A stretch of 64,000 nucleotides of DNA, from the NCBI GenBank assembly GCA_029243605.1, contig JAQWRT010000045.1:1-64000 (forward strand). The letters run 5' to 3'. The DNA is from Myxococcota bacterium (GTDB lineage Bacteria > Myxococcota_A > UBA9160 > UBA4427). Below, one piece after another: positions 1 through 64,000 of the stretch. A program made the position numbers and the translations under genes. The first letter of the stretch is position 1. Each line of letters opens with the position of its first letter. The notes beneath the pieces were generated by a model. The model saw nothing but the letters and a program-made list of their open reading frames with translations, ran no database searches and was not told the DNA's origin.

Positions 1-187
1 CATACACGTAGAGTTCGCGGGATACCGTGTTGCTCACCAGGACGTCCGTCCGGCCATCGCCATTAAAATCGCCCATATAGGTTCCCGGGTTAGCGGGCGC
101 CCCGCCGCCGGCGAAAGCCGGGGGGGCCAACAAGAGGCCGAGGCCCAGGGCGAGAACGAGCGAGGTGGCGGAAATCTCGAATTTCAT
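1..187 (-). CDS. Secreted VCBS/FG-GAP repeat protein, N-terminal part only
   Basis: Only the first 62 codons are inside the window; the rest lies beyond the left edge. Reading from the ATG at 187 on the minus strand gives a clear Sec signal peptide (hydrophobic core LVLALGLGLLLAPP, cleavage after AFA). It is followed by GDFNGDGRTDVLVSN, the Ca-binding DxNxDGxxD core of VCBS/FG-GAP beta-propeller repeats. A GGAG lies about 10 nt before the ATG. Such proteins are exported and often mediate surface binding. The gene is divergent from the exosortase at 545, so a C-terminal PEP-CTERM sorting tag is an attractive guess that the visible part cannot test. Confidence 0.8.
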   Translation of the reverse strand, partial: MKFEISATSLVLALGLGLLLAPPAFAGGGAPANPGTYMGDFNGDGRTDVLVSNTVSRELYVY

Positions 188-292
188 CAAAGTAGTCTCC
201 AGTTTGACCTTGGATAGGATGAGGCCGTCCGCCCCCCCAACCGCGCTATGATATGGCGGCTGCGACGAAGTATCGACCCTCTGAGCGGTCTT

Positions 293-355
293 TTGTGGCT
301 CACTCACCCGGAATCGCCCGGAACGCCACAAGAAGCGCCACAACAAATGCCACAA
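293..355. repeat. Cluster of GCCACAA heptamers (one inverted, three direct)
   Basis: The divergent gap 188-544 holds GCCACAA at 325-331, 337-343 and 349-355, an exact 12-bp period. An inverted copy, TTGTGGC, lies at 293-299. The arrangement looks like a multi-site operator placed between a secreted-protein gene and the exosortase gene. The period is also four codons, so it would encode a PQ(E/Q)x repeat if the small ORF at 248-529 were real, but that ORF has no other protein-like character. I see nothing else in this gap. Confidence 0.45.
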
Positions 356-544
356 GAGATGGGAGCGCGACCCGCCGGAATTTCCGGTGAATCCGAGGTC
401 CGGGGCTCGATCGGGTACCGGGAGGGAACGGGCCGGCCGACCGGGAGCCTCCGACGAGACAGAGCCCACCCGCCCACGACCGGCGAGCCGAGTCGAGCCG
501 GGGATCAACGCAAGAGTCCGGGGCTTTAAAGCCACACTCCTTCC

Positions 545-2113
545 ATGAATTTTTATTTTTCGAAGAACTGGCAACGAATCGGCTTCCTTGCCGGAAGCTT
601 GGCCTTGCTCGCAGTGGCCTTTAGGGACTTGGTTCCCTACGAGCCCCTCCCGGGCGCCAGGGCCGCGGCGGATCGACTCGAAGGGTGGTTTTTCAGCCCC
701 ACCGGTCAGTCCGCACCGCTCATTTTCTTTCTCGCCCTATGCTTCCTTTATAGGCGTACGGGCACCCTCGCCCGAGGCCTCGCTACCCCTGGGGGAGGAC
801 GGCTCGCCCTCCTTCTGGTTGCGCCCGGGGCGGCTCTCTACGCCTGGTCTCTCCACACCCAGGCCGCCGATCTGCTGCTGCTTTCGGGCGTGCTCCTGAC
901 CCTCGGCGGAGGGGCCCTGCTCGCGGGCCGGGCTGGCTTTCGAGCGCTCTTTTTTCCCGCGACCTTTCTGCTCCTACTCATTCCTGTGCCGGCGGTCTTC
1001 CTGAACCATTGGGTCTACCCGCTTCAAATCGCCAATGCCGAGTGGTCGGCCGCGATTCTGACCGACTGGATCGGGATTCCTGCGATCCAGCGCGGGACGG
1101 TGGTCTTCATCGGAGAGCAAGCCTTTCAGGTAATCGAAAACTGCGCGGGGCTACGGACCATCAGCACCATGGTTATGGCGAGCCTGGTCTACGCCGAAGT
1201 TTCTCAACGCAGTCGGCTTCAGGCGGTACTTCTAATCCTGGCCGCTCCCCTCATCGGGCTGGTCGTGAATCTCGGCCGAGTCATCTCCCTTATGCTCAAC
1301 CCGTCCGGGGAGATTGTCGCCGTACACAACCTTCAAGGCATCGTGATGATCGTGGTGGGCGTACTGATGCTTGCCGCACTCGACTCGTTGCTCTCTCGCT
1401 GGATCCCCACCGACCCCGATTATATCGGCCGCTGGTCACCCTCTCCCCATGGACCGAAGGAGGCAGCCTCTCCCGGGACCTGGCGAGAGCCCGCCGCCCT
1501 CTCTCTCCTCTCACTCCTCGTGATCTTGTCCTTCGCCATCCCGCATTGGCAGCCTCCCAGCATGCGATACTGGCCGGCTCCCTACGCGATCCCCAATCAA
1601 ATCGACGACTGGAAGGCCAGCCCGGCCAAAACCGACAAGAAGGCCATGGGCTCCATCGCCCCGAATCATTGGATCGATCGCATCTACCAAAAATCGCATA
1701 CCCAAATTCGGCTCTTCGTCGCAACCGCACGACCCACCGAGCGCCACACGAGCCTTCTATCCCCGAGAAACGCGGCCGTGGAGGCTACCCGAGAGATCGA
1801 GGAGCAAGAGCCAATCGGGCTCGAGGGCGTCGACTCTCCCGGCTCTGCGGCCGTCCTTTCTGGCGACTTTGAGCGGGTTCTCAGTTATACGTGGCTCCTG
1901 GGCGTCTCGAATTTCTGGACTGAATCCGGCCGCGTATTCCTTGCCCTGGACCGCAGCGACTGGGTCGAGCCCCGACAGGCCGTCTGGATAAGGATCAGCA
2001 CGACCATCGATGCCACACCGGAGAGTCGCCGCCGGGCCGACCGAGAACTGCGCGCTTTCGCCCTTCTTCTGCAACCCTGGCTCATCGATCTGGCAGCCCC
2101 TGGGGCGCGCTAA
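545..2113 (+). CDS. Exosortase with C-terminal EpsI-like domain
   Basis: Membrane transpeptidase-like enzyme that cleaves and sorts PEP-CTERM proteins. The first ~285 of 522 residues form a polytopic membrane domain with the exosortase/archaeosortase catalytic set: Cys200 in ENCAGLR, Arg245 in VNLGR and His261 in HNLQG. Residues ~290-310 are a linker, followed by one more membrane segment (~315-335) and a soluble EpsI-like domain (~340-522), so this is the fused XrtX-EpsI form. The ATG at 545 lacks a good Shine-Dalgarno. A substrate is visible in the window: the protein ending at 44424 carries a PEP-CTERM tag. The divergent VCBS gene may be another. I see no polysaccharide cluster next to it, although exosortases are often linked to one. 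Confidence 0.9.
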   Translation: MNFYFSKNWQRIGFLAGSLALLAVAFRDLVPYEPLPGARAAADRLEGWFFSPTGQSAPLIFFLALCFLYRRTGTLARGLATPGGGRLALLLVAPGAALYAWSLHTQAADLLLLSGVLLTLGGGALLAGRAGFRALFFPATFLLLLIPVPAVFLNHWVYPLQIANAEWSAAILTDWIGIPAIQRGTVVFIGEQAFQVIENCAGLRTISTMVMASLVYAEVSQRSRLQAVLLILAAPLIGLVVNLGRVISLMLNPSGEIVAVHNLQGIVMIVVGVLMLAALDSLLSRWIPTDPDYIGRWSPSPHGPKEAASPGTWREPAALSLLSLLVILSFAIPHWQPPSMRYWPAPYAIPNQIDDWKASPAKTDKKAMGSIAPNHWIDRIYQKSHTQIRLFVATARPTERHTSLLSPRNAAVEATREIEEQEPIGLEGVDSPGSAAVLSGDFERVLSYTWLLGVSNFWTESGRVFLALDRSDWVEPRQAVWIRISTTIDATPESRRRADRELRAFALLLQPWLIDLAAPGAR

Positions 2114-2202
2114 GCCTTTCGCCAGCACTTCCTGAATCCGGCGGGAAAAGGATCGGCGCGCTAGGCTTCGCGCCCAATCCTCGAATCGGGAAAAAGAGCC
2201 AC

Positions 2203-2859
2203 ATGGGCCAATCGACCACCTCCGCAATGACATCCCGAACCCGGCTGATACTTGTTCTTTTGATCCTCGTGGCCGGGCTCCTCTTTGTTTTTACCCGGAA
2301 GGGAGAGGAGGAGTCGCTACGGAGCGACGCCTCTGGCTCTCCGGCGCATGCGACCAACTCCGCCCACGAAGAATCCCCGGACCCGTCCGAGACCAACCAA
2401 GAACCCGCGGGAGACGAGGGGACGGACTCCCTGGAGGAAGTCGACGCGACCCAGTCGATTGCGAACCAGACCGAACCCGGAACAGGCGCCTTACCCGGCA
2501 GCGGCATTGACGCCGGAGCCGCCGACGAGGCCGCCCGGATCGATCGAGCCATCGAAAGGGCTCTCCTCATGAAGGAACTCGAAAAAGGGATCGAAGCGGC
2601 TCGGGCGAACCCAAGCCTGCCACCGACCGCTCTCGCAGGAATCCGGCGCAGCGCCGACAATTCGGTCCCCATCGAAGTTCAGCAGGGCATCGAGCGGGTC
2701 GTCACCACTCCTCCGGAAATACTCAAGGCCATGGAACCCCGAGAAACACCCCCCGAGATCACCCAAGCCCTCAAGGATGCCCAAGAACGAGGAACCTCGG
2801 AAGCCATGCGCCTTTATATGGCCGGTGAAGGACCTCCACCCCCGGGCTGGCAAGACTGA
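2203..2859 (+). CDS. Uncharacterised single-pass membrane protein
   Basis: 218 residues with no family I recognise. An N-terminal membrane anchor (~residues 13-31, core LILVLLILVAGLLFVF) is followed by a Glu/Asp/Ser/Thr-rich, probably disordered periplasmic stretch (~35-110). A more helical, charged C-terminal part (~110-218) ends in a Pro/Gly-rich tail. It starts 89 nt after the exosortase stop on the same strand and may be co-transcribed with it. An internal ATG at 2227 is an alternative start that keeps the anchor. The frame stays open after the TGA stop at 2857-2859, but the following residues are not protein-like. Confidence 0.6.
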   Translation: MGQSTTSAMTSRTRLILVLLILVAGLLFVFTRKGEEESLRSDASGSPAHATNSAHEESPDPSETNQEPAGDEGTDSLEEVDATQSIANQTEPGTGALPGSGIDAGAADEAARIDRAIERALLMKELEKGIEAARANPSLPPTALAGIRRSADNSVPIEVQQGIERVVTTPPEILKAMEPRETPPEITQALKDAQERGTSEAMRLYMAGEGPPPPGWQD

Positions 2860-2904
2860 AGGGTCCAATGCTCTACCGGCCTACCGACCACCCAACGTGG
2901 TTCC

Positions 2905-3336
2905 TTGGGTAGTCGGCGGATGGGGAGTGGCACTCGGGGCCATGGCTCTGTCCGGCCCCGCCATCTCAACTCCATGAACTCTGTCCGAGTACACGCCGCC
3001 CTGCAGTGGCTCGACTCGGACTCTGACTGCACTCTTTCGGGGAACGGCGAAGATTCGGACCAAGACGGAATCGAAGACACATGTGATAACTGCATCCTCC
3101 TCGCAAACGCAGCCCCGACAGATACCGACTCGGGCGGTTTCGGAAATCGCTGCGATGCCGACCTCAACAACGACGGGTTGGTTTTGTTTCCCGACGTGAT
3201 TCACTTTATCCGTGTCTTCGGCACGACGGGTCCCGACTCAGACTCCAACGGAGACGGTCATCTCAACTTCTTCGATATCCTAGTCCTGCTCTACGCCTAC
3301 CTCACTCCTCCGGGACCTTCCGCCCTGGCCCCCTGA
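2905..3336 (+). pseudogene. C-terminal fragment of a thrombospondin-3/dockerin-like secreted protein
   Basis: The last ~90 codons encode acidic Ca-binding repeats: DSDQDGIEDTCDNC (thrombospondin type 3), then DADLNNDGLVLFPDV and DSNGDGHLNFFDILV, two EF-hand/dockerin-like loops, ending in PPGPSALAP. This is the usual tail of large secreted proteins. The expected signal peptide and body are missing. The first ~45 codons (RRMGSGTRGHG and onward) are low-quality sequence, and no ribosome site precedes the ATGs at 2905 or 2974. It reads as the decayed remnant of a larger gene rather than a working small protein. An intact short Ca-binding peptide is the weaker alternative. Confidence 0.55.
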
Positions 3337-3516
3337 GGAATCCAGGATCCCCAGATCTCTCGAGCCCATCTCGCGACTTCTCCCTTTCCCGCCCTCAACT
3401 CTTCTTGCCCCGGCATCCCCTCACCCCGGGCATTTTGCGAACTCCCCCATCCGGCCATGGAAAACGCGGCAAAGCTCGTCCGACCTCGGTAGATTCAGAT
3501 CGAGGGGATGGGCAGC

Positions 3517-4368
3517 ATGCAGAAATGCGAGGGAAGAACGGTCCTCGTGACCGGAGCGAGTCGCGGAATCGGAAGGGCAATTGCACGACGCCTGGCGGCC
3601 GAGGGAGCTTCGGTTGTCCTCTCGGCTTCGCGCTCTGGGGTTCACGGAAAGCTTGTAGGTACTCTCGATGAAGTGGTTGACGAAATTCGGGCCGGAGGAG
3701 GAAGGGCCGGAGCTGTCACCGCCGACCTCTCTAATGTCAATGAACGGAGCGACCTGATCCACCGTGCTTCGGAACTCTTCGGCCCCATCGACACGCTTGT
3801 GAACAACGCTGCCGGCGCTCGCATGAAGCTTCCCAGCCAAGCGAACCACGAAGACAGAAGCTTCATGTACGAACTGAACGTAAACGCGCCGATCGACCTA
3901 GCCCAACAAGCCATACCCTCTATGCGAACCCGAGGTGGCGGGTGGATTCTCAATATCAGCAGTGCCTCTGCTCGTCAGCCGGCCCTGCCCTACCGAGACT
4001 CCAAGGATGCGGCCCTGGTCATCGGACCCTACGGAGCCACCAAAGCCGCACTTGACCGCTACACCATCGCGCTCGGCCATGAACTCGTCGAGCACGAAAT
4101 CTTCGTGAACGCGCTCGCGCCGACCTCAATTGTATTGACCCAGGCGGCCGAGTACGTCCGCGACATCGGGCGTCGTAACCCCGACATGGTAGAACCCGTC
4201 GAGATGATGGCTGAAGCCGCCCTGGAATTATGCACTGGCCGCCATGCTGGCCTTATTACTTTCAGCCGAGATATCGTTCACTCAACGGGTAGAAAAGTTC
4301 ATAGCCTTGATGGGACTCGCGTGCTGGGAGATGCTTTCCTGGAAGCCGATATCGAGGCTGGAGAGTGA
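3517..4368 (+). CDS. Short-chain dehydrogenase/reductase
   Basis: NAD(P)-dependent oxidoreductase of the classical SDR family. It has the cofactor motif TGASRGIGRA near the N-terminus, NNAAG at mid-length and the catalytic YGATKAAL (YxxxK), preceded by SSAS carrying the likely catalytic serine. The start chosen is ATG 3517 because GAGGGG (3502-3507) is 9 nt upstream; ATG 3508 abuts that site. The stop overlaps the sulfotransferase start (GTGA at 4365-4368), so the two are translationally coupled and probably act on the same hydroxylated lipid or sterol-like substrate. The exact substrate cannot be read from sequence. Confidence 0.85.
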   Translation: MQKCEGRTVLVTGASRGIGRAIARRLAAEGASVVLSASRSGVHGKLVGTLDEVVDEIRAGGGRAGAVTADLSNVNERSDLIHRASELFGPIDTLVNNAAGARMKLPSQANHEDRSFMYELNVNAPIDLAQQAIPSMRTRGGGWILNISSASARQPALPYRDSKDAALVIGPYGATKAALDRYTIALGHELVEHEIFVNALAPTSIVLTQAAEYVRDIGRRNPDMVEPVEMMAEAALELCTGRHAGLITFSRDIVHSTGRKVHSLDGTRVLGDAFLEADIEAGE

Positions 4369-5516
4369 TTTTCTTTTTTGACTTTTCTAATTATCGAAAG
4401 ATGGTCGGGCTTGCTTGGAACGAAACAATGCCGGCTGCTCGATACTATTTTCTCGCGATCCTATGCCTCTGGGTTCCCCTCGTTTCGACCTTTCACGCTA
4501 TCTGCTTTTTTCTCGACAAATTCATTTTTCCAGGTCTTTCGAAAATCGACCTAAAAGATCCGGTTTTCATGGTGGGGCACGCACGCAGCGGAACAACCCT
4601 GACCCATCGACTGATGACAAACGACGAAGGACGATTCAGTTCATTCCTGCTCTACGAATGCTATTTCCCATCGCTGATTCAGAAGAAAATTCTTCGAGCC
4701 GGGATTATTTTGGACGGCATTCTACTCCGAGGTTTTTTGGCTCGACGAGTATCCGCTTGGGAAGAGCGCCGTTACGGTGCGCACCGACATATGCACGAGA
4801 TGGGCCTGACTATTCCCGAAGAAGACGACATCGTTTTTTACTACTCGATGGCTTCGGGATTCTGGATCACAAAAATGCCCTATATGGGTGATCTCGATTT
4901 CTACCATATGAATGACTGGCCTGAGAAGAAGCGTCGCCGCTACAACGAATTCTATCGCGAGTGCGTTCGCCGCCAGCTCTACTTGAACGGACCTGGAAAA
5001 ATCCACCTTTCCAAGAATCCCCTATGGGCCGGGAGAGTGGCTTCGCTCCTTGAAGCTTTTCCCGATGCTCGATTTGTCATCAATATTCGCGATCCACGCG
5101 AGACTATTCCCAGCTTGCTCAAACTCGTCCGCTCCGGATGGAGTCAGATGGGCTGGGAAGAGAGTCGGCAGATGAGGTGCCTGCGGATCCTGGCTGAACA
5201 GTCCTGGCATTCCTACCGACACCCCCTCGAATTCCTGGAGTCTCACCCGGATATACCTGCGTCTGTGGTGGATTACCGAGATCTGGTCTCCGACCCCGCA
5301 GCGACCGTCGATCAAATTTATCGCGATCTTGGAATTCCCATGGAGGACCGATATCGGCGCCTACTCGCGGGCGAGGCCAAGCGAGAACAAGCTCACAAGA
5401 CCAGCCACAGCTACAGCCTTTCGGAATTCGGCCTGGAAGAAGGCGCAATCCGTGAAGAACTCGGTGACCTCTTCGATCGTTTTCAATGGGAGACCGGACC
5501 CCCCGCTGAGTCATAA
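4365..5516 (+). CDS. Sulfotransferase family protein
   Basis: PAPS-dependent sulfotransferase fold of 383 residues. The 5'-phosphosulfate loop is GHARSGTTLTHR (~residues 66-77) and the 3'-phosphate-binding segment is NIRDPRETIPSL (~227-238). A hydrophobic N-terminal segment (~residues 25-50) may anchor it in the membrane. It starts with GTG overlapping the stop of the upstream dehydrogenase by four bases and is followed 21 nt later by a DUF1214 gene, so the three form an operon. Sulfation of an alcohol produced or consumed by the SDR is a reasonable inference. The acceptor is unknown. Confidence 0.85.
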   Translation: MIFFFDFSNYRKMVGLAWNETMPAARYYFLAILCLWVPLVSTFHAICFFLDKFIFPGLSKIDLKDPVFMVGHARSGTTLTHRLMTNDEGRFSSFLLYECYFPSLIQKKILRAGIILDGILLRGFLARRVSAWEERRYGAHRHMHEMGLTIPEEDDIVFYYSMASGFWITKMPYMGDLDFYHMNDWPEKKRRRYNEFYRECVRRQLYLNGPGKIHLSKNPLWAGRVASLLEAFPDARFVINIRDPRETIPSLLKLVRSGWSQMGWEESRQMRCLRILAEQSWHSYRHPLEFLESHPDIPASVVDYRDLVSDPAATVDQIYRDLGIPMEDRYRRLLAGEAKREQAHKTSHSYSLSEFGLEEGAIREELGDLFDRFQWETGPPAES

Positions 5517-5537
5517 CCAGGCAAGGAGGTAAGGCAG

Positions 5538-6947
5538 TTGAGTCAGGAAGAAGAGATATCATCCGCCAAGGACGCGGCTGAGGAGCTGCGGGCGGCGTGG
5601 GACGACATGATCTCGAGCCTTCAGGAGGCTCGAGAGGCAATCGATCAAGCCGAGTTGATGCCCGCGCCTCAGAACTCTCGGAACTTGGCGGAAGGCTACC
5701 GATACCTTATGGGTTTCGCGCACAGCGCCATCGAACGTGCTTTTCACGAGGACACGAACCGCCCAAGCTTTCGCAATGCTTTATCCATCATCAACCGGGC
5801 CACCATCGACAATGCTGATGCAATTTACTTTTACGCCCCCATCGATGGTCGGGAGCGATATCTGATCCGCGGTCACGTCGATGATTTCCGAGAATGGAGG
5901 GGCCAGGAGGCGACAGGCCCAGGGCCCAAGGCTCCCCACTATCTGATATTTGAGGCCAGCTCAGGAGTCCTTGCGGGCGATTCGGGAGACCTCAGGGAAC
6001 TCGCGCCTGGGGTTAAAACCATGACCGGCCGCATCGACTCCAGCGATCTCCAGGTCTCGGATGACGGTTCATTTGAGATCCTGCTTGGCCCTGAGAGACC
6101 AGCGGGCCACGAAGGCAACTTCATATCGACATTTAGATTCGTTAAAAAACCCCACCCCTTCGACGCAGATGTGGCCCCGGAGCGCTTCGCCACTTATATC
6201 AGTGGGCGTCAGATCTTCAATGACTGGGAGAACGAGGAGCCCATTCACTTTTCGCTGGTTCACTTGGGTGGAGACCCGAGTGTGTCGGAGTACAGCCCGG
6301 AAAGAGCCGCCGCCGAACTGAGGCGATGCGGTGAGTTGGTGCGCGGGCAAATGCACTTCTGGAATGCGTTTTGGACCGTCCTAATGGGGGTCTACGGGCC
6401 GAGGGAGGGAACGATCCCCGGCATTGGTTTTCCCCGGAACGGCTTCAATCGGATCAACTCGGCGGCGGGTGAAACCGGTGGAGGGATGAGCACCAATCTC
6501 TATGCAGGAGGCATCTTCGAACTCGGTCCAGACGAGGCCCTCATCATCGAGAACCGTATACCCATCGAACCCCAATATTACGGCTTCCAGATCGCCAACT
6601 TATGGGGCGAGTCGATGGAGTACGCAAACAGCTACGGGAGCCTCAACGGAGCTCAAACGGAAGCCGACAGCGACGGTGTAATCCGTCTGGTAGTGGCGCA
6701 CCATGATCCCGGGGTTCCGAATTGGCTCGACACCACAGGGCACCACGAGGGCTTCCTCACTCCGCGATGGGCCTATACCAAGACCCCTCCTCCGGACCAA
6801 TGGCCGACCCTCTCAGCCAAGAAGGTTTTGTTTTCGGAAATCCGAAGCCATCTTCATCCCGAGACTCGAACCGTGAGCCAAGAAGAGCGGCTAGGGGAGA
6901 TCGAAATTCGCAGAGCCCATGTCCAGAAGCGCTTCCGGGCTTTCTAG
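5538..6947 (+). CDS. DUF1214 domain protein
   Basis: 469 residues ending in a DUF1214-type domain (C-terminal signature GVPNWLDTTGHHEGFLTPRW). The start is a TTG at 5538 supported by a near-perfect AGGAGGT at 5524-5530. There is no signal peptide, so it is probably cytoplasmic. Relatives are widespread in lipid- and steroid-degrading bacteria but have no settled biochemical function. It is the third gene of the SDR-sulfotransferase run and may act on the same metabolite. Function is left open. Confidence 0.8.
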   Translation: MSQEEEISSAKDAAEELRAAWDDMISSLQEAREAIDQAELMPAPQNSRNLAEGYRYLMGFAHSAIERAFHEDTNRPSFRNALSIINRATIDNADAIYFYAPIDGRERYLIRGHVDDFREWRGQEATGPGPKAPHYLIFEASSGVLAGDSGDLRELAPGVKTMTGRIDSSDLQVSDDGSFEILLGPERPAGHEGNFISTFRFVKKPHPFDADVAPERFATYISGRQIFNDWENEEPIHFSLVHLGGDPSVSEYSPERAAAELRRCGELVRGQMHFWNAFWTVLMGVYGPREGTIPGIGFPRNGFNRINSAAGETGGGMSTNLYAGGIFELGPDEALIIENRIPIEPQYYGFQIANLWGESMEYANSYGSLNGAQTEADSDGVIRLVVAHHDPGVPNWLDTTGHHEGFLTPRWAYTKTPPPDQWPTLSAKKVLFSEIRSHLHPETRTVSQEERLGEIEIRRAHVQKRFRAF

Positions 6948-7075
6948 CACGACGCTTTTCTATCGGGGAAGTGGGCTTGGGAAGCGCCGCGACCCTTGGG
7001 TGCGACGCTTCCCGAACCTATTCCGAATCCCTTAGGATCAAGACCGGGTCGCCCCGGTACAGACCCGGGAAATAC

Positions 7076-7840
7076 TCAGCCGCTCTTTTGCGGCCCGCCG
7101 TTCTCTCCCGGCCACCGCGAACCGCCGATGGTATCGATATGGGGCCAGAAGGCCTCCGGGTCGAGTTTTCCTTCCAACGTGATTTCGCGCCCGAGCCATG
7201 CCGGTGTATCGAGCTGAGCCGAAAGGAATTCGTTCACGGGCAAGAGGCTCTGAATCGGATCCCAAGGACTCTCGATCAGCTTCAGACTTCCCTCAACATC
7301 TTCCCGGTACGTCGTCGCGTAAGAGCTCCGCACCTTCACCACGTGGGGCGGGAAGTCGTAGCTCTTCTCGGCGCCGCCCACGGCACGAGATACCTTGATC
7401 CACCATTCGTTTTCCTCGTACTCCGGAAGATCAGCAGCCGGCCCGGTGACCGTTCCCGAGAACTCGATAAAGGTATAACCCTGGTGGGTACATCGAGCGG
7501 TTACGCTGTCGCCCATGCGGTAGTAGTCGAGAGCGCAGGGGTATTTGGGCTGCCCGTTCATGTCATGGCTGATCATGATCGCGGATTCCTGATCTATTCC
7601 GTACCCAATGGAGTAAAACCCCTTGGTGCCGCGATATTCCGCATCCACCATGATGAGGACGCCTTGCTCGGGCTCATCGGGCACCGGGACGTTGTAGATA
7701 TTCAGGGACACATTCGAGGTGTCACTCGGCTCAATTCCAGGAGGCAGAAGAGCCGCAATTTTTTCGGGATCTGTCCGGTACTTGATCTTCAAGATCGGCC
7801 AGCCAGCAATTTCACCGGGGGAGCTTTGGGGAGCGGGCAT
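7076..7840 (-). CDS. Acetoacetate decarboxylase-like protein
   Basis: 254 residues of the acetoacetate decarboxylase (ADC) superfamily. The opening pattern, a peptide around RTDPEKIAALLPPGIEP followed by short beta-strands, is typical. GQPKYPCALDYYRMGD matches the conserved PK region that supplies the Schiff-base lysine. ADC-like proteins decarboxylate beta-keto acids or do aldol/dehydration chemistry through that lysine. It is convergent with the DUF1214 gene. The ATG at 7840 follows GGAGAGAAAACC. Substrate not deducible. Confidence 0.8.
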   Translation of the reverse strand: MPAPQSSPGEIAGWPILKIKYRTDPEKIAALLPPGIEPSDTSNVSLNIYNVPVPDEPEQGVLIMVDAEYRGTKGFYSIGYGIDQESAIMISHDMNGQPKYPCALDYYRMGDSVTARCTHQGYTFIEFSGTVTGPAADLPEYEENEWWIKVSRAVGGAEKSYDFPPHVVKVRSSYATTYREDVEGSLKLIESPWDPIQSLLPVNEFLSAQLDTPAWLGREITLEGKLDPEAFWPHIDTIGGSRWPGENGGPQKSG

Positions 7841-8075
7841 CGGTTTTCTCTCCTTGTCGAGTTCACGGATTTAGGGGCTAAAGACGATGCTCAAGAATAG
7901 ACGATTGAGGAGAATTTTCCGCACCCCGGAAGCCGAACCAGAACGCCACCCAAACCCTCTCCAACCGACTGAATCTCGGCCGCTCCACGCCCTTTTCGCC
8001 GGGTAAGAGCACTTTTCTTCGCAGAAGGCGGGCGCCTCGACTTTCCGAATCCGCGAGGTGCGCTAGTCAATCGCC

Positions 8076-8948
8076 ATGCCCAAAGAACCCGCACAGTCAC
8101 TCCTCTTCATAGTCATCATCCTTCTCGTGGGCGGCGTCATCGCCTGGGCAGGCAGTCAGGGAGGGGCGCTCGTGGGCGGGGTCCCGGTCTTCGCCCTCTG
8201 CGCAGCAATCTCTTTCGGCCTAAACGGACTCTTCTTCATTCCCGCCTACGCCTACCAGACCGAACACTATTTCGATCTTGCCGGCAGTATCACCTATTGG
8301 GTGCTTCTTATAACCAGCTTGACCCTATCTCCGCATATCGATAAGCGCGATTTGCTGATCGGCGGCATGATCGCGCTGTGGGCTACTCGGCTCGGCACAT
8401 TCCTCTTCATACGAATTCGGCGCGATGGATCCGACGGTCGTTTCGATCGCCTCAAAACACGAGCACCGCGTTTCCTTATGGTCTGGGTTCTTCAAGGACT
8501 TTGGGTTCTTCTCACGGCCGCTTGCGGACTCGCCGCAATCAATTCCGCAGCAAAGGCTCCCCTGGGAATCATGGCAGCAACCGGAGCCAGCCTCTGGCTC
8601 ATCGGGATGGCGATCGAAATCACCGCCGACCAGCAAAAGAAGCGCTTCCGAATCCGCCCTGAGAACGAAGGTCGATTCATTACGACCGGAATTTGGGCCT
8701 GGTCTCAGCACCCGAACTATTTCGGAGAGATCCTTCTCTGGGCGGGAATTGCCCTGGTCGCTCTACCCAACCTCTTCGGGTGGCAGCTGCTGACCCTCAT
8801 CTCTCCCCTATTCGTGTTCATTCTTCTCACCCGAATCAGTGGAATTCCCCTGCTCAAAGCTCGGGGGCAAAAGCGCTGGGGTCGGGAAGACGACTACCAG
8901 GACTATATTCAGCGAACACCCGTGCTCGTCCCTCGCCCGCCGCGTTAG
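8076..8948 (+). CDS. DUF1295 integral membrane protein (steroid 5-alpha-reductase-like)
   Basis: 290 residues with six or seven membrane segments and the family signature TTGIWAWSQHPNYFGEIL (~residues 209-226), shared by DUF1295, steroid 5-alpha-reductase and isoprenylcysteine methyltransferase-type proteins. It ends in a basic cytoplasmic tail. By family it is likely an NADPH-dependent lipid reductase or a methyltransferase in the inner membrane. The two cannot be separated from this sequence alone. The SDR/sulfotransferase genes upstream fit a lipid or steroid substrate. Confidence 0.8.
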   Translation: MPKEPAQSLLFIVIILLVGGVIAWAGSQGGALVGGVPVFALCAAISFGLNGLFFIPAYAYQTEHYFDLAGSITYWVLLITSLTLSPHIDKRDLLIGGMIALWATRLGTFLFIRIRRDGSDGRFDRLKTRAPRFLMVWVLQGLWVLLTAACGLAAINSAAKAPLGIMAATGASLWLIGMAIEITADQQKKRFRIRPENEGRFITTGIWAWSQHPNYFGEILLWAGIALVALPNLFGWQLLTLISPLFVFILLTRISGIPLLKARGQKRWGREDDYQDYIQRTPVLVPRPPR

Positions 8949-9010
8949 CCTGGCGACCCAAGATGAGTTCTTTTATTACACTTAATTCGAATCCACTCGA
9001 GGCTGATCGT

Positions 9011-10438
9011 ATGAAACCGGCACTAACCCCTTCCGCACGAATTTATATCGCCGCCCTGATGCTCTGCATTATGGCCCCCAGCTTCGGTGCGTTGGCGACT
9101 GACGAAGCTTCGCATCCACCGAACGTGATCCTGATCATTGGCGACGGCATGGACGACGTGCAGATTTCTATCGCGCGGAATTACCTCGTCGGTGCCAATG
9201 GCCGGCTGCTTCTCGACTCACTGCCGGTTCGCAGCACGGCCCAAGTACTCACCGTCGATGAAAACAATCCGGCTCAACCCGTCTACGTGGCGGACTCGGC
9301 GAATAGCGCGACCTCTATCGCCACGGGGGTTGTGACCAGTCGAGGCCGAGTGGGAACCCGGGCTGGCAGCGATGAGGACATCGTGACAATTCTCGAGCAA
9401 GCACGGGAAAAGGGGCTGAAAACCGGTCTAGTGGCCACGTCGAGCGTCACAGACGCCACGCCAGCCTCCTTTGCCGCTCATGTCAAACTTCGAATGTGTG
9501 CCGATCCTGCCAATATGGTCGACATCACCTACAAGGGCATCGCCCTGGGCAGTTGCCCCGACGACCTGATCGCGAACGGCGGTCCCGGCTCGATCTCTGA
9601 ACAACTCGCCAACTCGGGGGTGGACGTCATTCTAGGAGGAGGGAGCCAGCATTTCGAACCCCCCACCGAGGCGGGCGGGGAAAGCGTGAGCGATTTGGCT
9701 CGTAGAAACGGCTTCGAGGTCGTCACCACTGGAGCCGAACTTGCCGCCCTGCCCGCTGGTAAACGCGTGTTGGGACTCTTTGCTGAAAGCACTCTACCGG
9801 TACGTACCCGGGGCGAAGACGGCCGGGGCGCCGAGAAGGCCGACCCTAGTCTTCTCAATAGTGTCCACTGGTACCTCGGAAGCGTTGAGCTTCCCGAGCC
9901 AATGAAATGCGAACCCAACCCAGATTATGGGAACACTCCCAGCCTCAAGGCCATGACTGATGCCGCCCTGCTTCAACTCGGTCACGAGAATCATAACGGC
10001 TTCTTCTTGATGATTGAATCGGCGTCGATAGACAAACAGGCGCATGCTAGAAATGCCTGTGGCTCTATTGGTGAGCTCGAACAACTCAACGAGGCTTTGG
10101 AAAGCGCGCTGGCTTTCGCCGAAAATAATCCAAACACGCTGATCTTGGTCACCGCCGACCACGGCCATGCTGCGCAAATCATTCCCTACGAAAGTCTCTT
10201 CGGACAATTCGGCGCACCAGTCTTCAGCCTGGGTCATATCGTTCGCCTAATGACACCCGAAGGAGCTGGGCTCTCGGTCAACTACGCGACCAACGATTTC
10301 ATGATGGAAGAACACACGGGAGCACAAGTTCCCCTCATGGCTAATGAGGTGGGTAGAGATCTGGTTCCCGGCATGGTGACCCAACCCGAAATCTATGGAC
10401 TGATGGTCGAACACCTTGGTCTGGGTGCCGAGAACTAG
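9011..10438 (+). CDS. Exported alkaline phosphatase
   Basis: 475 residues. ATG 9011 is favoured over 8963 because GAGG at 8999-9002 has good spacing and translation begins directly with a signal peptide (core IYIAALMLCIMAPSFG, cleavage near ALAT). Alkaline phosphatase signatures are in order: metal ligand in IIGDGMDD, the serine nucleophile in DSANSATSIATG, metal ligands in ESASIDKQAHA and TADHGHA, and EEHTGAQVPLMA near the C-terminus. The enzyme releases phosphate from organic esters in the periplasm. It appears monocistronic. No pho box was recognised upstream. Confidence 0.9.
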   Translation: MKPALTPSARIYIAALMLCIMAPSFGALATDEASHPPNVILIIGDGMDDVQISIARNYLVGANGRLLLDSLPVRSTAQVLTVDENNPAQPVYVADSANSATSIATGVVTSRGRVGTRAGSDEDIVTILEQAREKGLKTGLVATSSVTDATPASFAAHVKLRMCADPANMVDITYKGIALGSCPDDLIANGGPGSISEQLANSGVDVILGGGSQHFEPPTEAGGESVSDLARRNGFEVVTTGAELAALPAGKRVLGLFAESTLPVRTRGEDGRGAEKADPSLLNSVHWYLGSVELPEPMKCEPNPDYGNTPSLKAMTDAALLQLGHENHNGFFLMIESASIDKQAHARNACGSIGELEQLNEALESALAFAENNPNTLILVTADHGHAAQIIPYESLFGQFGAPVFSLGHIVRLMTPEGAGLSVNYATNDFMMEEHTGAQVPLMANEVGRDLVPGMVTQPEIYGLMVEHLGLGAEN

Positions 10439-10535
10439 AGAGGGTCCGAGAGAGGCAGCTCCAACTCCAAAAGCAATATCCAGAGTCTGTTTTTCACAAA
10501 GCCCTCGCTGACCCACCCCGAACGGAGAAACCCAC

Positions 10536-11108
10536 GTGTCGAAGCTTCTGATTGCGAGCCCGAAAGAGTGGGTCGAAGTCGTTCTCGCCAACTTCGATGC
10601 CTTCCTTCTCGACCACGCGACTTGCGAACGTAAGGCCTCGGCCACGGCCCTCTCCCTGGTCAGCCACTACCCCGACCGAGCGGAACTCGTACGGGATATG
10701 CTGCTCCTGGCACGCGAGGAACTCGAGCACTTCCATCAGACCATCTGGCTCGTTCAGGCCGCCGGGCTTGTTCTCGGACGTGACGAAAAAGACCTTTATA
10801 TTCAAGGTCTTCGAAAGAAAATCCGAAGGGGTTCCGAGGATTATTTTCTCGACCGCCTACTGGTCAGCGGAATCGTCGAGGCCCGGGGATGCGAACGTTT
10901 CGGGCTGGTCGCCGAGGCCCTGGACCCGGGCCCGCTCAAGGCTTTCTATCAGGACATCACACGCTCTGAATCCCAGCACCACATGCTCTTCTACCGACTC
11001 GCCCAAAACTATTTCGAAGCCAACGTAGTCGAAAAACGTCAGGGCGAGTTGCTCGAGTGCGAAGCCGAAGTCTTTCGCTCGCTCCCTGTACGGCCGATCG
11101 TCCACTGA
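10536..11108 (+). CDS. miaE: tRNA 2-methylthio-N6-isopentenyladenosine hydroxylase MiaE
   Basis: Non-haem di-iron oxygenase that hydroxylates ms2i6A37 of tRNA. The 190 residues match the family from end to end: LLDHATCERKASATAL supplies the first carboxylate set, AREELEHFHQ gives ExxH, and TRSESQHHMLFYRLA gives the second ExxH. The GTG start at 10536 is preceded by CGGAG (10523-10527). It runs into the next gene with a 9- to 21-nt gap, so the two are likely co-transcribed. The substrate-making genes miaA and miaB are not in the window. Confidence 0.92.
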   Translation: MSKLLIASPKEWVEVVLANFDAFLLDHATCERKASATALSLVSHYPDRAELVRDMLLLAREELEHFHQTIWLVQAAGLVLGRDEKDLYIQGLRKKIRRGSEDYFLDRLLVSGIVEARGCERFGLVAEALDPGPLKAFYQDITRSESQHHMLFYRLAQNYFEANVVEKRQGELLECEAEVFRSLPVRPIVH

Positions 11109-11129
11109 CCGCCCGGGGTGGAATTCAAG

Positions 11130-12494
11130 ATGCGAAAGAGCGCGACTTATTCTTCAGGCGAAAAATCGGCCAGAAAATACCGAGCGCTTTACGCAGAACA
11201 AGAAAGCGCTCTCAGCGAAAAACTTCGCGGTCTCTCAATATCCTTCGGCCATGGGCTGACTATCCCCTGCTTTAATGAGGGAGAGGGAATTGCCTCCGGC
11301 CTTCACTCCCTTCGCCCGGGGCCTCGAGGCCAGGCGCTGATCGTTCTCGTGGTCAACGCTCCCGGGGGCGCCTCGGACGAATCTCGGGCTAGCAATGCTC
11401 AAACGCTCCGGTGCATTCGATCCGACTATGGCGAGGGGGAAAATCTCGGAGCCTTCGCACACATCTATTCTCATCCCGCTGGGAAGTTGCTCGTCATTGA
11501 TCGAAGCTCCGAGACCCCGCTGCCCCATGGCCAGGGAGTGGGCTTGGCACGAAAGATCGGGGCGGACCTGCTGCATGCTTTAGTCGACGAAGGCCTGATC
11601 GAATCTCCCTGGATTCATTGCAGCGATGCCGACGCCATCTTCCCCGAAGATTATTTTGATCAACCTGAATTGCAATCCGAGGGGAGCGAAGCGGCCCTGC
11701 TCTACCGATTTCGTCATGTGGAGGGCGACCATCGCGAAGCGTATCGGGTGGCTCTCCACTATGAACTTTCGCTTCGTTACTACGTCCTCGGCCTTCGCTT
11801 CGCGCGCTCGCCCTACGCGTTTCATTCCATCGGCAGCACTCTCGCGGTTCATGCCAACGCATACGCGCGCGTGCGGGGCTTCCCCCGTCGCGAAGCCGCC
11901 GAAGATTTTTACCTCCTCAACAAACTCGCGAAGGTTGGGAGCATTCGTCCCCTCAAAGGCCAAGCCCTCGAACTCTCTTCCCGAACCTCCTCGCGCGTTC
12001 CCTTTGGAACCGGGGCCGCGATTCGGCGCCTTCTCGACCCGGCAAGTCTCGATCTCCAGACCTACACGCCAGCGGTTTTTTACGCCCTGAGAGCTTGGCA
12101 GGTCGCTCTCGAAACCGCGTGCGAAGCCGGCAGCTCGAGCCCGCCGCTGGCCGAGCTCGTCGGGCAGCACGCCCAGGCCGACCCCAGGGTGGATTCCGAC
12201 CTGCTGGTCCGAATTCTGGGCGACCGGGGAGACCTCCAGGCGGCGGAGCACATGCTCATGACCGGGGGCAATGGGCTGCGCCCCCGACTTCTGGGGCACT
12301 TCGACGGATTCAGAAGCCTCAAGCTGATCCACGCCCTGCGCGATGCCGGCCTCGTGAATATTCCCCTAGAAGCCGCCCTCGAGGAGGCCTCTTTCCTGGC
12401 GCCCCAGGCGGGCACCCCCCCGACTCCCCTCGAAACCCTTTCCGAGCACCTCGAAGCCCAGGAATTCCCGATTCCATCCCTGGGATTTGCCTAG
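11130..12494 (+). CDS. Glycosyltransferase-2-like (GT-A fold) protein
   Basis: About 454 residues, cytoplasmic. The GT-A elements are an N-terminal TIPCFNEGEG, then IVLVVNAPGGASDESR (typical of the UDP-sugar-binding half), the acidic CSDADAIFPEDYF (DxD-like metal site) and a mid-protein acceptor loop ending EAAEDFYLLNKLAKVG with the family's ED pair. The last ~170 residues are helical and not recognised. ATG 11130 is preferred; GTG 11118 would add four residues. The 3' end overlaps the convergent alkyl sulfatase by four bases. Acceptor unknown. Confidence 0.7.
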   Translation: MRKSATYSSGEKSARKYRALYAEQESALSEKLRGLSISFGHGLTIPCFNEGEGIASGLHSLRPGPRGQALIVLVVNAPGGASDESRASNAQTLRCIRSDYGEGENLGAFAHIYSHPAGKLLVIDRSSETPLPHGQGVGLARKIGADLLHALVDEGLIESPWIHCSDADAIFPEDYFDQPELQSEGSEAALLYRFRHVEGDHREAYRVALHYELSLRYYVLGLRFARSPYAFHSIGSTLAVHANAYARVRGFPRREAAEDFYLLNKLAKVGSIRPLKGQALELSSRTSSRVPFGTGAAIRRLLDPASLDLQTYTPAVFYALRAWQVALETACEAGSSSPPLAELVGQHAQADPRVDSDLLVRILGDRGDLQAAEHMLMTGGNGLRPRLLGHFDGFRSLKLIHALRDAGLVNIPLEAALEEASFLAPQAGTPPTPLETLSEHLEAQEFPIPSLGFA

Positions 12495-13921
12495 GCGCCG
12501 CCGGGCTCCAAGCGAGCACGAACCTCTTCGAGTCGGGACCCAAGCCACCCGAGCTCGAAGGCATTCTGATGCCCCGCCCGGGCCCGGGCGAGCAGCTCGT
12601 CGAGAGCGTCCCGGTGCAATTCGAGAGCCGAGCGAAATTCTGGATCCGACTCGAGCACGATTTCCGAGAAATGGAGGCTCTCCACGGGGTTCCCCTGGGC
12701 AAGCGATGCGCGCCCCCGCGCCACCAAATTCTCCGGGCCCGCGAGTTCAGCCAACTCACCATAAATCGAACGTATAGGCACCGGGTAGAGCTCGGTCGTC
12801 GAGTCATGGTGAAACCATGTCGCGTAGTATTCCCAGATACTCTTGACCCCCCAAGAGACCTTTCCGTGGACCTGGCTGAGCTCAAGCTCCGGCGGCAATT
12901 GGATTTCTTCCATCAGCTCATAGACAGTCCGCCCCGAATTCATTCCCTCCACCGTCGCATCGTGAACGAACTGCACGGCATCGCGCATTCTCGTCATTGC
13001 CGCTTTGATTTCTTCTCTCCCATAAGCCGGGGAGAGATGCGACGGAATCAAGACTTCGGGCTCAAGCGCGATAAGTCGATCCAGGGAACGGATATACTCG
13101 ATGGGCTTCCTTGTCTTCTCGCCACGCATGGTGAAGATATTTGGAAACTGAGGAAAGATGGGGCCAAAGAAATCACCCGAGAGCAGGATCTTCTGATCGG
13201 GAAGCCAGAGACAAAGGTTGTCGGCACCTTCCGCGCCCGGCGTCGGAATAACCTCGAACCGGATACCGCCCCGCTCGAAGGTCAGGCTCTCTTCCCCGTC
13301 CACTCTGAGCGTCGGCTCTATCTTTCCAAACTCCAGAGGCCCCCCCGAAACGGGCTCTTCGGGCATCCAGGGAAAGAGTCGCCTATTTCGAGTCCAAAGG
13401 TAGGGCTCCAGTTCTTTCAAATAGCGTTGTTCTTCTTCGAACTCGGCATGAGCAATGATCTCACTGTCGTCTTCGAGCCAGAACGCGACCCCTCCGACGT
13501 GGTCCTGATGGGAGTGACTGAGGATGATCTCGGTAATCGGGCCGCTACCGGCGGATTCCTCGAGAAGCCTCTTCTGCTTGGCTGCCTGGATCGAGAGGCC
13601 TGTATCGAAGACGACATAGCCCTCTGATGTCGGGATCAACTGGGTATTCGCTATCCCGGTCGCCTGGAAAACGATATCCGCGATCTGAATCACCTCGACG
13701 GGTCGAGTGTCGGCCATGTAGCCCTCTGCCACGTTCCCGGCAATCTCGGCGACGCCCAGGGTGGTCGCCTTGCGAGCAGAGGGAGAGAACAACCACAGCG
13801 CCAGCACGAGACTCAGCCCCGCTCCGATTACGACCAAGAGCAGACTCGAGATCCGAATAGCGCCCAGCCGGCGGCGACGATTAACCGAAGAGCTTGCGGG
13901 GTGTTCGAAATGCTCGCGCAT
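12491..13921 (-). CDS. Membrane-anchored MBL-fold alkyl-sulfatase-like hydrolase
   Basis: 476 residues from ATG 13921, which has AAGGA upstream; a GTG at 13951 is the alternative. An N-terminal anchor (~residues 22-45) is followed by a metallo-beta-lactamase domain with the zinc motif LSHSHQDHVGG, a later acidic ligand in LLSGDFFGP and a histidine in IPSHLSPAYG. The C-terminal ~150 residues resemble the helical dimerisation domain of SdsA-type alkyl sulfatases. It would hydrolyse sulfate esters (or a related ester) in the periplasm. It is clearly diverged from the second sulfatase at 20407-22404: Asp replaces the usual Glu pair. The true substrate is therefore uncertain. Confidence 0.75.
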   Translation of the reverse strand: MREHFEHPASSSVNRRRRLGAIRISSLLLVVIGAGLSLVLALWLFSPSARKATTLGVAEIAGNVAEGYMADTRPVEVIQIADIVFQATGIANTQLIPTSEGYVVFDTGLSIQAAKQKRLLEESAGSGPITEIILSHSHQDHVGGVAFWLEDDSEIIAHAEFEEEQRYLKELEPYLWTRNRRLFPWMPEEPVSGGPLEFGKIEPTLRVDGEESLTFERGGIRFEVIPTPGAEGADNLCLWLPDQKILLSGDFFGPIFPQFPNIFTMRGEKTRKPIEYIRSLDRLIALEPEVLIPSHLSPAYGREEIKAAMTRMRDAVQFVHDATVEGMNSGRTVYELMEEIQLPPELELSQVHGKVSWGVKSIWEYYATWFHHDSTTELYPVPIRSIYGELAELAGPENLVARGRASLAQGNPVESLHFSEIVLESDPEFRSALELHRDALDELLARARAGHQNAFELGWLGSRLEEVRARLEPGGA

Positions 13922-14033
13922 GAGACGGGTTCCTTCTCCGTTTGAGTTCACTCGGTGGCCAAGGTCGTATCTGCGGCTGTTTGCCCCTGCCTCACAAGGA
14001 TGAGCGATAAGCTCTCATACAATAGGGGAAGGC

Positions 14034-14112
14034 GGGTTCGAGGGCAGCTAGACTGAAAAGCGAATACCCTGCAGACTTATTCTCAGTCACGCTTATTCAA
14101 AGCCTCGAACCC
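14034..14112 (+). other. Large inverted repeat / possible structured leader before the RND gene
   Basis: GGGTTCGAGG at 14034-14043 is perfectly complementary to CCTCGAACCC at 14103-14112. Inside it GACTGA (14051-14056) pairs with TCAGTC (14083-14088). Transcribed rightward, this makes a 79-nt element closed by a 10-bp helix that ends 13 nt before the AAGGGA ribosome site of the RND gene. It could be a structured 5' leader or a pair of DNA operator half-sites in the divergent promoter region. It matches no riboswitch family I know. Confidence 0.4.
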
Positions 14113-14136
14113 AGACATGAGAACCAAGGGAATCTT

Positions 14137-16557
14137 TTGGACATAAGAGATCGAATTGAGTCTCGTTTCGAATCGTTCGGCTATTTCATCTTCCGTCGCC
14201 GCTGGGTGATCATCGCCCTCACCCTCGGGTTCGCGGTTTCGCTCTCTTCCCAGGCCCCGAACGTCATTATCGATACCTCCACGGAATCCTTTCTCCGCGA
14301 CGGTGCTCCCGCCAAAGAACTCTATGACGAGTTCCGGGATCAATTTGGACGCGGCGAAGTGCTGATCATGGCCATCGAGGGACCCGACGTTCTGGCGCCC
14401 AATTTCCTCGGCCGCCTGGGCGAACTCCACGAAGCTCTCGAAGATCAGGTTCCCTATCTCGAAGAAGTTCGCAGTCTGATCAATGCCCGGGTGACTCGAG
14501 GCGAAGCCGATGAGCTCATCGTCGAAGACCTCCTCGAAGATTGGCCTGAGAAGCCAGAGGAGTGGGAGACGCTCCGGAACTACGTCACGGGCAACCCCCT
14601 CTACGAAAACCTTCTCGTCTCACGGGATGGCCGGCTGGCGATCGTGAGTATCGAAACCGTCGCTTATTCCCTAGGTGATGAGTTCAACTACGAGGAAGGG
14701 TTCGCTGACGACCTCGTCGATGAACAAGCTGACTTCTTATCGGGGGCCGAGAACACCGAAGTCGTTGCCGCGGTGCGAGAACTCGCGCGCCGCTTCGATA
14801 CGGAGGGTTTCCGAGTACAGGTTAGCGGGCAGCCCGCTCTCCAAAGTGATCTCGCCGAGGCGATCCAAACCAACATGGCTCGTTTCGTCGCCCTCATGAT
14901 CTTGATCATTGCCCTGCTTCTCTTCGTTTTATTCCGACGAATATCTGGCGTAATACTCCCCCTTGCCGTCGTCCTCCCATCGGTCTCGGGAACCATTGGG
15001 AGCATGGCCATTGCGGGTGAGTTTCTCAGTGCGCCCACCCAAGTTCTCCCTTCCCTTCTGCTCGCCGTCGGTATCGGAGCAGCGGTTCATATCCTGAGCA
15101 TCTTCTACCAGCACCTCGATCGCGGGATCCAGCGCGAGGAGGCGATTGCCCTCAGCTTGAAGCACACCGGTCTCCCGATTTGCATGACGAGCCTGACCAC
15201 CGCCGGAGGTCTCTGCTCCTTTATCTCCGCCGAGATCGCACCGGTTATGGCCATCGGCATATTCGCGCCAATCGGCATCCTGCTAGCGCTCATCTATTGC
15301 TTGATCCTATTGCCCGCCCTGCTCGCCGCCTTACCCATTCGCCCACGAAAAACTCAGGAAAATCGCACCCAGGTCGGGCAGGAGGCGGATTGGATCGGAG
15401 ACATCCTCGTGGCCACAGGAGATTTTTCGATTCGCCATGCCAAAGTCGCCGTCTCTCTGACCTTGGTCGTTGTTGCCATCAGCCTCCTAGGGGCATCCCA
15501 GATCCGTTTCGGTCACGACATCATGAAATGGCTTCCGGAATCACACTCTTTTCGCCTGGCTACCCAACTCTTCGACGAGCAGATGAACGGGTCCATGCTC
15601 ATCGAAATCCTCGCGGATAGCGGCGTCGAGAATGGTGTTCAGTCCGTAGAGTTCATGACGGCCCTCGACTCTGTTGAAGCCGAATTGGCCGAGCTCCCCC
15701 CCATGGAGGGAGTCAAAATGGGCAAAGCCATTTCGATTGCCACCATTACAAAAGAGATCAGCCAGGCCCTTAACGAAAATGACCCGATGCACTATGCGAT
15801 TCCCCAAAACCGGGAGCTGATCGCCCAAGAGCTCCTCCTCTTCGAAAATAGCGGGACCGATGACCTCGAACCCTTGGTTGATTCTCTATTCAGCATGGCG
15901 CGCGTATCGATCCGCGTCCCCTATGTCGATCCCATCGAATATCAACCCTATATCACATCCACCCAGGCCCTCTTTCAGGAGAGGCTTGGTCCAGAGATTC
16001 GCGTCAGCACCACTGGATTTGTTCCCATCATGAGCGCCACCATCAGAGGGGTGATTAGCAGCATGACCAGGAGTTATATTCTCGCGCTTCTGATCATCAC
16101 TCCACTCATGATTCTCCTGATCGGATCTCTGCGAACAGGAATCGTCAGTATGATTCCCAACCTCGCCCCCATCATCATCACATTGGGGATCATGGGGTGG
16201 ACCGGCATTGTCATGGATGTCTTCACCTTGATGCTCGGCGGAATCGCGATCGGCCTCGCTGTAGACGACACCATCCACTACATGTACAACTTCAGGCGAT
16301 CCTTCCTCAAGGGTGGTGACATCCAGGCCGCCAATCGGGAAACCCTAAGGACCACCGGGCGCGCGCTCTTTGTCACCTCGGTGGTGCTCTCGTTTGGCTT
16401 CTTCATCTTCATTTTCGCCGAGATGAACAATCTCTACTATTTCGGGCTTCTGACGGGGATTACCATCGCCAACGCCTTCCTCATCGACATTCTGGTTTCC
16501 CCGGCCCTCATGAGCCTCGCCTACCGAAACCAGAGCGTCTCCCCGGCCGGCCGCTAA
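14137..16557 (+). CDS. RND/MMPL-superfamily transporter
   Basis: 806 residues with the two-fold RND architecture: one membrane helix (~20-38), a large periplasmic loop, a six-helix bundle (~250-405), a second periplasmic loop and a second bundle (~640-795). The second bundle has the charged motif GLAVDDTIHYMYNFRR in its fourth helix, the SSD-like proton relay. It starts with TTG 14137 preceded by AAGGGA. Single-gene members without a membrane-fusion partner export lipids or hopanoid-type molecules (HpnN/MmpL-like). The neighbouring lipid and sulfate-ester genes fit that, but the cargo is not determined. Confidence 0.85.
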   Translation: MDIRDRIESRFESFGYFIFRRRWVIIALTLGFAVSLSSQAPNVIIDTSTESFLRDGAPAKELYDEFRDQFGRGEVLIMAIEGPDVLAPNFLGRLGELHEALEDQVPYLEEVRSLINARVTRGEADELIVEDLLEDWPEKPEEWETLRNYVTGNPLYENLLVSRDGRLAIVSIETVAYSLGDEFNYEEGFADDLVDEQADFLSGAENTEVVAAVRELARRFDTEGFRVQVSGQPALQSDLAEAIQTNMARFVALMILIIALLLFVLFRRISGVILPLAVVLPSVSGTIGSMAIAGEFLSAPTQVLPSLLLAVGIGAAVHILSIFYQHLDRGIQREEAIALSLKHTGLPICMTSLTTAGGLCSFISAEIAPVMAIGIFAPIGILLALIYCLILLPALLAALPIRPRKTQENRTQVGQEADWIGDILVATGDFSIRHAKVAVSLTLVVVAISLLGASQIRFGHDIMKWLPESHSFRLATQLFDEQMNGSMLIEILADSGVENGVQSVEFMTALDSVEAELAELPPMEGVKMGKAISIATITKEISQALNENDPMHYAIPQNRELIAQELLLFENSGTDDLEPLVDSLFSMARVSIRVPYVDPIEYQPYITSTQALFQERLGPEIRVSTTGFVPIMSATIRGVISSMTRSYILALLIITPLMILLIGSLRTGIVSMIPNLAPIIITLGIMGWTGIVMDVFTLMLGGIAIGLAVDDTIHYMYNFRRSFLKGGDIQAANRETLRTTGRALFVTSVVLSFGFFIFIFAEMNNLYYFGLLTGITIANAFLIDILVSPALMSLAYRNQSVSPAGR

Positions 16558-16847
16558 GCCCCTGGCGGCGAAAGACTCCGAGTTTGCCTGGGGGCTCCTC
16601 CCGGGCTGGAAATTGGCGGCGGGGCTCGTCCCGATCCCCGGCCAGCCGAGCACGATATGGAACACCTCTCTGGGAGAGGTCCGTACGAAATCGGCAAGGG
16701 TTGGGCCCGGTCGCGCCATGGCCCGACCTGAGCGTCCCCAGCGCCTTGGCATGGAGGGTGCATAGTAGTTGCATGAAAGCGAGGCGAGCTCGGAGTAGCC
16801 GGGCGAATGACCCAAGTAGCGGCGCTTAGCCGAGGGAGAGCGGAGAG

Positions 16848-17165
16848 ATGGAAATCCAGATTTTGGGGGCGGGCCGCGACGCCCGGGACAAATGTGATTA
16901 TTGCGGGGCACCGCCCTTCGAGGCCTACGCCCGGTACGGACTCCCCGTGGGCCAATTCACCCTGGTCAGCGCCGACGCGGTGGTCTGCGGCGACTGCCTT
17001 GAGGCATCCAGAGAGCAGAGTTCAGCCGGCCCCCAGACCCTCACGACCCTCGCCGGAGAGCGGCGGGAGCCATCGGGGGACCTCACCCTAGGTTCCCAGG
17101 GCTTCGGGGTCGAGATCCTGGGTCGCGATTGGCAAACCGACCCCGGCCAGGAGGAACGATCATGA
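16848..17165 (+). CDS. Small protein with a CxxC...CxxC zinc-ribbon-like site
   Basis: 105 residues, no recognised family. KCDYCGAPPF (~residues 15-24) and VCGDCLEAS (~45-53) give two CxxC pairs about 28 residues apart, enough to bind one zinc or make two disulfides. No signal peptide. A GAGGGAG lies about 9 nt upstream of the ATG. The TGA stop overlaps the start of the next tiny ORF as ATGA (17162-17165), which argues that both are translated. It lies between the RND transporter and the convergent selenoprotein gene; the 290 bases before it (16558-16847) show no other gene. Confidence 0.55.
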   Translation: MEIQILGAGRDARDKCDYCGAPPFEAYARYGLPVGQFTLVSADAVVCGDCLEASREQSSAGPQTLTTLAGERREPSGDLTLGSQGFGVEILGRDWQTDPGQEERS

Positions 17166-17311
17166 ACGCCTTGATCCCCCTCCTGGAACAGTTCGCCGGG
17201 GCTGGCGAGATCCTTGTCGCGATGCTCTGCCTCGTCATCATCCATCGGGCGAATCGCTCGGTGCCCGATTCTGCAGCGCCCAGGGCGGCGTCTCGCTCGC
17301 CCTTCGCCTAG
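17162..17311 (+). CDS. 49-residue single-pass membrane peptide
   Basis: Starts at ATG 17162 with AGGAGG at about 17150-17155, one of the best ribosome sites in the window, and overlaps the preceding gene by ATGA. The peptide begins MNALIPLLEQFAGAGEILVA and continues with one hydrophobic helix (~residues 10-30, MLCLVIIH at its end), then a short basic tail. No family recognised. Its coupling to the CxxC protein suggests the two act together. It stops seven bases before the end of the convergent selenoprotein gene. Confidence 0.5.
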   Translation: MNALIPLLEQFAGAGEILVAMLCLVIIHRANRSVPDSAAPRAASRSPFA

Positions 17312-17318
17312 GCCGAAA

Positions 17319-18071
17319 TCAAGGCGTATTCATCGCTCGGATCGCGGCGAAGATCGTTTCGGGCTCGGCGCGTTGGCGATAGGTTTCCGATTCGTAGACC
17401 CAGCGTGCGGATCCCCTTCGGTCTACAAGGATCGCGGTGGGGAAGGCGATATCCCTACCCTCCTTCGCTCCCCGATGCCGGATATTCAAGGCGTCCAGGA
17501 GCAGGCCTCCTGGATCCGACAGGAAAGTGAAGCGCGCACCCAGGCGGTCACGCAGGCGTCGAGAAGTTGCCGGGGAATCAACACTCACGGCGTAGAGCTC
17601 GACCCCTTCGCTCTTAATCGCGTCGTAGTAGCTTTCGAGCTGGACCAGCTCGGTTCGGCAAAAAGGTCACCAATCGCCGCGGTAGAAGATGTAGAGCTCC
17701 GGCTCCCGAGGCTCGTTCGAATCTCTCGAATGGACGACCTCATCCTGGTCGAGGAGGGCATAGCTCGGAAAGGCGTCCCCTACCTCCAGCGCCACTGCGT
17801 GGTCGGGCAGAAAACTACCCTGGAGGAAGTAGGAGGAAAAAAAGGCCACCAGCAGCACCTGCAGGCCAAAGCTGGTGGCGGAAAGAAGAGTTCGGCGCTT
17901 TGCCAGAGCCGCTAAGCCCAGACCGGCGCCCAACCAGACGAACCCAAGCGCCCGCCAGGGGACGCGCGCGTGAATGAATTCGTCGTGGCCAATCGGCGGG
18001 CCGCTGCCCATGGCGCCCAGGATAAACCACCCGTAGCAGGCCAGAATCAACAGCCAGGAAACCCAAAGCAT
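17319..18071 (-). CDS. Membrane-anchored peroxiredoxin-like selenoprotein (UGA = Sec135)
   Basis: Read through the in-frame TGA at 17667-17669, this is one 250-residue protein. Residues 1-22, ~41-58 and ~62-84 are membrane helices. From ~90 it is an AhpC/TSA redoxin domain: EVGDAFPSYAL, then YIFYRGDW-U-PFCRTELVQL, where relatives have RGDWCPFC, then AVSVDSPATSRRLRDR, FLSDPGG and AFPTAILVDRRG. Sec135 with Cys138 forms a UxxC redox pair in place of the resolving CxxC. Both halves are needed for the thioredoxin fold, and homology crosses the UGA with no shift. A SECIS-like hairpin follows the codon. A conventional annotation would split this into two truncated genes. It lies 40 nt downstream of a (broken) GST gene on the same strand. 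Likely role: thiol-dependent peroxide or disulfide reduction at the membrane. Confidence 0.88.
17636..17652 (-). promoter_or_regulatory. Bacterial SECIS-like hairpin for Sec insertion
   Basis: On the minus strand, 14 nt after the UGA codon, CGAGCUG-GUC-CAGCUCG forms a perfect 7-bp stem. Opening the top pair exposes a GGUC apical loop starting 21 nt after the UGA. The E. coli fdhF SECIS also presents GGUC in its apical loop at nearly the same distance. This is the expected place and shape for SelB binding. The selA, selB, selC and selD genes are not in the window and must be elsewhere. Confidence 0.75.
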
Positions 18072-18111
18072 AAAGTGAATCGGTCCTTTTCTCGTCTCTT
18101 GAGGCCCGGGA

Positions 18112-18794
18112 CTAGGCGTTTAGATCGACACTCTCCTTGACGATCTTTCGGCAGATCGCCAGGTTGGGACCAAAGCTCGGACGGGCGCTCAGCCGCTCGG
18201 TATGAGCCACAAGGTTCGGCCAACGTGCCGGGTCGGAGAGACCGGCCACGAGCTGGAGGTTGGTCATCTGGCAAGCCAGCGAAATATCGGCGATGGAGAT
18301 CGCACCCCCCACCAAAAATTCCTCGCCCGCCAGTTCGCCTTCGATGTAGTCGAAGAGCGGAGGCAAACCCTCGTTCCACGTTTTTTCGCCGCCGGAATAT
18401 CGCTTTCCTTCCCCTGGAAGCGGGGGAAGAGGATCGGTCGAAAGATCCCCATACCGACCTTTCCTGCGAGTTCGGTATCCGCCCACTCTTCGTACCACGT
18501 GGCTCGGCCGAGCTCGAATGCATCTGCGGGGTAGAGGGCTGGCTCGGAAAATTTCCGTTCGGCGAAAGCGCAGATCGCCGACGAGTCGGCGATGGTTCCC
18601 TTCGGGCCCTCGCGCCCCACCGAGAGATCGCGCAACACGGGGATTCGCTTGGCGGGACTGATTTCCTTGAACCAGTCGGGCATGGGCATAATATTCACCG
18701 GTTCGCTCTCAAACTCGGCCCCCTTCTCTCGCAAGAGAACTTCGACCTTGCGAACAAAGGGAGAAAGCGGCGCTCCGTAGAGAATCAAACTCAT
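18112..18794 (-). pseudogene. Glutathione S-transferase family gene with one frameshift
   Basis: The first frame (from ATG 18794) gives a thioredoxin-like GST N-domain: LYGAPLSPFVRKVEVLLREK, PAKRIPVL (cis-Pro) and ADSSAICAF. It then loses homology. The second frame continues with the helical C-domain, from TWNEGLPPLFDYIEGEL through ISIADISLACQ (the N-capping box) to the TAG at 18112-18114. The two join at a run of six T on the plus strand (18381-18386). One more base there gives AAKKTWNEGL and a normal ~227-residue GST. This may be a real mutation, an assembly indel or, less likely, slippage. It is probably co-transcribed with the selenoprotein. Confidence 0.8.
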
Positions 18795-18963
18795 TCAAAC
18801 TCCGGCTTTGGCTTGTTGATGACCTGAACCTAGCCCAGTTGGTGATCACCGTCCCCCAGAGAGTCCGCTGGAGCAGCCCCCGATGACGCCGCGATCCGGT
18901 GTATCTTTTAGCCAGCAGAGTGGGCAGGATCTAGAGACACGAACTGGAGGCACGGTGCAGCAC

Positions 18964-19737
18964 ATGAGTGGAGACCTCGATGAAAGAACCGAGTTGGGTC
19001 TCATCGAAGCTCTTGGGCTGGGAAACCCACCGGGGGTGATCGCGGTCGCGGGTGGAGGCGGAAAAAGCACACTCCTCTTCGCCCTGGCTCGCGCGCTTCC
19101 CGGACGCACAGTGCTGACGACAACCACGCGAATCTTTGCGAGCCAGACCCGCCTCGCCCATCGCGTGTCGTGTGTCGAGGACGTCGACTGGGAAAACGCT
19201 CTCGTGGATAGAGCGGGAAGCTTATTGGTGGTCGGGCGGGTCGAAGAGCGTCATGCCCTAGGCGTGGGTCTCGAGATTCCGGGTCGGATCCTTGCCCACC
19301 CGAATGTCGACTGGGTCGTGGTGGAGGCCGACGGATCCCGCCGGCTACCGGTCAAGGCACCCGCGGAACACGAACCCGTGATCCCTCCCGAAACCCACCA
19401 CCTGATCACAGTGGCGGGGATCGACGCCCTCTCGGCGCCCATCGCGGAGATCGCTCACCGACCCGAACGGGTCTGCGCCCTCACCGGCCTTTCCCCCGAC
19501 GCGACTCTCAGCCCCGAGGCTCTCGGCGCACTCTTGGCCTCGCCAGCGGGGGGAGGCAAGGGGGCGCCCCCGGGTGCCCGGCGAACGGTTCTGATCAACA
19601 AGGTCGAGTCCGAGGCCGAGAGTCAAAGGGCAGCCCGAGTGGCCGACGCGGCCCTGGGATCCCCCGGCCTCGAACGCGTGGCCGCCGGGGCCCTCCAGGG
19701 CGACACGGAATCTGGCTGGCGAGCCTGGTCGCGCTGA
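18964..19737 (+). CDS. yqeC: Selenium-dependent molybdenum hydroxylase accessory protein YqeC
   Basis: YqeC-family P-loop protein linked to the labile-selenium cofactor of molybdenum hydroxylases. From ATG 18964 (257 residues) the Walker A loop is AGGGGKSTL (~29-37), followed by VLTTTTRIFASQT, then the family signature VVVEADGSRRLPVKAP and HEPVIPPETHHLITV, and INKVES (NKxD-like) near residue 215. GTG 18955 has GGAGG only 4 nt upstream, and ATG 18883 also has a GGAG at good spacing, so the start is uncertain; the extra N-terminus is not family-like. The gene is divergent from the GST/selenoprotein pair, so two selenium pathways meet within 3 kb. Confidence 0.85.
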   Translation: MSGDLDERTELGLIEALGLGNPPGVIAVAGGGGKSTLLFALARALPGRTVLTTTTRIFASQTRLAHRVSCVEDVDWENALVDRAGSLLVVGRVEERHALGVGLEIPGRILAHPNVDWVVVEADGSRRLPVKAPAEHEPVIPPETHHLITVAGIDALSAPIAEIAHRPERVCALTGLSPDATLSPEALGALLASPAGGGKGAPPGARRTVLINKVESEAESQRAARVADAALGSPGLERVAAGALQGDTESGWRAWSR

Positions 19738-19918
19738 GCGACCCTGCGACGCGGCCCCCGACGACGCGGACCGAGCCTCCTTCAGGCCCTGACGACTGGT
19801 GGGCAGCCCTCTCTTTGGCAACGCTTTAATGACTCTCGGCGGGTAAGAACGCTTTCCCATGCAATCGAACCGGGAGGCGACGGCCCGCGCGGCCACGTCC
19901 TCCCCAGGAGAAACAATC

Positions 19919-20353
19919 ATGTCCCTGGCCATGAGCCGTAGCGAGCGCGAGGCCTTTCTTGCCGACATCCACGTAGGCGTGATCAGCATCGAAGAGCCCG
20001 GAGGGCCGCCGCTCACGGTGCCGATCTGGTACGACTACGCACCCGAAACCGGGCTCTGGATACTCACCGAAGAGGATTCTCTCAAGGGCCGTGCCCTGGC
20101 CGCAGCCGGACGTTTCACTCTCTGTGCCCAGGTCGAAGAGCCGCCCCACTATCAATACGTTTCCGTCTCCGGCCCCATCGTTTCCGTGCGAGACGTCGAC
20201 CGGGAACAGGACTCGCGCCCCATGGCCCACCGCTATTTCGGACCCGAGTTGGGCGATCTCTACACGGATTCCGAGAAACCCGGAAAAGTGAAGGTTTTCA
20301 CCATGCAGCCCGAACGCTGGCGCACCGTAAACTACGGAAAGCTCGGAGCTTGA
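19919..20353 (+). CDS. Pyridoxamine-phosphate-oxidase-like FMN/F420 split-barrel protein
   Basis: 144 residues from ATG 19919, chosen because AGGAG (19906-19910) sits 8 nt upstream. The fold is the small split beta-barrel: DIHVGVISIEEPGGPPLTVP, then IWYDYAPETGLWILTEEDSLK and RFTLCAQVEEPPHYQYVSV, with the strand pattern of flavin or deazaflavin (F420) binding proteins. Such proteins act as small-molecule reductases or oxidases. The length fits the stand-alone family. It precedes the alkyl sulfatase by 53 nt on the same strand. Confidence 0.8.
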   Translation: MSLAMSRSEREAFLADIHVGVISIEEPGGPPLTVPIWYDYAPETGLWILTEEDSLKGRALAAAGRFTLCAQVEEPPHYQYVSVSGPIVSVRDVDREQDSRPMAHRYFGPELGDLYTDSEKPGKVKVFTMQPERWRTVNYGKLGA

Positions 20354-20406
20354 GCCTCTCTCTGACTCCAGCCGCACCAAAACTAAAAATCAATAGGGGA
20401 TCTGAT

Positions 20407-22404
20407 TTGTCTCGATACCGTTTTGCTCTCGCCATTTTCTTGTTTCCCCTATGGCTCGCCTGTAGCGCAGAGTCTCCCGCCCCTACCCCAACGCCAGCCG
20501 GGAGCCTGAATCCCGAGATCAAGCCGGCAAGCGAGTTCACGGTGGCAGCCAACACGGCGGTCCTCAAGAAGCTTCCCTTCGGCGACGACTCGGATTTTGA
20601 GCGAGCCAGCCGGGGCTTCATCGCGGGACCCGATAACCTCGTGATTCAGGCCGAGGATGGCAGCGAGGCCTGGAATATGGTGGCCTACGATTTCATCGAG
20701 GGCGACGCCCCAGAGACCGTCAACCCGAGCCTCTGGCGTCAGGCCAAGCTCAACAATATCCATGGACTCTTCGAAGTCGTCGATGGCATCTATCAGGTGC
20801 GGGGCTACGACCTCTCCAACATCACCTTTATTCGCGGCGAGACGGGCTGGATCGTGGTGGATCCGCTGATCACCGTCGAAGCAGCCTCCGCTGCCCTGGC
20901 CCTGGCCAACGCCGAATTGGGAGAGCGACCGGTGGTGGCGGTGATCTACACCCATAGCCACGCCGATCATTTCGGCGGTGTCCGAGGAGTGACAACTCCC
21001 GAGGACGTCGCTGCGGGCCGGGTACGAATCCTGGCGCCCGAAGGATTCAGCCACCACGCGGTGAGCGAGAACGTGCTGGCGGGCAACGTCATGACCCGCC
21101 GGGCGGAGTACATGTTTGGTGGGCTCCTCGACGAGGGACCTCAGGGCCGGGTCGACGCGGGCTTGGGCAAGACCACATCGCGCGGACGCGTCTCCATGAT
21201 TGCCCCCACCGATATCATCGGCGAGACGCCCACCCCGATTACCGTCGACGGTGTCGAGATGATCTTCATGTACACCCCCAACGCCGAGGCCCCGGCGGAG
21301 ATGATGTTCTATCTCCCCCAATGGAAAGCTTTCTGCCCCGCCGAAGAAGCGAATGCGGTCTTTCATAATCTCTATACCCTGCGCGGAGCCCAGGTCCGAA
21401 GCGGCAAGGATTGGGCCGCCTGGCTCGAGCAGGCCATCCAGCTCTTCGGCGACGATCTCGAACTCGTCTTCGGCAGTCACCATTGGCCGCGCTGGGGGCG
21501 CGAAGAGGCCATCGAATATCTCGCCAATCAGCGAGATCTCTACGGCTACGTCCACGACCAAACCCTGCGCTTGGCCAACCAGGGCCTGACGCCCCAGGAG
21601 ATCGCCGAAATCATCGAACTCCCCGACAGCCTCGGGCAGCAATGGTATAACCGCGATTATTACGGCACCGTGCGCCACAATTCCAAAGCTACCTACCAGT
21701 ACTACCTCGGCTGGTTCGACGGGAACCCGGCGAACCTGAGCCCGTTGCCCCCGACCGAGAGCGGTGCCCGCTACGTAGAGTGGATGGGCGGCGCCGACGC
21801 CATGGTCGAAAAGGGCAAAGCGGCCCTGGCCCGAGGCGAATACCGCTGGGTCGCCGAGGCCATGAACCACCTAGTCTTCGCCGAGCCCAACAATGAGCGC
21901 GCGCGCTGGCTCCAGGCCGACGCCCTGGAACAATTGGGTTACCAGGCGGAGTCGGGTCCGTGGCGCAATTTCTACCTGAGCGGAGCTCGGGAACTCAGGG
22001 AGGGTGTCATCGTGAGCGGTCGGGTGAACACCGCCAACTCCGACGTCATCGCCGGCATGGATTCCGCCATGGTCTTCGATTTCATGGCGGTACGGCTCAA
22101 GGGTCTCGAAGCCGCGGAAGAAGAACTCGCGCTGCAGATCCGTTTCAGCGATCGGCAAGAGATCTGGGTGGTGGACGTGGAGAACGGCGTCCTCCATGCA
22201 CGGGAGGGCACTCCCCACCCAGACCCGGATATCGCTCTCGAGATGACTCGCGCGGATTTCCTGGGATTGCTCGCGGGCGAAGTCGGAGTGCCCACTCTGC
22301 TGGCGGGCGACCGGATTGATATTTCGGGCAACCCACTGGCCCTCGCCACCTTCGGTGGGCTCTTCGACCGCTTCGAAACCGATTTTGAGATTGTGCGCCC
22401 CTGA
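20407..22404 (+). CDS. SdsA-type alkyl sulfatase lipoprotein
   Basis: 665 residues from TTG 20407, with GGGGA 6 nt upstream. A lipobox LWLAC near residue 17 predicts membrane-bound export. The MBL domain has THSHADHFGG, the family's second metal cluster in CPAEEANAVFHNLYTLRG (Glu pair) and GSHHWPRWGREE. These match P. aeruginosa SdsA1-type enzymes, which hydrolyse primary alkyl sulfates to alcohol and sulfate. The helical dimerisation domain (~430-540) and the C-terminal SCP2-like lid (~550-665) are both present, so the protein is complete. It would let the cell use sulfated lipids or surfactants as carbon or sulfur sources. Confidence 0.9.
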   Translation: MSRYRFALAIFLFPLWLACSAESPAPTPTPAGSLNPEIKPASEFTVAANTAVLKKLPFGDDSDFERASRGFIAGPDNLVIQAEDGSEAWNMVAYDFIEGDAPETVNPSLWRQAKLNNIHGLFEVVDGIYQVRGYDLSNITFIRGETGWIVVDPLITVEAASAALALANAELGERPVVAVIYTHSHADHFGGVRGVTTPEDVAAGRVRILAPEGFSHHAVSENVLAGNVMTRRAEYMFGGLLDEGPQGRVDAGLGKTTSRGRVSMIAPTDIIGETPTPITVDGVEMIFMYTPNAEAPAEMMFYLPQWKAFCPAEEANAVFHNLYTLRGAQVRSGKDWAAWLEQAIQLFGDDLELVFGSHHWPRWGREEAIEYLANQRDLYGYVHDQTLRLANQGLTPQEIAEIIELPDSLGQQWYNRDYYGTVRHNSKATYQYYLGWFDGNPANLSPLPPTESGARYVEWMGGADAMVEKGKAALARGEYRWVAEAMNHLVFAEPNNERARWLQADALEQLGYQAESGPWRNFYLSGARELREGVIVSGRVNTANSDVIAGMDSAMVFDFMAVRLKGLEAAEEELALQIRFSDRQEIWVVDVENGVLHAREGTPHPDPDIALEMTRADFLGLLAGEVGVPTLLAGDRIDISGNPLALATFGGLFDRFETDFEIVRP

Positions 22405-22516
22405 CCCAACCTCCCTCGGTCAATGCCTAAGGGGCGACGACTGGCCAAGGCCGGAGGTCAGAACCGGAAACTCGAGGCTCTCGGCGGCGACTCCGGAGCT
22501 TCCCGGGTGCACAGGC

Positions 22517-23701
22517 TCAGGGGGCCGGCGCAAAGGGGTCCTGGAAATCGGGGTCGGTCAGAAAGCCCGGGTCGCTGAGCATCAAGAGGAAGGCCTTGAG
22601 CCCCTGAACCACCGTGGGCGTAAGCGGCCCCTGGAGCGCCCGGGCGCGCAAATTCGAATCGAGATTGGGGCTCTCGGTAGCCACCCCTGCACTGTAGTGC
22701 TCGAGAACCTCATCGAGGGTCCCGAAGCGCCCATCGTGCATATAGGGCCCGGTGAACTCGATATTGCGTAGGGTCGGCACCCGGAATTTACCTTCGTGGA
22801 GAGGTTCCCCGGTGACTTCCATCAAACCCGGGGGCGGCAACGCGTCGAGACCGTTATTGCCGAAGGTATTTCCCGGACTGGCGAAGAGCGCGAGGTTCCC
22901 CCCGTGGCAATGAAAGCAGTCACCGACCTCGCTGGTGAAAGCCAGGTAGCCGATGGCCTCGTCGGGTGTGGGTTCGATTTCGCCCCGCACCCATTGATCC
23001 CATCTCGAGTTATAGGAGCGTAAGGTGCGCTCGAATTGGGCGATGGCCATGACCATACGATCTTGGCTGACGCCCGGATCGCCGAAGGCGGCCTCGAACA
23101 TTCCGGGATAAACGGAGTCGGCCCGGACCTTGGCCTCGGCCTGATCCCAGGGCAGATTCATTTCCTGCTCGTTTGCAACCGGCTCTCGGGCCTGGGTTTC
23201 AAGGCTGTCCGCTCGGCCATCCCAGAAGAGCGAAAAATGCTCGCCCGATTGAAAGGGAAATTCGAGCCTGAAGGGATCCGCACTCGTCCAGCCCAAGTTG
23301 ATGAGGGCCGGCGCATTGAAATCGCCCAGAGCCCCGCCCACCCCTTCGCTGAAGGGCTCGGCTTGGGTGGCGTCGATATCGCTGAACGCGGCGGCGGGGT
23401 CGTGGCAACTCGAACACGAGACCGAGTCATCGCTCGAGAGAATCGGGTCGAAGAAGAGCCGGCGTCCCAGGGCCACGCCTTCCTCGGTCGTGAGATTATC
23501 CACGGGGATGGGCATCGTGCGAAAATCGGTTTGCGCGTCGGCCAATTCGGCGGGCTTATTCGTACTGGGAGGAATATTCAGATCGACGGGCGTGGTCTCG
23601 GGCGTCAGGGTCGAAGATCCGCTCTCGCCGCTGTCGCACCCACCCAACACCCAGGGGGCCAGCATGGCGACGAGCAGAATTACGGGAAGAAATGCTTTCA
23701 C
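22517..23701 (-). CDS. Di-haem MauG/cytochrome-c-peroxidase family enzyme (MbnH-like)
   Basis: 394 residues from GTG 23701, eight bases after the MbnP-like stop. A lipobox LGGC near residue 22 indicates export as a lipoprotein. Two c-type haem sites are CSSCH (~96-100) and CFHCH (~262-266), and GPYMHDGRFG near residue 320 is the conserved third segment of di-haem peroxidases. Paired with an MbnP-family gene, it fits MbnH, which oxidises a tryptophan of MbnP to kynurenine with peroxide. A plain cytochrome c peroxidase is the alternative if the partner is ignored. Confidence 0.85.
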   Translation of the reverse strand: MKAFLPVILLVAMLAPWVLGGCDSGESGSSTLTPETTPVDLNIPPSTNKPAELADAQTDFRTMPIPVDNLTTEEGVALGRRLFFDPILSSDDSVSCSSCHDPAAAFSDIDATQAEPFSEGVGGALGDFNAPALINLGWTSADPFRLEFPFQSGEHFSLFWDGRADSLETQAREPVANEQEMNLPWDQAEAKVRADSVYPGMFEAAFGDPGVSQDRMVMAIAQFERTLRSYNSRWDQWVRGEIEPTPDEAIGYLAFTSEVGDCFHCHGGNLALFASPGNTFGNNGLDALPPPGLMEVTGEPLHEGKFRVPTLRNIEFTGPYMHDGRFGTLDEVLEHYSAGVATESPNLDSNLRARALQGPLTPTVVQGLKAFLLMLSDPGFLTDPDFQDPFAPAP

Positions 23702-23709
23702 CGGTCTGC

Positions 23710-24576
23710 CTAACCTTCGCTGGCAGTCACACTGAACACGTCTCCGGCGTTGAGGCGCATCATCGACTGGGGTTCGGGGCCGGGCATGGTGGGAAAACCC
23801 AGGGTGCACGGAGGATTCGCAAAGAGCGGAGGGCAAAGGCTCGGATCCGCCCAGTCCTGACCAAAATCATAAAGGGGGTCGTTCATCCATTCCTGGATGT
23901 CGACCACGATGACAAGGGTCCAGTGCCGACCGGAACCCGTCGTGACCGTGGTGACCGGCAGGCTGATTTCGGCCATCCCCGTCTCGTCAATGGGATAGGC
24001 GGGAGCGAGACAATCCTCGTAAGTCTCCATCAGATTGGAGCAGCGCCGGAGATTGCCCGCGTGAAGCACGTAGGAGGAGTCCCCGGGTGTTGCGTTCGAC
24101 CAGCTGCCCTCGAAACGCATGGCGTGGTAGCCGCCCCCGAATGGCGAAGGCCAGTGCATTCCATCGTATTGGGGCGGCAGTACTCCCGTTATATTGCGGG
24201 CATCTGGAACGCCCCAAAAGAAGCTCAGGGTGTCGAACTCTTCCGGGGTCTGAAACTCGAACGAGTGCTCTGAATTCCCCTGGTCGACAGCGTTCCCGTA
24301 GAGAGTCTGGGCCAGGTCGAGTTCCGCTCCCGAAACACCATTCGACAACCGGAGATCACTGATCAGATACTCGAACTTCGTCACGCTATACGGATTGGCC
24401 GCTGCGTTCGTGTAGATCAGTTGGTCAATCTCAAGTGGAGTGCCAGCGACCTGATGCACGATCCGAACTGTGATTCCGTCCGAACTTCCACCACTTTGAT
24501 CTGAACTGCAGGCCAGAGCGAGCGGGACCAAGAGCAGAAAACTGAAAAGAAAGCTGGAGCGTCGACTGTTTCTCAT
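23710..24576 (-). CDS. MbnP-family copper-site lipoprotein
   Basis: 288 residues from ATG 24576 with a lipobox LALAC near residue 19. The mature protein is a beta-rich MbnP-type domain: YLISDLRLSNG, then SFFWGVPDARN and DGMHWPSPFGGGYHAMRFEG, the segment where the family has its conserved GMYW...GY...EG. In characterised pairs a tryptophan of MbnP is converted to kynurenine by MbnH and helps bind copper. Here Trp of DGMHW is the analogous position. It leads a two-gene operon (8-nt gap) with the di-haem enzyme. No methanobactin genes are nearby, so the role is probably general copper handling. Confidence 0.82.
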   Translation of the reverse strand: MRNSRRSSFLFSFLLLVPLALACSSDQSGGSSDGITVRIVHQVAGTPLEIDQLIYTNAAANPYSVTKFEYLISDLRLSNGVSGAELDLAQTLYGNAVDQGNSEHSFEFQTPEEFDTLSFFWGVPDARNITGVLPPQYDGMHWPSPFGGGYHAMRFEGSWSNATPGDSSYVLHAGNLRRCSNLMETYEDCLAPAYPIDETGMAEISLPVTTVTTGSGRHWTLVIVVDIQEWMNDPLYDFGQDWADPSLCPPLFANPPCTLGFPTMPGPEPQSMMRLNAGDVFSVTASEG

Positions 24577-24688
24577 GGCCTCTAGGATACTCCCTTCCAG
24601 GGCCCTCAAAAAGACCTTTTGGGCCGAGTGAACATGCACAACGACCCCCCGGACTTGCGCACCCTTCACCCTGGGGGCGGGCTCGAGG

Positions 24689-25513
24689 CTACTTCTCGAA
24701 GAGCATCAGAACCGATGCGGACAGAAAACCGCCCGCTCCGATTGCTGTCAGGGTCAGTGAGAGGTTTCCGCTGATTCCCCCGGGAGAGACCACACCCACC
24801 AAGGCGAGCAAGGCCGAAATCATGAACGCAACGCAGCCCCAAAAGTTGAGCAGCGTAATGACCGACTGAAGCGATTTCCGTGGCCAGAGAATTATCCGCG
24901 TATTGAATTCGACCACCGAGAGATAGCCCGAAACCATGAAAAGAATCGACCCAACAAAATTAGGCAACCAGACCGCAGCCAAATGACCATCGCGCGAAAG
25001 CTCTCGAAGGCCATCGAAGGTGTTGAAGTTAAAGCACACAGCTCCCAACAATTGTGTGCCGGTCACCCAAAAATCGATTCGTCCGGGCTGCCACGCCCAG
25101 AAGACCCAGTGTTGATCGTTCTTCTTGAGGTGGAGATTTTCGCTGTTGTTGATCGATTGCAGGTATTGGACAGAGGCTGCTGCCGTAAAGAAGATCGAAC
25201 CCGCGAAAAAAACCCTGCCCGGAGAAATCTCGGGAGTGCTGACGAGCAGACTCAAGAGGCTGCCGATAATGAAGAGGCTGGCCCCGACGATGAAGAGCCC
25301 GGCGATGGGGCCGTTGAGATGCTGGGTAAAGGTTTGGGCCCTGGAGATCCTATTCTGCGACAGGGGGCCGAGCCCCTTTCGATGCCGACGGGCATTCCAG
25401 AGGATATGGCGACCGAGATCGTCGAGGAGTTCGATTTCAGTGATGAAATTCCCGAACTTGCGCTCAGCAATGCGCTTCCAATCCCTCGGATGGTCGGGGA
25501 ATCGTCGGGCCAT
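24689..25513 (-). CDS. Conserved multi-pass membrane protein of unknown function
   Basis: About 274 residues from ATG 25513. An amphipathic N-terminal 60 residues is followed by six or so membrane helices: GLFIVGASLFIIGSLLSLL, FFAGSIFFTAAASVQYL, TGTQLLGAVCFNFNTF, FVGSILFMVSGYL, two more to the C-terminus. The pattern FFTxAxxxQYLQ followed by FWAWQPGRIDFWVTG is one I associate from memory with uncharacterised membrane proteins in actinobacteria and proteobacteria. No catalytic residues are recognised. It lies downstream of the PhyH gene on the same strand. Confidence 0.65.
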   Translation of the reverse strand: MARRFPDHPRDWKRIAERKFGNFITEIELLDDLGRHILWNARRHRKGLGPLSQNRISRAQTFTQHLNGPIAGLFIVGASLFIIGSLLSLLVSTPEISPGRVFFAGSIFFTAAASVQYLQSINNSENLHLKKNDQHWVFWAWQPGRIDFWVTGTQLLGAVCFNFNTFDGLRELSRDGHLAAVWLPNFVGSILFMVSGYLSVVEFNTRIILWPRKSLQSVITLLNFWGCVAFMISALLALVGVVSPGGISGNLSLTLTAIGAGGFLSASVLMLFEK

Positions 25514-25641
25514 CAACTATTCGCACCCCCTGAAGATGCTCTTACCCCGAAAATTGGGGAAGAATCCGGTTACTGAATAATCTTCTTGCCCGGGAGCCGC
25601 CACGGCCAGGGTCACGACGACCCAAACACACCAGGGAAGCC

Positions 25642-26403
25642 TCAGGCGTGCTGGCGCTTCAGGTCGAATGGACGCTCGGCGACGAGGGTCGTCGCGAGTT
25701 CGCCGTCCCGCATGACCCAGGGCCTGTTGTCGTAGACCTCACCCGTGATCTCGTTGCGTTGATCTCCTCGGCAATATTGGATCACCCAAGAACGGCGGTG
25801 GCGATCCCGGGTGGCGTTACCGCCGGTCTGATGGACGAGCAGCGAGGAGAAAATCAGGAGTTCCCCGGCTTTCACATCCAGAGGGATCGCGCCTTCGTGT
25901 TCGATGGACTGCGGCGGGATCGCCGCGTGGACCCCTTCCCAGACGTGCTCCCGATGCCCGGCCTTATGCGAACCAGGGATCGCCTCGAGGCCCCCGTTTT
26001 CCAGGCTTGAGTCGTCCAACGCGAGCCAACACGTCAGGAATTCCTGGCTACGGCCCTGGTGGTATCCGTTGTCCTGGTGCCAGGGGATCCGGCTCCCAGC
26101 CCCCGGCGACTTGTTGATTCCCTGATCCCACCAAAATCGAATTTCGTCACCCAGGATCTCCCGCGCCACCGAGACCAGACCCGGGTGGAGAATCATCGCC
26201 TGAAGCGCCGAACTGCGAAAATTGAGCATGGCCCGATAGGGAAAGACACCGTCCTGCTCGTTTCCCAGGACCTCGGCTTCCTTATTTACGAGTCGATCGT
26301 ATTCCTCAGCGATCTGCGCCAGCTCATCCTGCTCGAAAATTTTTCCGGCGTTCACAAAACCGTCGCGGTGAAAAAGACCAAGCGCTTCCTGACTCAACTC
26401 CAT
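25642..26403 (-). CDS. Phytanoyl-CoA dioxygenase (PhyH) family oxygenase
   Basis: Fe(II)/2-oxoglutarate oxygenase of 253 residues from ATG 26403, with GGGAGG just upstream. The iron triad is visible: WHQDNGYHQG (HxD) near residue 107, the distal His in LLVHQTGGN and the 2-oxoglutarate-binding Arg in RRSWVIQY. EAIPGSHKAGH is the usual turn between them. PhyH enzymes hydroxylate branched acyl-CoAs or diverse small molecules, and the substrate cannot be read here. It is 31 nt downstream of the ABA4-like gene and may share its transcript. Confidence 0.85.
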   Translation of the reverse strand: MELSQEALGLFHRDGFVNAGKIFEQDELAQIAEEYDRLVNKEAEVLGNEQDGVFPYRAMLNFRSSALQAMILHPGLVSVAREILGDEIRFWWDQGINKSPGAGSRIPWHQDNGYHQGRSQEFLTCWLALDDSSLENGGLEAIPGSHKAGHREHVWEGVHAAIPPQSIEHEGAIPLDVKAGELLIFSSLLVHQTGGNATRDRHRRSWVIQYCRGDQRNEITGEVYDNRPWVMRDGELATTLVAERPFDLKRQHA

Positions 26404-26434
26404 GATGCCCTCCCCGAATCCGGCTGGCCCCGCT

Positions 26435-26887
26435 TCAAGCGATTTCCGTTGCCTCTTCGAGACCAAAGGCCCGCCCCTTGAAAATGCGAACCAGCCCATA
26501 GAGCCCCAGGCCGATGGGACCAAGCATCAGGGTGAACACAAGGCAGACCACCACCGCAAGGTGAGGAATGCCCCGGCGGCGAGCGTCGCGAACTTCCCAG
26601 GCACCGACGAAGAGATCGAATACCAGGTAGTGAAGCCAACCGGCCAGGGCGGACCAGGGCGAAGCAAAAAAGAGCATCACGCCGGCCAAGCTGAAAAAAC
26701 TCGCATTCTCGTCCGCTTCGCCCGAGCCGGCCAAGATCGAAAAACCGTAGACCGCAGCCACTAGCAGCGGAATTCCAAAGGAGTGAACGATTCTCTGGGT
26801 CCACTCCCAACCCGGAGCGAAGACCAAGAGGAGCCAACCCAATAGGACACCGTTGTTGAAAATCAAAAAGAGATTATCGGGCGTCAT
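26435..26887 (-). CDS. ABA4-like (DUF4281) membrane protein
   Basis: 150 residues with four membrane helices. The family signature is plain: NLFLIFNNGVLLGWLLL at the start, WLHYLVFDLFVGAWEVRDAR in the middle and LVFTLMLGPIGLGLYGLVR near the end. Plant ABA4 is required for neoxanthin formation. In bacteria the family has no assigned role, and no carotenoid genes appear here. Together with the PhyH dioxygenase it may handle an isoprenoid. That link is inference. Confidence 0.85.
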   Translation of the reverse strand: MTPDNLFLIFNNGVLLGWLLLVFAPGWEWTQRIVHSFGIPLLVAAVYGFSILAGSGEADENASFFSLAGVMLFFASPWSALAGWLHYLVFDLFVGAWEVRDARRRGIPHLAVVVCLVFTLMLGPIGLGLYGLVRIFKGRAFGLEEATEIA

Positions 26888-26918
26888 CTTCGATCCCCCT
26901 CCAGGCTCGCGCCTAAAT

Positions 26919-27413
26919 TCACCCCAGCAGGTCGATCACCGTGCTCACCCGCTCACCGTGTTTGACTTCCTCCCGCCCGTTTTGCCGCAACAATTCGGCA
27001 ACTTCGGCGTTCGTCTCCGCTTCCGCCATCCGCTCATAATCGACTCCCCCCCTTTTCTCACCTTCTTCCAGGCCCCGGAGTACCTCCACCGAGAGCTCGG
27101 TCAGGGGGGGCGCGACGGCATAGGGGTTGTCGCTCATAGGAGGAATCTCGAATTCCTCTCCGGTCAAGATCTCGATCGCCTTCTTTAGCCGGTGGGCGTG
27201 TGCCGTTTCCTCACGGCCGTTCTTGAGCAAGATTTCGCGGCTTTCCTCGTTCCCGGCGAGCTCGGCGAGTTTGCCGTAGAGCGGCTCACCCGCCATCTCC
27301 AGCAGAATCAGCAGCTTCATCTCCTCCACACCGATTCGCTCGGCCTCCCCAAGCTGAGCCAGGGCAGAAACGAAATCAGCGGGGAGTCGCTCAGGAAGTC
27401 CGGGATGGGGCAT
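26919..27413 (-). CDS. Ferritin-like protein with duplicated four-helix motif
   Basis: About 164 residues from ATG 27413 (AGAGG about 9 nt upstream). There are two similar halves: EMAGEPLYGKLAE with NGREETAHAHRLKKA, and EEGEKRGGVDYERMAE with NGREEVKHGERVSTV. Each has the ExxxxY and EExxH elements of rubrerythrin/ferritin-like di-iron sites, so this could be an internally duplicated di-iron protein involved in iron or peroxide handling. The second half has the longer spacing. No rubredoxin domain. It is 31 nt upstream of the ABA4-like gene on the same strand. Confidence 0.75.
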   Translation of the reverse strand: MPHPGLPERLPADFVSALAQLGEAERIGVEEMKLLILLEMAGEPLYGKLAELAGNEESREILLKNGREETAHAHRLKKAIEILTGEEFEIPPMSDNPYAVAPPLTELSVEVLRGLEEGEKRGGVDYERMAEAETNAEVAELLRQNGREEVKHGERVSTVIDLLG

Positions 27414-27551
27414 GAAGGGCAACCTCTCTCTCTTCTCTTTTGGGTTTTTGATTGGACCCAAATATTGGCCAGAATAGCCGAAACGCCGTCCTTCCCGTAG
27501 CCCCCCCCGAGAGCCAAGCCCATCAGGTCTTCTGGGGCTAGACTGGGGGCC

Positions 27552-27629
27552 ATGAACTCTCTCGTCTACGCCGCACTGATCGTCCTGATTCTCGCGGCCG
27601 GTCTGATATATGGCTTCCTCTCGATCTAG
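27552..27629 (+). CDS. 25-residue hydrophobic peptide, tentative
   Basis: ATG 27552 is preceded by GGGGGCC, and the ORF encodes a single helix (MNSLVYAALIVLILAAGLIY plus five residues) before a TAG. It sits between the divergent ferritin-like and ABC-F genes. Tiny single-pass membrane peptides of this kind are real in many bacteria but are hard to confirm from one sequence. No family recognised. Confidence 0.35.
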   Translation: MNSLVYAALIVLILAAGLIYGFLSI

Positions 27630-27722
27630 AGAGCCAGCGCGCCTTTCCTCTGGGCCGGCAATCCCGAGAAGCTGACATTTCGGCCGGGCGCCGACGCTAA
27701 CTCTCGGTATTCTCCCGTCCCC

Positions 27723-29672
27723 ATGTTTTCAGTCTCCGGCCTTGCAAAGCACTATGGCGACCAAACCCTCTTCGAAGGCGCCTCTCTCCAATTCCTCCCT
27801 GGCGAGCGCTACGGGATCGTCGGCGCCAATGGCTGCGGAAAATCGACGCTGCTGAAGATCATCAGCGGCCTGGAAAGTCCCAGCCAAGGCGAGATCAATA
27901 TCCCGAAACGTGCCAACCTGGGCGTTCTCAAACAAGATCATTTCGAGTACGAGACAAACCGCATTCTCGACGTCGTCATGATGGGTAACAAGAACCTCTG
28001 GGATGCTATGGCGGAGAAGGAGACAATTCTCGCCAATGCTGAGAACGATTTTGACGGCGAACGCTACGCCGAGCTAGAGGACATCATTCTCCAGGGGGAC
28101 GGCTATACCCTGGAGGCGCGAGCCGGTGAAATTCTCGAAGGGCTCGGGATCGAGTCTGAGGTCCATGAGCAGCCACTCTCGACCCTCTCGGGTGGCTTCA
28201 AGCTGAGAGTCCTGCTCGCCCAGGTACTGGCCTCAGAACCCGACGTCCTGCTCCTCGACGAACCCACGAACCATCTCGACATTCTTTCCATTCGCTGGCT
28301 CGAACGCTTTCTCGAACAATTCCGCGGTGCCGCCCTGATGGTTTCTCATGATCACCGTTTTCTCGACAACGTCGCGACGGTGATCGTCGATCTCGACTAC
28401 TCCACCGCCAAGGCCTACCCGGGAAATTACCAGGCCTTCGTGAGGGCTAAATTCGAAGAGCGAAATCGACGCGAGAAGGAGATCGAAAAACGCGAAGCCC
28501 AAATCGCCGACAAGAAAGCCTTCGTAGAACGCTTTCGTGCCAAGGCGAGCAAGGCCCGGCAGGCCCAGAGCAAGCTCAAGGCCATCGAGCGGATCGAAAT
28601 TGAATCGTTGCCCCAGAGCAGTCGTCGCTACCCGCGATTTCGCTTCAAGCAGAAGCGCCCGAGTGGGCGCCAGGTGCTTGAGTTGGGCGATATCTCCAAG
28701 AGCTATGGCGAAAAAAGGGTTCTTGAGGACGTCGGGCTGACTGTGATGCGCGGCGAAAAAGTCGCCATCATCGGGCCCAATGGCATCGGCAAATCGACCC
28801 TTCTGAAGATCGCCATGGGAGAAGTCAACCCGGATGCCGGCGGTGTTGAGTGGGGGTACGAGACCTACCCTGGCTACTTCGCCCAGGACCATAAGGAGCA
28901 GGTCGGCACCCACGGCCAAACCATTGAGTCCTGGCTCGGAGAGTTCTGCCCGCATCAGGGAATCGGTTACGTAAAGGGCCAACTGGCTGCAGTACTCTTT
29001 TCGGGCGACGAGTCGGGGAAAAAGCTCGAAGCCCTATCTGGCGGCGAGGCGGCCCGACTCATCTTTGCCCGACACGTGGTGGAGAGCCCTAACGTGCTCG
29101 TTCTCGACGAACCCACCAACCATCTCGATCTCGAATCTATCGAGGCTCTGGTGGAAGCTCTGCAGGAATACGACGGCAGCCTCATTTTTGTTTCTCATGA
29201 CCGCTGGTTTGTCAGCGAACTCGCCACGCGGATCATCGAAATCACTCCAGCCGGAATCAACGACTTCCCAGGAACCTACGAGGAATATCTCGCCCGAAGC
29301 GGCGACGACCATCTGGACAGCCAAGCCGTTCTTCGCCAAGCCCGAGCGAGCAAGAAAAAGAAGACTTCACCGAACTCCGGTACTGACCAAAAGGATCGCT
29401 CCTCGGTGCCTCCCCAGCGCCAATTGAAGAAACTCGAACCACAGCTCGCGGAACTGACTGACAAGATCGCCGGTGCTGAAGAAAAAGTGGAGGCCCTGAA
29501 TGCGCGCTTCTGCGAAGAGAACTATTACCGGGACACGCCTCCCGAAGAAAACGCGGCGCTCGAAGCGGAGCAGCGAATGCTCATGGAAGAAATCCGAAAT
29601 TCCATGGCGGAGTGGGAAGTTCTCGAGGAGCAGGCCGAAGCGCTGAGGGGACAGATCGAGGCCAAGAACTAG
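27723..29672 (+). CDS. ABC-F family ribosome-associated ATPase (YbiT-like)
   Basis: 649 residues with two soluble ABC domains and no membrane domain. The first has Walker A GANGCGKST (~36-44), signature LSGGFKLR and Walker B LLLDEPTNHLD. The second has GPNGIGKST, LSGGEAAR and LVLDEPTNHLD. The interdomain linker (~250-310), Arg/Lys/Glu-rich, is the P-site tRNA interaction motif. The order and wording (RILDVVMMGNKNLWD, EARAGEILEGLGI, VDLDYSTAKAYPGNY) follow E. coli YbiT closely. A charged C-terminal coiled coil (~545-649) makes it longer than YbiT. It is likely to act on the ribosome as a translation factor. Confidence 0.9.
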   Translation: MFSVSGLAKHYGDQTLFEGASLQFLPGERYGIVGANGCGKSTLLKIISGLESPSQGEINIPKRANLGVLKQDHFEYETNRILDVVMMGNKNLWDAMAEKETILANAENDFDGERYAELEDIILQGDGYTLEARAGEILEGLGIESEVHEQPLSTLSGGFKLRVLLAQVLASEPDVLLLDEPTNHLDILSIRWLERFLEQFRGAALMVSHDHRFLDNVATVIVDLDYSTAKAYPGNYQAFVRAKFEERNRREKEIEKREAQIADKKAFVERFRAKASKARQAQSKLKAIERIEIESLPQSSRRYPRFRFKQKRPSGRQVLELGDISKSYGEKRVLEDVGLTVMRGEKVAIIGPNGIGKSTLLKIAMGEVNPDAGGVEWGYETYPGYFAQDHKEQVGTHGQTIESWLGEFCPHQGIGYVKGQLAAVLFSGDESGKKLEALSGGEAARLIFARHVVESPNVLVLDEPTNHLDLESIEALVEALQEYDGSLIFVSHDRWFVSELATRIIEITPAGINDFPGTYEEYLARSGDDHLDSQAVLRQARASKKKKTSPNSGTDQKDRSSVPPQRQLKKLEPQLAELTDKIAGAEEKVEALNARFCEENYYRDTPPEENAALEAEQRMLMEEIRNSMAEWEVLEEQAEALRGQIEAKN

Positions 29673-29711
29673 CGGCCCCGACCCGCCCCTCGCGAACTCA
29701 GTCGCACACGC

Positions 29712-31847
29712 TCAGTGTACTGCCCCCGCCATGCTGTCGGCGGTCAGGGCCAGGCCGAGGCAGCCTGTGGCCAATAGGTCCTGAAGGTCGGTAGCTCGAC
29801 GATCCAAGTCGGCGAAGTCCCGACCGACGCCGCCAATCGGGCTCGGGTCAGGAATGGACGAGCTCCCGGTGCCGGTCAAGAAACGTGAAAGTGCCACCGG
29901 AGTCCCGGGAGGAGATGTCGGGTCCACGTGGTAAAAGGGCGGATCGATGGCGGGGTCGATGGCATCGGCCCCGTGGCATCCCGAGCATGTATTGACCGAG
30001 AATTTGAAACGAATATCGTCGTTGGTGCACGCTGCGGAACCCATGATGCCCGGAGCCCAGAAATGGGTATTCGGGAAGAAGTCCGCTCGGCCAGCCATGA
30101 AGGGTGCGCCCATCCAGGTATCGGGAACCACGTGCTCTTGGTTGCAAATATCGGCCAAATTCGAGTTGATATAATTTTCAAGCGTGGGCTGCATGCCGGG
30201 GTCCAAGGTGAAGTCAATATCCGGTGTCTGCTTTGTGGTATCCATGCGCAGCACGTTCTGCACCGGTAATCCCAAGGGCATCTGCTGCAAGGTGAACTCC
30301 CGCAACTCCCAGGGGTTACCCATGGCAATTTCACTCGTCCGCAACTGCCCGATCGAGCTTCCATTCGGCTCCGAGGGGGCCGCTCCTGCGGCTACAACGG
30401 GGTCCGTGATCGACTGCAGGTGAGATAGGTAGCCGGGCGTCGCCGGGAAGGGAGGATGGACGAGGTCGAGATCTTCCCATTCCTGCGCGTAATTGATGAC
30501 ATCGTTGCAGGTATTCGCCTGGACGGTGTACTCGAAAATTGCGCTCATGCGGTCGGGCGTGCACGAATTCATGTCGAGAAGACCGAATACGAAACGCAGC
30601 TCGCCGGCACTCGCAGTGCTGGCGCCGTAGCCGACCGCATCACGCAAATCGACCCGGTTGACGATAGCCAGAAGACGGAAGGGGGCCTGGTCCATGTCGA
30701 GGGTTCCAGCACTCGTCTTCGGCCACGGCGTCAAGATTGAAGAGATCAGTCCGGGTTCGCGATCCGGAACAACATCGTCGTTCACGATCCAATCGCCGCC
30801 AAGACTTCCTCCGTTGACTGTGTCGAAATTTTGAGCCCATCCCGCAAGCCATTGTTTGACGAAGACTTCGAGAGGAATCCCTGTTGCCGTGGTATTCGCC
30901 ATTTGGCCCATCAGCGTCTTGAAACTCCAGGCGCCGTTGGGGTTGCCGGTCAAACCGTCGCCATCGATATCACAGGGATCGAAGGTTCGAGACGGATCGG
31001 CGACGACGCTCAAGTTTCGAACCATCAGAGCTCGCTCGGGGTCGAGGGTCGCCGCAGCAGCCGCCGCGGGAACGAGGGTGACCGACGTGGGTGACGAAAG
31101 AGCGGCTAGTGCCGGGCCGAAAGCCAATTCTTTCTTGGTTACGATTTCGCGACCGGAAAAAATCAATTCGTCGGGCACTTCCTCGCGCAAGGCCAGGGTG
31201 AGTAAATCACGGCTCTTGCGTTCCCTGTAGTTCTCAAAGTCGAAATCCACCCGAGCGGTGAAGACCCCGTCTCCGGCAAAAGGGTCATCGCCCATCCCGT
31301 TATCGCTCAAAATGAAGACCGTCTGCTCATCCGCTCGGTAGGGGATCTGCTTGGGAGCAGAGAAGCCCTCGCGAAAGGTGACCTCGAGCAGAGCGTTCTG
31401 CCGGCGTCCCGCGGTATGGAGGATCTCGAGGTTTGCCGTCTCCACCGGCGGAGGGTCTTCGACGAATTCATCGCGGAACTGGAGGTTGGGGGCGAGAGGC
31501 TCCCAGGAGAACTCCACCATCCTGGCTCGGGGCGTGCCATCGGACAGCCGCGTGGCCGAGACGATGAGCTGATTGCCCGGCTCGAGTCCCAGGCCCGCCG
31601 GCAGAATGCCGACGTACCCTCCCGGACTCGCGAGTAACTCAAGGGGGACGCCGTTGACGAATGCGGTGACGCTCCCGAGATCGTAGGCCTCCTCTGAAAT
31701 TTTCAGTTGGACCTCGAATTTGTCGAGATTCCGAATCAACTGCCCCTGCTCGGGGACGAGTATCTCAAAATCCGGCTCATTGATAATGCAGCCGCCAAGA
31801 AGAAAAAGAGTGAGCCAGGGCAAGGCAGCGAGAGGGTGCTTCAGCAT
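29712..31847 (-). CDS. Large exported lipoprotein with one c-type haem site
   Basis: 711 residues from ATG 31847. A lipobox LLGGC (~residues 16-20) predicts an exported lipoprotein. The N-terminal ~260 residues look like beta-sandwich domains (for example ILSDNGMGDDPFAGDGVFTA, a Ca-binding-like loop). The centre includes ILTPWPKTSAGTLDMDQAPF and VNRVDLRD. Near the C-terminus is a single CSGCH haem attachment motif. I recognise no named family, though proteins of this shape recur as conserved hypotheticals in deltaproteobacteria. A periplasmic or surface electron-transfer or sensing role is plausible. Confidence 0.7.
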   Translation of the reverse strand: MLKHPLAALPWLTLFLLGGCIINEPDFEILVPEQGQLIRNLDKFEVQLKISEEAYDLGSVTAFVNGVPLELLASPGGYVGILPAGLGLEPGNQLIVSATRLSDGTPRARMVEFSWEPLAPNLQFRDEFVEDPPPVETANLEILHTAGRRQNALLEVTFREGFSAPKQIPYRADEQTVFILSDNGMGDDPFAGDGVFTARVDFDFENYRERKSRDLLTLALREEVPDELIFSGREIVTKKELAFGPALAALSSPTSVTLVPAAAAAATLDPERALMVRNLSVVADPSRTFDPCDIDGDGLTGNPNGAWSFKTLMGQMANTTATGIPLEVFVKQWLAGWAQNFDTVNGGSLGGDWIVNDDVVPDREPGLISSILTPWPKTSAGTLDMDQAPFRLLAIVNRVDLRDAVGYGASTASAGELRFVFGLLDMNSCTPDRMSAIFEYTVQANTCNDVINYAQEWEDLDLVHPPFPATPGYLSHLQSITDPVVAAGAAPSEPNGSSIGQLRTSEIAMGNPWELREFTLQQMPLGLPVQNVLRMDTTKQTPDIDFTLDPGMQPTLENYINSNLADICNQEHVVPDTWMGAPFMAGRADFFPNTHFWAPGIMGSAACTNDDIRFKFSVNTCSGCHGADAIDPAIDPPFYHVDPTSPPGTPVALSRFLTGTGSSSIPDPSPIGGVGRDFADLDRRATDLQDLLATGCLGLALTADSMAGAVH

Positions 31848-32002
31848 CAGTAGACTCCTAAAATCGGGCGCGTGAAGCGACTCCCGCTCGGGAATCCGGT
31901 CGCACGCAGCCAGTCTTAGGATTATCAGTCGGGGGAAGTCGCCTCTTCGGTCCAACGAAAGAGCATAATTCCGGAAGACTTACAATCTCGCGCGAGCCAG
32001 GC

Positions 32003-33268
32003 TCAGTCGAAGATTCGACGGCCGCTGGCGAAAATCAGGAAGAAAACCAGTCCGAAGAGGGTCACCCCGGCGGTCACCTGGAAGACCAGCGCCCAGGAGC
32101 CTGTGGCTTGCAGGATAAGGCCGCTGACATATACGCCGATAATGCCGGGGATTGTGCCCGCTGTATTCGTGATTCCCATCAACGTCCCCGCGTGACGAGG
32201 GGCGATATCCATATGGTTCACCGAGAAGCCCCCGGTGACAAACGCCCCCAGAGCACTTCCCACCGCCATCACCGCGATGGCCGCCCAGGCGCTCTCGACC
32301 TCAGCCACAATCAACAGGGAACCCGCGATGCCCCCGAAGCCGATGGTCTGCATTAGCTTGCGAACCCGGCCCACTTCCATACCGCTCGCGATCAAGCGAT
32401 CGGCGATATTGCCCGCGAAGTTCAGGAAGAAAAACGACGCCAGGTGGGGGATCATGGTCATCCAGCCGACAGAATGGAAGTCGACCCCAAGGCCCTCGCT
32501 CACGAAAGTCGGAAGCCACGAGAGCAGCACGTAGAGCGACCAGTTATTGCAGAAATGCGCGACTATGATGGCCCAGACCGGGGCATAGCCGAGAAATGTC
32601 CACCAAGCGGGCGACTCCACGTCGCCGCTGCCAGCGAGCTCGGATTCGATATACGCCTTCTCCTCGGATGAAATTGTCGGGTCCTCGTCCGGAGAGGCTG
32701 TCACCTTCCACGACCAGGGCAGGTACCACACGATCCCCAGAACTCCGAAGAGATAGAAGGCCCATTCCCAACCAAGATGGGTCACGATAATCGGGGTGAC
32801 CACCAGCCCCAGGATGGTTCCCAACGGGATACCACTATTGGAAAAGGCGACCGCCCGAGCCCGCTCGCCGACGGGGATCCAGCGCCCGTAGAGGCTGTAG
32901 AAAGCCGGGAAGGTAACCGCCTCGCCCATCCCCATGCCGATCCGAGCCAGCAGTAAAATACCCAGGCCCAAAAAAGCGGCCGGGGGCGTCAGCAGCGTGA
33001 ACAGGGACCAGACCAGAACCCCGATCCCCAAAACGATTTTCCCACCGAAGCGATCGGCGAGTCTCCCGCCGACGATCTGAAGGAGCAGGTAGCCTGCAAA
33101 GAAGGAGGAGAGGACGATTCCGCGCGTTTCCAGATCCCAGCCCAGATCTGCCGACATGGGGATGATCGCCACCGAAATATTGACCCGGTCGACATAGCAG
33201 ATCACCACGGCCAGGAACGACAAGCCCACTACCGTATAGCGCCGCTGCCAGTCGGCTACGAAGCTCAA
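32003..33268 (-). CDS. MFS transporter, anion/cation symporter (SLC17-like) family
   Basis: 421 residues from TTG 33268, chosen for GGGGGGAG five bases upstream. Twelve membrane helices. Family features are VICYVDRVNISVAIIPM in helix 1, GGRLADRFGGKIVLG between helices 2 and 3 and RIGMGMGEAVTFPAF in helix 4, which are typical of the ACS family (organic-anion importers for glucarate, phthalate and similar). The gene is divergent from the SDR at 33498 across a region with dyad repeats. Import of a carboxylate that the adjacent genes degrade is a reasonable guess. Confidence 0.85.
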   Translation of the reverse strand: MSFVADWQRRYTVVGLSFLAVVICYVDRVNISVAIIPMSADLGWDLETRGIVLSSFFAGYLLLQIVGGRLADRFGGKIVLGIGVLVWSLFTLLTPPAAFLGLGILLLARIGMGMGEAVTFPAFYSLYGRWIPVGERARAVAFSNSGIPLGTILGLVVTPIIVTHLGWEWAFYLFGVLGIVWYLPWSWKVTASPDEDPTISSEEKAYIESELAGSGDVESPAWWTFLGYAPVWAIIVAHFCNNWSLYVLLSWLPTFVSEGLGVDFHSVGWMTMIPHLASFFFLNFAGNIADRLIASGMEVGRVRKLMQTIGFGGIAGSLLIVAEVESAWAAIAVMAVGSALGAFVTGGFSVNHMDIAPRHAGTLMGITNTAGTIPGIIGVYVSGLILQATGSWALVFQVTAGVTLFGLVFFLIFASGRRIFD

Positions 33269-33395
33269 GCGATCTCCCCCCTTTGGAGCGGGGATGCGCA
33301 AAAGAAAACGAATCCCCGGGCGATTTCCTGCAAAAAGAATCGAACTCACGGAAAAGGGTACCGTCTGCGACGCGGGCCGCCCGGAAGTTCGCCAT

Positions 33396-33436
33396 TATCT
33401 CGGCTATTGGACGAGATACCGACAACGGAATAGCCG
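33396..33436. promoter_or_regulatory. Nested dyad repeats in the MFS/SDR divergent promoter region
   Basis: TATCTCG (33396-33402) and CGAGATA (33412-33418) form a 7-bp dyad with a 9-bp spacer. CGGCTATT (33401-33408) and AATAGCCG (33429-33436) form an overlapping 8-bp dyad with a 20-bp spacer. The site lies between divergent starts at 33268 and 33498, the usual place for a regulator operator. No regulator gene is adjacent. Confidence 0.45.
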
Positions 33437-33497
33437 GTCGCCAAGCCTTGAGGGTCTCTCGCTCAGAAAGTCTCATGAAAACCAATAGGGAATGCAG

Positions 33498-34412
33498 ATG
33501 AGCACAGCCGAGATGAATATGGCGGGCAAACTAGTCGTAGTGACAGGCTTCACCGCGGGCCTGGGCGAAGCGGCCGCTTTCGCCCTGGCAGAAAAGGGAG
33601 CCGACCTCTACCTCCTCGCCCGGAATCCCTCGAAGGCCGAGAGAACCGTCGATGCCATCCGAGATCGCTATCCCGAGTCGCAAATCGAATTGGCATTGGG
33701 TGATCTCGGGAATCTGACCGATGTGCGCGACATGGCCACATCCGTGCTCGGCGCCGGAAGGCCGATAGATGTTCTCTTCAATAATGCGGGTCTGATCAAC
33801 CAAAAGCGCAGGGTCACCGCCGACGGCTACGAAGAGACCTTTGCTGTGAACCATCTTGGGCACTTTCTCCTCACCCTCCTCCTCCTCGAGAGGCTGCGAG
33901 AGGGTGGTGGTGGGCGCGTGGTCTCAACGGCCTCGGGAGCGCATCAATTCGGCGGCCCCCTCGATTTTTCGGATCTCCAGGCCGAAAAGGCCTACAAGAC
34001 CTTCACCGTCTATGGCCGCTCGAAATTGGCCAATATCCTCTTCACCCAGGAACTGGCCCGCCGGGAAGCGGACGCGGGCATCACGGCCAACTGCTTTCAT
34101 CCGGGCTTTGTGGGTAGTGATTTCAGCAAGAACAACGGGGCGCTGGCCCGTACCCTGATGACCCTCGCCGGCCCTTGGACGAGGAGTTCGGAGAAGGGCG
34201 CCGAAACGGGCATCTATCTGTGTACATCCCCGGAACTAGAGTCCGTCAGCGGGAAATATTTCTACGATATGAAGGCCATTGAGCCCTCTAAGCGCGTCTT
34301 TGGCCCAGAAGATGCCCTGACTCTCTGGAACGCCAGCCTGGAACTTACCGGGCTGAGCGAGGACGGAGCACCGATGCGTGAGGCCGGCGAAAAAGCTAAA
34401 GGTCGGGCATGA
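33498..34412 (+). CDS. Short-chain dehydrogenase (retinol-dehydrogenase-like SDR)
   Basis: 304 residues from ATG 33498, which has AGGGA at good spacing; ATG 33492 abuts it. The cofactor loop is TGFTAGLGEAA. LFNNAG, the Ser region STASGAHQF and the catalytic YGRSKLANILFTQEL (YxxxK) follow the pattern of the retinol/protochlorophyllide-type SDR branch. The C-terminal ~70 residues are the longer substrate lid of that branch. It is coupled to the DUF420 gene by an ATGA overlap (34409-34412). Substrate probably a hydrophobic alcohol or aldehyde. Confidence 0.85.
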   Translation: MSTAEMNMAGKLVVVTGFTAGLGEAAAFALAEKGADLYLLARNPSKAERTVDAIRDRYPESQIELALGDLGNLTDVRDMATSVLGAGRPIDVLFNNAGLINQKRRVTADGYEETFAVNHLGHFLLTLLLLERLREGGGGRVVSTASGAHQFGGPLDFSDLQAEKAYKTFTVYGRSKLANILFTQELARREADAGITANCFHPGFVGSDFSKNNGALARTLMTLAGPWTRSSEKGAETGIYLCTSPELESVSGKYFYDMKAIEPSKRVFGPEDALTLWNASLELTGLSEDGAPMREAGEKAKGRA

Positions 34413-34957
34413 AATCTACCGATCCCATCCAGCTCTCGCCCAGGCGTTTCGCCATGATCAACGCTTCGATCTGCTCGGTGGCGGTGGTCTTTCTCGTCTG
34501 GCTGATTTATTTCCACGAAGGCTCGCCTGAAGAGGCCGACCCCAGGCTCCCGGCCTTCAACGCCCTCTTCAACTCGATCAGTGCGTTGCTCCTCGGGGCG
34601 GGGCTGGCCGCTATCAAGCAGGGCAAGCGGGCGCTCCATAAACAGTTGATGTTTTGCGCCCTGATCTTCTCGACGCTCTTCCTCATCAACTACATCTATT
34701 ACCACTACACCCAGGGCGATACGCTGTTCCAAGGCCAGGGCTCGATTCGCATCGTCTATTTCGCACTGCTCATCAGCCACGTAGTCCTCTCCATCGTCGT
34801 GCTCCCGATGATTTTGACTTCGGTCTACCTGGGGCTGAGCGAAAAATTCGAAAGCCATAAGAAGCTCTCGCGCTGGACATGGGGCGGCTGGATGTACGTT
34901 TCCGTGACCGGTGTGCTCGTGTACTTGATGCTCCACGTCATCGACTGGAGCGCGTAA
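34409..34957 (+). CDS. DUF420 integral membrane protein
   Basis: 182 residues, four or five membrane helices. Matches the DUF420 (YozB/CtaM-like) layout: a first helix IYFHEG, a central ALHKQLMFCALIFSTLF and a late HKKLSRWTWGGWMYVSVTG with the conserved His/Trp. Some DUF420 proteins assist cytochrome oxidase assembly. That is not shown here because no oxidase gene is nearby. Start overlaps the SDR stop by four bases. Confidence 0.8.
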   Translation: MKSTDPIQLSPRRFAMINASICSVAVVFLVWLIYFHEGSPEEADPRLPAFNALFNSISALLLGAGLAAIKQGKRALHKQLMFCALIFSTLFLINYIYYHYTQGDTLFQGQGSIRIVYFALLISHVVLSIVVLPMILTSVYLGLSEKFESHKKLSRWTWGGWMYVSVTGVLVYLMLHVIDWSA

Positions 34958-34964
34958 ATCACGC

Positions 34965-35714
34965 CTAACCCATATAGGCCTGGCCACCGTCCACAGCGAT
35001 ACTCTGACCGTTGACATAAGCGCAATCGTCGGAGCAAAGAGTGGCAACGAAGCGACCAATATCTTCTTCGCATTCTCCCACTCTCCTCATGGGTATTGAA
35101 GCGATGAACGCCGCGGACTCTTCCGGGTTATTCTCGATCCAGTATTCCAAGCCCGGTGACTTGGCGTGGGGGAGAATCACATTGCTCCGGATACCATCGG
35201 CTGCCCACTCGCTGGCAGCGCCTCGAGTAAGGGCCCGAATCGCCTCCTTGACCGCCGCGTAGCCGCTATAACCCGCGGCATCCCAGCGCTTCGAGGCGGT
35301 ACTCGCGAGGTTGACGATGGAGCCGCCACCCACCAGATAGGGTCTGCAAAGCTTCATCAAGCGCAGGGTCGCGAGTGGACCCGACTCCCAGCCTGCCCCG
35401 AAAGCTTCATCGCTCAATTCTCGGATCGGGCCCAGGGGCACTTCTTGGGCATTATTCACCAAGATGTCGATAGTTTCGAAATCCTCGACCGTTTTTTTCA
35501 CAGCGGCTTCTAGAGAAGGAAGGCTCTTCACATTGCATTCAACGGCGATCGCTTGACCTCCGCGATCGCTGATCATTTCTACAGTTTTCTCGCACTTCGC
35601 AAGGGTTCTTCCCGCGACTGAAACCCTCGCCCCCCTGTCTGCCAGGGCAAGCGCGATTCCCTGACCAACTCCCTGCCCTGCCCCGGTGATAAGCGCGACT
35701 TTTCCTTCGAGCAT
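34965..35714 (-). CDS. Short-chain dehydrogenase/reductase
   Basis: 249 residues. The NAD(P) loop is TGAGQGVGQGIA. NNAQEVPLG replaces the common NNAG. The catalytic set is Ser in ASTASKR and Tyr/Lys in YSGYAAVKEAIRAL. The C-terminal DGGQAYMG is standard. The ATG at 35714 follows GGGAGAGG. It is the last of three minus-strand genes with TauD-like and crotonase genes (45-nt gaps), which look like a small catabolic operon. Confidence 0.85.
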   Translation of the reverse strand: MLEGKVALITGAGQGVGQGIALALADRGARVSVAGRTLAKCEKTVEMISDRGGQAIAVECNVKSLPSLEAAVKKTVEDFETIDILVNNAQEVPLGPIRELSDEAFGAGWESGPLATLRLMKLCRPYLVGGGSIVNLASTASKRWDAAGYSGYAAVKEAIRALTRGAASEWAADGIRSNVILPHAKSPGLEYWIENNPEESAAFIASIPMRRVGECEEDIGRFVATLCSDDCAYVNGQSIAVDGGQAYMG

Positions 35715-35759
35715 GACCTCTCCCTAGTCCGATAAATTAGAATTCTTCCCGATGGGAAT

Positions 35760-36629
35760 TCAGGATCTGCTCTTGAGGTAATCCTTGAGCATCCGGTCAT
35801 GGCGGCTTGTGTCACTGGGGCCACCCTGCCTTCTGTAGGGGGGCCAGCGCGGTGCCTCTCCTTCGATTTTATCTCCCATAACCGTCACTCGTTGGATCAC
35901 ACGTTCACCTTCGAAATCGTTCAAGACATTGTGTTGAGTCGAGCGGTTATCCCACATGGCAACCGTACCCGGCTGCCATCGATAACGAACCGTAAACCGA
36001 GGACTCTTCACCCAATTGGTCAGATAATCGAGGAAAACCCTGCTTTCCGCGACGCTGAACTCGACGATTCTACGAGTGAAGTGCTCGTTGACGAAAAGGC
36101 ATTTTCGACCCGTCTCCGGATGAACGCGAACCATAGGATGAATAAACATCACCTCGGGTCTCCCATGAGGCTCAGCATTATGGAGCGCCGACAAACCCTC
36201 ACAGAGATCGCGCAAAGGAGGCGATAGTTCCTCGAAGGCGAGAGCTGTGTTGGTCCACAGCGTATCACCACCGACCTCAGGGCATGCCATGATCTGAAGG
36301 ATCGAATACAGGGCTGGCTTGGGTAAAAAACTTAAGTCGCTATGCCATTCGTCTGCAACACCGCCGCGGCTCGCCTTGAGGATGAACAGCCTCTGCTCTT
36401 CGTCAATATTCGTGAGATGGGGGTGCCCTTCGAGTTCTCCGAAATGTTCGCCGAACGCCACGTGTTCTTCCTGATCGAGGTGCTGATCAGGAAAGAAGAG
36501 GACCTTATGCTCGCAAAGAAGATTCGGGATCTCAGAGATCAGGGCTTCGTTCGCATCCGCGAGTTTGACCCCGCGCACCTCCGCCCCCAGAGCCGCCGAA
36601 AGCCGTTTAACTTGGAATCCGCTACCCAT
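35760..36629 (-). CDS. TauD/TfdA-family 2-oxoglutarate dioxygenase
   Basis: 289 residues from ATG 36629 (GGGAGAAGG upstream). The Fe(II) ligands are His/Asp in EWHSDLSF (~residues 100-107) and the distal His in DNRSTQHNVL. The 2-oxoglutarate Arg is in the following RVIQRVTV. TauD-type enzymes oxidatively remove sulfonate or aryl-ether groups or hydroxylate the substrate. An adjacent sulfate/sulfonate theme in the window is suggestive, but the specificity pocket cannot be read. Confidence 0.85.
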   Translation of the reverse strand: MGSGFQVKRLSAALGAEVRGVKLADANEALISEIPNLLCEHKVLFFPDQHLDQEEHVAFGEHFGELEGHPHLTNIDEEQRLFILKASRGGVADEWHSDLSFLPKPALYSILQIMACPEVGGDTLWTNTALAFEELSPPLRDLCEGLSALHNAEPHGRPEVMFIHPMVRVHPETGRKCLFVNEHFTRRIVEFSVAESRVFLDYLTNWVKSPRFTVRYRWQPGTVAMWDNRSTQHNVLNDFEGERVIQRVTVMGDKIEGEAPRWPPYRRQGGPSDTSRHDRMLKDYLKSRS

Positions 36630-36676
36630 CGCCTTCTCCCTTGAAACGCATCGGAAACCCTGGCCGGGTTTCAACT

Positions 36677-37498
36677 TTATCGACCTTCGAAGCTCGGCTT
36701 CTTCTTTTCGATGAAGGCCTGAACCGCGGCTTTGTGATCTTTTGTCAGCGAGGTATGGACATGGTGCGTCGCCTCAAGATCCATACACTCGCCCATATCT
36801 CCAGAGACTGCGCGATTGATATTCTCTTTCATATAGCGGTACGCGACAGTAGGCCCCGTGGCTATTCGTTGGGCGATGGCCATGGTTTCTTTCTCGAGTT
36901 GGTCCTCGGAGAAAACGCGATTCACAAGCCCGAGCCTCTCGGCCTCTACCGCGGAGATCTTCTCGGAGAGGTAATAGAGTTCGCGGGTCTTAGCGGCACC
37001 GATCAGCCCTGTCATAAAGAAGGTGCCTCCCCAATCTCCGCTAAAGCCAATATTGGCGAAGGCCGTGGTCATAATCGCGTTCTCTGAGGCAAACCGAAGA
37101 TCGCATGCGAGCGCCAGCCCCAGCCCCGCGCCCGCTGCCGCGCCGGGCAGCATGGCGATGACGGGTTTGGGCATTTCGTAGATACGGCCCGCCGTTCCTC
37201 GCTGGGCGAGTCGCTGGCGATGAATAGCGTCGTCAATACCGCGACCCGTACCACCAGACTCGGCCATACCCTTGACATCGCCTCCGGCGCAAAAAGCACC
37301 CCCCGTCCCGGTCAAGACGATACAGCCCACATCCGGAGAACTCTCTGCTTCGATCAGCGCTCTCTCCAACCCAACCAACATCGCGCCGGAAAGTGCGTTG
37401 CGGCGCTTGGGTCGATTCATGGTCAAAACGGCGATGCGATTTTCGATCCGGCCCAGGATATCGTCGCTGCCGGTTTCTATGGTTCGGCTTTCACTCAT
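36677..37498 (-). CDS. Enoyl-CoA hydratase/isomerase (crotonase) family
   Basis: 273 residues of the crotonase fold. NRPKRRNALSGAM, the oxyanion-hole segments GGAFCAGGDVK and LPGAAAGAGLGLALACDLR are clear. The position of the first catalytic Glu (QPE in hydratases) reads FANIGF, so it is Asn. The second (TRELYYL) is kept, and an Asp appears in GFSGDWGGT. Dienoyl/isomerase-type or other crotonase chemistry is therefore as likely as plain hydration. The ATG follows GAGGAGAG. It is the first gene of the TauD-SDR group. Confidence 0.85.
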   Translation of the reverse strand: MSESRTIETGSDDILGRIENRIAVLTMNRPKRRNALSGAMLVGLERALIEAESSPDVGCIVLTGTGGAFCAGGDVKGMAESGGTGRGIDDAIHRQRLAQRGTAGRIYEMPKPVIAMLPGAAAGAGLGLALACDLRFASENAIMTTAFANIGFSGDWGGTFFMTGLIGAAKTRELYYLSEKISAVEAERLGLVNRVFSEDQLEKETMAIAQRIATGPTVAYRYMKENINRAVSGDMGECMDLEATHHVHTSLTKDHKAAVQAFIEKKKPSFEGR

Positions 37499-37544
37499 GC
37501 TGGGCTCTCCTCACTGGGGCAGTGAAATTTTCAGGCTTGCCAAG

Positions 37545-38156
37545 TTAGCGCACATCAATCCCGGACTCGTAGTAGCCCTTCATGCTCTGCCCCAGGGCCT
37601 CCATGCTCGAGCGCATCTCGGCGTTCAGGACTGCGGAATCCAGCCACTCCCCCAACCGGCCACCAACGGGTCGGTAGGAAATCATGAGGGAAAGGAAAGT
37701 GCCGTCGGCGTTCTCGCCTTCGATCCAATAGCGAAAGTTTGCGCTCTCGAAAGGGACCGGCGGCCCCTCAGGCCCCCGATGGAGTCGAATAATGAAACCC
37801 CTCCCCTCCTCCCACTCGACCACGGTCTCGTCGAGAGTACTTCCGCCCTCTTGGAGAATGCGGCGGCTTGCACCAACCCCCTTCGCCTGCGGCGTCAGCA
37901 TCTCAACCCCCTCGACCCCCGGCACATAATGGTGCGCCAAGCGCAGGTCCTGAAGCTTTTGCCAGACGGCCGCTTGGGGCAACCCCACGACGAACTCGGA
38001 CCGGGCTTGGCTCCAAGCCTCTGGGCGGCTTGCAGGCACCTCACTCAGCAGGGCGAGCACCACAATGATCCCCAGACAGATTCCGAAGAAGACTCGGACC
38101 CACCTGCGCGCGGACTTCGCACGGTTCATCCCACGGGTGGGATCTGTTTCGCTCAT
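37545..38156 (-). CDS. Membrane-anchored SRPBCC (START-like) protein
   Basis: 203 residues. An N-terminal anchor (~residues 22-42, VFFGICLGIIVVLALLSEV) precedes a SRPBCC helix-grip domain: EFVVGLPQAAVWQKLQDLRL, then the strand run DETVVEWEEGRGFIIRL and SLMISYRPVGGRLG and a long C-terminal helix. Such domains bind hydrophobic ligands, and many are coenzyme Q-binding or cyclase-like. There is a GGAGGAGG site about 12 nt upstream of the ATG. Function unassigned. Confidence 0.75.
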   Translation of the reverse strand: MSETDPTRGMNRAKSARRWVRVFFGICLGIIVVLALLSEVPASRPEAWSQARSEFVVGLPQAAVWQKLQDLRLAHHYVPGVEGVEMLTPQAKGVGASRRILQEGGSTLDETVVEWEEGRGFIIRLHRGPEGPPVPFESANFRYWIEGENADGTFLSLMISYRPVGGRLGEWLDSAVLNAEMRSSMEALGQSMKGYYESGIDVR

Positions 38157-38207
38157 GCTCTCTCTCCTCCTCCGGCGCCCCAGTGCGAACTTCTCACAAG
38201 CACTCGC

Positions 38208-40442
38208 CTAGAAGCGAAAAGTCCACTCGAATTTGATGAGAGGTTCGCTGCGGGTAGCGGTAATACCATCCCGGGTATTGAGCCCCTGATTGAAGACGAT
38301 GAATAGATCTCGGCCATCCTCGATAATCCAGTGGATACGGCTGTTGATCCCCGCCGTATCCGTCACGTTGTCCCATTGGCCAACGGTGATCCATGCGAGA
38401 TTGGGCGTGAACTGGTAGTTGATTCGTGCGCGAACTAAGTGAGTCTTGAAGTCGCCTTGGGGAAGGCTGACGTCGTTGAACACATAATCCACCTCAAAGA
38501 GCCAATGAAAATTGGGACGCCACGTGATCTCCGGAGCAATGCTCGTGGAGGTTCCCCCGAAAAAACCTCCTGAAGTCACCTGAATCGCACCTTGGAGTTG
38601 GCGATTTCGACTGGTCTGGACCCGAACATAGCCGCGATCCACCGGATAACTACCCGGAGGAATGACAATATCGTCTCCGGTGGGGTCCTTAGAGCAATCT
38701 CCCGAGTAGATTCCGTCCGAACCTGGATCCACAATGAAGCACTGGTCGAGGTGTTCATAATCATGTCGGTATGCCACAGCGATAGAGTCACCGATATCAC
38801 TTGAAATTTTGATCGGCAAAAAATTGAATTGTGCTGATCGAATCTCATTATCCATATCGGTGACCATATAACCCGAGACCTTGGTATCGAGAGTCCGAAC
38901 GTAACCGCCCCAACGCAAACGATTGCGGTAGGAACCGTCGTAGCGACGAATACCCACACGGTTCACGAAGCCAATCGCTGGGTTGAAATTTTCTTGAATT
39001 TCAACCGCGCCGACTTTCCAGTTCGTTCGATCATTTGGGTACTCGACCAGGGCCCCGAAAGACGACTCGTTCCCTTTTAATCCGCCCGTGAAACTCTGGG
39101 TAAACCAGGCCTGGCCGTTGAGGGTCTGGCCTCCGTTGAAATCGCTGTTCCGATAATTGAAATCCAGACCCGCCACGGCATTATCCGCTCCCCCATCCGG
39201 GCTTCCGCTCGTGAAGATGGCACCGACACTCGACTCCTCGAGGACATTCAGGGCCACACGTCCGACAGCGACATTTTGTCTTCCGACGCCCTCATGCTCG
39301 TCGAGAACGACATCCATAAAACCAAATTTCAGGTTACCCACCCGCCCGGTCACCTTACCCCCAGCGAGCACGTCTACGACGTCTCCCGCAGGCGTCAGTC
39401 CGATACGGCGCGAGTCAAACGGGTTGCCATTCTTGCGAGCGTATTTATCGCCAAAATTGGCGTAATCGAAGATCAGCGCATCCTGGAGGAAGAAGGCTCG
39501 CTTTTCGGGAAAAAAGAGAGCGAACCTCGAAAGGCTGACCTGGCGATCGTCGACCTCGGTCTCGGCAAATCCGGAATTCGTGGTCACTGAAGCGACGACC
39601 GAAGGGTAGAGATTGTAGAAGACGTCCAGGCTGGGCTCGACTTTGTTCTCGGGCGGGACTCCCTCCACGCGCTCATCTATCCGCGCGAAAGTTGTCGAGG
39701 GAGCAATCGAGAGCCCAAGCCCCTGATCAATTCCCCGCATGCCCACGATGCTTCCTGCAACGCCGAAATCACTCGCAAAACGCGTGGGGTCTGTGTCGGT
39801 CCAGCGAATCTGTTCGTCGTTGCGCCGAATACCCCGGGAAAAATTGAACCCCCAAATATCGGAATCCGGATTAAAATTCAGCGAGTGGTACGGAATAGCG
39901 ACCTCAACGCTCCAGCCTCCGGAGTCGATGGTGGCCTCGGCAAACCAGAGGGTTTGCCAATCTCCATTATAAGCATCGCCCTCCACGAGTACGTCGTGAC
40001 GAGAACCCCGAGGGTTAACCTCGAAGGCGTAGCCGTTGCGATGATCGTTAAACGTATCGATGGCGATCACGATGCGATCGTCGTACCACGCCATGGCATC
40101 GCGCAGCATCAGATTGGCCACGATGGCTTGGGGGTCAGTATCGTGGCAGCGCACACCGAAATAGATGAATTCACCGTCCGTCATGATGCGAACGTCGGTC
40201 TTCTGGGAGGGTTCGGCGCCGGGAACGGGCGTCACCTGGCTGAATTGATCGATGAGAGCGGCTTTCTCCCAGACCGGATCGTCGAGTCGTCCGTCGATTT
40301 CCGGCGCTGTTTCGCTCCAAACGATAGTCACGCTCGGTCGGGGCTCTTCCGCGCCGGCCGATTGGGCTACGAGTCCCAAAGAGAATAGGATCAGTCCCAA
40401 AGCCCTGAATTTATTCGTTACGCCGACCACTTCTGAATCCAT
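38208..40442 (-). CDS. Outer-membrane protein with CBM9-like and DUF5916 domains
   Basis: 744 residues. Signal peptide (cleavage near AQSAGA), then a family-9 carbohydrate-binding-like beta-sandwich (~residues 35-230: PEIDGRLDDPVWEKA, YFGVRCHDTDP, YAFEVNPRGSRHDVL). The rest is DUF5916 with strand-rich repeats ending in the aromatic F (KFEWTFRF) that marks an outer-membrane beta-barrel. It is probably a surface protein that binds a polysaccharide or other polymer. The family has no proven function. Confidence 0.85.
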   Translation of the reverse strand: MDSEVVGVTNKFRALGLILFSLGLVAQSAGAEEPRPSVTIVWSETAPEIDGRLDDPVWEKAALIDQFSQVTPVPGAEPSQKTDVRIMTDGEFIYFGVRCHDTDPQAIVANLMLRDAMAWYDDRIVIAIDTFNDHRNGYAFEVNPRGSRHDVLVEGDAYNGDWQTLWFAEATIDSGGWSVEVAIPYHSLNFNPDSDIWGFNFSRGIRRNDEQIRWTDTDPTRFASDFGVAGSIVGMRGIDQGLGLSIAPSTTFARIDERVEGVPPENKVEPSLDVFYNLYPSVVASVTTNSGFAETEVDDRQVSLSRFALFFPEKRAFFLQDALIFDYANFGDKYARKNGNPFDSRRIGLTPAGDVVDVLAGGKVTGRVGNLKFGFMDVVLDEHEGVGRQNVAVGRVALNVLEESSVGAIFTSGSPDGGADNAVAGLDFNYRNSDFNGGQTLNGQAWFTQSFTGGLKGNESSFGALVEYPNDRTNWKVGAVEIQENFNPAIGFVNRVGIRRYDGSYRNRLRWGGYVRTLDTKVSGYMVTDMDNEIRSAQFNFLPIKISSDIGDSIAVAYRHDYEHLDQCFIVDPGSDGIYSGDCSKDPTGDDIVIPPGSYPVDRGYVRVQTSRNRQLQGAIQVTSGGFFGGTSTSIAPEITWRPNFHWLFEVDYVFNDVSLPQGDFKTHLVRARINYQFTPNLAWITVGQWDNVTDTAGINSRIHWIIEDGRDLFIVFNQGLNTRDGITATRSEPLIKFEWTFRF

Positions 40443-40450
40443 CTTTATCT

Positions 40451-40510
40451 CGGGTTTCGAAAAACCCGGCTCATCTCATCAACCCAGAGCCCGCCGATAA
40501 AATTGGCGGG
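40451..40510. other. Two short hairpins between the DUF4097-like and DUF5916 genes
   Basis: CGGGTTT-CGAA-AAACCCG (40451-40468) and CCCGCC-N9-GGCGGG (40490-40510) are both perfect inverted repeats in the 99-bp gap between two minus-strand genes. Neither is followed by a U-run on the minus strand, so neither is a textbook terminator. They may protect a processed mRNA end or act as operators. Confidence 0.35.
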
Positions 40511-40541
40511 GCTGAAAACCAGATCTCGCCTCACACGAGAC

Positions 40542-41420
40542 TCAGCGCAGTTCGTTCGGAGGAAGCGCCCGAATATCGACGGGGCCCGTTGCGCTGGATA
40601 CCTGTAAGAACCACGGCACTTCTCCCAGCTTCAATTCCGAAAAACCACCTTCGTTGATGAGGGCTGCCTCGGGGTAAGCATCCAGTCGCTTGCTAATGGG
40701 GCCTTTGCTCTTCACGAAGAGCGTCAAGTCTGGTCGGTTCAATACATCCACGTGAATACGACCACTTTCGGTGCTCACGCGCGCGGGCCGCTCGACTGCG
40801 GGCTTACGAATCACCGCCACCAACTCGCCTTCCCGGGTTTCGGCCTCGAGGGCTCGGCTGGTCGTCACGCGAAGCCGACCCGAGCCGGTCTTGGCCGACA
40901 GGTCTCGGTCGACTCCCTTCACTTCGATCAAGCCCTTATCGGTCTCGACCACCATGCGCCCTCCGGACGGAACCAGCACCGCCAGATCGATGCGCCCGTT
41001 CAAGCTGCCGTCGGGCCGGCGCTTCTCGGCGCTGGGGTATCGGGTCCGCACAACGACTACGCCGTCCTCGTGGGTAATCAGAACCTCCGCGTCTGCCTGA
41101 TCCGGGGCGAAGCGCTGGATCGTTGCGGCGACGAGGAGCTTGCCATCGCCGCTACTGCGTCCCCGCACATCTCCCAACCGATTGGAGACCCGCAGCAGCG
41201 AGGCTTCCGGCAGTTCGGCCGACTGCCGGGTCGTCTGGATCCACACCTCGGGCTGGGTTCCATCGGCTTCAGCGCAGTCGGCTCCACTCACCGGAAAAAG
41301 CCAGAGGGCGAGGAGCAGACCCGCGAGCCGCACCCCGCGAGACCGCGCACCGGACGTGGGGTCCCCCTGCAGGGGATGCCCCCCGCCACTGGGAGTCGGC
41401 ATAAAGAGAGCATAAACCAT
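40542..41420 (-). CDS. Exported DUF4097-like beta-solenoid protein
   Basis: About 292 residues from ATG 41420 or 286 from ATG 41402; neither has a good ribosome site, so the start is uncertain. A hydrophobic signal (LAGLLLALWLFPVSG, cleavage near ADC) precedes a mature part made of short beta repeats: LRVSNRLGDVRG, LAVLVPSGGRMVVETDKGLIEV, LSAKTGSGRLRVTTSR and VSTESGRIHVDVLN. This is the DUF4097 ladder of unknown adhesin-like function. It is divergent from the PEP-CTERM gene. Confidence 0.7.
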   Translation of the reverse strand: MVYALFMPTPSGGGHPLQGDPTSGARSRGVRLAGLLLALWLFPVSGADCAEADGTQPEVWIQTTRQSAELPEASLLRVSNRLGDVRGRSSGDGKLLVAATIQRFAPDQADAEVLITHEDGVVVVRTRYPSAEKRRPDGSLNGRIDLAVLVPSGGRMVVETDKGLIEVKGVDRDLSAKTGSGRLRVTTSRALEAETREGELVAVIRKPAVERPARVSTESGRIHVDVLNRPDLTLFVKSKGPISKRLDAYPEAALINEGGFSELKLGEVPWFLQVSSATGPVDIRALPPNELR

Positions 41421-41580
41421 TGTTTTTAATGACACTTTAGTTCCTCGAAAAATAGCCCTCGGCCGCGCCCCAGGATCATGCCAGAATGTGGAGACCCGGA
41501 CGCAACGAAGCTCGCAAACCCGCGAATGACTGCCCTGAGGCCACCGAGTGCACTCCAGAAAAAGCGTAGCGAATTGGCTC

Positions 41581-44424
41581 ATGGCGCGATTTTCCGAACT
41601 TCCCCCCAACCTACACCCATCGCGAGCGACCGCATCCCTTGCGCTGGCCCTGGTCGCCTTGGTCGGAGGGGGCGAACTCGCCCTCGCCCAACCCCAGCCG
41701 ATCCACCCGGCAACCGTGGTCCGGGGCGCCGAGGCCATGCCCCCAGTCCCCGCCCAATTCTCCGATATCGACCTGCGCTCGATTCCCGTTCGCCAGTCCT
41801 GGAGGGCTGGAGAGGGCATCCGCTTCGTGCCCCGGCGCTTCCACCTCAGCGCAAAACTGGTCGACGCCCAGAGCAAGGCCAAGAAACCCGTTGGCAAACA
41901 CACCGACCCTCTCCTCGAGATTCAGTCCCAAGTAGGTGCAACCAGGGCATTCTCCCAGACCGAACTCAACTTCGGAGGGGGAGGCTTCACCGGCGTATCG
42001 CCGCCGGATAACGTGGGCGATATCGGGTCCCTTTATTATATCCAATCGACGAACGCGTCGGCGGGCTCGCTCTTCAGGGTTTATAACAAGGAAACTGGAG
42101 ACCTCGTCGCGGGTCCCCTCAGTATGGATTCGCTCACGACAGGCTTGGCGAATTGTTCGCAGGGTGCGGGTGACCCCATCGTCCTCTACGACAGTTTCGC
42201 CGGCCGTTGGCTCCTTTCCGAGTTCTCCGATACGGGAAACAAACTCTGCGTCTACATCAGTGCCACCGGCGACCCTCTGGCTGGGGGGTGGTACGGCTAC
42301 GAGTTTTCCGCGCCCCAATTTCCTGACTATCCCAAATACGGAGTCTGGCACGACGCCTATTATGTGGGCACCAACGAATCAGCGGGCCCTGGGGTCTACG
42401 CGCTGGATCGAACGAGCATGCTCGCCGGACAACCCGCCAGCATGCAACGCTTTACAGCCCCATCTCTAGCCGGCTTCGGTTTCCAGATGATCAACCCCGC
42501 CGATGCAGACGGCTCGATCCTGCCGCCGGCGGGAACTCCTAACTTCTTCGTCCGCCATAATGACGATGAGTCGCATAATCCTTCCTCGAATAATCCGTCG
42601 AGCGATTTTCTCGAGATTTTCGAATTTCAAGTCGACTTCGCGAACCCGACCAACTCCACCTTTACCGGACCTCTCCAGATCCCCATCGCCGAATTTGACT
42701 CGAATATTTGCGGGCTCGTCTCTTTCATTTGCATCGCCCAACCCAACGGCGGAATCGGCCTCGACCCCCTGCGTGAAGTCTCGATGTTTCGGGTTCAATA
42801 CCGCAACAAGGGCGCGAGCGAGAGCCTCGTAGGAAGTCACGCGACAGACGTCGACAACACCGACCACTCCGGGGTTCGTTGGTGGGAACTGATCCGGAGC
42901 GGTGGTGGCCCATGGAGCCTCGTCCAGGAGGGAACTTACGCACCCGACGGTGATAGCCGCTGGATGTCGAGTGTGGCCACCGATGGCGATGGCAATCTTG
43001 CCGTCGGGTATAGCGTTGGGAGCGCTTCTCTCGAAGCGGGCTTCCGCTACAACGGGCGGCTCCAGGCCGATCCTCTAGGCACCCTGACCCAGGGCGAGAC
43101 CACCATTATCGCCGGCGCGGGTACACACTCCAACGAACGCTGGGGCGATTACAGCTCGATGAGCGTCGACCCCGTCGACGATTGCACCTTCTGGTATACC
43201 AACGAGTACGCTCGCTCGAACGGTTCCTGGGGGACCCAGATCGGAAAATTCAAGTTCGATGCCTGCGGAACCCCTGGCATCGTCCTAACCGCATCGGATC
43301 TGTCCCAAACTGTTTGTGCCCCGGGCAGTACCACCCCTATAACGCTTCAGGTGAACAGCTCAGGCGGCTTTTCCGGCAGTACCGACCTTTCCTTTCCCTA
43401 TCTTCCTCCCGGCATCACGGGCACGTTTTCGGCGAGTCCCGTCACTCCCACCGCCCAGAGCACCGTCAACTTCGCGATTCAGCCGGGCACCACTCCTGCT
43501 TATCATCCGATCGAAATCTTGGCTACGCCGATCGGAGCCGACGCCCAGAGCCTGCAGGCGAATATCCAGGTATTCACTCAAGTTCCAGACGTGCCCAATA
43601 TTCAGATTCCCGTCGATGGCGCGGTCAATATTCCGCGGAAAGCGCCCTTCAACTGGCTTCCCAGCTATCAGGCCGAAAACTATACGGTCGAAGCCGACGA
43701 TGACCCTTCGTTTTCCAGCATCGATTTCACGGCCACCGGCGCCGGCAGCCAGGTCATCGCGGAGACCCCTCTCCTCGAAAATACAACCTATTATTGGCGT
43801 ATCCGAAGCACCAATGCCTGTGGCGAGTCGACGACAGCGGTTCGTAGTTTTACCACCAGCTCGGCCGATCTCTTCTGTAATAACCCCGCCTTGGCGATCC
43901 CGGATAGTGGCTCGGTCTCGGACAGTATGACACTCACCCAAGGTGGGACGCTGACCGGGCTCGATATGACCCTAAATGTCAGCCACACCTACGTCGGCGA
44001 TCTCAAGTTCACCTTAACCCACCAGGACACGGGAACTTCGGCGCTCCTCATAGACCGCCCGGGTGTCCCTGCGAGCACCTACGGATGCAGTCAAAATAAT
44101 ATCAACGCTACACTTTCTGATTCGGCGTCCCTTCCCGTAGAGAACGAATGTCATACCAGCACACCCGCTATCGTTGGAACCCTCTCTCCGAATAATCCCC
44201 TTTCGGTCTTCACGGGTGAGGATCTCTCCGGAACTTGGGTTCTCCTCGCCGAAGACGCCGTATCCGCCGACACTGGCACACTCGACCAATGGTGTATCGC
44301 CCCAACCCAGGTTCCCGAACCGAGCAGTTCTCTCCTGCTGGTCAGTGGCGTTCTCTTCCTGCTCGGAAGCCAGACCCTACGCCGCCGGGAATCGTGCTCG
44401 AAGGTGCATGAGGAAGTCCGCTAA
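41581..44424 (+). CDS. PEP-CTERM surface protein with P-domain
   Basis: 947 residues from ATG 41581 (a GTG at 41548 would add 11). A signal peptide (core LALALVALVGGGELALA) is followed by a large beta-propeller-like region (~90-560). Then come Ig-like and fibronectin-III-like domains (~570-765, YYWRIRSTNACGESTT) and a proprotein-convertase P-domain (~768-910, SVFTGEDLSGTWVLLAEDAV). The tail has the exosortase signal VPEPSSSLLLVSGVLFLLGS with QTLRRR at 44311-44388 (~residues 911-936): PEP motif, hydrophobic helix, Arg cluster. About 11 extra residues follow. It is the clearest substrate of the exosortase at 545. The TonB receptor follows 12 nt later. Confidence 0.9.
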   Translation: MARFSELPPNLHPSRATASLALALVALVGGGELALAQPQPIHPATVVRGAEAMPPVPAQFSDIDLRSIPVRQSWRAGEGIRFVPRRFHLSAKLVDAQSKAKKPVGKHTDPLLEIQSQVGATRAFSQTELNFGGGGFTGVSPPDNVGDIGSLYYIQSTNASAGSLFRVYNKETGDLVAGPLSMDSLTTGLANCSQGAGDPIVLYDSFAGRWLLSEFSDTGNKLCVYISATGDPLAGGWYGYEFSAPQFPDYPKYGVWHDAYYVGTNESAGPGVYALDRTSMLAGQPASMQRFTAPSLAGFGFQMINPADADGSILPPAGTPNFFVRHNDDESHNPSSNNPSSDFLEIFEFQVDFANPTNSTFTGPLQIPIAEFDSNICGLVSFICIAQPNGGIGLDPLREVSMFRVQYRNKGASESLVGSHATDVDNTDHSGVRWWELIRSGGGPWSLVQEGTYAPDGDSRWMSSVATDGDGNLAVGYSVGSASLEAGFRYNGRLQADPLGTLTQGETTIIAGAGTHSNERWGDYSSMSVDPVDDCTFWYTNEYARSNGSWGTQIGKFKFDACGTPGIVLTASDLSQTVCAPGSTTPITLQVNSSGGFSGSTDLSFPYLPPGITGTFSASPVTPTAQSTVNFAIQPGTTPAYHPIEILATPIGADAQSLQANIQVFTQVPDVPNIQIPVDGAVNIPRKAPFNWLPSYQAENYTVEADDDPSFSSIDFTATGAGSQVIAETPLLENTTYYWRIRSTNACGESTTAVRSFTTSSADLFCNNPALAIPDSGSVSDSMTLTQGGTLTGLDMTLNVSHTYVGDLKFTLTHQDTGTSALLIDRPGVPASTYGCSQNNINATLSDSASLPVENECHTSTPAIVGTLSPNNPLSVFTGEDLSGTWVLLAEDAVSADTGTLDQWCIAPTQVPEPSSSLLLVSGVLFLLGSQTLRRRESCSKVHEEVR

Positions 44425-44436
44425 TCTCGTCGGGTG

Positions 44437-46572
44437 ATGCCGAGATTTCCGGAAAAAACGATCGCTGGCATGGCGCAGCGTGGATCACTCTGGGCAGTAC
44501 CGAAAGCCCTGCTCGGCTTGATCTTGGCGGTGTCCATCTACGCGCCTAGCCCATCGCTTGCCACCGCCCCCTTCGAATTAGAGAGTTCCGAACGCGAAGA
44601 CATTCGTATCGTAGGATTCGCAGCGGGGACGGAGACCATCGACGACACGGTTCCCGCCATCCTCGTCGACCAGCGACAGATCCAAGTCTCGATTCCCCAG
44701 GTACTCACAGATGCCTTGCGCGGGGTTCGCGACGTTGCCCTCCAGACCACCACCCCAGGCCAGGGCTCGCCTTTTATCCGAGGTCTGACAGGCTCGGGTG
44801 TTCTTAATCTGGTGGATGGGATGAGGCTCAACAATGCGATCTACCGCTCCGCTCCCACCCCTTATCTTTCCCTCGTCGAACCCCGCCTGGTCAACCGGAT
44901 CGAGATCGTGCGCGGTCCCGCATCGGTTCGTCACGGCAGCGATGCCATGGGAGGAGTCATCCAACTCCACACACGCCGACCAGAGTTCGAAGGCAAGGAC
45001 TGGGAAATACAAAGCCTCGTGGAAGGAATTTTCAATTCTGCCGACCTCGCCAGAGGCATACGCGCCGAACTCGAGGGCGGGAACCAGACGATTGGCCTGC
45101 GGGGCGGGTTCTCCGGTCTCGAAACCGGAAATCTCGAGGGGGGCGGCGATACCGGGAGGCAAATACCCAGCGCGTACAGCAGCCTGGGCGGTGACTTCGC
45201 CTTGGAGTGGAGGCCTACTTCAAACAGGACGTTCTCTCTCGATGTCCAGTATGCCGAGCAGCCCAAAAGTCCCCGCTACGACGAGATGAGTGCGGGCTTC
45301 AATCAGCCGCTCCCCTCCTCTTCCGAATTCTACTACGAACCCCTGGCGCGACTCTTCACTCGAATCGGACTAAAGGAAGAGAACCCGACCCGCTACTTCG
45401 ACAGCCTCGATCTGAATATCGCCTTCCAAAAGATCCGGGATGATCGTCGAACCCGCGCCTACCAGAGCGATATCGAAGTCAGGGAGCAGAACACGAGTGA
45501 ACTCTTAGGCATTACGCTGGGAGCAGAAAAGGATTTCGGTATCGGCTTTCAAGTCCATTGGGGAGTCGATGCGTACCTAGATTGGGTCTCAAGCGCGCGC
45601 CAGAAAAAGAACCTCCAAACCGATATGTCTTCCAGCGCACCTTCGCGATTCCCGAATGGGTCGAGGATGAACACCTATGGAGCCTTCGCCGACATCTCCT
45701 TCGCGCTCCTTCCTTCACTTACTCTGGACGGTGGCCTTCGCTACAGCTACATCGATACCGAAATCGCGGCCACCGCAGCCTCTCCCCAAGGACGCAGTCA
45801 ACTCAACGATCTCACCGGATCGATCGGCCTGCTCTTTGAACCTTGGGTCAATACCGAGTTCATTGCGAGCTTCCGGCGGGGGTTTCGGGCCCCCAATATT
45901 TTCGACCTGGGAACCCTTGGGCCGAGGCCTGGCAATCGTTACAACGAGCCGAGTGACAACCTTACCCCCGAGGTGATCTATACGACTGATCTCGGCTTTC
46001 GTCATCTCGGCGAAATCGCCCAAACCGAGATCTTCTTCTACTACTCGCACTACGACAACAAAATCGAGTCCATTGATACGAATCGAAAAACACCGGACGG
46101 CCGAGACATCGTCCAGAGTGCCAATACAGCGGAGGTCAAGATCACGGGGATCGAAGCCTTTGAGACGATTCGGCTCAATGAATCCGTCGCGATGGAGTTC
46201 TCGTTCTTTTGGACTTGGGGCGAGCAATCGCTTCTCGGCGGTGGCTTCGAACCCGCCGATCGAATCCCCCCCCTACAGGGCAGGCTCGGGTTTCCATGGC
46301 AAGCAAGTGACCGCCTTTGGATCGAGCCCTTCATGCGCTTCGCTGCGAGTCAACCCAGGTTGAGCGAACGCGATAGACGAGACCCTCGGATCAACCCCCT
46401 TGGATCTCCAAGCTGGGCCACTTTCAATATCCAGGGCCACTACCGCTGGGACGACCAAATGAGCTTCTCGGCCGAACTTCGGAATCTCACCAACGCGAAT
46501 TACCGAGAGCACGGATCGGGAATCCAAGCCCAGGGGATCGGGCTCGCTTTTTCGTTTCGCCTGACCTACTGA
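44437..46572 (+). CDS. TonB-dependent outer-membrane receptor
   Basis: 711 residues from ATG 44437 (GTG 44434 is adjacent). A signal segment (LLGLILAVSIYAPSPSLA) is followed by the plug domain: SIPQVLTDALRGV, PFIRGLTGSGVLNLVDGMRL and RLVNRIEIVRGPASVRHGSD. A 22-strand barrel follows to the terminal LAFSFRLTY. The TonB box is not obvious. It takes up an iron complex, vitamin or oligosaccharide with TonB energy. Its immediate position after the P-domain PEP-CTERM gene implies a shared function, perhaps capture and import of the same ligand. Confidence 0.92.
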   Translation: MPRFPEKTIAGMAQRGSLWAVPKALLGLILAVSIYAPSPSLATAPFELESSEREDIRIVGFAAGTETIDDTVPAILVDQRQIQVSIPQVLTDALRGVRDVALQTTTPGQGSPFIRGLTGSGVLNLVDGMRLNNAIYRSAPTPYLSLVEPRLVNRIEIVRGPASVRHGSDAMGGVIQLHTRRPEFEGKDWEIQSLVEGIFNSADLARGIRAELEGGNQTIGLRGGFSGLETGNLEGGGDTGRQIPSAYSSLGGDFALEWRPTSNRTFSLDVQYAEQPKSPRYDEMSAGFNQPLPSSSEFYYEPLARLFTRIGLKEENPTRYFDSLDLNIAFQKIRDDRRTRAYQSDIEVREQNTSELLGITLGAEKDFGIGFQVHWGVDAYLDWVSSARQKKNLQTDMSSSAPSRFPNGSRMNTYGAFADISFALLPSLTLDGGLRYSYIDTEIAATAASPQGRSQLNDLTGSIGLLFEPWVNTEFIASFRRGFRAPNIFDLGTLGPRPGNRYNEPSDNLTPEVIYTTDLGFRHLGEIAQTEIFFYYSHYDNKIESIDTNRKTPDGRDIVQSANTAEVKITGIEAFETIRLNESVAMEFSFFWTWGEQSLLGGGFEPADRIPPLQGRLGFPWQASDRLWIEPFMRFAASQPRLSERDRRDPRINPLGSPSWATFNIQGHYRWDDQMSFSAELRNLTNANYREHGSGIQAQGIGLAFSFRLTY

Positions 46573-46668
46573 AAGCGTTCACCCGCTTCCCGCCATCGAG
46601 CCAAGCCCGCGAAGCTATTCCCGAGCCGTAGCTCTCGATTCAGCTCGCTCTTGAGCGGCCCGGTCGAG

Positions 46669-47184
46669 TTAGCGCTCTACCCGAATTCGGACCATTTGAA
46701 CCGGATCCACGGGTCGGTCTTGGGCATTGGTCGGGGTCTTCTCGATCTTTGCCACCACGTCCATGCCATCGGTCACACGTCCGAAGACGGGGTGCTTGGA
46801 AGGCCCGGGAGAAAACCAGTCGAGGTAGTCATTATGCACCGTGTTGATGAAGAACTGGCAGCTACCGCTATTGGGTCGACCCGTATTCGCCATGGAAAGC
46901 GTCCCCGGCTCGTTGGAGAACTGGGCCCCATCAGGGTGCTCATCGGCAATGGTTCCATTCGGGCTATCACCCGTTCCCGCCCGACCGCTCTCTGGATCAC
47001 GGCTATGGGGGCAGCCGAATTGCAGCATGAAGCTGTTGATCACGCGATGAAAGTGAAGACCGTCGTAGAAACCGCTCTCCACAAGATCGAGAAAATTACC
47101 AGCCGTGACCGGCATCTCATCTAGAAAAAGTTCAACGGTGATTTCGCCTTCGGACGTTTCGAGGATTGCATTGGGGTTTGCCAT
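46669..47184 (-). CDS. Cyclophilin-type peptidyl-prolyl isomerase
   Basis: 171 residues from ATG 47184. The cyclophilin core is intact: [52 protein letters not shown] (with the QFFI catalytic strand) and [18 protein letters not shown]. No signal peptide, so cytoplasmic. The short bacterial family member accelerates proline isomerisation during folding. It lies 31 nt after the lipoprotein gene on the same strand. Nothing unusual apart from a Cys in QFGCPHSRD where many have G-D-P. Confidence 0.92.
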
Positions 47185-47215
47185 GCCATACGGATAACAT
47201 TTCCGAGCCCACGAA

Positions 47216-48016
47216 TCACCCTTCGGGAGTCGGAATTTCGCCAAGCGCGCTGAGTTGCTCTATCTGCCGACGAACCCCTCCAGCCCACTCTCCGAAAATC
47301 ATGCGCAAGGCGCCCAGCTGAGAGACCCCCTCACTGACGTAGTAGTCATGATCGCCTCTAATCTGCCGAGCATCCGCCATTTGAATAATCGAACTCCCGG
47401 TCGATGCGTCGATAAAATCGACAAAAAGGGTCATCTGGCCCGAATCGTCGACGATTTCCATGGCCGACGGAGGCTGATTGATCATGGAGGCTACCGAAAT
47501 CACCAGATCGATAATTTGCCCTCTTAAAATGAGAACTCCTTCTTTGTTGCCCTCGACCGCACCCACCGTGACTTCATCAAAATGTCCCGTCGCGATGAGC
47601 TGGCTCTTCAGGTAGTCGAGGTAAACGGTCTCCATCACTCCCCGAGCCGAACCCGTAAGCGGATAATTCGGATCGAGAGGCTCGTAAGTTCCGAAGGCCT
47701 GATTGCCAACACGCCGCAAGCCCGGGTCTTGCCTATAACTTATGCTCAACGGCTCGATGACAACTCTCTTATAACTATCCATGTCCACGCCTGGGCGCAG
47801 AAAGGTCGCCTGAAAAGGCGCCCAGCGTGTCTGGTGCAGTCCATCGAGGGTGCTCGTCCCTTCTCCGGATTTGTAGTAGATCCCGGAACTGTTTGGACTG
47901 ACACAACCGAAGGCCCCTACGAGCATCACCCCAAGAACTAAGCGAGTCGACACGAGCGTATTCCACTTTCGTTTCGGCTCGTTTTTTCCCCAGCTGGTAT
48001 CAATGCTCTTGATCAT
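47216..48016 (-). CDS. Lipoprotein, DUF3313-like
   Basis: 266 residues from ATG 48016, which has a strong GAGGAGG 7 nt upstream. Lipobox GAFGC near residue 37. The mature part ([20 protein letters not shown], then a long central stretch and [20 protein letters not shown]) resembles the DUF3313 group of secreted lipoproteins. I am fairly but not fully sure of the family. Function unknown. It is divergent from the permease. Confidence 0.65.
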
Positions 48017-48194
48017 CTTGAGTCCTCCTCGGAAAAGTCCGAAACCCTGTTGCTTGCAATGCGTAGCCCCAAGGATATCCCTTCGGTGGAAACTGAAAAA
48101 GGATGAAGCAAGCACCCGCCCGAAAAACTCGACCCCCCCCGAGGCGACGACCTCCCTGCCGGGCAGGACTGCCGGCACGCGTTAGAATACGCGA

Positions 48195-49526
48195 ATGAGT
48201 GAAGACTCCCGACTGAGAAAGACTCTCGGCCCGTTCACCCTCTGGGGACTCGGGGTCGGCTATGTCATCAGTGGCGAATATTTTGGCTGGAACCTGGGCC
48301 TCCCCATCGGCGGCAGCTACGGAATGCTCGCCGCGACGGTCCTCGTCACCTTCATGTATGTCAGCTTTATCCTGAGTTACACCGAACTGGCTTGCGCCAT
48401 CCCCAGAGCCGGTGGTGCTTTCGTGTACTGCGCTCGAGCTTTTGGCCCACTCGGAGGGTGCGTGGGGGGCCTTGTTCAGATCATCGAATTCGTCTTCGCA
48501 CCTCCAGCCATCGCAATGGCTGTAGCCGCTTATATCCATCAACGATTCGGCGGCATCCCTGTGGAGGGAATCGCCGTAGGCGCCTACCTGGTCTTCACCG
48601 GCCTCAACGCCTGGGGTGTCCGCCAGGCGGCTCTCTTTGAGTTAACTGTGACGCTCCTCGCGGTGGGTGAACTCCTGCTCTTCTGCGGTCTCACCATTCC
48701 TTCTTTCACTTGGGCGAATTTCTCGATAGATCCTCTCCCCAACGGCTACTCAGGAATCTTCGCCTGCCTTCCTTTCGCGATCTGGTTCTACCTGGCCATC
48801 GAGGGGGTAGCCAATGCCGCCGAAGAAACCCGCAACCCTCAGCGCAACGTGGCCCTTGGTTTCGGTACCGCCATGTTCACCCTGGTCATCCTCGCCCTCG
48901 CCGTCTTCTTCAGCGCGACAGGCGTAGCCGGCTGGGAAAAAATCGTCTACCCCGTACCCGGCGCCGAGGCCAGCGATGCTCCCCTTCCACTGGCCCTCGC
49001 TCTCGTCGTGGGAAGCGATTCAGTCTGGTACACGCTGCTCCTGGGCGTTGGCCTGCTGGGTCTGATCGCTTCGTTTCATGGCATCATCTTCGCCGCGGGC
49101 CGAGCCACCTTCGAATTCGGTCGCTCAGGCTTCGCACCGAAAATTCTTGCGCGCATTCATTCCAGCAGCGGAACACCACGAATAGCCCTGGCCGTGAACC
49201 TTGTGGCGGGGGTTATCGCCATCCTTTCGGGAAAAACAGCAGACATCATTACGTTGGCCTGCTTCGGCGCTGTATCCCTCTATATCCTTTCCATGACCGC
49301 CCTGATCCGGCTGCGTAAGATCGAGAGGGACCTACCGAGACCCTTCAAGGCCGTTGGCTACCCTTATCTCGCCATACTCGCTCTTGGCCTGGCCTCGCTT
49401 TGCTTCGTCTCACTCTTCTACTACAACCCGAAAATCGGTTTTCTATTCACAGGCCTCGTGAGTCTCGGCCTCGTCTATTACGCCCTGCGCGGTCGTCACC
49501 AGTTGATCACCGACTGGGCCAAATAG
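48195..49526 (+). CDS. Amino-acid/ethanolamine permease (APC superfamily)
   Basis: 443 residues, twelve membrane helices. The opening LWGLGVGYVISGEYFGWNLG is the signature of the ethanolamine permease branch, and FVFAPPAIAMAVAAYIHQ and GVANAAEETRNPQRNVALGF continue the APC pattern. It would import ethanolamine or a similar amino alcohol or amino acid by proton symport. No ethanolamine ammonia-lyase genes are in the window. Twenty-two bases separate it from the carboxylesterase, which may therefore be co-transcribed. Confidence 0.82.
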   Translation: MSEDSRLRKTLGPFTLWGLGVGYVISGEYFGWNLGLPIGGSYGMLAATVLVTFMYVSFILSYTELACAIPRAGGAFVYCARAFGPLGGCVGGLVQIIEFVFAPPAIAMAVAAYIHQRFGGIPVEGIAVGAYLVFTGLNAWGVRQAALFELTVTLLAVGELLLFCGLTIPSFTWANFSIDPLPNGYSGIFACLPFAIWFYLAIEGVANAAEETRNPQRNVALGFGTAMFTLVILALAVFFSATGVAGWEKIVYPVPGAEASDAPLPLALALVVGSDSVWYTLLLGVGLLGLIASFHGIIFAAGRATFEFGRSGFAPKILARIHSSSGTPRIALAVNLVAGVIAILSGKTADIITLACFGAVSLYILSMTALIRLRKIERDLPRPFKAVGYPYLAILALGLASLCFVSLFYYNPKIGFLFTGLVSLGLVYYALRGRHQLITDWAK

Positions 49527-49548
49527 AAAACTCGAAGTCCTGTCTCCT

Positions 49549-51402
49549 ATGAAAGCTATTCCCATGCCCAAGCGCCTACCCCTCGTTGTTCTCTCCCTCT
49601 GTCTCTCTGGGCTCTTATTGCCAGCCTGCAGCCCTCGAAACCAAAAGCCACCCGAAGCTGAGCCAGCCAGCGAACGTGTCCTGCCCCAGGGAAAACTCAT
49701 TGGTTACCGTGCCTCGAATGGCGTGCTGGGCTGGGTGGGTGTCCCCTACGCGGCGCCCCCAGTGGGTGAGCTTCGTTGGCGGGCCCCTCGTCCGGCCAAG
49801 CCATGGCAGGGCTCGCGTAAAGCCACGGAGACCGGGACTGCCTGCCTGCAACGAGGGTCCTGGCTGGGCGGAGCCCCAGCCGAGTCAATTGGAAAGGTCT
49901 TCGGATCCGAAGACTGCCTGTTCGTGAATATCTGGGCACCCGAAAAAGTCCCCGATGAAGGCCTGCCCGTCATGGTCTGGATCCATGGCGGTGGCAACAC
50001 GACCGGCCACGGCGGTTCCTACGATTTCAGTCAAATGGCCGAGCGCTTCGATCTCGTCATGATCAGCTTCAATTATCGGCTGGGCGGGCTGGGTTGGTTC
50101 TACCAACCGGCGCTCTGGAGCGAAGGAGACGACACTCTCGACCGCTCGGGAAATTACGGCCTGCTTGATCAGATAGAATTGTTGCGGTGGGTTCAAGCCA
50201 ACATTGCGGCCTTCGGAGGCGACCCCAACAGGGTCAGCATTTTCGGAGAATCAGCGGGCGGGCAGAACACCCTGGCCCTGATGATTTCTCCTCTGGCCAC
50301 TGGTCTCTTCCAGGGTGCGATCGCCCAGAGCGGATATACGAACAGCGTCGAGCCCGAAGAAGCTAGCCAAATTGCGACCGCGACATCGCGGCAGACTGGC
50401 TCGGCAACTAGCGGCGATATGCTGGTCTACTGGCTTCAGGAATCCGAGCTGGCAGATTCTCGGCAGGCCGCTTTGCAACAAGCCCAGACCATGCCTCCGG
50501 CAGATCTCGCCAAGTTTCTCCGCTCGCTGAGCCCAGACGAACTCGTCATGGGATATTACGCGGAGAGCGACAGCCACGGCGCACCAATCATGATCCAGGA
50601 CGGAACCGTGATCCCCTCCCAGGGGATCGCTGCAGCGTATCGCCAGGGAGAAATTCATCCAGTTCCCCTGATCGCGGGGACCAATCGCGATGAAAATAAT
50701 CTTTGGCTCGCTCTCAGCCCCGAACTCGTCAACGACTATTTTGGAGCTTTCTATCGGCCAAAAGATGAGGACCGCTACCGCTACTTTTCCGAATACCGAG
50801 CCAAGGGTTGGAAGTCGCGGGGCGCCGACGATCCAAGCCGCTGGACCCGCGCGGCGGGCGGACAGGCCTTTGCCTATCGCTGGGACTGGGACGAAGAACC
50901 CGACAGTGTCTGGGGGGATTTTTCGCTCCTAGTGGGAGCCGCCCACGGTCTCGAAACTACTTTCTTGACGGGCATCTTCCCCCAAGATGGCCTGGCTGGT
51001 TTGATTTTTACCAAATCAAACGCGAAAGGCAGGCTTGCGCTCTCCCGCACCATGCAATCGTATTGGGCGGAGTTCGCTTATACAGGAAACCCTGGCCGGG
51101 GCCGAGGAGAGGACCTGCCCAATTGGACAGCCTGGGATCTCGCCGACGGCGGCGACAAATTCATAATTCTCGATACGGCCGCAGGCGGGGGCGTCCGCAT
51201 GTCAAAAGATGAGGTCTTCCTTGAAGAGATCCTGATAGCGGCAGCCGACGACGAACGCGCCCAGAGCGAAGAAGACATCTGCTGGCTCGTCTACCTGAAT
51301 CTCAAGGATGAGCCGAATTATCAGCGGCCCCAGTATCTCGACTGGGCCCAAGGGCGATGCGCAGACTTCCCCCCAGCCCACTTCGATGCCAAAGCCGATT
51401 GA
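49549..51402 (+). CDS. Type-B carboxylesterase lipoprotein
   Basis: 617 residues. Lipobox LLLPAC (~residues 20-25) makes it an exported lipoprotein. The alpha/beta-hydrolase elements of the type-B family are in order: EDCLFVNIWAPE, WIHGGGNTTGHGG (oxyanion hole), the nucleophile elbow FGESAGGQNTLA (~225-236), acidic residue near GTNRDENNLW and the catalytic His in GAAHGLETTFL. Substrates of such enzymes are carboxyl esters of many kinds. The neighbouring permease hints at hydrolysis of an ester or amide of an amino alcohol. That is inference. Confidence 0.88.
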   Translation: MKAIPMPKRLPLVVLSLCLSGLLLPACSPRNQKPPEAEPASERVLPQGKLIGYRASNGVLGWVGVPYAAPPVGELRWRAPRPAKPWQGSRKATETGTACLQRGSWLGGAPAESIGKVFGSEDCLFVNIWAPEKVPDEGLPVMVWIHGGGNTTGHGGSYDFSQMAERFDLVMISFNYRLGGLGWFYQPALWSEGDDTLDRSGNYGLLDQIELLRWVQANIAAFGGDPNRVSIFGESAGGQNTLALMISPLATGLFQGAIAQSGYTNSVEPEEASQIATATSRQTGSATSGDMLVYWLQESELADSRQAALQQAQTMPPADLAKFLRSLSPDELVMGYYAESDSHGAPIMIQDGTVIPSQGIAAAYRQGEIHPVPLIAGTNRDENNLWLALSPELVNDYFGAFYRPKDEDRYRYFSEYRAKGWKSRGADDPSRWTRAAGGQAFAYRWDWDEEPDSVWGDFSLLVGAAHGLETTFLTGIFPQDGLAGLIFTKSNAKGRLALSRTMQSYWAEFAYTGNPGRGRGEDLPNWTAWDLADGGDKFIILDTAAGGGVRMSKDEVFLEEILIAAADDERAQSEEDICWLVYLNLKDEPNYQRPQYLDWAQGRCADFPPAHFDAKAD

Positions 51403-51408
51403 TCCGCG

Positions 51409-53025
51409 CTACCGGGCTTCGAGACCGGCATCCTCGAAGCAACCCTTCCAACCCGCCTCCTCGAAGCGGGCACGGCTACAGGGTGCCGAGCGAGGGATAT
51501 AGTCTCGAAGCTCCGGGGGGACGAAGCCGCCATTGAGCGCGAAGGCGATTCGTCGAGCAAAGGGATTCTCACGGTAGACCATGCGGTAGGTCAGTTGGCC
51601 GTCTAGGTAGGGTCCCCAGTCAATCCATGAAGCATCGACCCCTTCGAGATTTTCCGGCTTATGCGTTGTGTCGGAAATCACCAGGGTATAGAAGCCTGCT
51701 TCGTCTTCTTTAAGCTCTTGCTCGAGCATGCAATCCTGCGCGCTACCAGACCAGATATTGTAAGTGCAGAGTGTGAAAAGTCGGATGTCCATGCCCGGAG
51801 AGCTCACGGGTTGACCTTCACGTGAATCAGCTGTCTTTAGATTCTTCGCTCGTACGATGAAAATATCGCCATGCCGACGGCTGAAGAAGGTGGCCAGATA
51901 TTGAACGTCGGCATTAGCAAGAGTATCCGAGGGACTGTCGAAATTCGAAGACGTGCTCCATGCCGCCGGGTAGACGGCCCTATGGTCCGCGATGGGGAGA
52001 ACCGGGAACAGGATATCCGTCTCGGCGTGCATCTCGCCCGGCAGGAAGGGTTCGCACTCTTCGAAATGTTGGCTCTCCCTGCCGTCTGCCCCATAAATAG
52101 TCAGAGCAGGAAGAGGGACCCCACCCGAGTTGGGTCCATCTCCAAGGTCCGACGCATAGAGGCGAAGCATATTCCAGACCCAACGAGTCGGGCGAATGCC
52201 ACTTTTACGTGCACCCACATAATAGGTATTGGGGGCGGAGTCGAGCGGGGGCTGATCGAAAACGAGCCAAGCCGTGTAATAGTTGGGCGTATCTTTTCCG
52301 GGAACTTCTCGAAAGGGATTTACACTCCCCTCATCGGGACCGAGATCGATATCGCGCAGGGTTCGAAGGTTGTTGAGATCTTCGTCGTTGGGGTGGAACG
52401 CGAAATACCGAGCCCTCGGATACTGGCCGCGTATCTTCACGCGACCGCCCGGCTCCACGGGAAACATGCCCGGCGGTGCCTCTTCCGCCTTGCCTACCCA
52501 AAACCGTTGGGCGAAATAATTGCCCCCTGATATGTCCGGGAGATTGGGGAAGTGATTGAAAGTCAGGGGATTGCCCACACTCGGCCAAGCCGGGCAGCGC
52601 CCTGCCCTCGACGCCAAGCTCCCCACGTTATAACGACCGTCCCCAAGCCGGAGCCCGCACTCCTCGGCAATATAATCCGCGATACGGCCCTGAACTCCCG
52701 CCAGTTCTGGGTCGCGGAGAATCGCGAAGGTCTGGCTCATGGGGACCTTGCCGTCCACTGCATTCAGCCAAGCCGCAAAGGTATCCCGGAGCGTTGTGAG
52801 ATCATTTCGGATCTCGTCGGGAGACGAAGCGAGCAGCGTCTCAAGCACGCGCACGTGCCCTGCCAGTTCCGGAAATTCCCGAGTATCAACATCCCCCTGG
52901 TTCACCCCAGCGAGGGTCGAACAAAACTCAGGCGATTCGTCGGCCACAGCCGGAGCGGTCCACCCAGAAAATCCGAGTAAAAAGACCACCAGAATAAGCA
53001 GAGACCCCACAGACGGGAGCAGCAC
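51409..53025 (-). CDS. Secreted protein of unknown function
   Basis: About 538 residues from GTG 53025, which has GGAGG 8 nt upstream; GTG 53034 abuts that site. Signal peptide (LLILVVFLLGF, cleavage near VADES). The mature protein includes VKIRGQYPRARYFAFHPNDE and LYASDLGDGPNSGGVPLPAL and has six or more Cys, consistent with an exported disulfide-bonded protein. The RGQYPxARYFxF segment is a pattern I have seen in conserved secreted proteins, but I cannot name a function. It is convergent with the carboxylesterase. Confidence 0.6.
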   Translation of the reverse strand: MLLPSVGSLLILVVFLLGFSGWTAPAVADESPEFCSTLAGVNQGDVDTREFPELAGHVRVLETLLASSPDEIRNDLTTLRDTFAAWLNAVDGKVPMSQTFAILRDPELAGVQGRIADYIAEECGLRLGDGRYNVGSLASRAGRCPAWPSVGNPLTFNHFPNLPDISGGNYFAQRFWVGKAEEAPPGMFPVEPGGRVKIRGQYPRARYFAFHPNDEDLNNLRTLRDIDLGPDEGSVNPFREVPGKDTPNYYTAWLVFDQPPLDSAPNTYYVGARKSGIRPTRWVWNMLRLYASDLGDGPNSGGVPLPALTIYGADGRESQHFEECEPFLPGEMHAETDILFPVLPIADHRAVYPAAWSTSSNFDSPSDTLANADVQYLATFFSRRHGDIFIVRAKNLKTADSREGQPVSSPGMDIRLFTLCTYNIWSGSAQDCMLEQELKEDEAGFYTLVISDTTHKPENLEGVDASWIDWGPYLDGQLTYRMVYRENPFARRIAFALNGGFVPPELRDYIPRSAPCSRARFEEAGWKGCFEDAGLEAR

Positions 53026-53052
53026 TCTATTCACCTCCGAACTGCAAGCCGG

Positions 53053-53934
53053 CTACATCATCGGCAGACTGGCGAGGTCGAAGGGCAATTCTCCCCGACC
53101 GATTCGAGAAGCCCGATCCTTGAGTGTCGCCTCGGTCTCTTCGTGGCCGAACATGATGACGAATTGCTGCTGCTGGATGCCTTTGAGACAGTGCCGCGCC
53201 AGATCATCCAGATCCTGAAAATTCAATTCCATGCCCGCCGCCTTCGCGGCATCCTTGAATTGGTCGATGGTCGGTGCCGGGACAGCCGGCTCCGCTTCGC
53301 GCGCCAATTCATCGGGCCGATTGCGAGCCGTCGTCCAGATGCCCGTCTCGAGCAAACCGCCCGAGGGATAGAAAATCGATGCCCGCAATTGGGTCTGCTC
53401 CATCTGTAGTTGGGCGTCTAGGCATTCGGTGATCGTCGAAACCGCGGCCTTGCTCGATGCATAGACCGATTGGAAGGGGAGCGGAGAAATACCTCCATCC
53501 CCGGAAGACGTATTGATGACATGGCCCTCTTCACCCGACGCGATCATGCGCGGCACGAAAGCCTGGACACCATAAATAACTCCCATGATGTTGACGCCAT
53601 GAACCCAGAGCCAGTCATTGGGGGTCGTCTCCCAGACATTCGCCGAGGGAGCGGCAACGCCAGCATTATTGAATAGAAGGTGACAGGCCCCATGGGCCTC
53701 AAATACCTGATCAGCCAGAGCGTTGACCGATTCACTATCCGAAACATCCGTGACGAATCCCTTGATGTCGGCTCCTGAATCAGCAAATTCCGAGACCGTT
53801 GAATTCAGGACGCTTTCCTCCACATCGCCGATGACGACCTTCGCACCTTCGGCAACGAGCGCCCCAACCAATGCTTTTCCTATCCCTCCAGCTCCGCCTG
53901 TGACGACCGCGACTTTCCCGTTCAAGTCCTTCAT
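53053..53934 (-). CDS. Short-chain dehydrogenase/reductase
   Basis: 293 residues from ATG 53934 with GGAG upstream. Cofactor motif TGGAGGIGKALVGAL, Asp in IGDVEE (NAD preference), LFNNAGVAA, Ser in NTSSGDGG and catalytic YASSKAAVSTI. The C-terminal extension (~residues 200-293) is longer than a classical SDR and is the lid of the group that acts on bulky alcohols. It is divergent from the OYE gene across a 14-bp palindrome, so the two are probably co-regulated. Confidence 0.88.
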   Translation of the reverse strand: MKDLNGKVAVVTGGAGGIGKALVGALVAEGAKVVIGDVEESVLNSTVSEFADSGADIKGFVTDVSDSESVNALADQVFEAHGACHLLFNNAGVAAPSANVWETTPNDWLWVHGVNIMGVIYGVQAFVPRMIASGEEGHVINTSSGDGGISPLPFQSVYASSKAAVSTITECLDAQLQMEQTQLRASIFYPSGGLLETGIWTTARNRPDELAREAEPAVPAPTIDQFKDAAKAAGMELNFQDLDDLARHCLKGIQQQQFVIMFGHEETEATLKDRASRIGRGELPFDLASLPMM

Positions 53935-54081
53935 GGATCTCCAATCTCCTTCTTGATTTGTCTCAAGCCTACCACTCTCATTGACCTCTGCGTCGGGCGG
54001 ACTCACTGGCCCGAGAGTCTTCGCAGCCAGACTGTCCAAAACCGTACAGACAACCAAAATCCGTAGGCGGAGTGTAACGCC

Positions 54082-54095
54082 TTGTCAGGTGACAA
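54082..54095. promoter_or_regulatory. Palindromic operator candidate TTGTCA-GG-TGACAA
   Basis: TTGTCA (54082-54087) and TGACAA (54090-54095) are perfect inverted arms with a GG spacer, located between the divergent SDR (start 53934) and the OYE gene (start 54188). This is the spacing and position expected for a dimeric repressor such as TetR, MarR or GntR. A TetR gene is at 58228-58890, but I find no second copy of the site near it. Confidence 0.45.
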
Positions 54096-54187
54096 CCGCC
54101 CAAGCCAGCCGCAGATGCTACATACTGAGGAGAGAATCCAATCCCACCCACCAGGCCGAGTCGGCTCGACACGCACGGAACGCCCAA

Positions 54188-56338
54188 TTGCTGAAAAACC
54201 TGCTTTCCCCAATCCGAATCGGGAATCTCGAACTCCGTAATCGCATGGCGGTGGCGCCCATGGGCGTCGAAATCGCCGAGGCCGATGGGAAAGTCCGCGA
54301 GCCGGTCATCGCCTATTACGAGGAACGCGCACGCGGTGGAGCCGGGCTCATCATCACCGAGAACACCTCGGCGTGTTATCCCCGGGGTGCGAATTCGGCT
54401 CACGAGCTCGGTGTCTCGAGCGACGATTTCCTTCCTGGACTCAAGGCGTTGACCGAGCGTGTTCACGCCCACGGCGCGCCGATCGCAATTCAGCTCGCCC
54501 ACCACGGAAAGGTGGGGCGTCTAGACACTCAGCAGAACCGGCCACTCCTGATGCCTTCGACCCCCCGGAAGGGCCTACGTATCGATGGCCCCCTCGACCT
54601 CAGTCTCGAAGAAATGGGGCTCATGGCCGCCGCCGCTGGCAAGGGCCGCCCCACTGTCCACGAAGCCACAGTTGAGGATCTCCAAGCCCTCGCCCAGGAC
54701 TTCGCCGAAGCGGCAGAGAGAGCCCAACGGGCCGGCTTCGACGGCGTGGAGATCCATGGCGCCCACGGATATATCTTCTCGGAGTTTCTCTCCCCCGCCT
54801 GGAATTTCCGAGAGGACGAGTACGGCGGCGCCTTGGAGAATCGAGCGCGGCTCCTCTGTGAAGTCATCGCCGCCTGCAAAACGGCGACGGGAGGCGAATT
54901 TCCAGTCTGGTGCCGAATCGACGGGGTGGAATTCGGAGAAGAGAACGGCATTCGCCCAGAGGACGCCCAGCGCACCGCCGAACTCGCGGTAGAAGCGGGA
55001 GCGGACGCGATTCACGTCAGCGCCTACGCGCATCCCCTGGGTGCTGGCTTCACCCTGGCGCCCATCGTCCACGCGGAGAGCGGCTTCGCGGAACTCGCGG
55101 CGGGCATCAAGGCGCGGGTTTCGGTCCCGGTGATCGCCGTGGGGCGGATCTCTCCCGAAGCGGGCGACAGGTTGGTGGAGCGGGGCTCCGCTGATTTGGT
55201 GGCCTTCGGGCGACCCACCCTGGCCGACCCAGCCATGCCCGGCAAGCTCGCCCAGGGCCGAGAAGCCTCTATTCGCCCCTGCGTGTATTGCTATACCTGC
55301 GTAGCTCAGGCCTTTTTCGACCGGTCGGTCCGCTGCGCGGTCAACCCCGTGACAGCGAACGAGGTCGAGTTCTCCTCTCGACTCCGTGGAAAGACCTCGA
55401 CGCCCAAGCGCGTATTGATCGCCGGAGGCGGCCCTGCTGGGCTCGAGGCCGCTCGGGTCGCGGCGACTCGGGGGCACAGGGTCACCCTCTACGAAAAGGC
55501 GAACCAGCTCGGTGGAACCCTTCGCTTCGCCGCCCTGGTCTATGAACCCAACGAACGCCTCCTGGACTGGTTGCAGCACGAGGTTCGCGAACTGGGTGTC
55601 GAAATCGTTCTGGGCCGAACCCTGGGAATCGCAGATATCGCCGAGCAAGCACCCGATGTCGTCATGGTCGCCACCGGAGCGCGGCGAGAAAAACCCCAGA
55701 TCGAAGGGATCGACCTCCCCCATGTGCTCGACGGCGACTCCCTGCGAGCGCTGATGACCGGGGAAAGCCCCGCCGGACCGGCGCCGGCTCTCGGCATTCT
55801 CGACCGATTGATCGTCGGAGCCGGTAGGCTCTTAGGAATCCTTCGCAGCCCAGGTCGCCTACGTACGCTTTCCCACCGCTACATGCCGATTGGCAAACAG
55901 GTCGTGATCGTCGGAGGGGGCCTGGTGGGGGCTGAACTCGCCGAATTTCTCGCCGAGCGCGGGCGCTCTGTCACCCTCGTGGAAGAGGGAGAACTCTTCG
56001 CTTCCCAGATGGCTCACCCCCGACGATGGCGGGTTCTCCACGATCTACGCGAAGCCGGAGTCGAACTCATCAACCGGGCCTCGGTCGACCGAATCACACC
56101 CCAGAGCGTTCACCTCACGCTCTCAACCGAAGGCGAGCAAACAGAATCCCGAGAAATCTCGGCGGAAAGCGTCATCGTCACCCTGGGTCTCGAGCCCGAT
56201 CCCGACCTATCCAATCGCCTCGAGTCGGAAGGTGTGCGGGTCGTTTCTATAGGAGACTGCACCGGCGTTAGCTATATCGAGGGTGCCATCCACGAAGGCT
56301 TCAAGGCAGCCCTCGCCCTAGAGGACGCCGAGAACTGA
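54188..56338 (+). CDS. NADH:flavin oxidoreductase of the 2,4-dienoyl-CoA reductase type
   Basis: 716 residues from TTG 54188; no in-frame ATG lies before the conserved LLSPIRIGNLELRNR. An FMN TIM-barrel (~1-370, GAHGYIFSEFLSPAWN) is followed by a 4Fe-4S cluster site (CVYCYTC near 370 with a fourth Cys in VRCAVNP), then an FAD domain (VLIAGGGPAGLEAARV) and an NAD(P) domain (VVIVGGGLVGAELAEFL). This is the FadH/BaiCD-like architecture that reduces C=C bonds of dienoyl-CoAs or steroid and bile-acid-like enones. The gene heads a three-gene run with an NTF2-like protein and a second OYE. Confidence 0.9.
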   Translation: MLKNLLSPIRIGNLELRNRMAVAPMGVEIAEADGKVREPVIAYYEERARGGAGLIITENTSACYPRGANSAHELGVSSDDFLPGLKALTERVHAHGAPIAIQLAHHGKVGRLDTQQNRPLLMPSTPRKGLRIDGPLDLSLEEMGLMAAAAGKGRPTVHEATVEDLQALAQDFAEAAERAQRAGFDGVEIHGAHGYIFSEFLSPAWNFREDEYGGALENRARLLCEVIAACKTATGGEFPVWCRIDGVEFGEENGIRPEDAQRTAELAVEAGADAIHVSAYAHPLGAGFTLAPIVHAESGFAELAAGIKARVSVPVIAVGRISPEAGDRLVERGSADLVAFGRPTLADPAMPGKLAQGREASIRPCVYCYTCVAQAFFDRSVRCAVNPVTANEVEFSSRLRGKTSTPKRVLIAGGGPAGLEAARVAATRGHRVTLYEKANQLGGTLRFAALVYEPNERLLDWLQHEVRELGVEIVLGRTLGIADIAEQAPDVVMVATGARREKPQIEGIDLPHVLDGDSLRALMTGESPAGPAPALGILDRLIVGAGRLLGILRSPGRLRTLSHRYMPIGKQVVIVGGGLVGAELAEFLAERGRSVTLVEEGELFASQMAHPRRWRVLHDLREAGVELINRASVDRITPQSVHLTLSTEGEQTESREISAESVIVTLGLEPDPDLSNRLESEGVRVVSIGDCTGVSYIEGAIHEGFKAALALEDAEN

Positions 56339-56379
56339 TACTGAAACGCGAACCAAACGATCTACAGGAGAAATTGACC

Positions 56380-56991
56380 ATGAGCGATGGAGCGAACGAC
56401 GAAAAGAAAGCTCAGCGAACACTGACACGCGAAGGCATAGGAATCGAAGACGGCCTTCCTCTGGAAGTCGGCGATGGCGGCGTCGATGATCTCCGCAAGG
56501 GCATTCAGATGCTCATGGACATCGAAGCGATTCGCCAACTCAAGCATGCCTATTTTCGCTGTATCGATACCGCGAACTTCGAAGAACTCGGATCGCTCTT
56601 CCATGAAGATGTCCTCGTTCATTTCGTCGGCGGAAGCTACGAATGGAAGCTTCAGGGCAAGGACGAGTATCTCGGCTCCGTCAAGAAATCATTCACGGAT
56701 CAATCCGTCGGCCACCACAACGGCCACCATCCCGAGATCCAGATGCTCAGTGAAACCGAGGCTACGGGGATCTGGTACCTCGCCGATAATATGTGGGTCA
56801 TGAATTACAACTTTTTCACGACGGGTACTGCCATCTATTGGGATCGCTATCTCAAGGTCGATGGGCGTTGGCTGATCAAGGATACGCGCTACGAGAGAAT
56901 CTACGAAATCAACCAGGCTCTCAAAGAACGTCCCGCCTTTTCAGCTCACTATCTGGGGTCCCACGGAACTCCCCTTGAGAGCCAAGACTAA
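56380..56991 (+). CDS. SnoaL/NTF2-like protein
   Basis: About 203 residues from ATG 56380, with CAGGAG 9 nt upstream. A disordered acidic N-terminal ~45 residues is followed by the SnoaL cone-fold: EAIRQLKHAYFRCIDTANFE, then LFHEDVLVHFVGGSYEW, NGHHPEIQMLSETEATGIW and YLKVDGRWLIKDTRYERIYE. Members are enzymes or accessory proteins that act on ring-shaped or lipid substrates. Its position between two FMN reductases strongly suggests the same pathway. Confidence 0.85.
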   Translation: MSDGANDEKKAQRTLTREGIGIEDGLPLEVGDGGVDDLRKGIQMLMDIEAIRQLKHAYFRCIDTANFEELGSLFHEDVLVHFVGGSYEWKLQGKDEYLGSVKKSFTDQSVGHHNGHHPEIQMLSETEATGIWYLADNMWVMNYNFFTTGTAIYWDRYLKVDGRWLIKDTRYERIYEINQALKERPAFSAHYLGSHGTPLESQD

Positions 56992-56995
56992 GCCC

Positions 56996-58183
56996 ATGGA
57001 AAACAGTCTACAGGCACCCTTCAAGCCATTCGACAGCGCCCAGCTCGGCCCTCTTACCCTTCGCAATCGCTTCATCAAGGCGGCTACTTTCGAGGGACTC
57101 GCGTCGGAGAACGTAGTCAACGACGAGCTGATCACATTTCATCGGCGAATAGCTCAGGGCGGGGTCGGCATGACGACGATCGCCTACTGCGCGGTTGCTC
57201 CCGATGGTCAGGGAGCGCCCAATGAAATCATCGTGCGTCCCGCCGCTGCAGCGGGCCTGAGACGCTTCGTTGATGCAATCCACGAGGAAGGTGCCGCCGC
57301 CTCGATCCAACTCGGGCACGCGGGCCCCGTCGCCGCGGGGGCTGGGCAAAAAGGACTCTCTCCCTCCAAGGTCTTCTCGCCCCAGGCCCTGCGCTTCACT
57401 CGAGCCGCCAACGAGGCCGATCTTGAGAGAATCATTCAGGACTTCGCGCGCGCTGCCAAGATTGTGGTCGATTCGGGATTCGACGCGATCGAATTGCATT
57501 TCGGGCACGGTTACCTGATCAGTTCCTTTCTCAGCCCATCGCTGAACCGCCGCAAGGATCGCTGGGGAGGAAGCCTCGAAAATAGGGCTCGCCTAGCGAG
57601 GGAGACGGCCCGAGCAGTCCGTGAAGCCGTCGGCAACGAGACGGCCCTAATCGCCAAATTCAACATGGCCGACGGGGCCAAGGGCGGCTTCTGGCTCGAC
57701 GAGAGTGTTTCCGTGGCAAAACTCCTTGAATCTGACGGACACTTGGATGCCCTGGAACTCACGGGGGGCAGCTCCTTTCAAAATCCGATGTACACCTTTC
57801 GCGGTGAGGCCCCCATCCACGAAATGGCAGCCGCCTTCCCCCAGCCCCTCCGTACCGGCTTCAAGCTCGGCGCTGGACGCTTCCTGCGCGAATACCCCTT
57901 TCAGCCGGCTTTTCTTTTGCCCTATGCCCGGCAATTCCGCGCTGAGCTCAAAATGCCGCTAGTCCTACTCGGCGGTCTGGGCCGGCTGGATACCGTCGAG
58001 GGCGCTCTCGCAGAGGGCTTCGAATTCGTCTCCCTGGGACGCGCACTTCTGCGTGAACCCAACCTGATAAAGCGCTGGCAAGAGGGCAGTCGCGGGGAAG
58101 CCCTGTGCATCAACTGCAACAAATGCATCCCCACGATCTACCAGGGGACTCATTGCGTGCTGGCCCCAAGCTCGATTCGCTGA
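56996..58183 (+). CDS. NADH:flavin oxidoreductase (OYE family) with short C-terminal Cys cluster
   Basis: 395 residues from ATG 56996. An FMN TIM-barrel with GPLTLRNRFIKAATFEGLAS and LHFGHGYLISSFLSPSLN. It ends in CINCNKCIPTIYQGTHC, a CxxCxxC...C set that in the larger reductases binds 4Fe-4S, but no FAD or NAD domain follows. The protein stops nine residues after the last Cys, and no frameshift is visible. Electron transfer would need a partner protein, perhaps the large reductase at 54188. Confidence 0.87.
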   Translation: MENSLQAPFKPFDSAQLGPLTLRNRFIKAATFEGLASENVVNDELITFHRRIAQGGVGMTTIAYCAVAPDGQGAPNEIIVRPAAAAGLRRFVDAIHEEGAAASIQLGHAGPVAAGAGQKGLSPSKVFSPQALRFTRAANEADLERIIQDFARAAKIVVDSGFDAIELHFGHGYLISSFLSPSLNRRKDRWGGSLENRARLARETARAVREAVGNETALIAKFNMADGAKGGFWLDESVSVAKLLESDGHLDALELTGGSSFQNPMYTFRGEAPIHEMAAAFPQPLRTGFKLGAGRFLREYPFQPAFLLPYARQFRAELKMPLVLLGGLGRLDTVEGALAEGFEFVSLGRALLREPNLIKRWQEGSRGEALCINCNKCIPTIYQGTHCVLAPSSIR

Positions 58184-58227
58184 GCGGGGCGCTCCACGAA
58201 GACTTCTCCCCGGTCTACACCCAGGCG

Positions 58228-58890
58228 CTATCCGCGCGCGAGGCCTCGCAGGATGATCTCGGTGAGGTCGTCAGCCGTCTGCTTGGCCGACTTCGAAATC
58301 ATGGGAAGAACGTCGGGGTGGGAGAATTGCTGGCCGAGGCCAGCCAATACATGGGCCACTGCGGCGGTATCCATAGACGAAATGTCGCCGCGCTCGACCG
58401 CCAGATCGAGCAGCCTCTGAACGATCCCCGTCAAATAGTTTTCGTGGGCATCGAATATTCGCCTAGCCCCGGGCAGAGCTGAAAAGCTCCGAGCCATCTC
58501 CCCCTTCTCGGATTGCACAGCCCGATTGGCGTTGGCGAGATAGCTACGGAGAGACGAGAGAGGCGCCAACTCCGGATCGAGAGACTCAATGGCCTCCCGG
58601 CCGATCCGGTGCAAGCGGCGGTCGGTCACCGTCAGGACCAACTCATCCTTGCTGGGTGAAATTCCGTAGAGGGTACGGAGCGAACAGTTCACCCGAGCCG
58701 CGATCTGGGCCATGGTGACATCCACCAGGCCCTCCTCGATGACCAACTCCTCGAGTTCGTCGAGCAGCTCGCGCTGACGTCCCGTCAGGCGCTGCTCGAT
58801 TTCTTGGGGCAGCAGCGGTTTCGGTGGGCGAACGCCCGGGAGGCTAAGGCGCATCACCTTTCGCTCCCGAGCCGCTTCGGCTGCACTCAC
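58228..58890 (-). CDS. TetR-family transcriptional regulator
   Basis: 220 residues from GTG 58890, whose codon overlaps the AtuA-family stop (GTGA). The N-terminal helix-turn-helix is VDVTMAQIAARVNCSLRTLY (~62-81), after a basic/proline-rich leader of about 40 residues. An all-helical ligand-binding domain follows. A start at ATG 58854 is possible. It is the last gene of the carboxylase/AtuA operon and is the obvious candidate for its repressor, sensing an isoprenoid or branched-chain CoA-related ligand. No operator is assigned. Confidence 0.88.
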   Translation of the reverse strand: MSAAEAARERKVMRLSLPGVRPPKPLLPQEIEQRLTGRQRELLDELEELVIEEGLVDVTMAQIAARVNCSLRTLYGISPSKDELVLTVTDRRLHRIGREAIESLDPELAPLSSLRSYLANANRAVQSEKGEMARSFSALPGARRIFDAHENYLTGIVQRLLDLAVERGDISSMDTAAVAHVLAGLGQQFSHPDVLPMISKSAKQTADDLTEIILRGLARG

Positions 58891-60641
58891 GGCAACAGCG
58901 CTTCGGGCATGTCGACGACCCGGGCTCGAAGCCACTCGCCCAAACTCTTGGCTTGAGCGTCTTGCCGGGTAGAAGCCGCGACCCCTTCCTCGAGCAGGCC
59001 ATGGATCAGGAAATTAAGCGAGCGCAGAGCCGGCAAAGCATGCCGATCCACTTGCATGGAAGCGGTTTCCGGCAGCAGCTCCTGGAGTTTCTCGACAGTG
59101 AGAAATTCGTCCAGCCAGGCCCAGGCCTCATCGCTCCGAGCGAACACGCCCAGGTTGGCGTTGCCACCCTTGTCCCCGGAGCGCGAGCCGTAGACCAGCC
59201 CAAGGGGGGCTCGGCGTGTAGGACCTGTCGGAAGCTCGACATCCGGACCCTCGGTGGCACTCACCGACACATCGCCCGGCGGAATCACCGAAGAAACCTC
59301 TCGGGCCTCCTCACCCAGAACAACGACTTCCTGGGGAACAGTCGCCGAGGCAATACAGGCGGGTTCGTAGACGCCGAAGGGCCGGCCATTGCCTGGCCCA
59401 CCCCCCACCCCGAAGAAGCCAGGAATCGTGGCCAGCGCGAGATCGCCCATCCCGTTGGAAAAGGCGCGGCCCACCTTGGCGGAGTCGGGGTCCTTTACGC
59501 TGATCTTCAGGATAGCCACGGCCTCCTCGTTAGTCTCGGGATCTTCGCAATCGTTGCGCATGAGCCGAGTGGTCGCCTGGGCGTAATCGTCCGGGCTATA
59601 GGGTGACGCCAACCAAAAGGCCTCTTCGATCAGAGCGGCTTTGGCTTCGATATCCAGGCCAGTGAGACAAACATTGACATCATTGCGGAAACCTCCGGCG
59701 CGGTTGATACAGACTTTCAGCGTCGACGGCGGGGGTTCGCCCTGGATCCCATGCATACGAACGCGATCGGTCTCAAGCTGCTCGAGTTCGATCGTATCGA
59801 AGCGGGTAGTCACATCGGGCCCAAAATATTCGGGGCCGCCGATTTCATAAAGGAGCTGGGACGTCACCGTACCAACGGACACTTCGCCCCCGGTGCCGTC
59901 GTGCTTTCCGATCACAGAGGAGCCATCCTCGGCGATGTCTGCCCATGGGAAGCCCGTTCGAGTCATGCCAGACACTTCGGTGAAAAAGGAATAATTCCCA
60001 CCCGTGGCCTGGGTCCCGCATTCGATCACGTGCCCCGCCGTCACAGCACCCGCCAGGGCATTCCAATCATCGCGCGCCCAGCCGTGATGGAAGGCTGCGG
60101 GCCCGCAAACCACCGCGGCATCGGTGGTTCGGCCAGTGATCACGATATCCGCGCCCTGCTCCAGGGCATCGACGATTCCCCAACAGCCGAAATACGCGTT
60201 GGCCGTCAGAAAAGAGGCTTCCTTGATGGGCTCCCCCGTCTCAAAATGGCGGAGCTGATCCGTGGCGATGAGATCGTCCATCCGCGGCATCAAATTATCA
60301 CCCTGCACGTAGGCGATTTTTGGATTCAGTCCCAATTTCTGCGCCACCTCGGCGACAGCTTCGGCGCAATTGTCGGGATCGAGGCCGCCAGCATTTGTTA
60401 CAACCTTGATTCCCTTATCGAGGCAGGTGCCCATCACCTCTTCCATCTGGGTCACAAAGGTGCGTGCGTAGCCCGCGCCAGGCCGCTTGGCCTGGGTTCG
60501 CGCCAGGATCAACATCGTCAACTCAGCGAGCCAATCACCGGTCAGAAAATCGATGGGACCCCCTTCGACCATCTCTTTCGCCGCCGACATTCGATCCCCG
60601 AAAAAACCCGAGCAGTTCGCGACTCGAACAGGGTTGGTCAT
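58887..60641 (-). CDS. AtuA-family (DUF1446) acyclic terpene utilisation protein
   Basis: 584 residues from ATG 60641 with AAGGAGAG upstream. The conserved opening VRVANCSGFFGDRMSAAKEM, IDFLTGDWLAELTML, VVTNAGGLDPDNCAEAVAEV and later ITGRTTDAAVVCGPAAFHHG are typical of AtuA/DUF1446. In Pseudomonas AtuA is needed for growth on citronellol and geraniol, with an unknown catalytic role. The C-terminal ~110 residues include a second small domain. It follows the acyl-CoA carboxylase genes in the same orientation. Confidence 0.88.
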   Translation of the reverse strand: MTNPVRVANCSGFFGDRMSAAKEMVEGGPIDFLTGDWLAELTMLILARTQAKRPGAGYARTFVTQMEEVMGTCLDKGIKVVTNAGGLDPDNCAEAVAEVAQKLGLNPKIAYVQGDNLMPRMDDLIATDQLRHFETGEPIKEASFLTANAYFGCWGIVDALEQGADIVITGRTTDAAVVCGPAAFHHGWARDDWNALAGAVTAGHVIECGTQATGGNYSFFTEVSGMTRTGFPWADIAEDGSSVIGKHDGTGGEVSVGTVTSQLLYEIGGPEYFGPDVTTRFDTIELEQLETDRVRMHGIQGEPPPSTLKVCINRAGGFRNDVNVCLTGLDIEAKAALIEEAFWLASPYSPDDYAQATTRLMRNDCEDPETNEEAVAILKISVKDPDSAKVGRAFSNGMGDLALATIPGFFGVGGGPGNGRPFGVYEPACIASATVPQEVVVLGEEAREVSSVIPPGDVSVSATEGPDVELPTGPTRRAPLGLVYGSRSGDKGGNANLGVFARSDEAWAWLDEFLTVEKLQELLPETASMQVDRHALPALRSLNFLIHGLLEEGVAASTRQDAQAKSLGEWLRARVVDMPEALLP

Positions 60642-60699
60642 AAAATCTCTCCTTCTCAATTCACATTTATCTGAACGGACGGGCCCAAAGCCTCATCTA

Positions 60700-62637
60700 C
60701 TATTCTTCAGCGGCTTCGGGCTCAACCACTAGCAGCAGTGTTCCACTCTCCACCTGGTCTCCCAAAGCAATGCGCACTTCAGAAACCACGCCATCTTCCA
60801 TGGCACTCATGGGGTGCTCCATCTTCATGGCTTCCAGGACCACCAGGGTTTGGCCCGCTGAAACTCGATCGCCGGCCTGTACCCGGAGATCGATCACCTT
60901 CCCGGGCATCCGTGCCACGAAGCCTCCCTCGGATTCATCGGAACCCGGCAGGACGAAGCGCGGCTGAACGATGAATTCCAGATCGCCTCTCGGGCCGAGC
61001 ACGATGATCCGATCCCGAGTTCGGGTGACCCGGGCGTGGCTTCGACGCCCGCCGATCTCGACATCAATGCCCTCTTCGCTCCAAGAATGGATGCGGGCCT
61101 CAGCTCCCTCGGAAAATTTGAATCGGCCATCTCGCAGGGTCCGGTAGCGAACTTGCACCTGCTCTTCGCCGTAGGCAAGGACCAACTCCTGATCGGGCAT
61201 CCGGGCATTGCGCCAGCCCGAGGGGGTCTGGGCCAGGACTCCGGCGTTGGACCTATTCGCTTGGCTCACCCAGAGCGCCGCCATCTGAGCCGCGCGCTCG
61301 AGTTCCGCCGGTGAGGGCAAAAGAGATCTAGGCGGTGCCACCCGCTCGATGAAATCCGTTGTCGTATCGCCCGCCAGGAACTCTGCATTACGGAGAGTCG
61401 CCGTCAAAAAATCCCGGTTGGTGATCAACCCGCCGAGATGTGTGCGCTCCAGAGCCAGCGCCAGACGGCCGGCTGCCTCGGCCCGGGTCGGACCGTGAGC
61501 GATCACCTTGGCCAGCATGGGATCGAAATCCACACCGATGACCGAACCCTGAACGACACCCGAGTCCCAGCGCACTTCGGGCGAAGCAGCTGGCGCGAAG
61601 GCTTCCAGTGTTCCGGTGGCGGGAAGGAAATCATTCTCCGGGTCTTCAGCATAGAGCCTCGCTTCGATCGCTGCGCCCTGGAAGCCGATATCGGACTGGT
61701 CATAACCGAGGGGTTCGCCCGCAGCGATCCGGAGTTGCTCGCGGACGAGATCCACTCCGGTCACCGCTTCGGTGACGGGATGCTCCACTTGGAGACGGGT
61801 ATTGACCTCTAGAAAGAAGAAATCGCCCGTTTCATCATCGAGCAGAAATTCCACGGTTCCCGCCGACTGGTATCCAAGAACCTGGGCCAAACGAAGAGCG
61901 GCTTCGCCCATGGCCTCGCGCGTCCCCAGGTCGATTCGGGGCGAAGGGGACTCTTCGAGAATTTTTTGGTGTCGACGCTGAATCGAGCATTCACGCTCGC
62001 CCAGATGCACCACCGATCCATGAGAATCGCCGAGAATCTGGATCTCAATATGCCGAGCGCGCGCCACGTATCGTTCGAGGAAGACCCGATCATCACCGAA
62101 CCCGCTAGCGGCCTCGCGCTGGGCTGCAGCGACAGACTCTTCCAGGTCGTCCGCCGAACGAACAACTCGCATACCCTTGCCACCACCGCCCGCAGAGGCC
62201 TTGACGAGAAGGGGGTAGCCCACGGCATCGCCCTCCGTGGGATCTTCACTGCCAGGCAGCGTGGGCACCTCGGCCTTCTGGGCAAGCGCCTTGGCCGTGA
62301 TTTTGTCTCCCATCTGCTCGATGACTTTTGGAGATGGGCCCACCCAGGCGATACCCGCGCCGGTGACATCGGCGGCAAAACTCGGGTTCTCGGAAAGGAA
62401 GCCGTAGCCGGGATGGATCGCACCGGCGCCCGTCGCCTGAGCGGCCTCCAAGATCGCCTTGCCATCAAGGTAGGAAGTCGGCAGGCGAACGGCCTCGTCC
62501 GCATCGTCGACAAAGGGCGCGTCGGCATCGGCGTCGACGTATACCGCCACGGTTCGAATTCCCATAGCCCGTGCGCCGCGAATGACGCGCCGGGCGATCT
62601 CACCTCGGTTGGCTACCAGAAGCGTTGAAAAGCTCAC
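60700..62637 (-). CDS. Biotin-dependent acyl-CoA carboxylase alpha subunit (BC + BCCP)
   Basis: 645 residues. An N-terminal biotin carboxylase with ATP-grasp (~1-445, VANRGEIARRVIRGARAMG, ASAGGGGKGMRVVR, FLEVNTRLQVEHPVTE), a middle BT-like linker and a C-terminal BCCP domain with the biotinylation motif VLEAMKMEHPMSA (~610-622). It starts with GTG overlapping the beta-subunit stop (GTGA at 62634-62637), so the alpha and beta subunits are translationally coupled. With AtuA downstream, the best guess is a geranyl-, citronellyl- or methylcrotonyl-type carboxylase. Propionyl/acetyl-CoA carboxylases have different linkers. Confidence 0.93.
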   Translation of the reverse strand: MSFSTLLVANRGEIARRVIRGARAMGIRTVAVYVDADADAPFVDDADEAVRLPTSYLDGKAILEAAQATGAGAIHPGYGFLSENPSFAADVTGAGIAWVGPSPKVIEQMGDKITAKALAQKAEVPTLPGSEDPTEGDAVGYPLLVKASAGGGGKGMRVVRSADDLEESVAAAQREAASGFGDDRVFLERYVARARHIEIQILGDSHGSVVHLGERECSIQRRHQKILEESPSPRIDLGTREAMGEAALRLAQVLGYQSAGTVEFLLDDETGDFFFLEVNTRLQVEHPVTEAVTGVDLVREQLRIAAGEPLGYDQSDIGFQGAAIEARLYAEDPENDFLPATGTLEAFAPAASPEVRWDSGVVQGSVIGVDFDPMLAKVIAHGPTRAEAAGRLALALERTHLGGLITNRDFLTATLRNAEFLAGDTTTDFIERVAPPRSLLPSPAELERAAQMAALWVSQANRSNAGVLAQTPSGWRNARMPDQELVLAYGEEQVQVRYRTLRDGRFKFSEGAEARIHSWSEEGIDVEIGGRRSHARVTRTRDRIIVLGPRGDLEFIVQPRFVLPGSDESEGGFVARMPGKVIDLRVQAGDRVSAGQTLVVLEAMKMEHPMSAMEDGVVSEVRIALGDQVESGTLLLVVEPEAAEE

Positions 62638-64000
62638 AGTCTGAATACCCCGTATCCTTCCGCACCTTCCACCGCCTTGGCCCGAACTACGGAAAGGCAG
62701 ATCCCGAGCACCGTCCGGGTGTCTCGGGGATCAATGATGCCGTCATCGCTGATTGCGCCGCTGGCCTCAAGAGCAAGAGAGCCCGCATCTTGGGCCGCTT
62801 CCACGCCAGCCCTAATTTTCGCATCCGCGTCTTCGTCGAATTCTTCACCTTTGCGCATGGCCTGCCCTCGTCGAACCATCGACATGACGCCAGCGATTTG
62901 TTTGCCGCCCATCACAGCGATCTTCGCGCTCGGCCAGATGAAGGTGAAACGGTTGTTGTAGGCCCGGCCAGACATGGCATAGGTTGCCGCCCCATACGAG
63001 TTTCCGAGAATCACCGTGATGTGCGGAACCGTCGAGTTCGTCACTGCGTTGATCATCTGGGAACCCTTCTTGATGATCCCGGCATGCTCAACTTCTCGCC
63101 CAACCACGAAGCCTGTCACGTTTTGCAGGAAGAGGAGTGGTACATCGATCTGATTGCAGAGTTGGATGAAATGCGCCGCTTTCTCCGCTGCTTCTGGGTT
63201 GAGAACCCCATTATTTCCGAGGATTCCGATGGGGTAACCCTGGATCGATGCCCAACCGCAGATCAGCGTAGTGCCGTAACGGGGCTTGAATTCCTCGAAG
63301 CGCGATCCATCGACTACCCGAGCCACCACATCGCGAACATCGACCGGCCGGCGGAGGTCGGCGCTCATGATCCCCAGAAGGTCTTCGGGGTCGTAGACCG
63401 GCTCCTCGGCTTTCAGGCTGGGAGGCGGGCCGGCCTTCTGGAAATTCAGATGGGAGACGACCTCCCGGCAGAGACGAAGCGCGTCGGGTTCGTCCTCGGC
63501 CAGGTATTCCCCCAGGCCCGAAATCTCTGCGTGCATTTTGGCGCCGCCCAGAGTCTCGTCGTCTGACTCCTCGCCGGTTGCCATCTTCACCAGGGGCGGA
63601 CCCGCCAGAAAGATTTTGGATTGCTCCTTGATCACGATGTTGTAGTCGGACATCCCGGGCTGGTAAGCACCACCCGCAGTCGAAGATCCAAAAACCACAC
63701 AAACCGTCGGAATCTCGAGCTTTGAGAGCTCGATCATTTCGTAGAAAAAGCGACCCGTCTCGGCAAAGTGGTCCACTTTCGCAGGTCGGCTCTTCTTCTT
63801 TTTATTGTCTCCGCCGTCGCCCCCGCCTCCCCCTCGGCGGAGATCGGCACCCGCAGATTCGACGAAGCTCACGTAGGGAATCCCGTTATCACGTGCGATC
63901 TCGAGGGCACGCATCCACTTCTTCCCGACATAGGGGGTCAACGCCCCGCCGAGCACCGTGGGGTCATTGGCAAAGATCACGCACTCGACCCCCGCAATAA
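62634..64000 (-). CDS. Acyl-CoA carboxylase beta (carboxyltransferase) subunit, 5' end missing
   Basis: The window cuts this gene before its start, so only ~455 C-terminal codons are seen. They contain the carboxyltransferase crotonase-type folds (YVSFVESAGADL, then GIPI-like CVVFGSSTAGGAYQPGMSDY in the N-half; FLQNVTGFVVGREVE and AVMGGKQIAGVM in the C-half), including the oxyanion Gly pairs. One oddity is a Gly-rich then Lys-rich insert (GGGGGDGGDNKKKK, around 63791-63840) between the two conserved N-domain motifs, where relatives have a short loop. It partners the alpha subunit. Confidence 0.92.
   Translation of the reverse strand, partial: IAGVECVIFANDPTVLGGALTPYVGKKWMRALEIARDNGIPYVSFVESAGADLRRGGGGGDGGDNKKKKSRPAKVDHFAETGRFFYEMIELSKLEIPTVCVVFGSSTAGGAYQPGMSDYNIVIKEQSKIFLAGPPLVKMATGEESDDETLGGAKMHAEISGLGEYLAEDEPDALRLCREVVSHLNFQKAGPPPSLKAEEPVYDPEDLLGIMSADLRRPVDVRDVVARVVDGSRFEEFKPRYGTTLICGWASIQGYPIGILGNNGVLNPEAAEKAAHFIQLCNQIDVPLLFLQNVTGFVVGREVEHAGIIKKGSQMINAVTNSTVPHITVILGNSYGAATYAMSGRAYNNRFTFIWPSAKIAVMGGKQIAGVMSMVRRGQAMRKGEEFDEDADAKIRAGVEAAQDAGSLALEASGAISDDGIIDPRDTRTVLGICLSVVRAKAVEGAEGYGVFRL

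Follow-up and report, generated by a model that had tools for sequence, protein, structure and literature searches.

Prx-like selenoproteins, which carry a UxxC motif, were already among the known families in 2005 (PMC1088965, main text), and 225 sequences of 'Prx-like 1', with the PF00578 domain and UxxC, were counted in 2008 (PMC2398784, main text). The Prx-like family is also entered in tables of PMC9312934, as predicted selenoproteins, and of PMC13188914. Selenocysteine (Sec)-containing peroxiredoxins, by contrast, are described in the main text of PMC1088965 as using TxxU, not UxxC. The gene described here was found in a 64-kb stretch of DNA from a Myxococcota bacterium (hereafter the window, meaning the whole stretch analysed). 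It resembles the Prx-like PF00578 selenoproteins with UxxC or UxxU, predicted thiol:disulfide oxidoreductases reported from the Sargasso Sea and GOS collections (PMC1088965; PMC2398784; PMC9312934; PMC13188914), as presented in main texts and tables, in its PF00578 domain, in having Sec as the first residue of UxxC, in a bacterial SECIS-like hairpin past the UGA, and in the existence of Cys homologues. A Prx-like selenoprotein is defined by PF00578 above its gathering score and by the UxxC motif; the window gene has both, therefore it belongs to a kind of selenoprotein that is already known. The window protein differs in its three conserved N-terminal membrane helices, as no anchor is mentioned for the Prx-like proteins in the passages of these papers that describe them, and neither PMC1088965 nor PMC2398784 uses the word 'membrane' anywhere in its main text. 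Likewise, the main text of PMC12013277 contains no Prx-like, redoxin or membrane. A 'Redoxin family protein' selenoprotein (PF08534, UxxC; PMC13188914, Table 1) shares with the window protein the Redoxin domain and UxxC, and may or may not be of the anchored type. Literature searches over open-licence PMC papers, taken without supplements, turned up none that describes an anchor of three helices on such a protein.

Several families outside the Prx-like group have features in common with the window protein. All 12 members of the alignment of the gene and its relatives match the SelL-related model (NCBIfam NF040769) at E<=0.001, but the window protein, at 31.0 bits, falls short of the cut-off of 120 for membership. 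The SelL motif is UxxU, where the window protein has UxxC. TlpA and ResA proteins are alike in their thioredoxin fold, W-C/U-P-x-C motif and membrane anchor, with Sec in the window protein in place of Cys, and the ResA model (NF002854) matches over residues 70-222 at 40.3 bits, below its cut-off of 170. ResA and TlpA have a single anchor helix. Bcp/PrxQ and AhpE are the best Foldseek matches, but their catalytic Pro, Thr/Ser and Arg are not kept in the window protein. No NCBIfam model reaches its cut-off on the joined window protein, and the 12 alignment members match the same distant NCBIfam models.

The gene lies on the minus strand at 17319-18071. Its start codon is ATG (18071-18069), at a position that aligns with the starts of relatives (in 12 sequences, GTG in L023 and L034 and ATG in the rest), and its terminal stop is TGA (17319-17321). 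From 18071 to 17322, with TGA taken as Sec, the frame encodes 250 amino acids with a single internal TGA (17667-17669; residue 135, in the motif FYRGDW-U-PFCRTEL) and no other internal stop. A preliminary description of this DNA had proposed that an in-frame TGA at these positions splits one gene; the coordinates were correct, and one 250-residue frame runs across the TGA. No strand had been given, and a plus-strand reading of 17319-18071 encodes no redoxin. When the joined protein was compared with the AhpC/TSA and redoxin families, as had been suggested, both Pfam domains were found (AhpC-TSA, PF00578, 1.3e-19; Redoxin, 6.6e-15). The gene is likely to be missed or truncated in annotation, since a plain ORF list breaks it into two separate ORFs, the active site lies at and behind the UGA, and no NCBIfam cut-off is reached. 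A scan of the 64-kb window for TGA within a redox-like motif, with the frame open on both sides, returned 47 rows, among which only this gene was recognised, by eye, as a redox protein.

The internal TGA is very probably read as selenocysteine, and the gene very probably encodes a membrane-anchored redoxin selenoprotein of the predicted architecture. The search of the class, in which 90 genomes were queried with the 12-member alignment, returned 75 matches, spread over 55 genomes, at E<=1e-22; these are the sequences near a Sec query, and more distant Cys homologues fall below this threshold. One in-frame TGA is present in 73 of the 75. The rows for G056 and G082, among the 73, also list TAG, which in the loci extracted from these two genomes lies at the C-terminal end. 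The two matches without TGA are a sequence whose contig ends before the site (G039:C70) and a Cys homologue with TGT at the site (G054:C91). The possibility that homologues all end at the UGA is thus answered in the negative, because 73 of the 75 class matches at this threshold continue past one TGA. In clade A, composed of the full-length members at E<=1e-100 (the window gene and 12 relatives), every one of the 13 has the TGA. Its exact position was checked in a wider set of extracted loci and is within W-U-P-[FY]-C in 37 of 37 (window and duplicates included). These are counts over related sequences and not independent events. UxxC (U135-P-F-C138) is invariant in all 12 aligned members.

Beyond the class, a draw of 377 genomes from the phylum, in which at most seven candidates per genome were scored and weaker copies were missed, gave matches in 72 genomes, 55 in the class and 17 outside it. 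Of the 17 matches from outside the class, 12 have TGA and five have no stop. The preliminary description had stated that relatives have CxxC in this place, and such relatives do exist; six matches without a stop extend across the site, namely these five and G054:C91, and all of them (L072, L095, L096, L097, L098, and L099) have TGT or TGC there. Two of these Cys homologues, L072 and L099, are also multi-helix membrane proteins. In the sequences compared, the alternation of TGA with TGC or TGT amounts to the exchange of Sec and Cys that a selenoprotein should show, and the UGA is conserved at a Cys/Sec pair that has Cys homologues, as a selenoprotein gene requires.

The TGA might instead have arisen by nonsense mutation of what was once a CxxC redoxin, or be a sequencing miscall in such a gene. 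Decay does occur close by; a glutathione S-transferase (GST) gene directly upstream of the selenoprotein gene (18112-18794, minus strand) is frameshifted in the window, with domain searches placing GST_N at 18264-18794 and GST_C at 18112-18498 in two frames, and in L021, whose selenoprotein is 90% identical, the GST has an 8-nt gap and about 300 nt are missing. This looks like a GST gene that is decaying while the adjoining selenoprotein gene stays intact. The same TGA is found in 13 of 13 full-length class members, the window included, therefore a miscall is no explanation for it. Comparisons of the window gene with 11 relatives gave dN/dS of 0.105-0.331 after the UGA in the 10 of 11 pairs that allowed a value and, before it, 0.217-0.502 in nine pairs, the others being saturated and many dS values exceeding 1; these ratios indicate that purifying selection continues past the UGA. 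The window gene contains no other internal stop, and the hairpin after the site is stronger in 43 Sec genes than in six Cys genes. A pseudogene or sequencing error is thus extremely improbable.

The two halves could also be separate products, a 134-residue membrane protein and a downstream peptide made from an internal start without insertion of Sec, and the downstream ORF (17319-17588, 89 residues) does have a GTG start. However, this GTG is residue 162, 27 codons past the UGA, and the peptide would lose the active site. In the AlphaFold model the UGA falls between a strand and a helix inside one thioredoxin fold, conservation is unbroken through W-U-P-F-C-R-x-E-L, and in the six Cys homologues a single frame continues across the site. 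Two products are therefore very improbable, and a single Sec-containing protein is the preferred reading.

A candidate bacterial SECIS hairpin for this selenoprotein (CGAGCUG-GUC-CAGCUCG; 7 bp, with a 3-nt loop that begins with G) was located at 17636-17652 on the minus strand from folding, codon freezing at residues 141-145, and published criteria. Its stem starts 14 nt and its loop 21 nt after the UGA, and its energy is -9.1 kcal/mol, or -10.6 when the flanks are folded with the stem-loop. According to the legend of Fig 2 in PMC13188914, bSECIS elements have a loop of 3-9 nt with G within its first two positions, a stem of 4-16 bp, a distance of 16-37 nt between UGA and loop, and MFE <= -7.5. 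The window hairpin lies within these published limits for loop, stem, spacing and energy. A single codon each is used in the 12 clade A genes for E141 (GAG), L142 (CTG), Q144 (CAG), and L145 (CTC), the two leucine codons differing because the pairing of the hairpin demands it. Among these 12 sequences, four of the five codons at 141-145 are invariant, whereas outside 136-146 the same is true of four of the 47 columns with an invariant residue, and in 20000 draws of five columns at random none was as frozen. The best stem-loop score after the site has a mean of 7.0 for the 43 Sec genes, as against 3.2 for the six Cys genes. This scoring and the tree were restricted to proteins that have the motif W[UC]P[FYLI]C, and eleven duplicate loci were dropped, L027 among them; L094 and L100 (WUSHC), L077 (WUPKU), and the distant matches without TGA, L073 (WCPPT), L074 (no Cys at the site), and L075 (WCPPC), stand outside these counts.

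The case for the SECIS hairpin rests on this codon freezing and on the contrast between Sec and Cys genes, since energy tests against shuffled sequences are weak. Of 500 synonymous shuffles of the window gene, 168 had a minimum energy as good, which is not significant, and most of the 12 genes were likewise not significant (best 4/500, worst 237/500). Dinucleotide shuffles gave a z of only -1.58 for the window hairpin, and an equally good stem was found at 8 of 200 control positions in the window gene. The clade B hairpin differs (UCGCCG-AGUUR-CGGCGA), with U-A for one C-G pair in L039, and in the clade C relatives L040, L070, and L084 the best stem by a simple stem rule is no better than at many control positions. 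An Rfam search over 17250-18200 gave no SECIS match, and only one sub-threshold match, to a snoRNA.

The machinery for Sec insertion is encoded in the window genome (G000; 4.44 Mb, 97 contigs, 92.94% complete), which has one match each above the cut-off to selA (477.7 bits; cut-off 267.9), selB (270.7; 242.25), selD (272.7; 125), and tRNA-Sec (67.1; 47). ARAGORN also reports a tRNA-SeC with anticodon tca. The sel genes that were to be looked for in the same genome are thus present, with selA, selB, and selD accompanied by tRNA-Sec(UCA), and SelA, SelB, SelD, and tRNA-Sec are the set that a genome with a selenoprotein gene needs. Among 14 control genomes, the cut-off was exceeded by the tRNA-Sec model in five, selB in two, selD in two, and selA in one. 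In the class, selA was found in 84 of 90 genomes, that is, in 54 of the 55 with a redoxin match and in 30 of the 35 with no match. Because selA is also in these 30, its co-occurrence with the redoxin is weak evidence. The exception is G077, an 85% complete assembly that has the redoxin gene and no selA match. The selD match in the window genome (L010, G000:C37:39314-40228) lies within a 781-residue open frame, more than twice the family length, and L010 is possibly a fusion of the Ndh-SelD type such as is described in the main text of PMC2398784. In the proposed decoding, SelB and Sec-tRNA(UCA) would read the internal UGA, prompted by the SECIS hairpin that starts 14 nt downstream, and a single 250-residue protein would be made.

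Divergent from the selenoprotein gene is yqeC, for selenium cofactor biosynthesis (TIGR03172; 18883-19737, plus strand; 161.6 bits against 73.05), which suggests that this genome has the selenium-cofactor trait as well. YqeC is either adjoining or has a GST remnant in between in three loci from the same genus, L021, L022, and L023. When nine window neighbours were looked for at 16 loci, L021-L023 alone had any of them (YqeC, GST and others), and none was found in the other 13 loci, in which the flanks are short (about 1-3 kb). The context therefore gives no function. Further neighbours at 12491-13951 (minus), 20350-22404 (plus), and 22517-23836 (minus) encode two metallo-beta-lactamase-fold proteins with an alkyl sulfatase dimerisation domain and a MauG/MbnH-like di-haem enzyme.

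The redoxin domain (AhpC-TSA, thioredoxin fold) covers residues 97-223 (17403-17783, minus strand), by Pfam, Foldseek and alignment to 2cx3, and includes UxxC at 135-138. PF00578 thus spans the UGA, with 70.8 bits against a gathering score of 26. The AlphaFold model, built from a 7-sequence alignment, has a mean pLDDT of 81.4 (below 50 at residues 22-32) and consists of three helices followed by a thioredoxin fold, with the UGA between strand 125-129 and helix 136-147. The top Foldseek matches are peroxiredoxins of the Bcp, AhpE, and PrxQ types (best 3hjp, E 1.2e-12; 4x1u, E 1.4e-11), and ResA is also found (1su9, E 3.0e-10). The description of the domain as peroxiredoxin-like can be kept for its fold, but not for its catalytic residues, three of the four peroxiredoxin positions being changed. 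In the alignment to 2cx3, Sec135 takes the position of the peroxiredoxin Thr/Ser, Arg131 that of the catalytic Pro, Pro211 that of the catalytic Arg, and Cys138 that of the peroxidatic Cys; canonical peroxiredoxins have PxxxT/SxxC and a catalytic Arg. The Cys position, C138, is all that is kept of this canonical pattern. Pro211 presumably corresponds to the cis-proline of thioredoxin and TlpA.

In clade A, residues 135 and 138 are the only positions conserved as Cys/Sec, with no conserved helix-borne cysteine, therefore the U135/C138 pair is likely to be the redox centre. Since the catalytic Pro, Thr/Ser and Arg of peroxiredoxins are replaced, the protein is probably a UxxC thiol-disulfide oxidoreductase rather than a peroxidase. 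The selenoprotein could still be a true peroxidase, membrane-bound and peroxiredoxin-like, that detoxifies hydroperoxides via Cys138 or Sec135; this would be in keeping with its best fold matches to Bcp, AhpE, and PrxQ, with Cys138 at the peroxidatic position, and with PF00578 as the AhpC/TSA family. However, the substituted residues Arg131, Sec135 and Pro211 stand where 2cx3 has Pro, Thr/Ser and Arg, and Arg131, position 135 and Pro211 are all invariant in the 12-member alignment. A peroxidase is accordingly considered rather unlikely. For the oxidoreductase, Sec135 would act as the attacking selenolate of the W-U-P-F-C motif and might open a disulfide, or reduce an oxidised thiol or a peroxide, on a substrate, both substrate and direction of reaction being conjectural. 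Cys138 would then resolve the selenenylsulfide, and the Sec135/Cys138 pair would be re-reduced by a donor, putatively of the thioredoxin or DsbD/CcdA type.

The three N-terminal membrane helices, proposed in the preliminary description, are found by a hydropathy scan and in the AlphaFold model, which has them at residues 2-21 (18009-18068), 37-58 (17898-17963), and 62-86 (17814-17888), all on the minus strand; the redoxin domain follows the third. Three helices are predicted in 13 non-redundant members of clade A, and in these loop 2, between helices 2 and 3, contains 3-4 Lys/Arg and loop 1 contains 0-2. In L078 the start picked is internal, hence only two helices were counted. By the positive-inside rule, on which this orientation depends, a Lys/Arg-rich loop 2 implies that loop 2 is cytoplasmic and the redoxin domain extracytoplasmic, and it is quite probable that the domain is on the periplasmic side. 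The opposite orientation, with the redoxin domain facing the cytoplasm, would suit some clade B relatives (among them L042, L043, and L044), whose positive charges lie in loop 1 while loop 2 has none, and the charge pattern of the clade B loops is ambiguous; in clade A, however, the charges of the two loops place the C-terminal domain outside, and a cytoplasmic domain is unlikely. With the domain outside, the three helices would hold the protein in the inner membrane and the AhpC/TSA-type domain would most likely be periplasmic.

The window genome has at least one clade B paralogue of the window gene. This second anchored Sec redoxin (L076, G000:C81:6951-7574) has a UGA in FFRAHWUPYC and 34-35% identity. 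Another relative, L077 (G055:C88:20600-20941), has two TGA codons in its motif, WUPKU, and in this resembles UxxU selenoproteins. L027, on a contig labelled Chloroflexi, is very close to clade A L025 up to about residue 200 and unrelated beyond it; the contig is therefore probably chimeric. In a tree of 49 sequences, Sec and Cys proteins are intermixed, with four changes between them. The Cys branches are long and some support is weak, therefore no direction of Sec/Cys change was drawn from the tree.

The combination of three membrane helices with a Sec redoxin domain had been called an uncommon arrangement. This does not hold for anchored Sec redoxins as such, of which several clades are common in this order; what does stand is that the three-helix anchor is less familiar. 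This anchor is widespread in the order. It is possible, and proposed here tentatively, that this class of Myxococcota has undescribed three-helix, membrane-anchored UxxC selenoredoxins, in at least three clades and often with several in one genome, and that they would make up a selenium-based envelope redox system, with selenols doing what the thiols of TlpA/ResA/DsbE-type proteins do. Anchored Sec redoxins are common in this little-studied class, with a match in 55 of 90 genomes and selA in 84 of 90, and their commonness makes a selenium-based envelope redox system testable.
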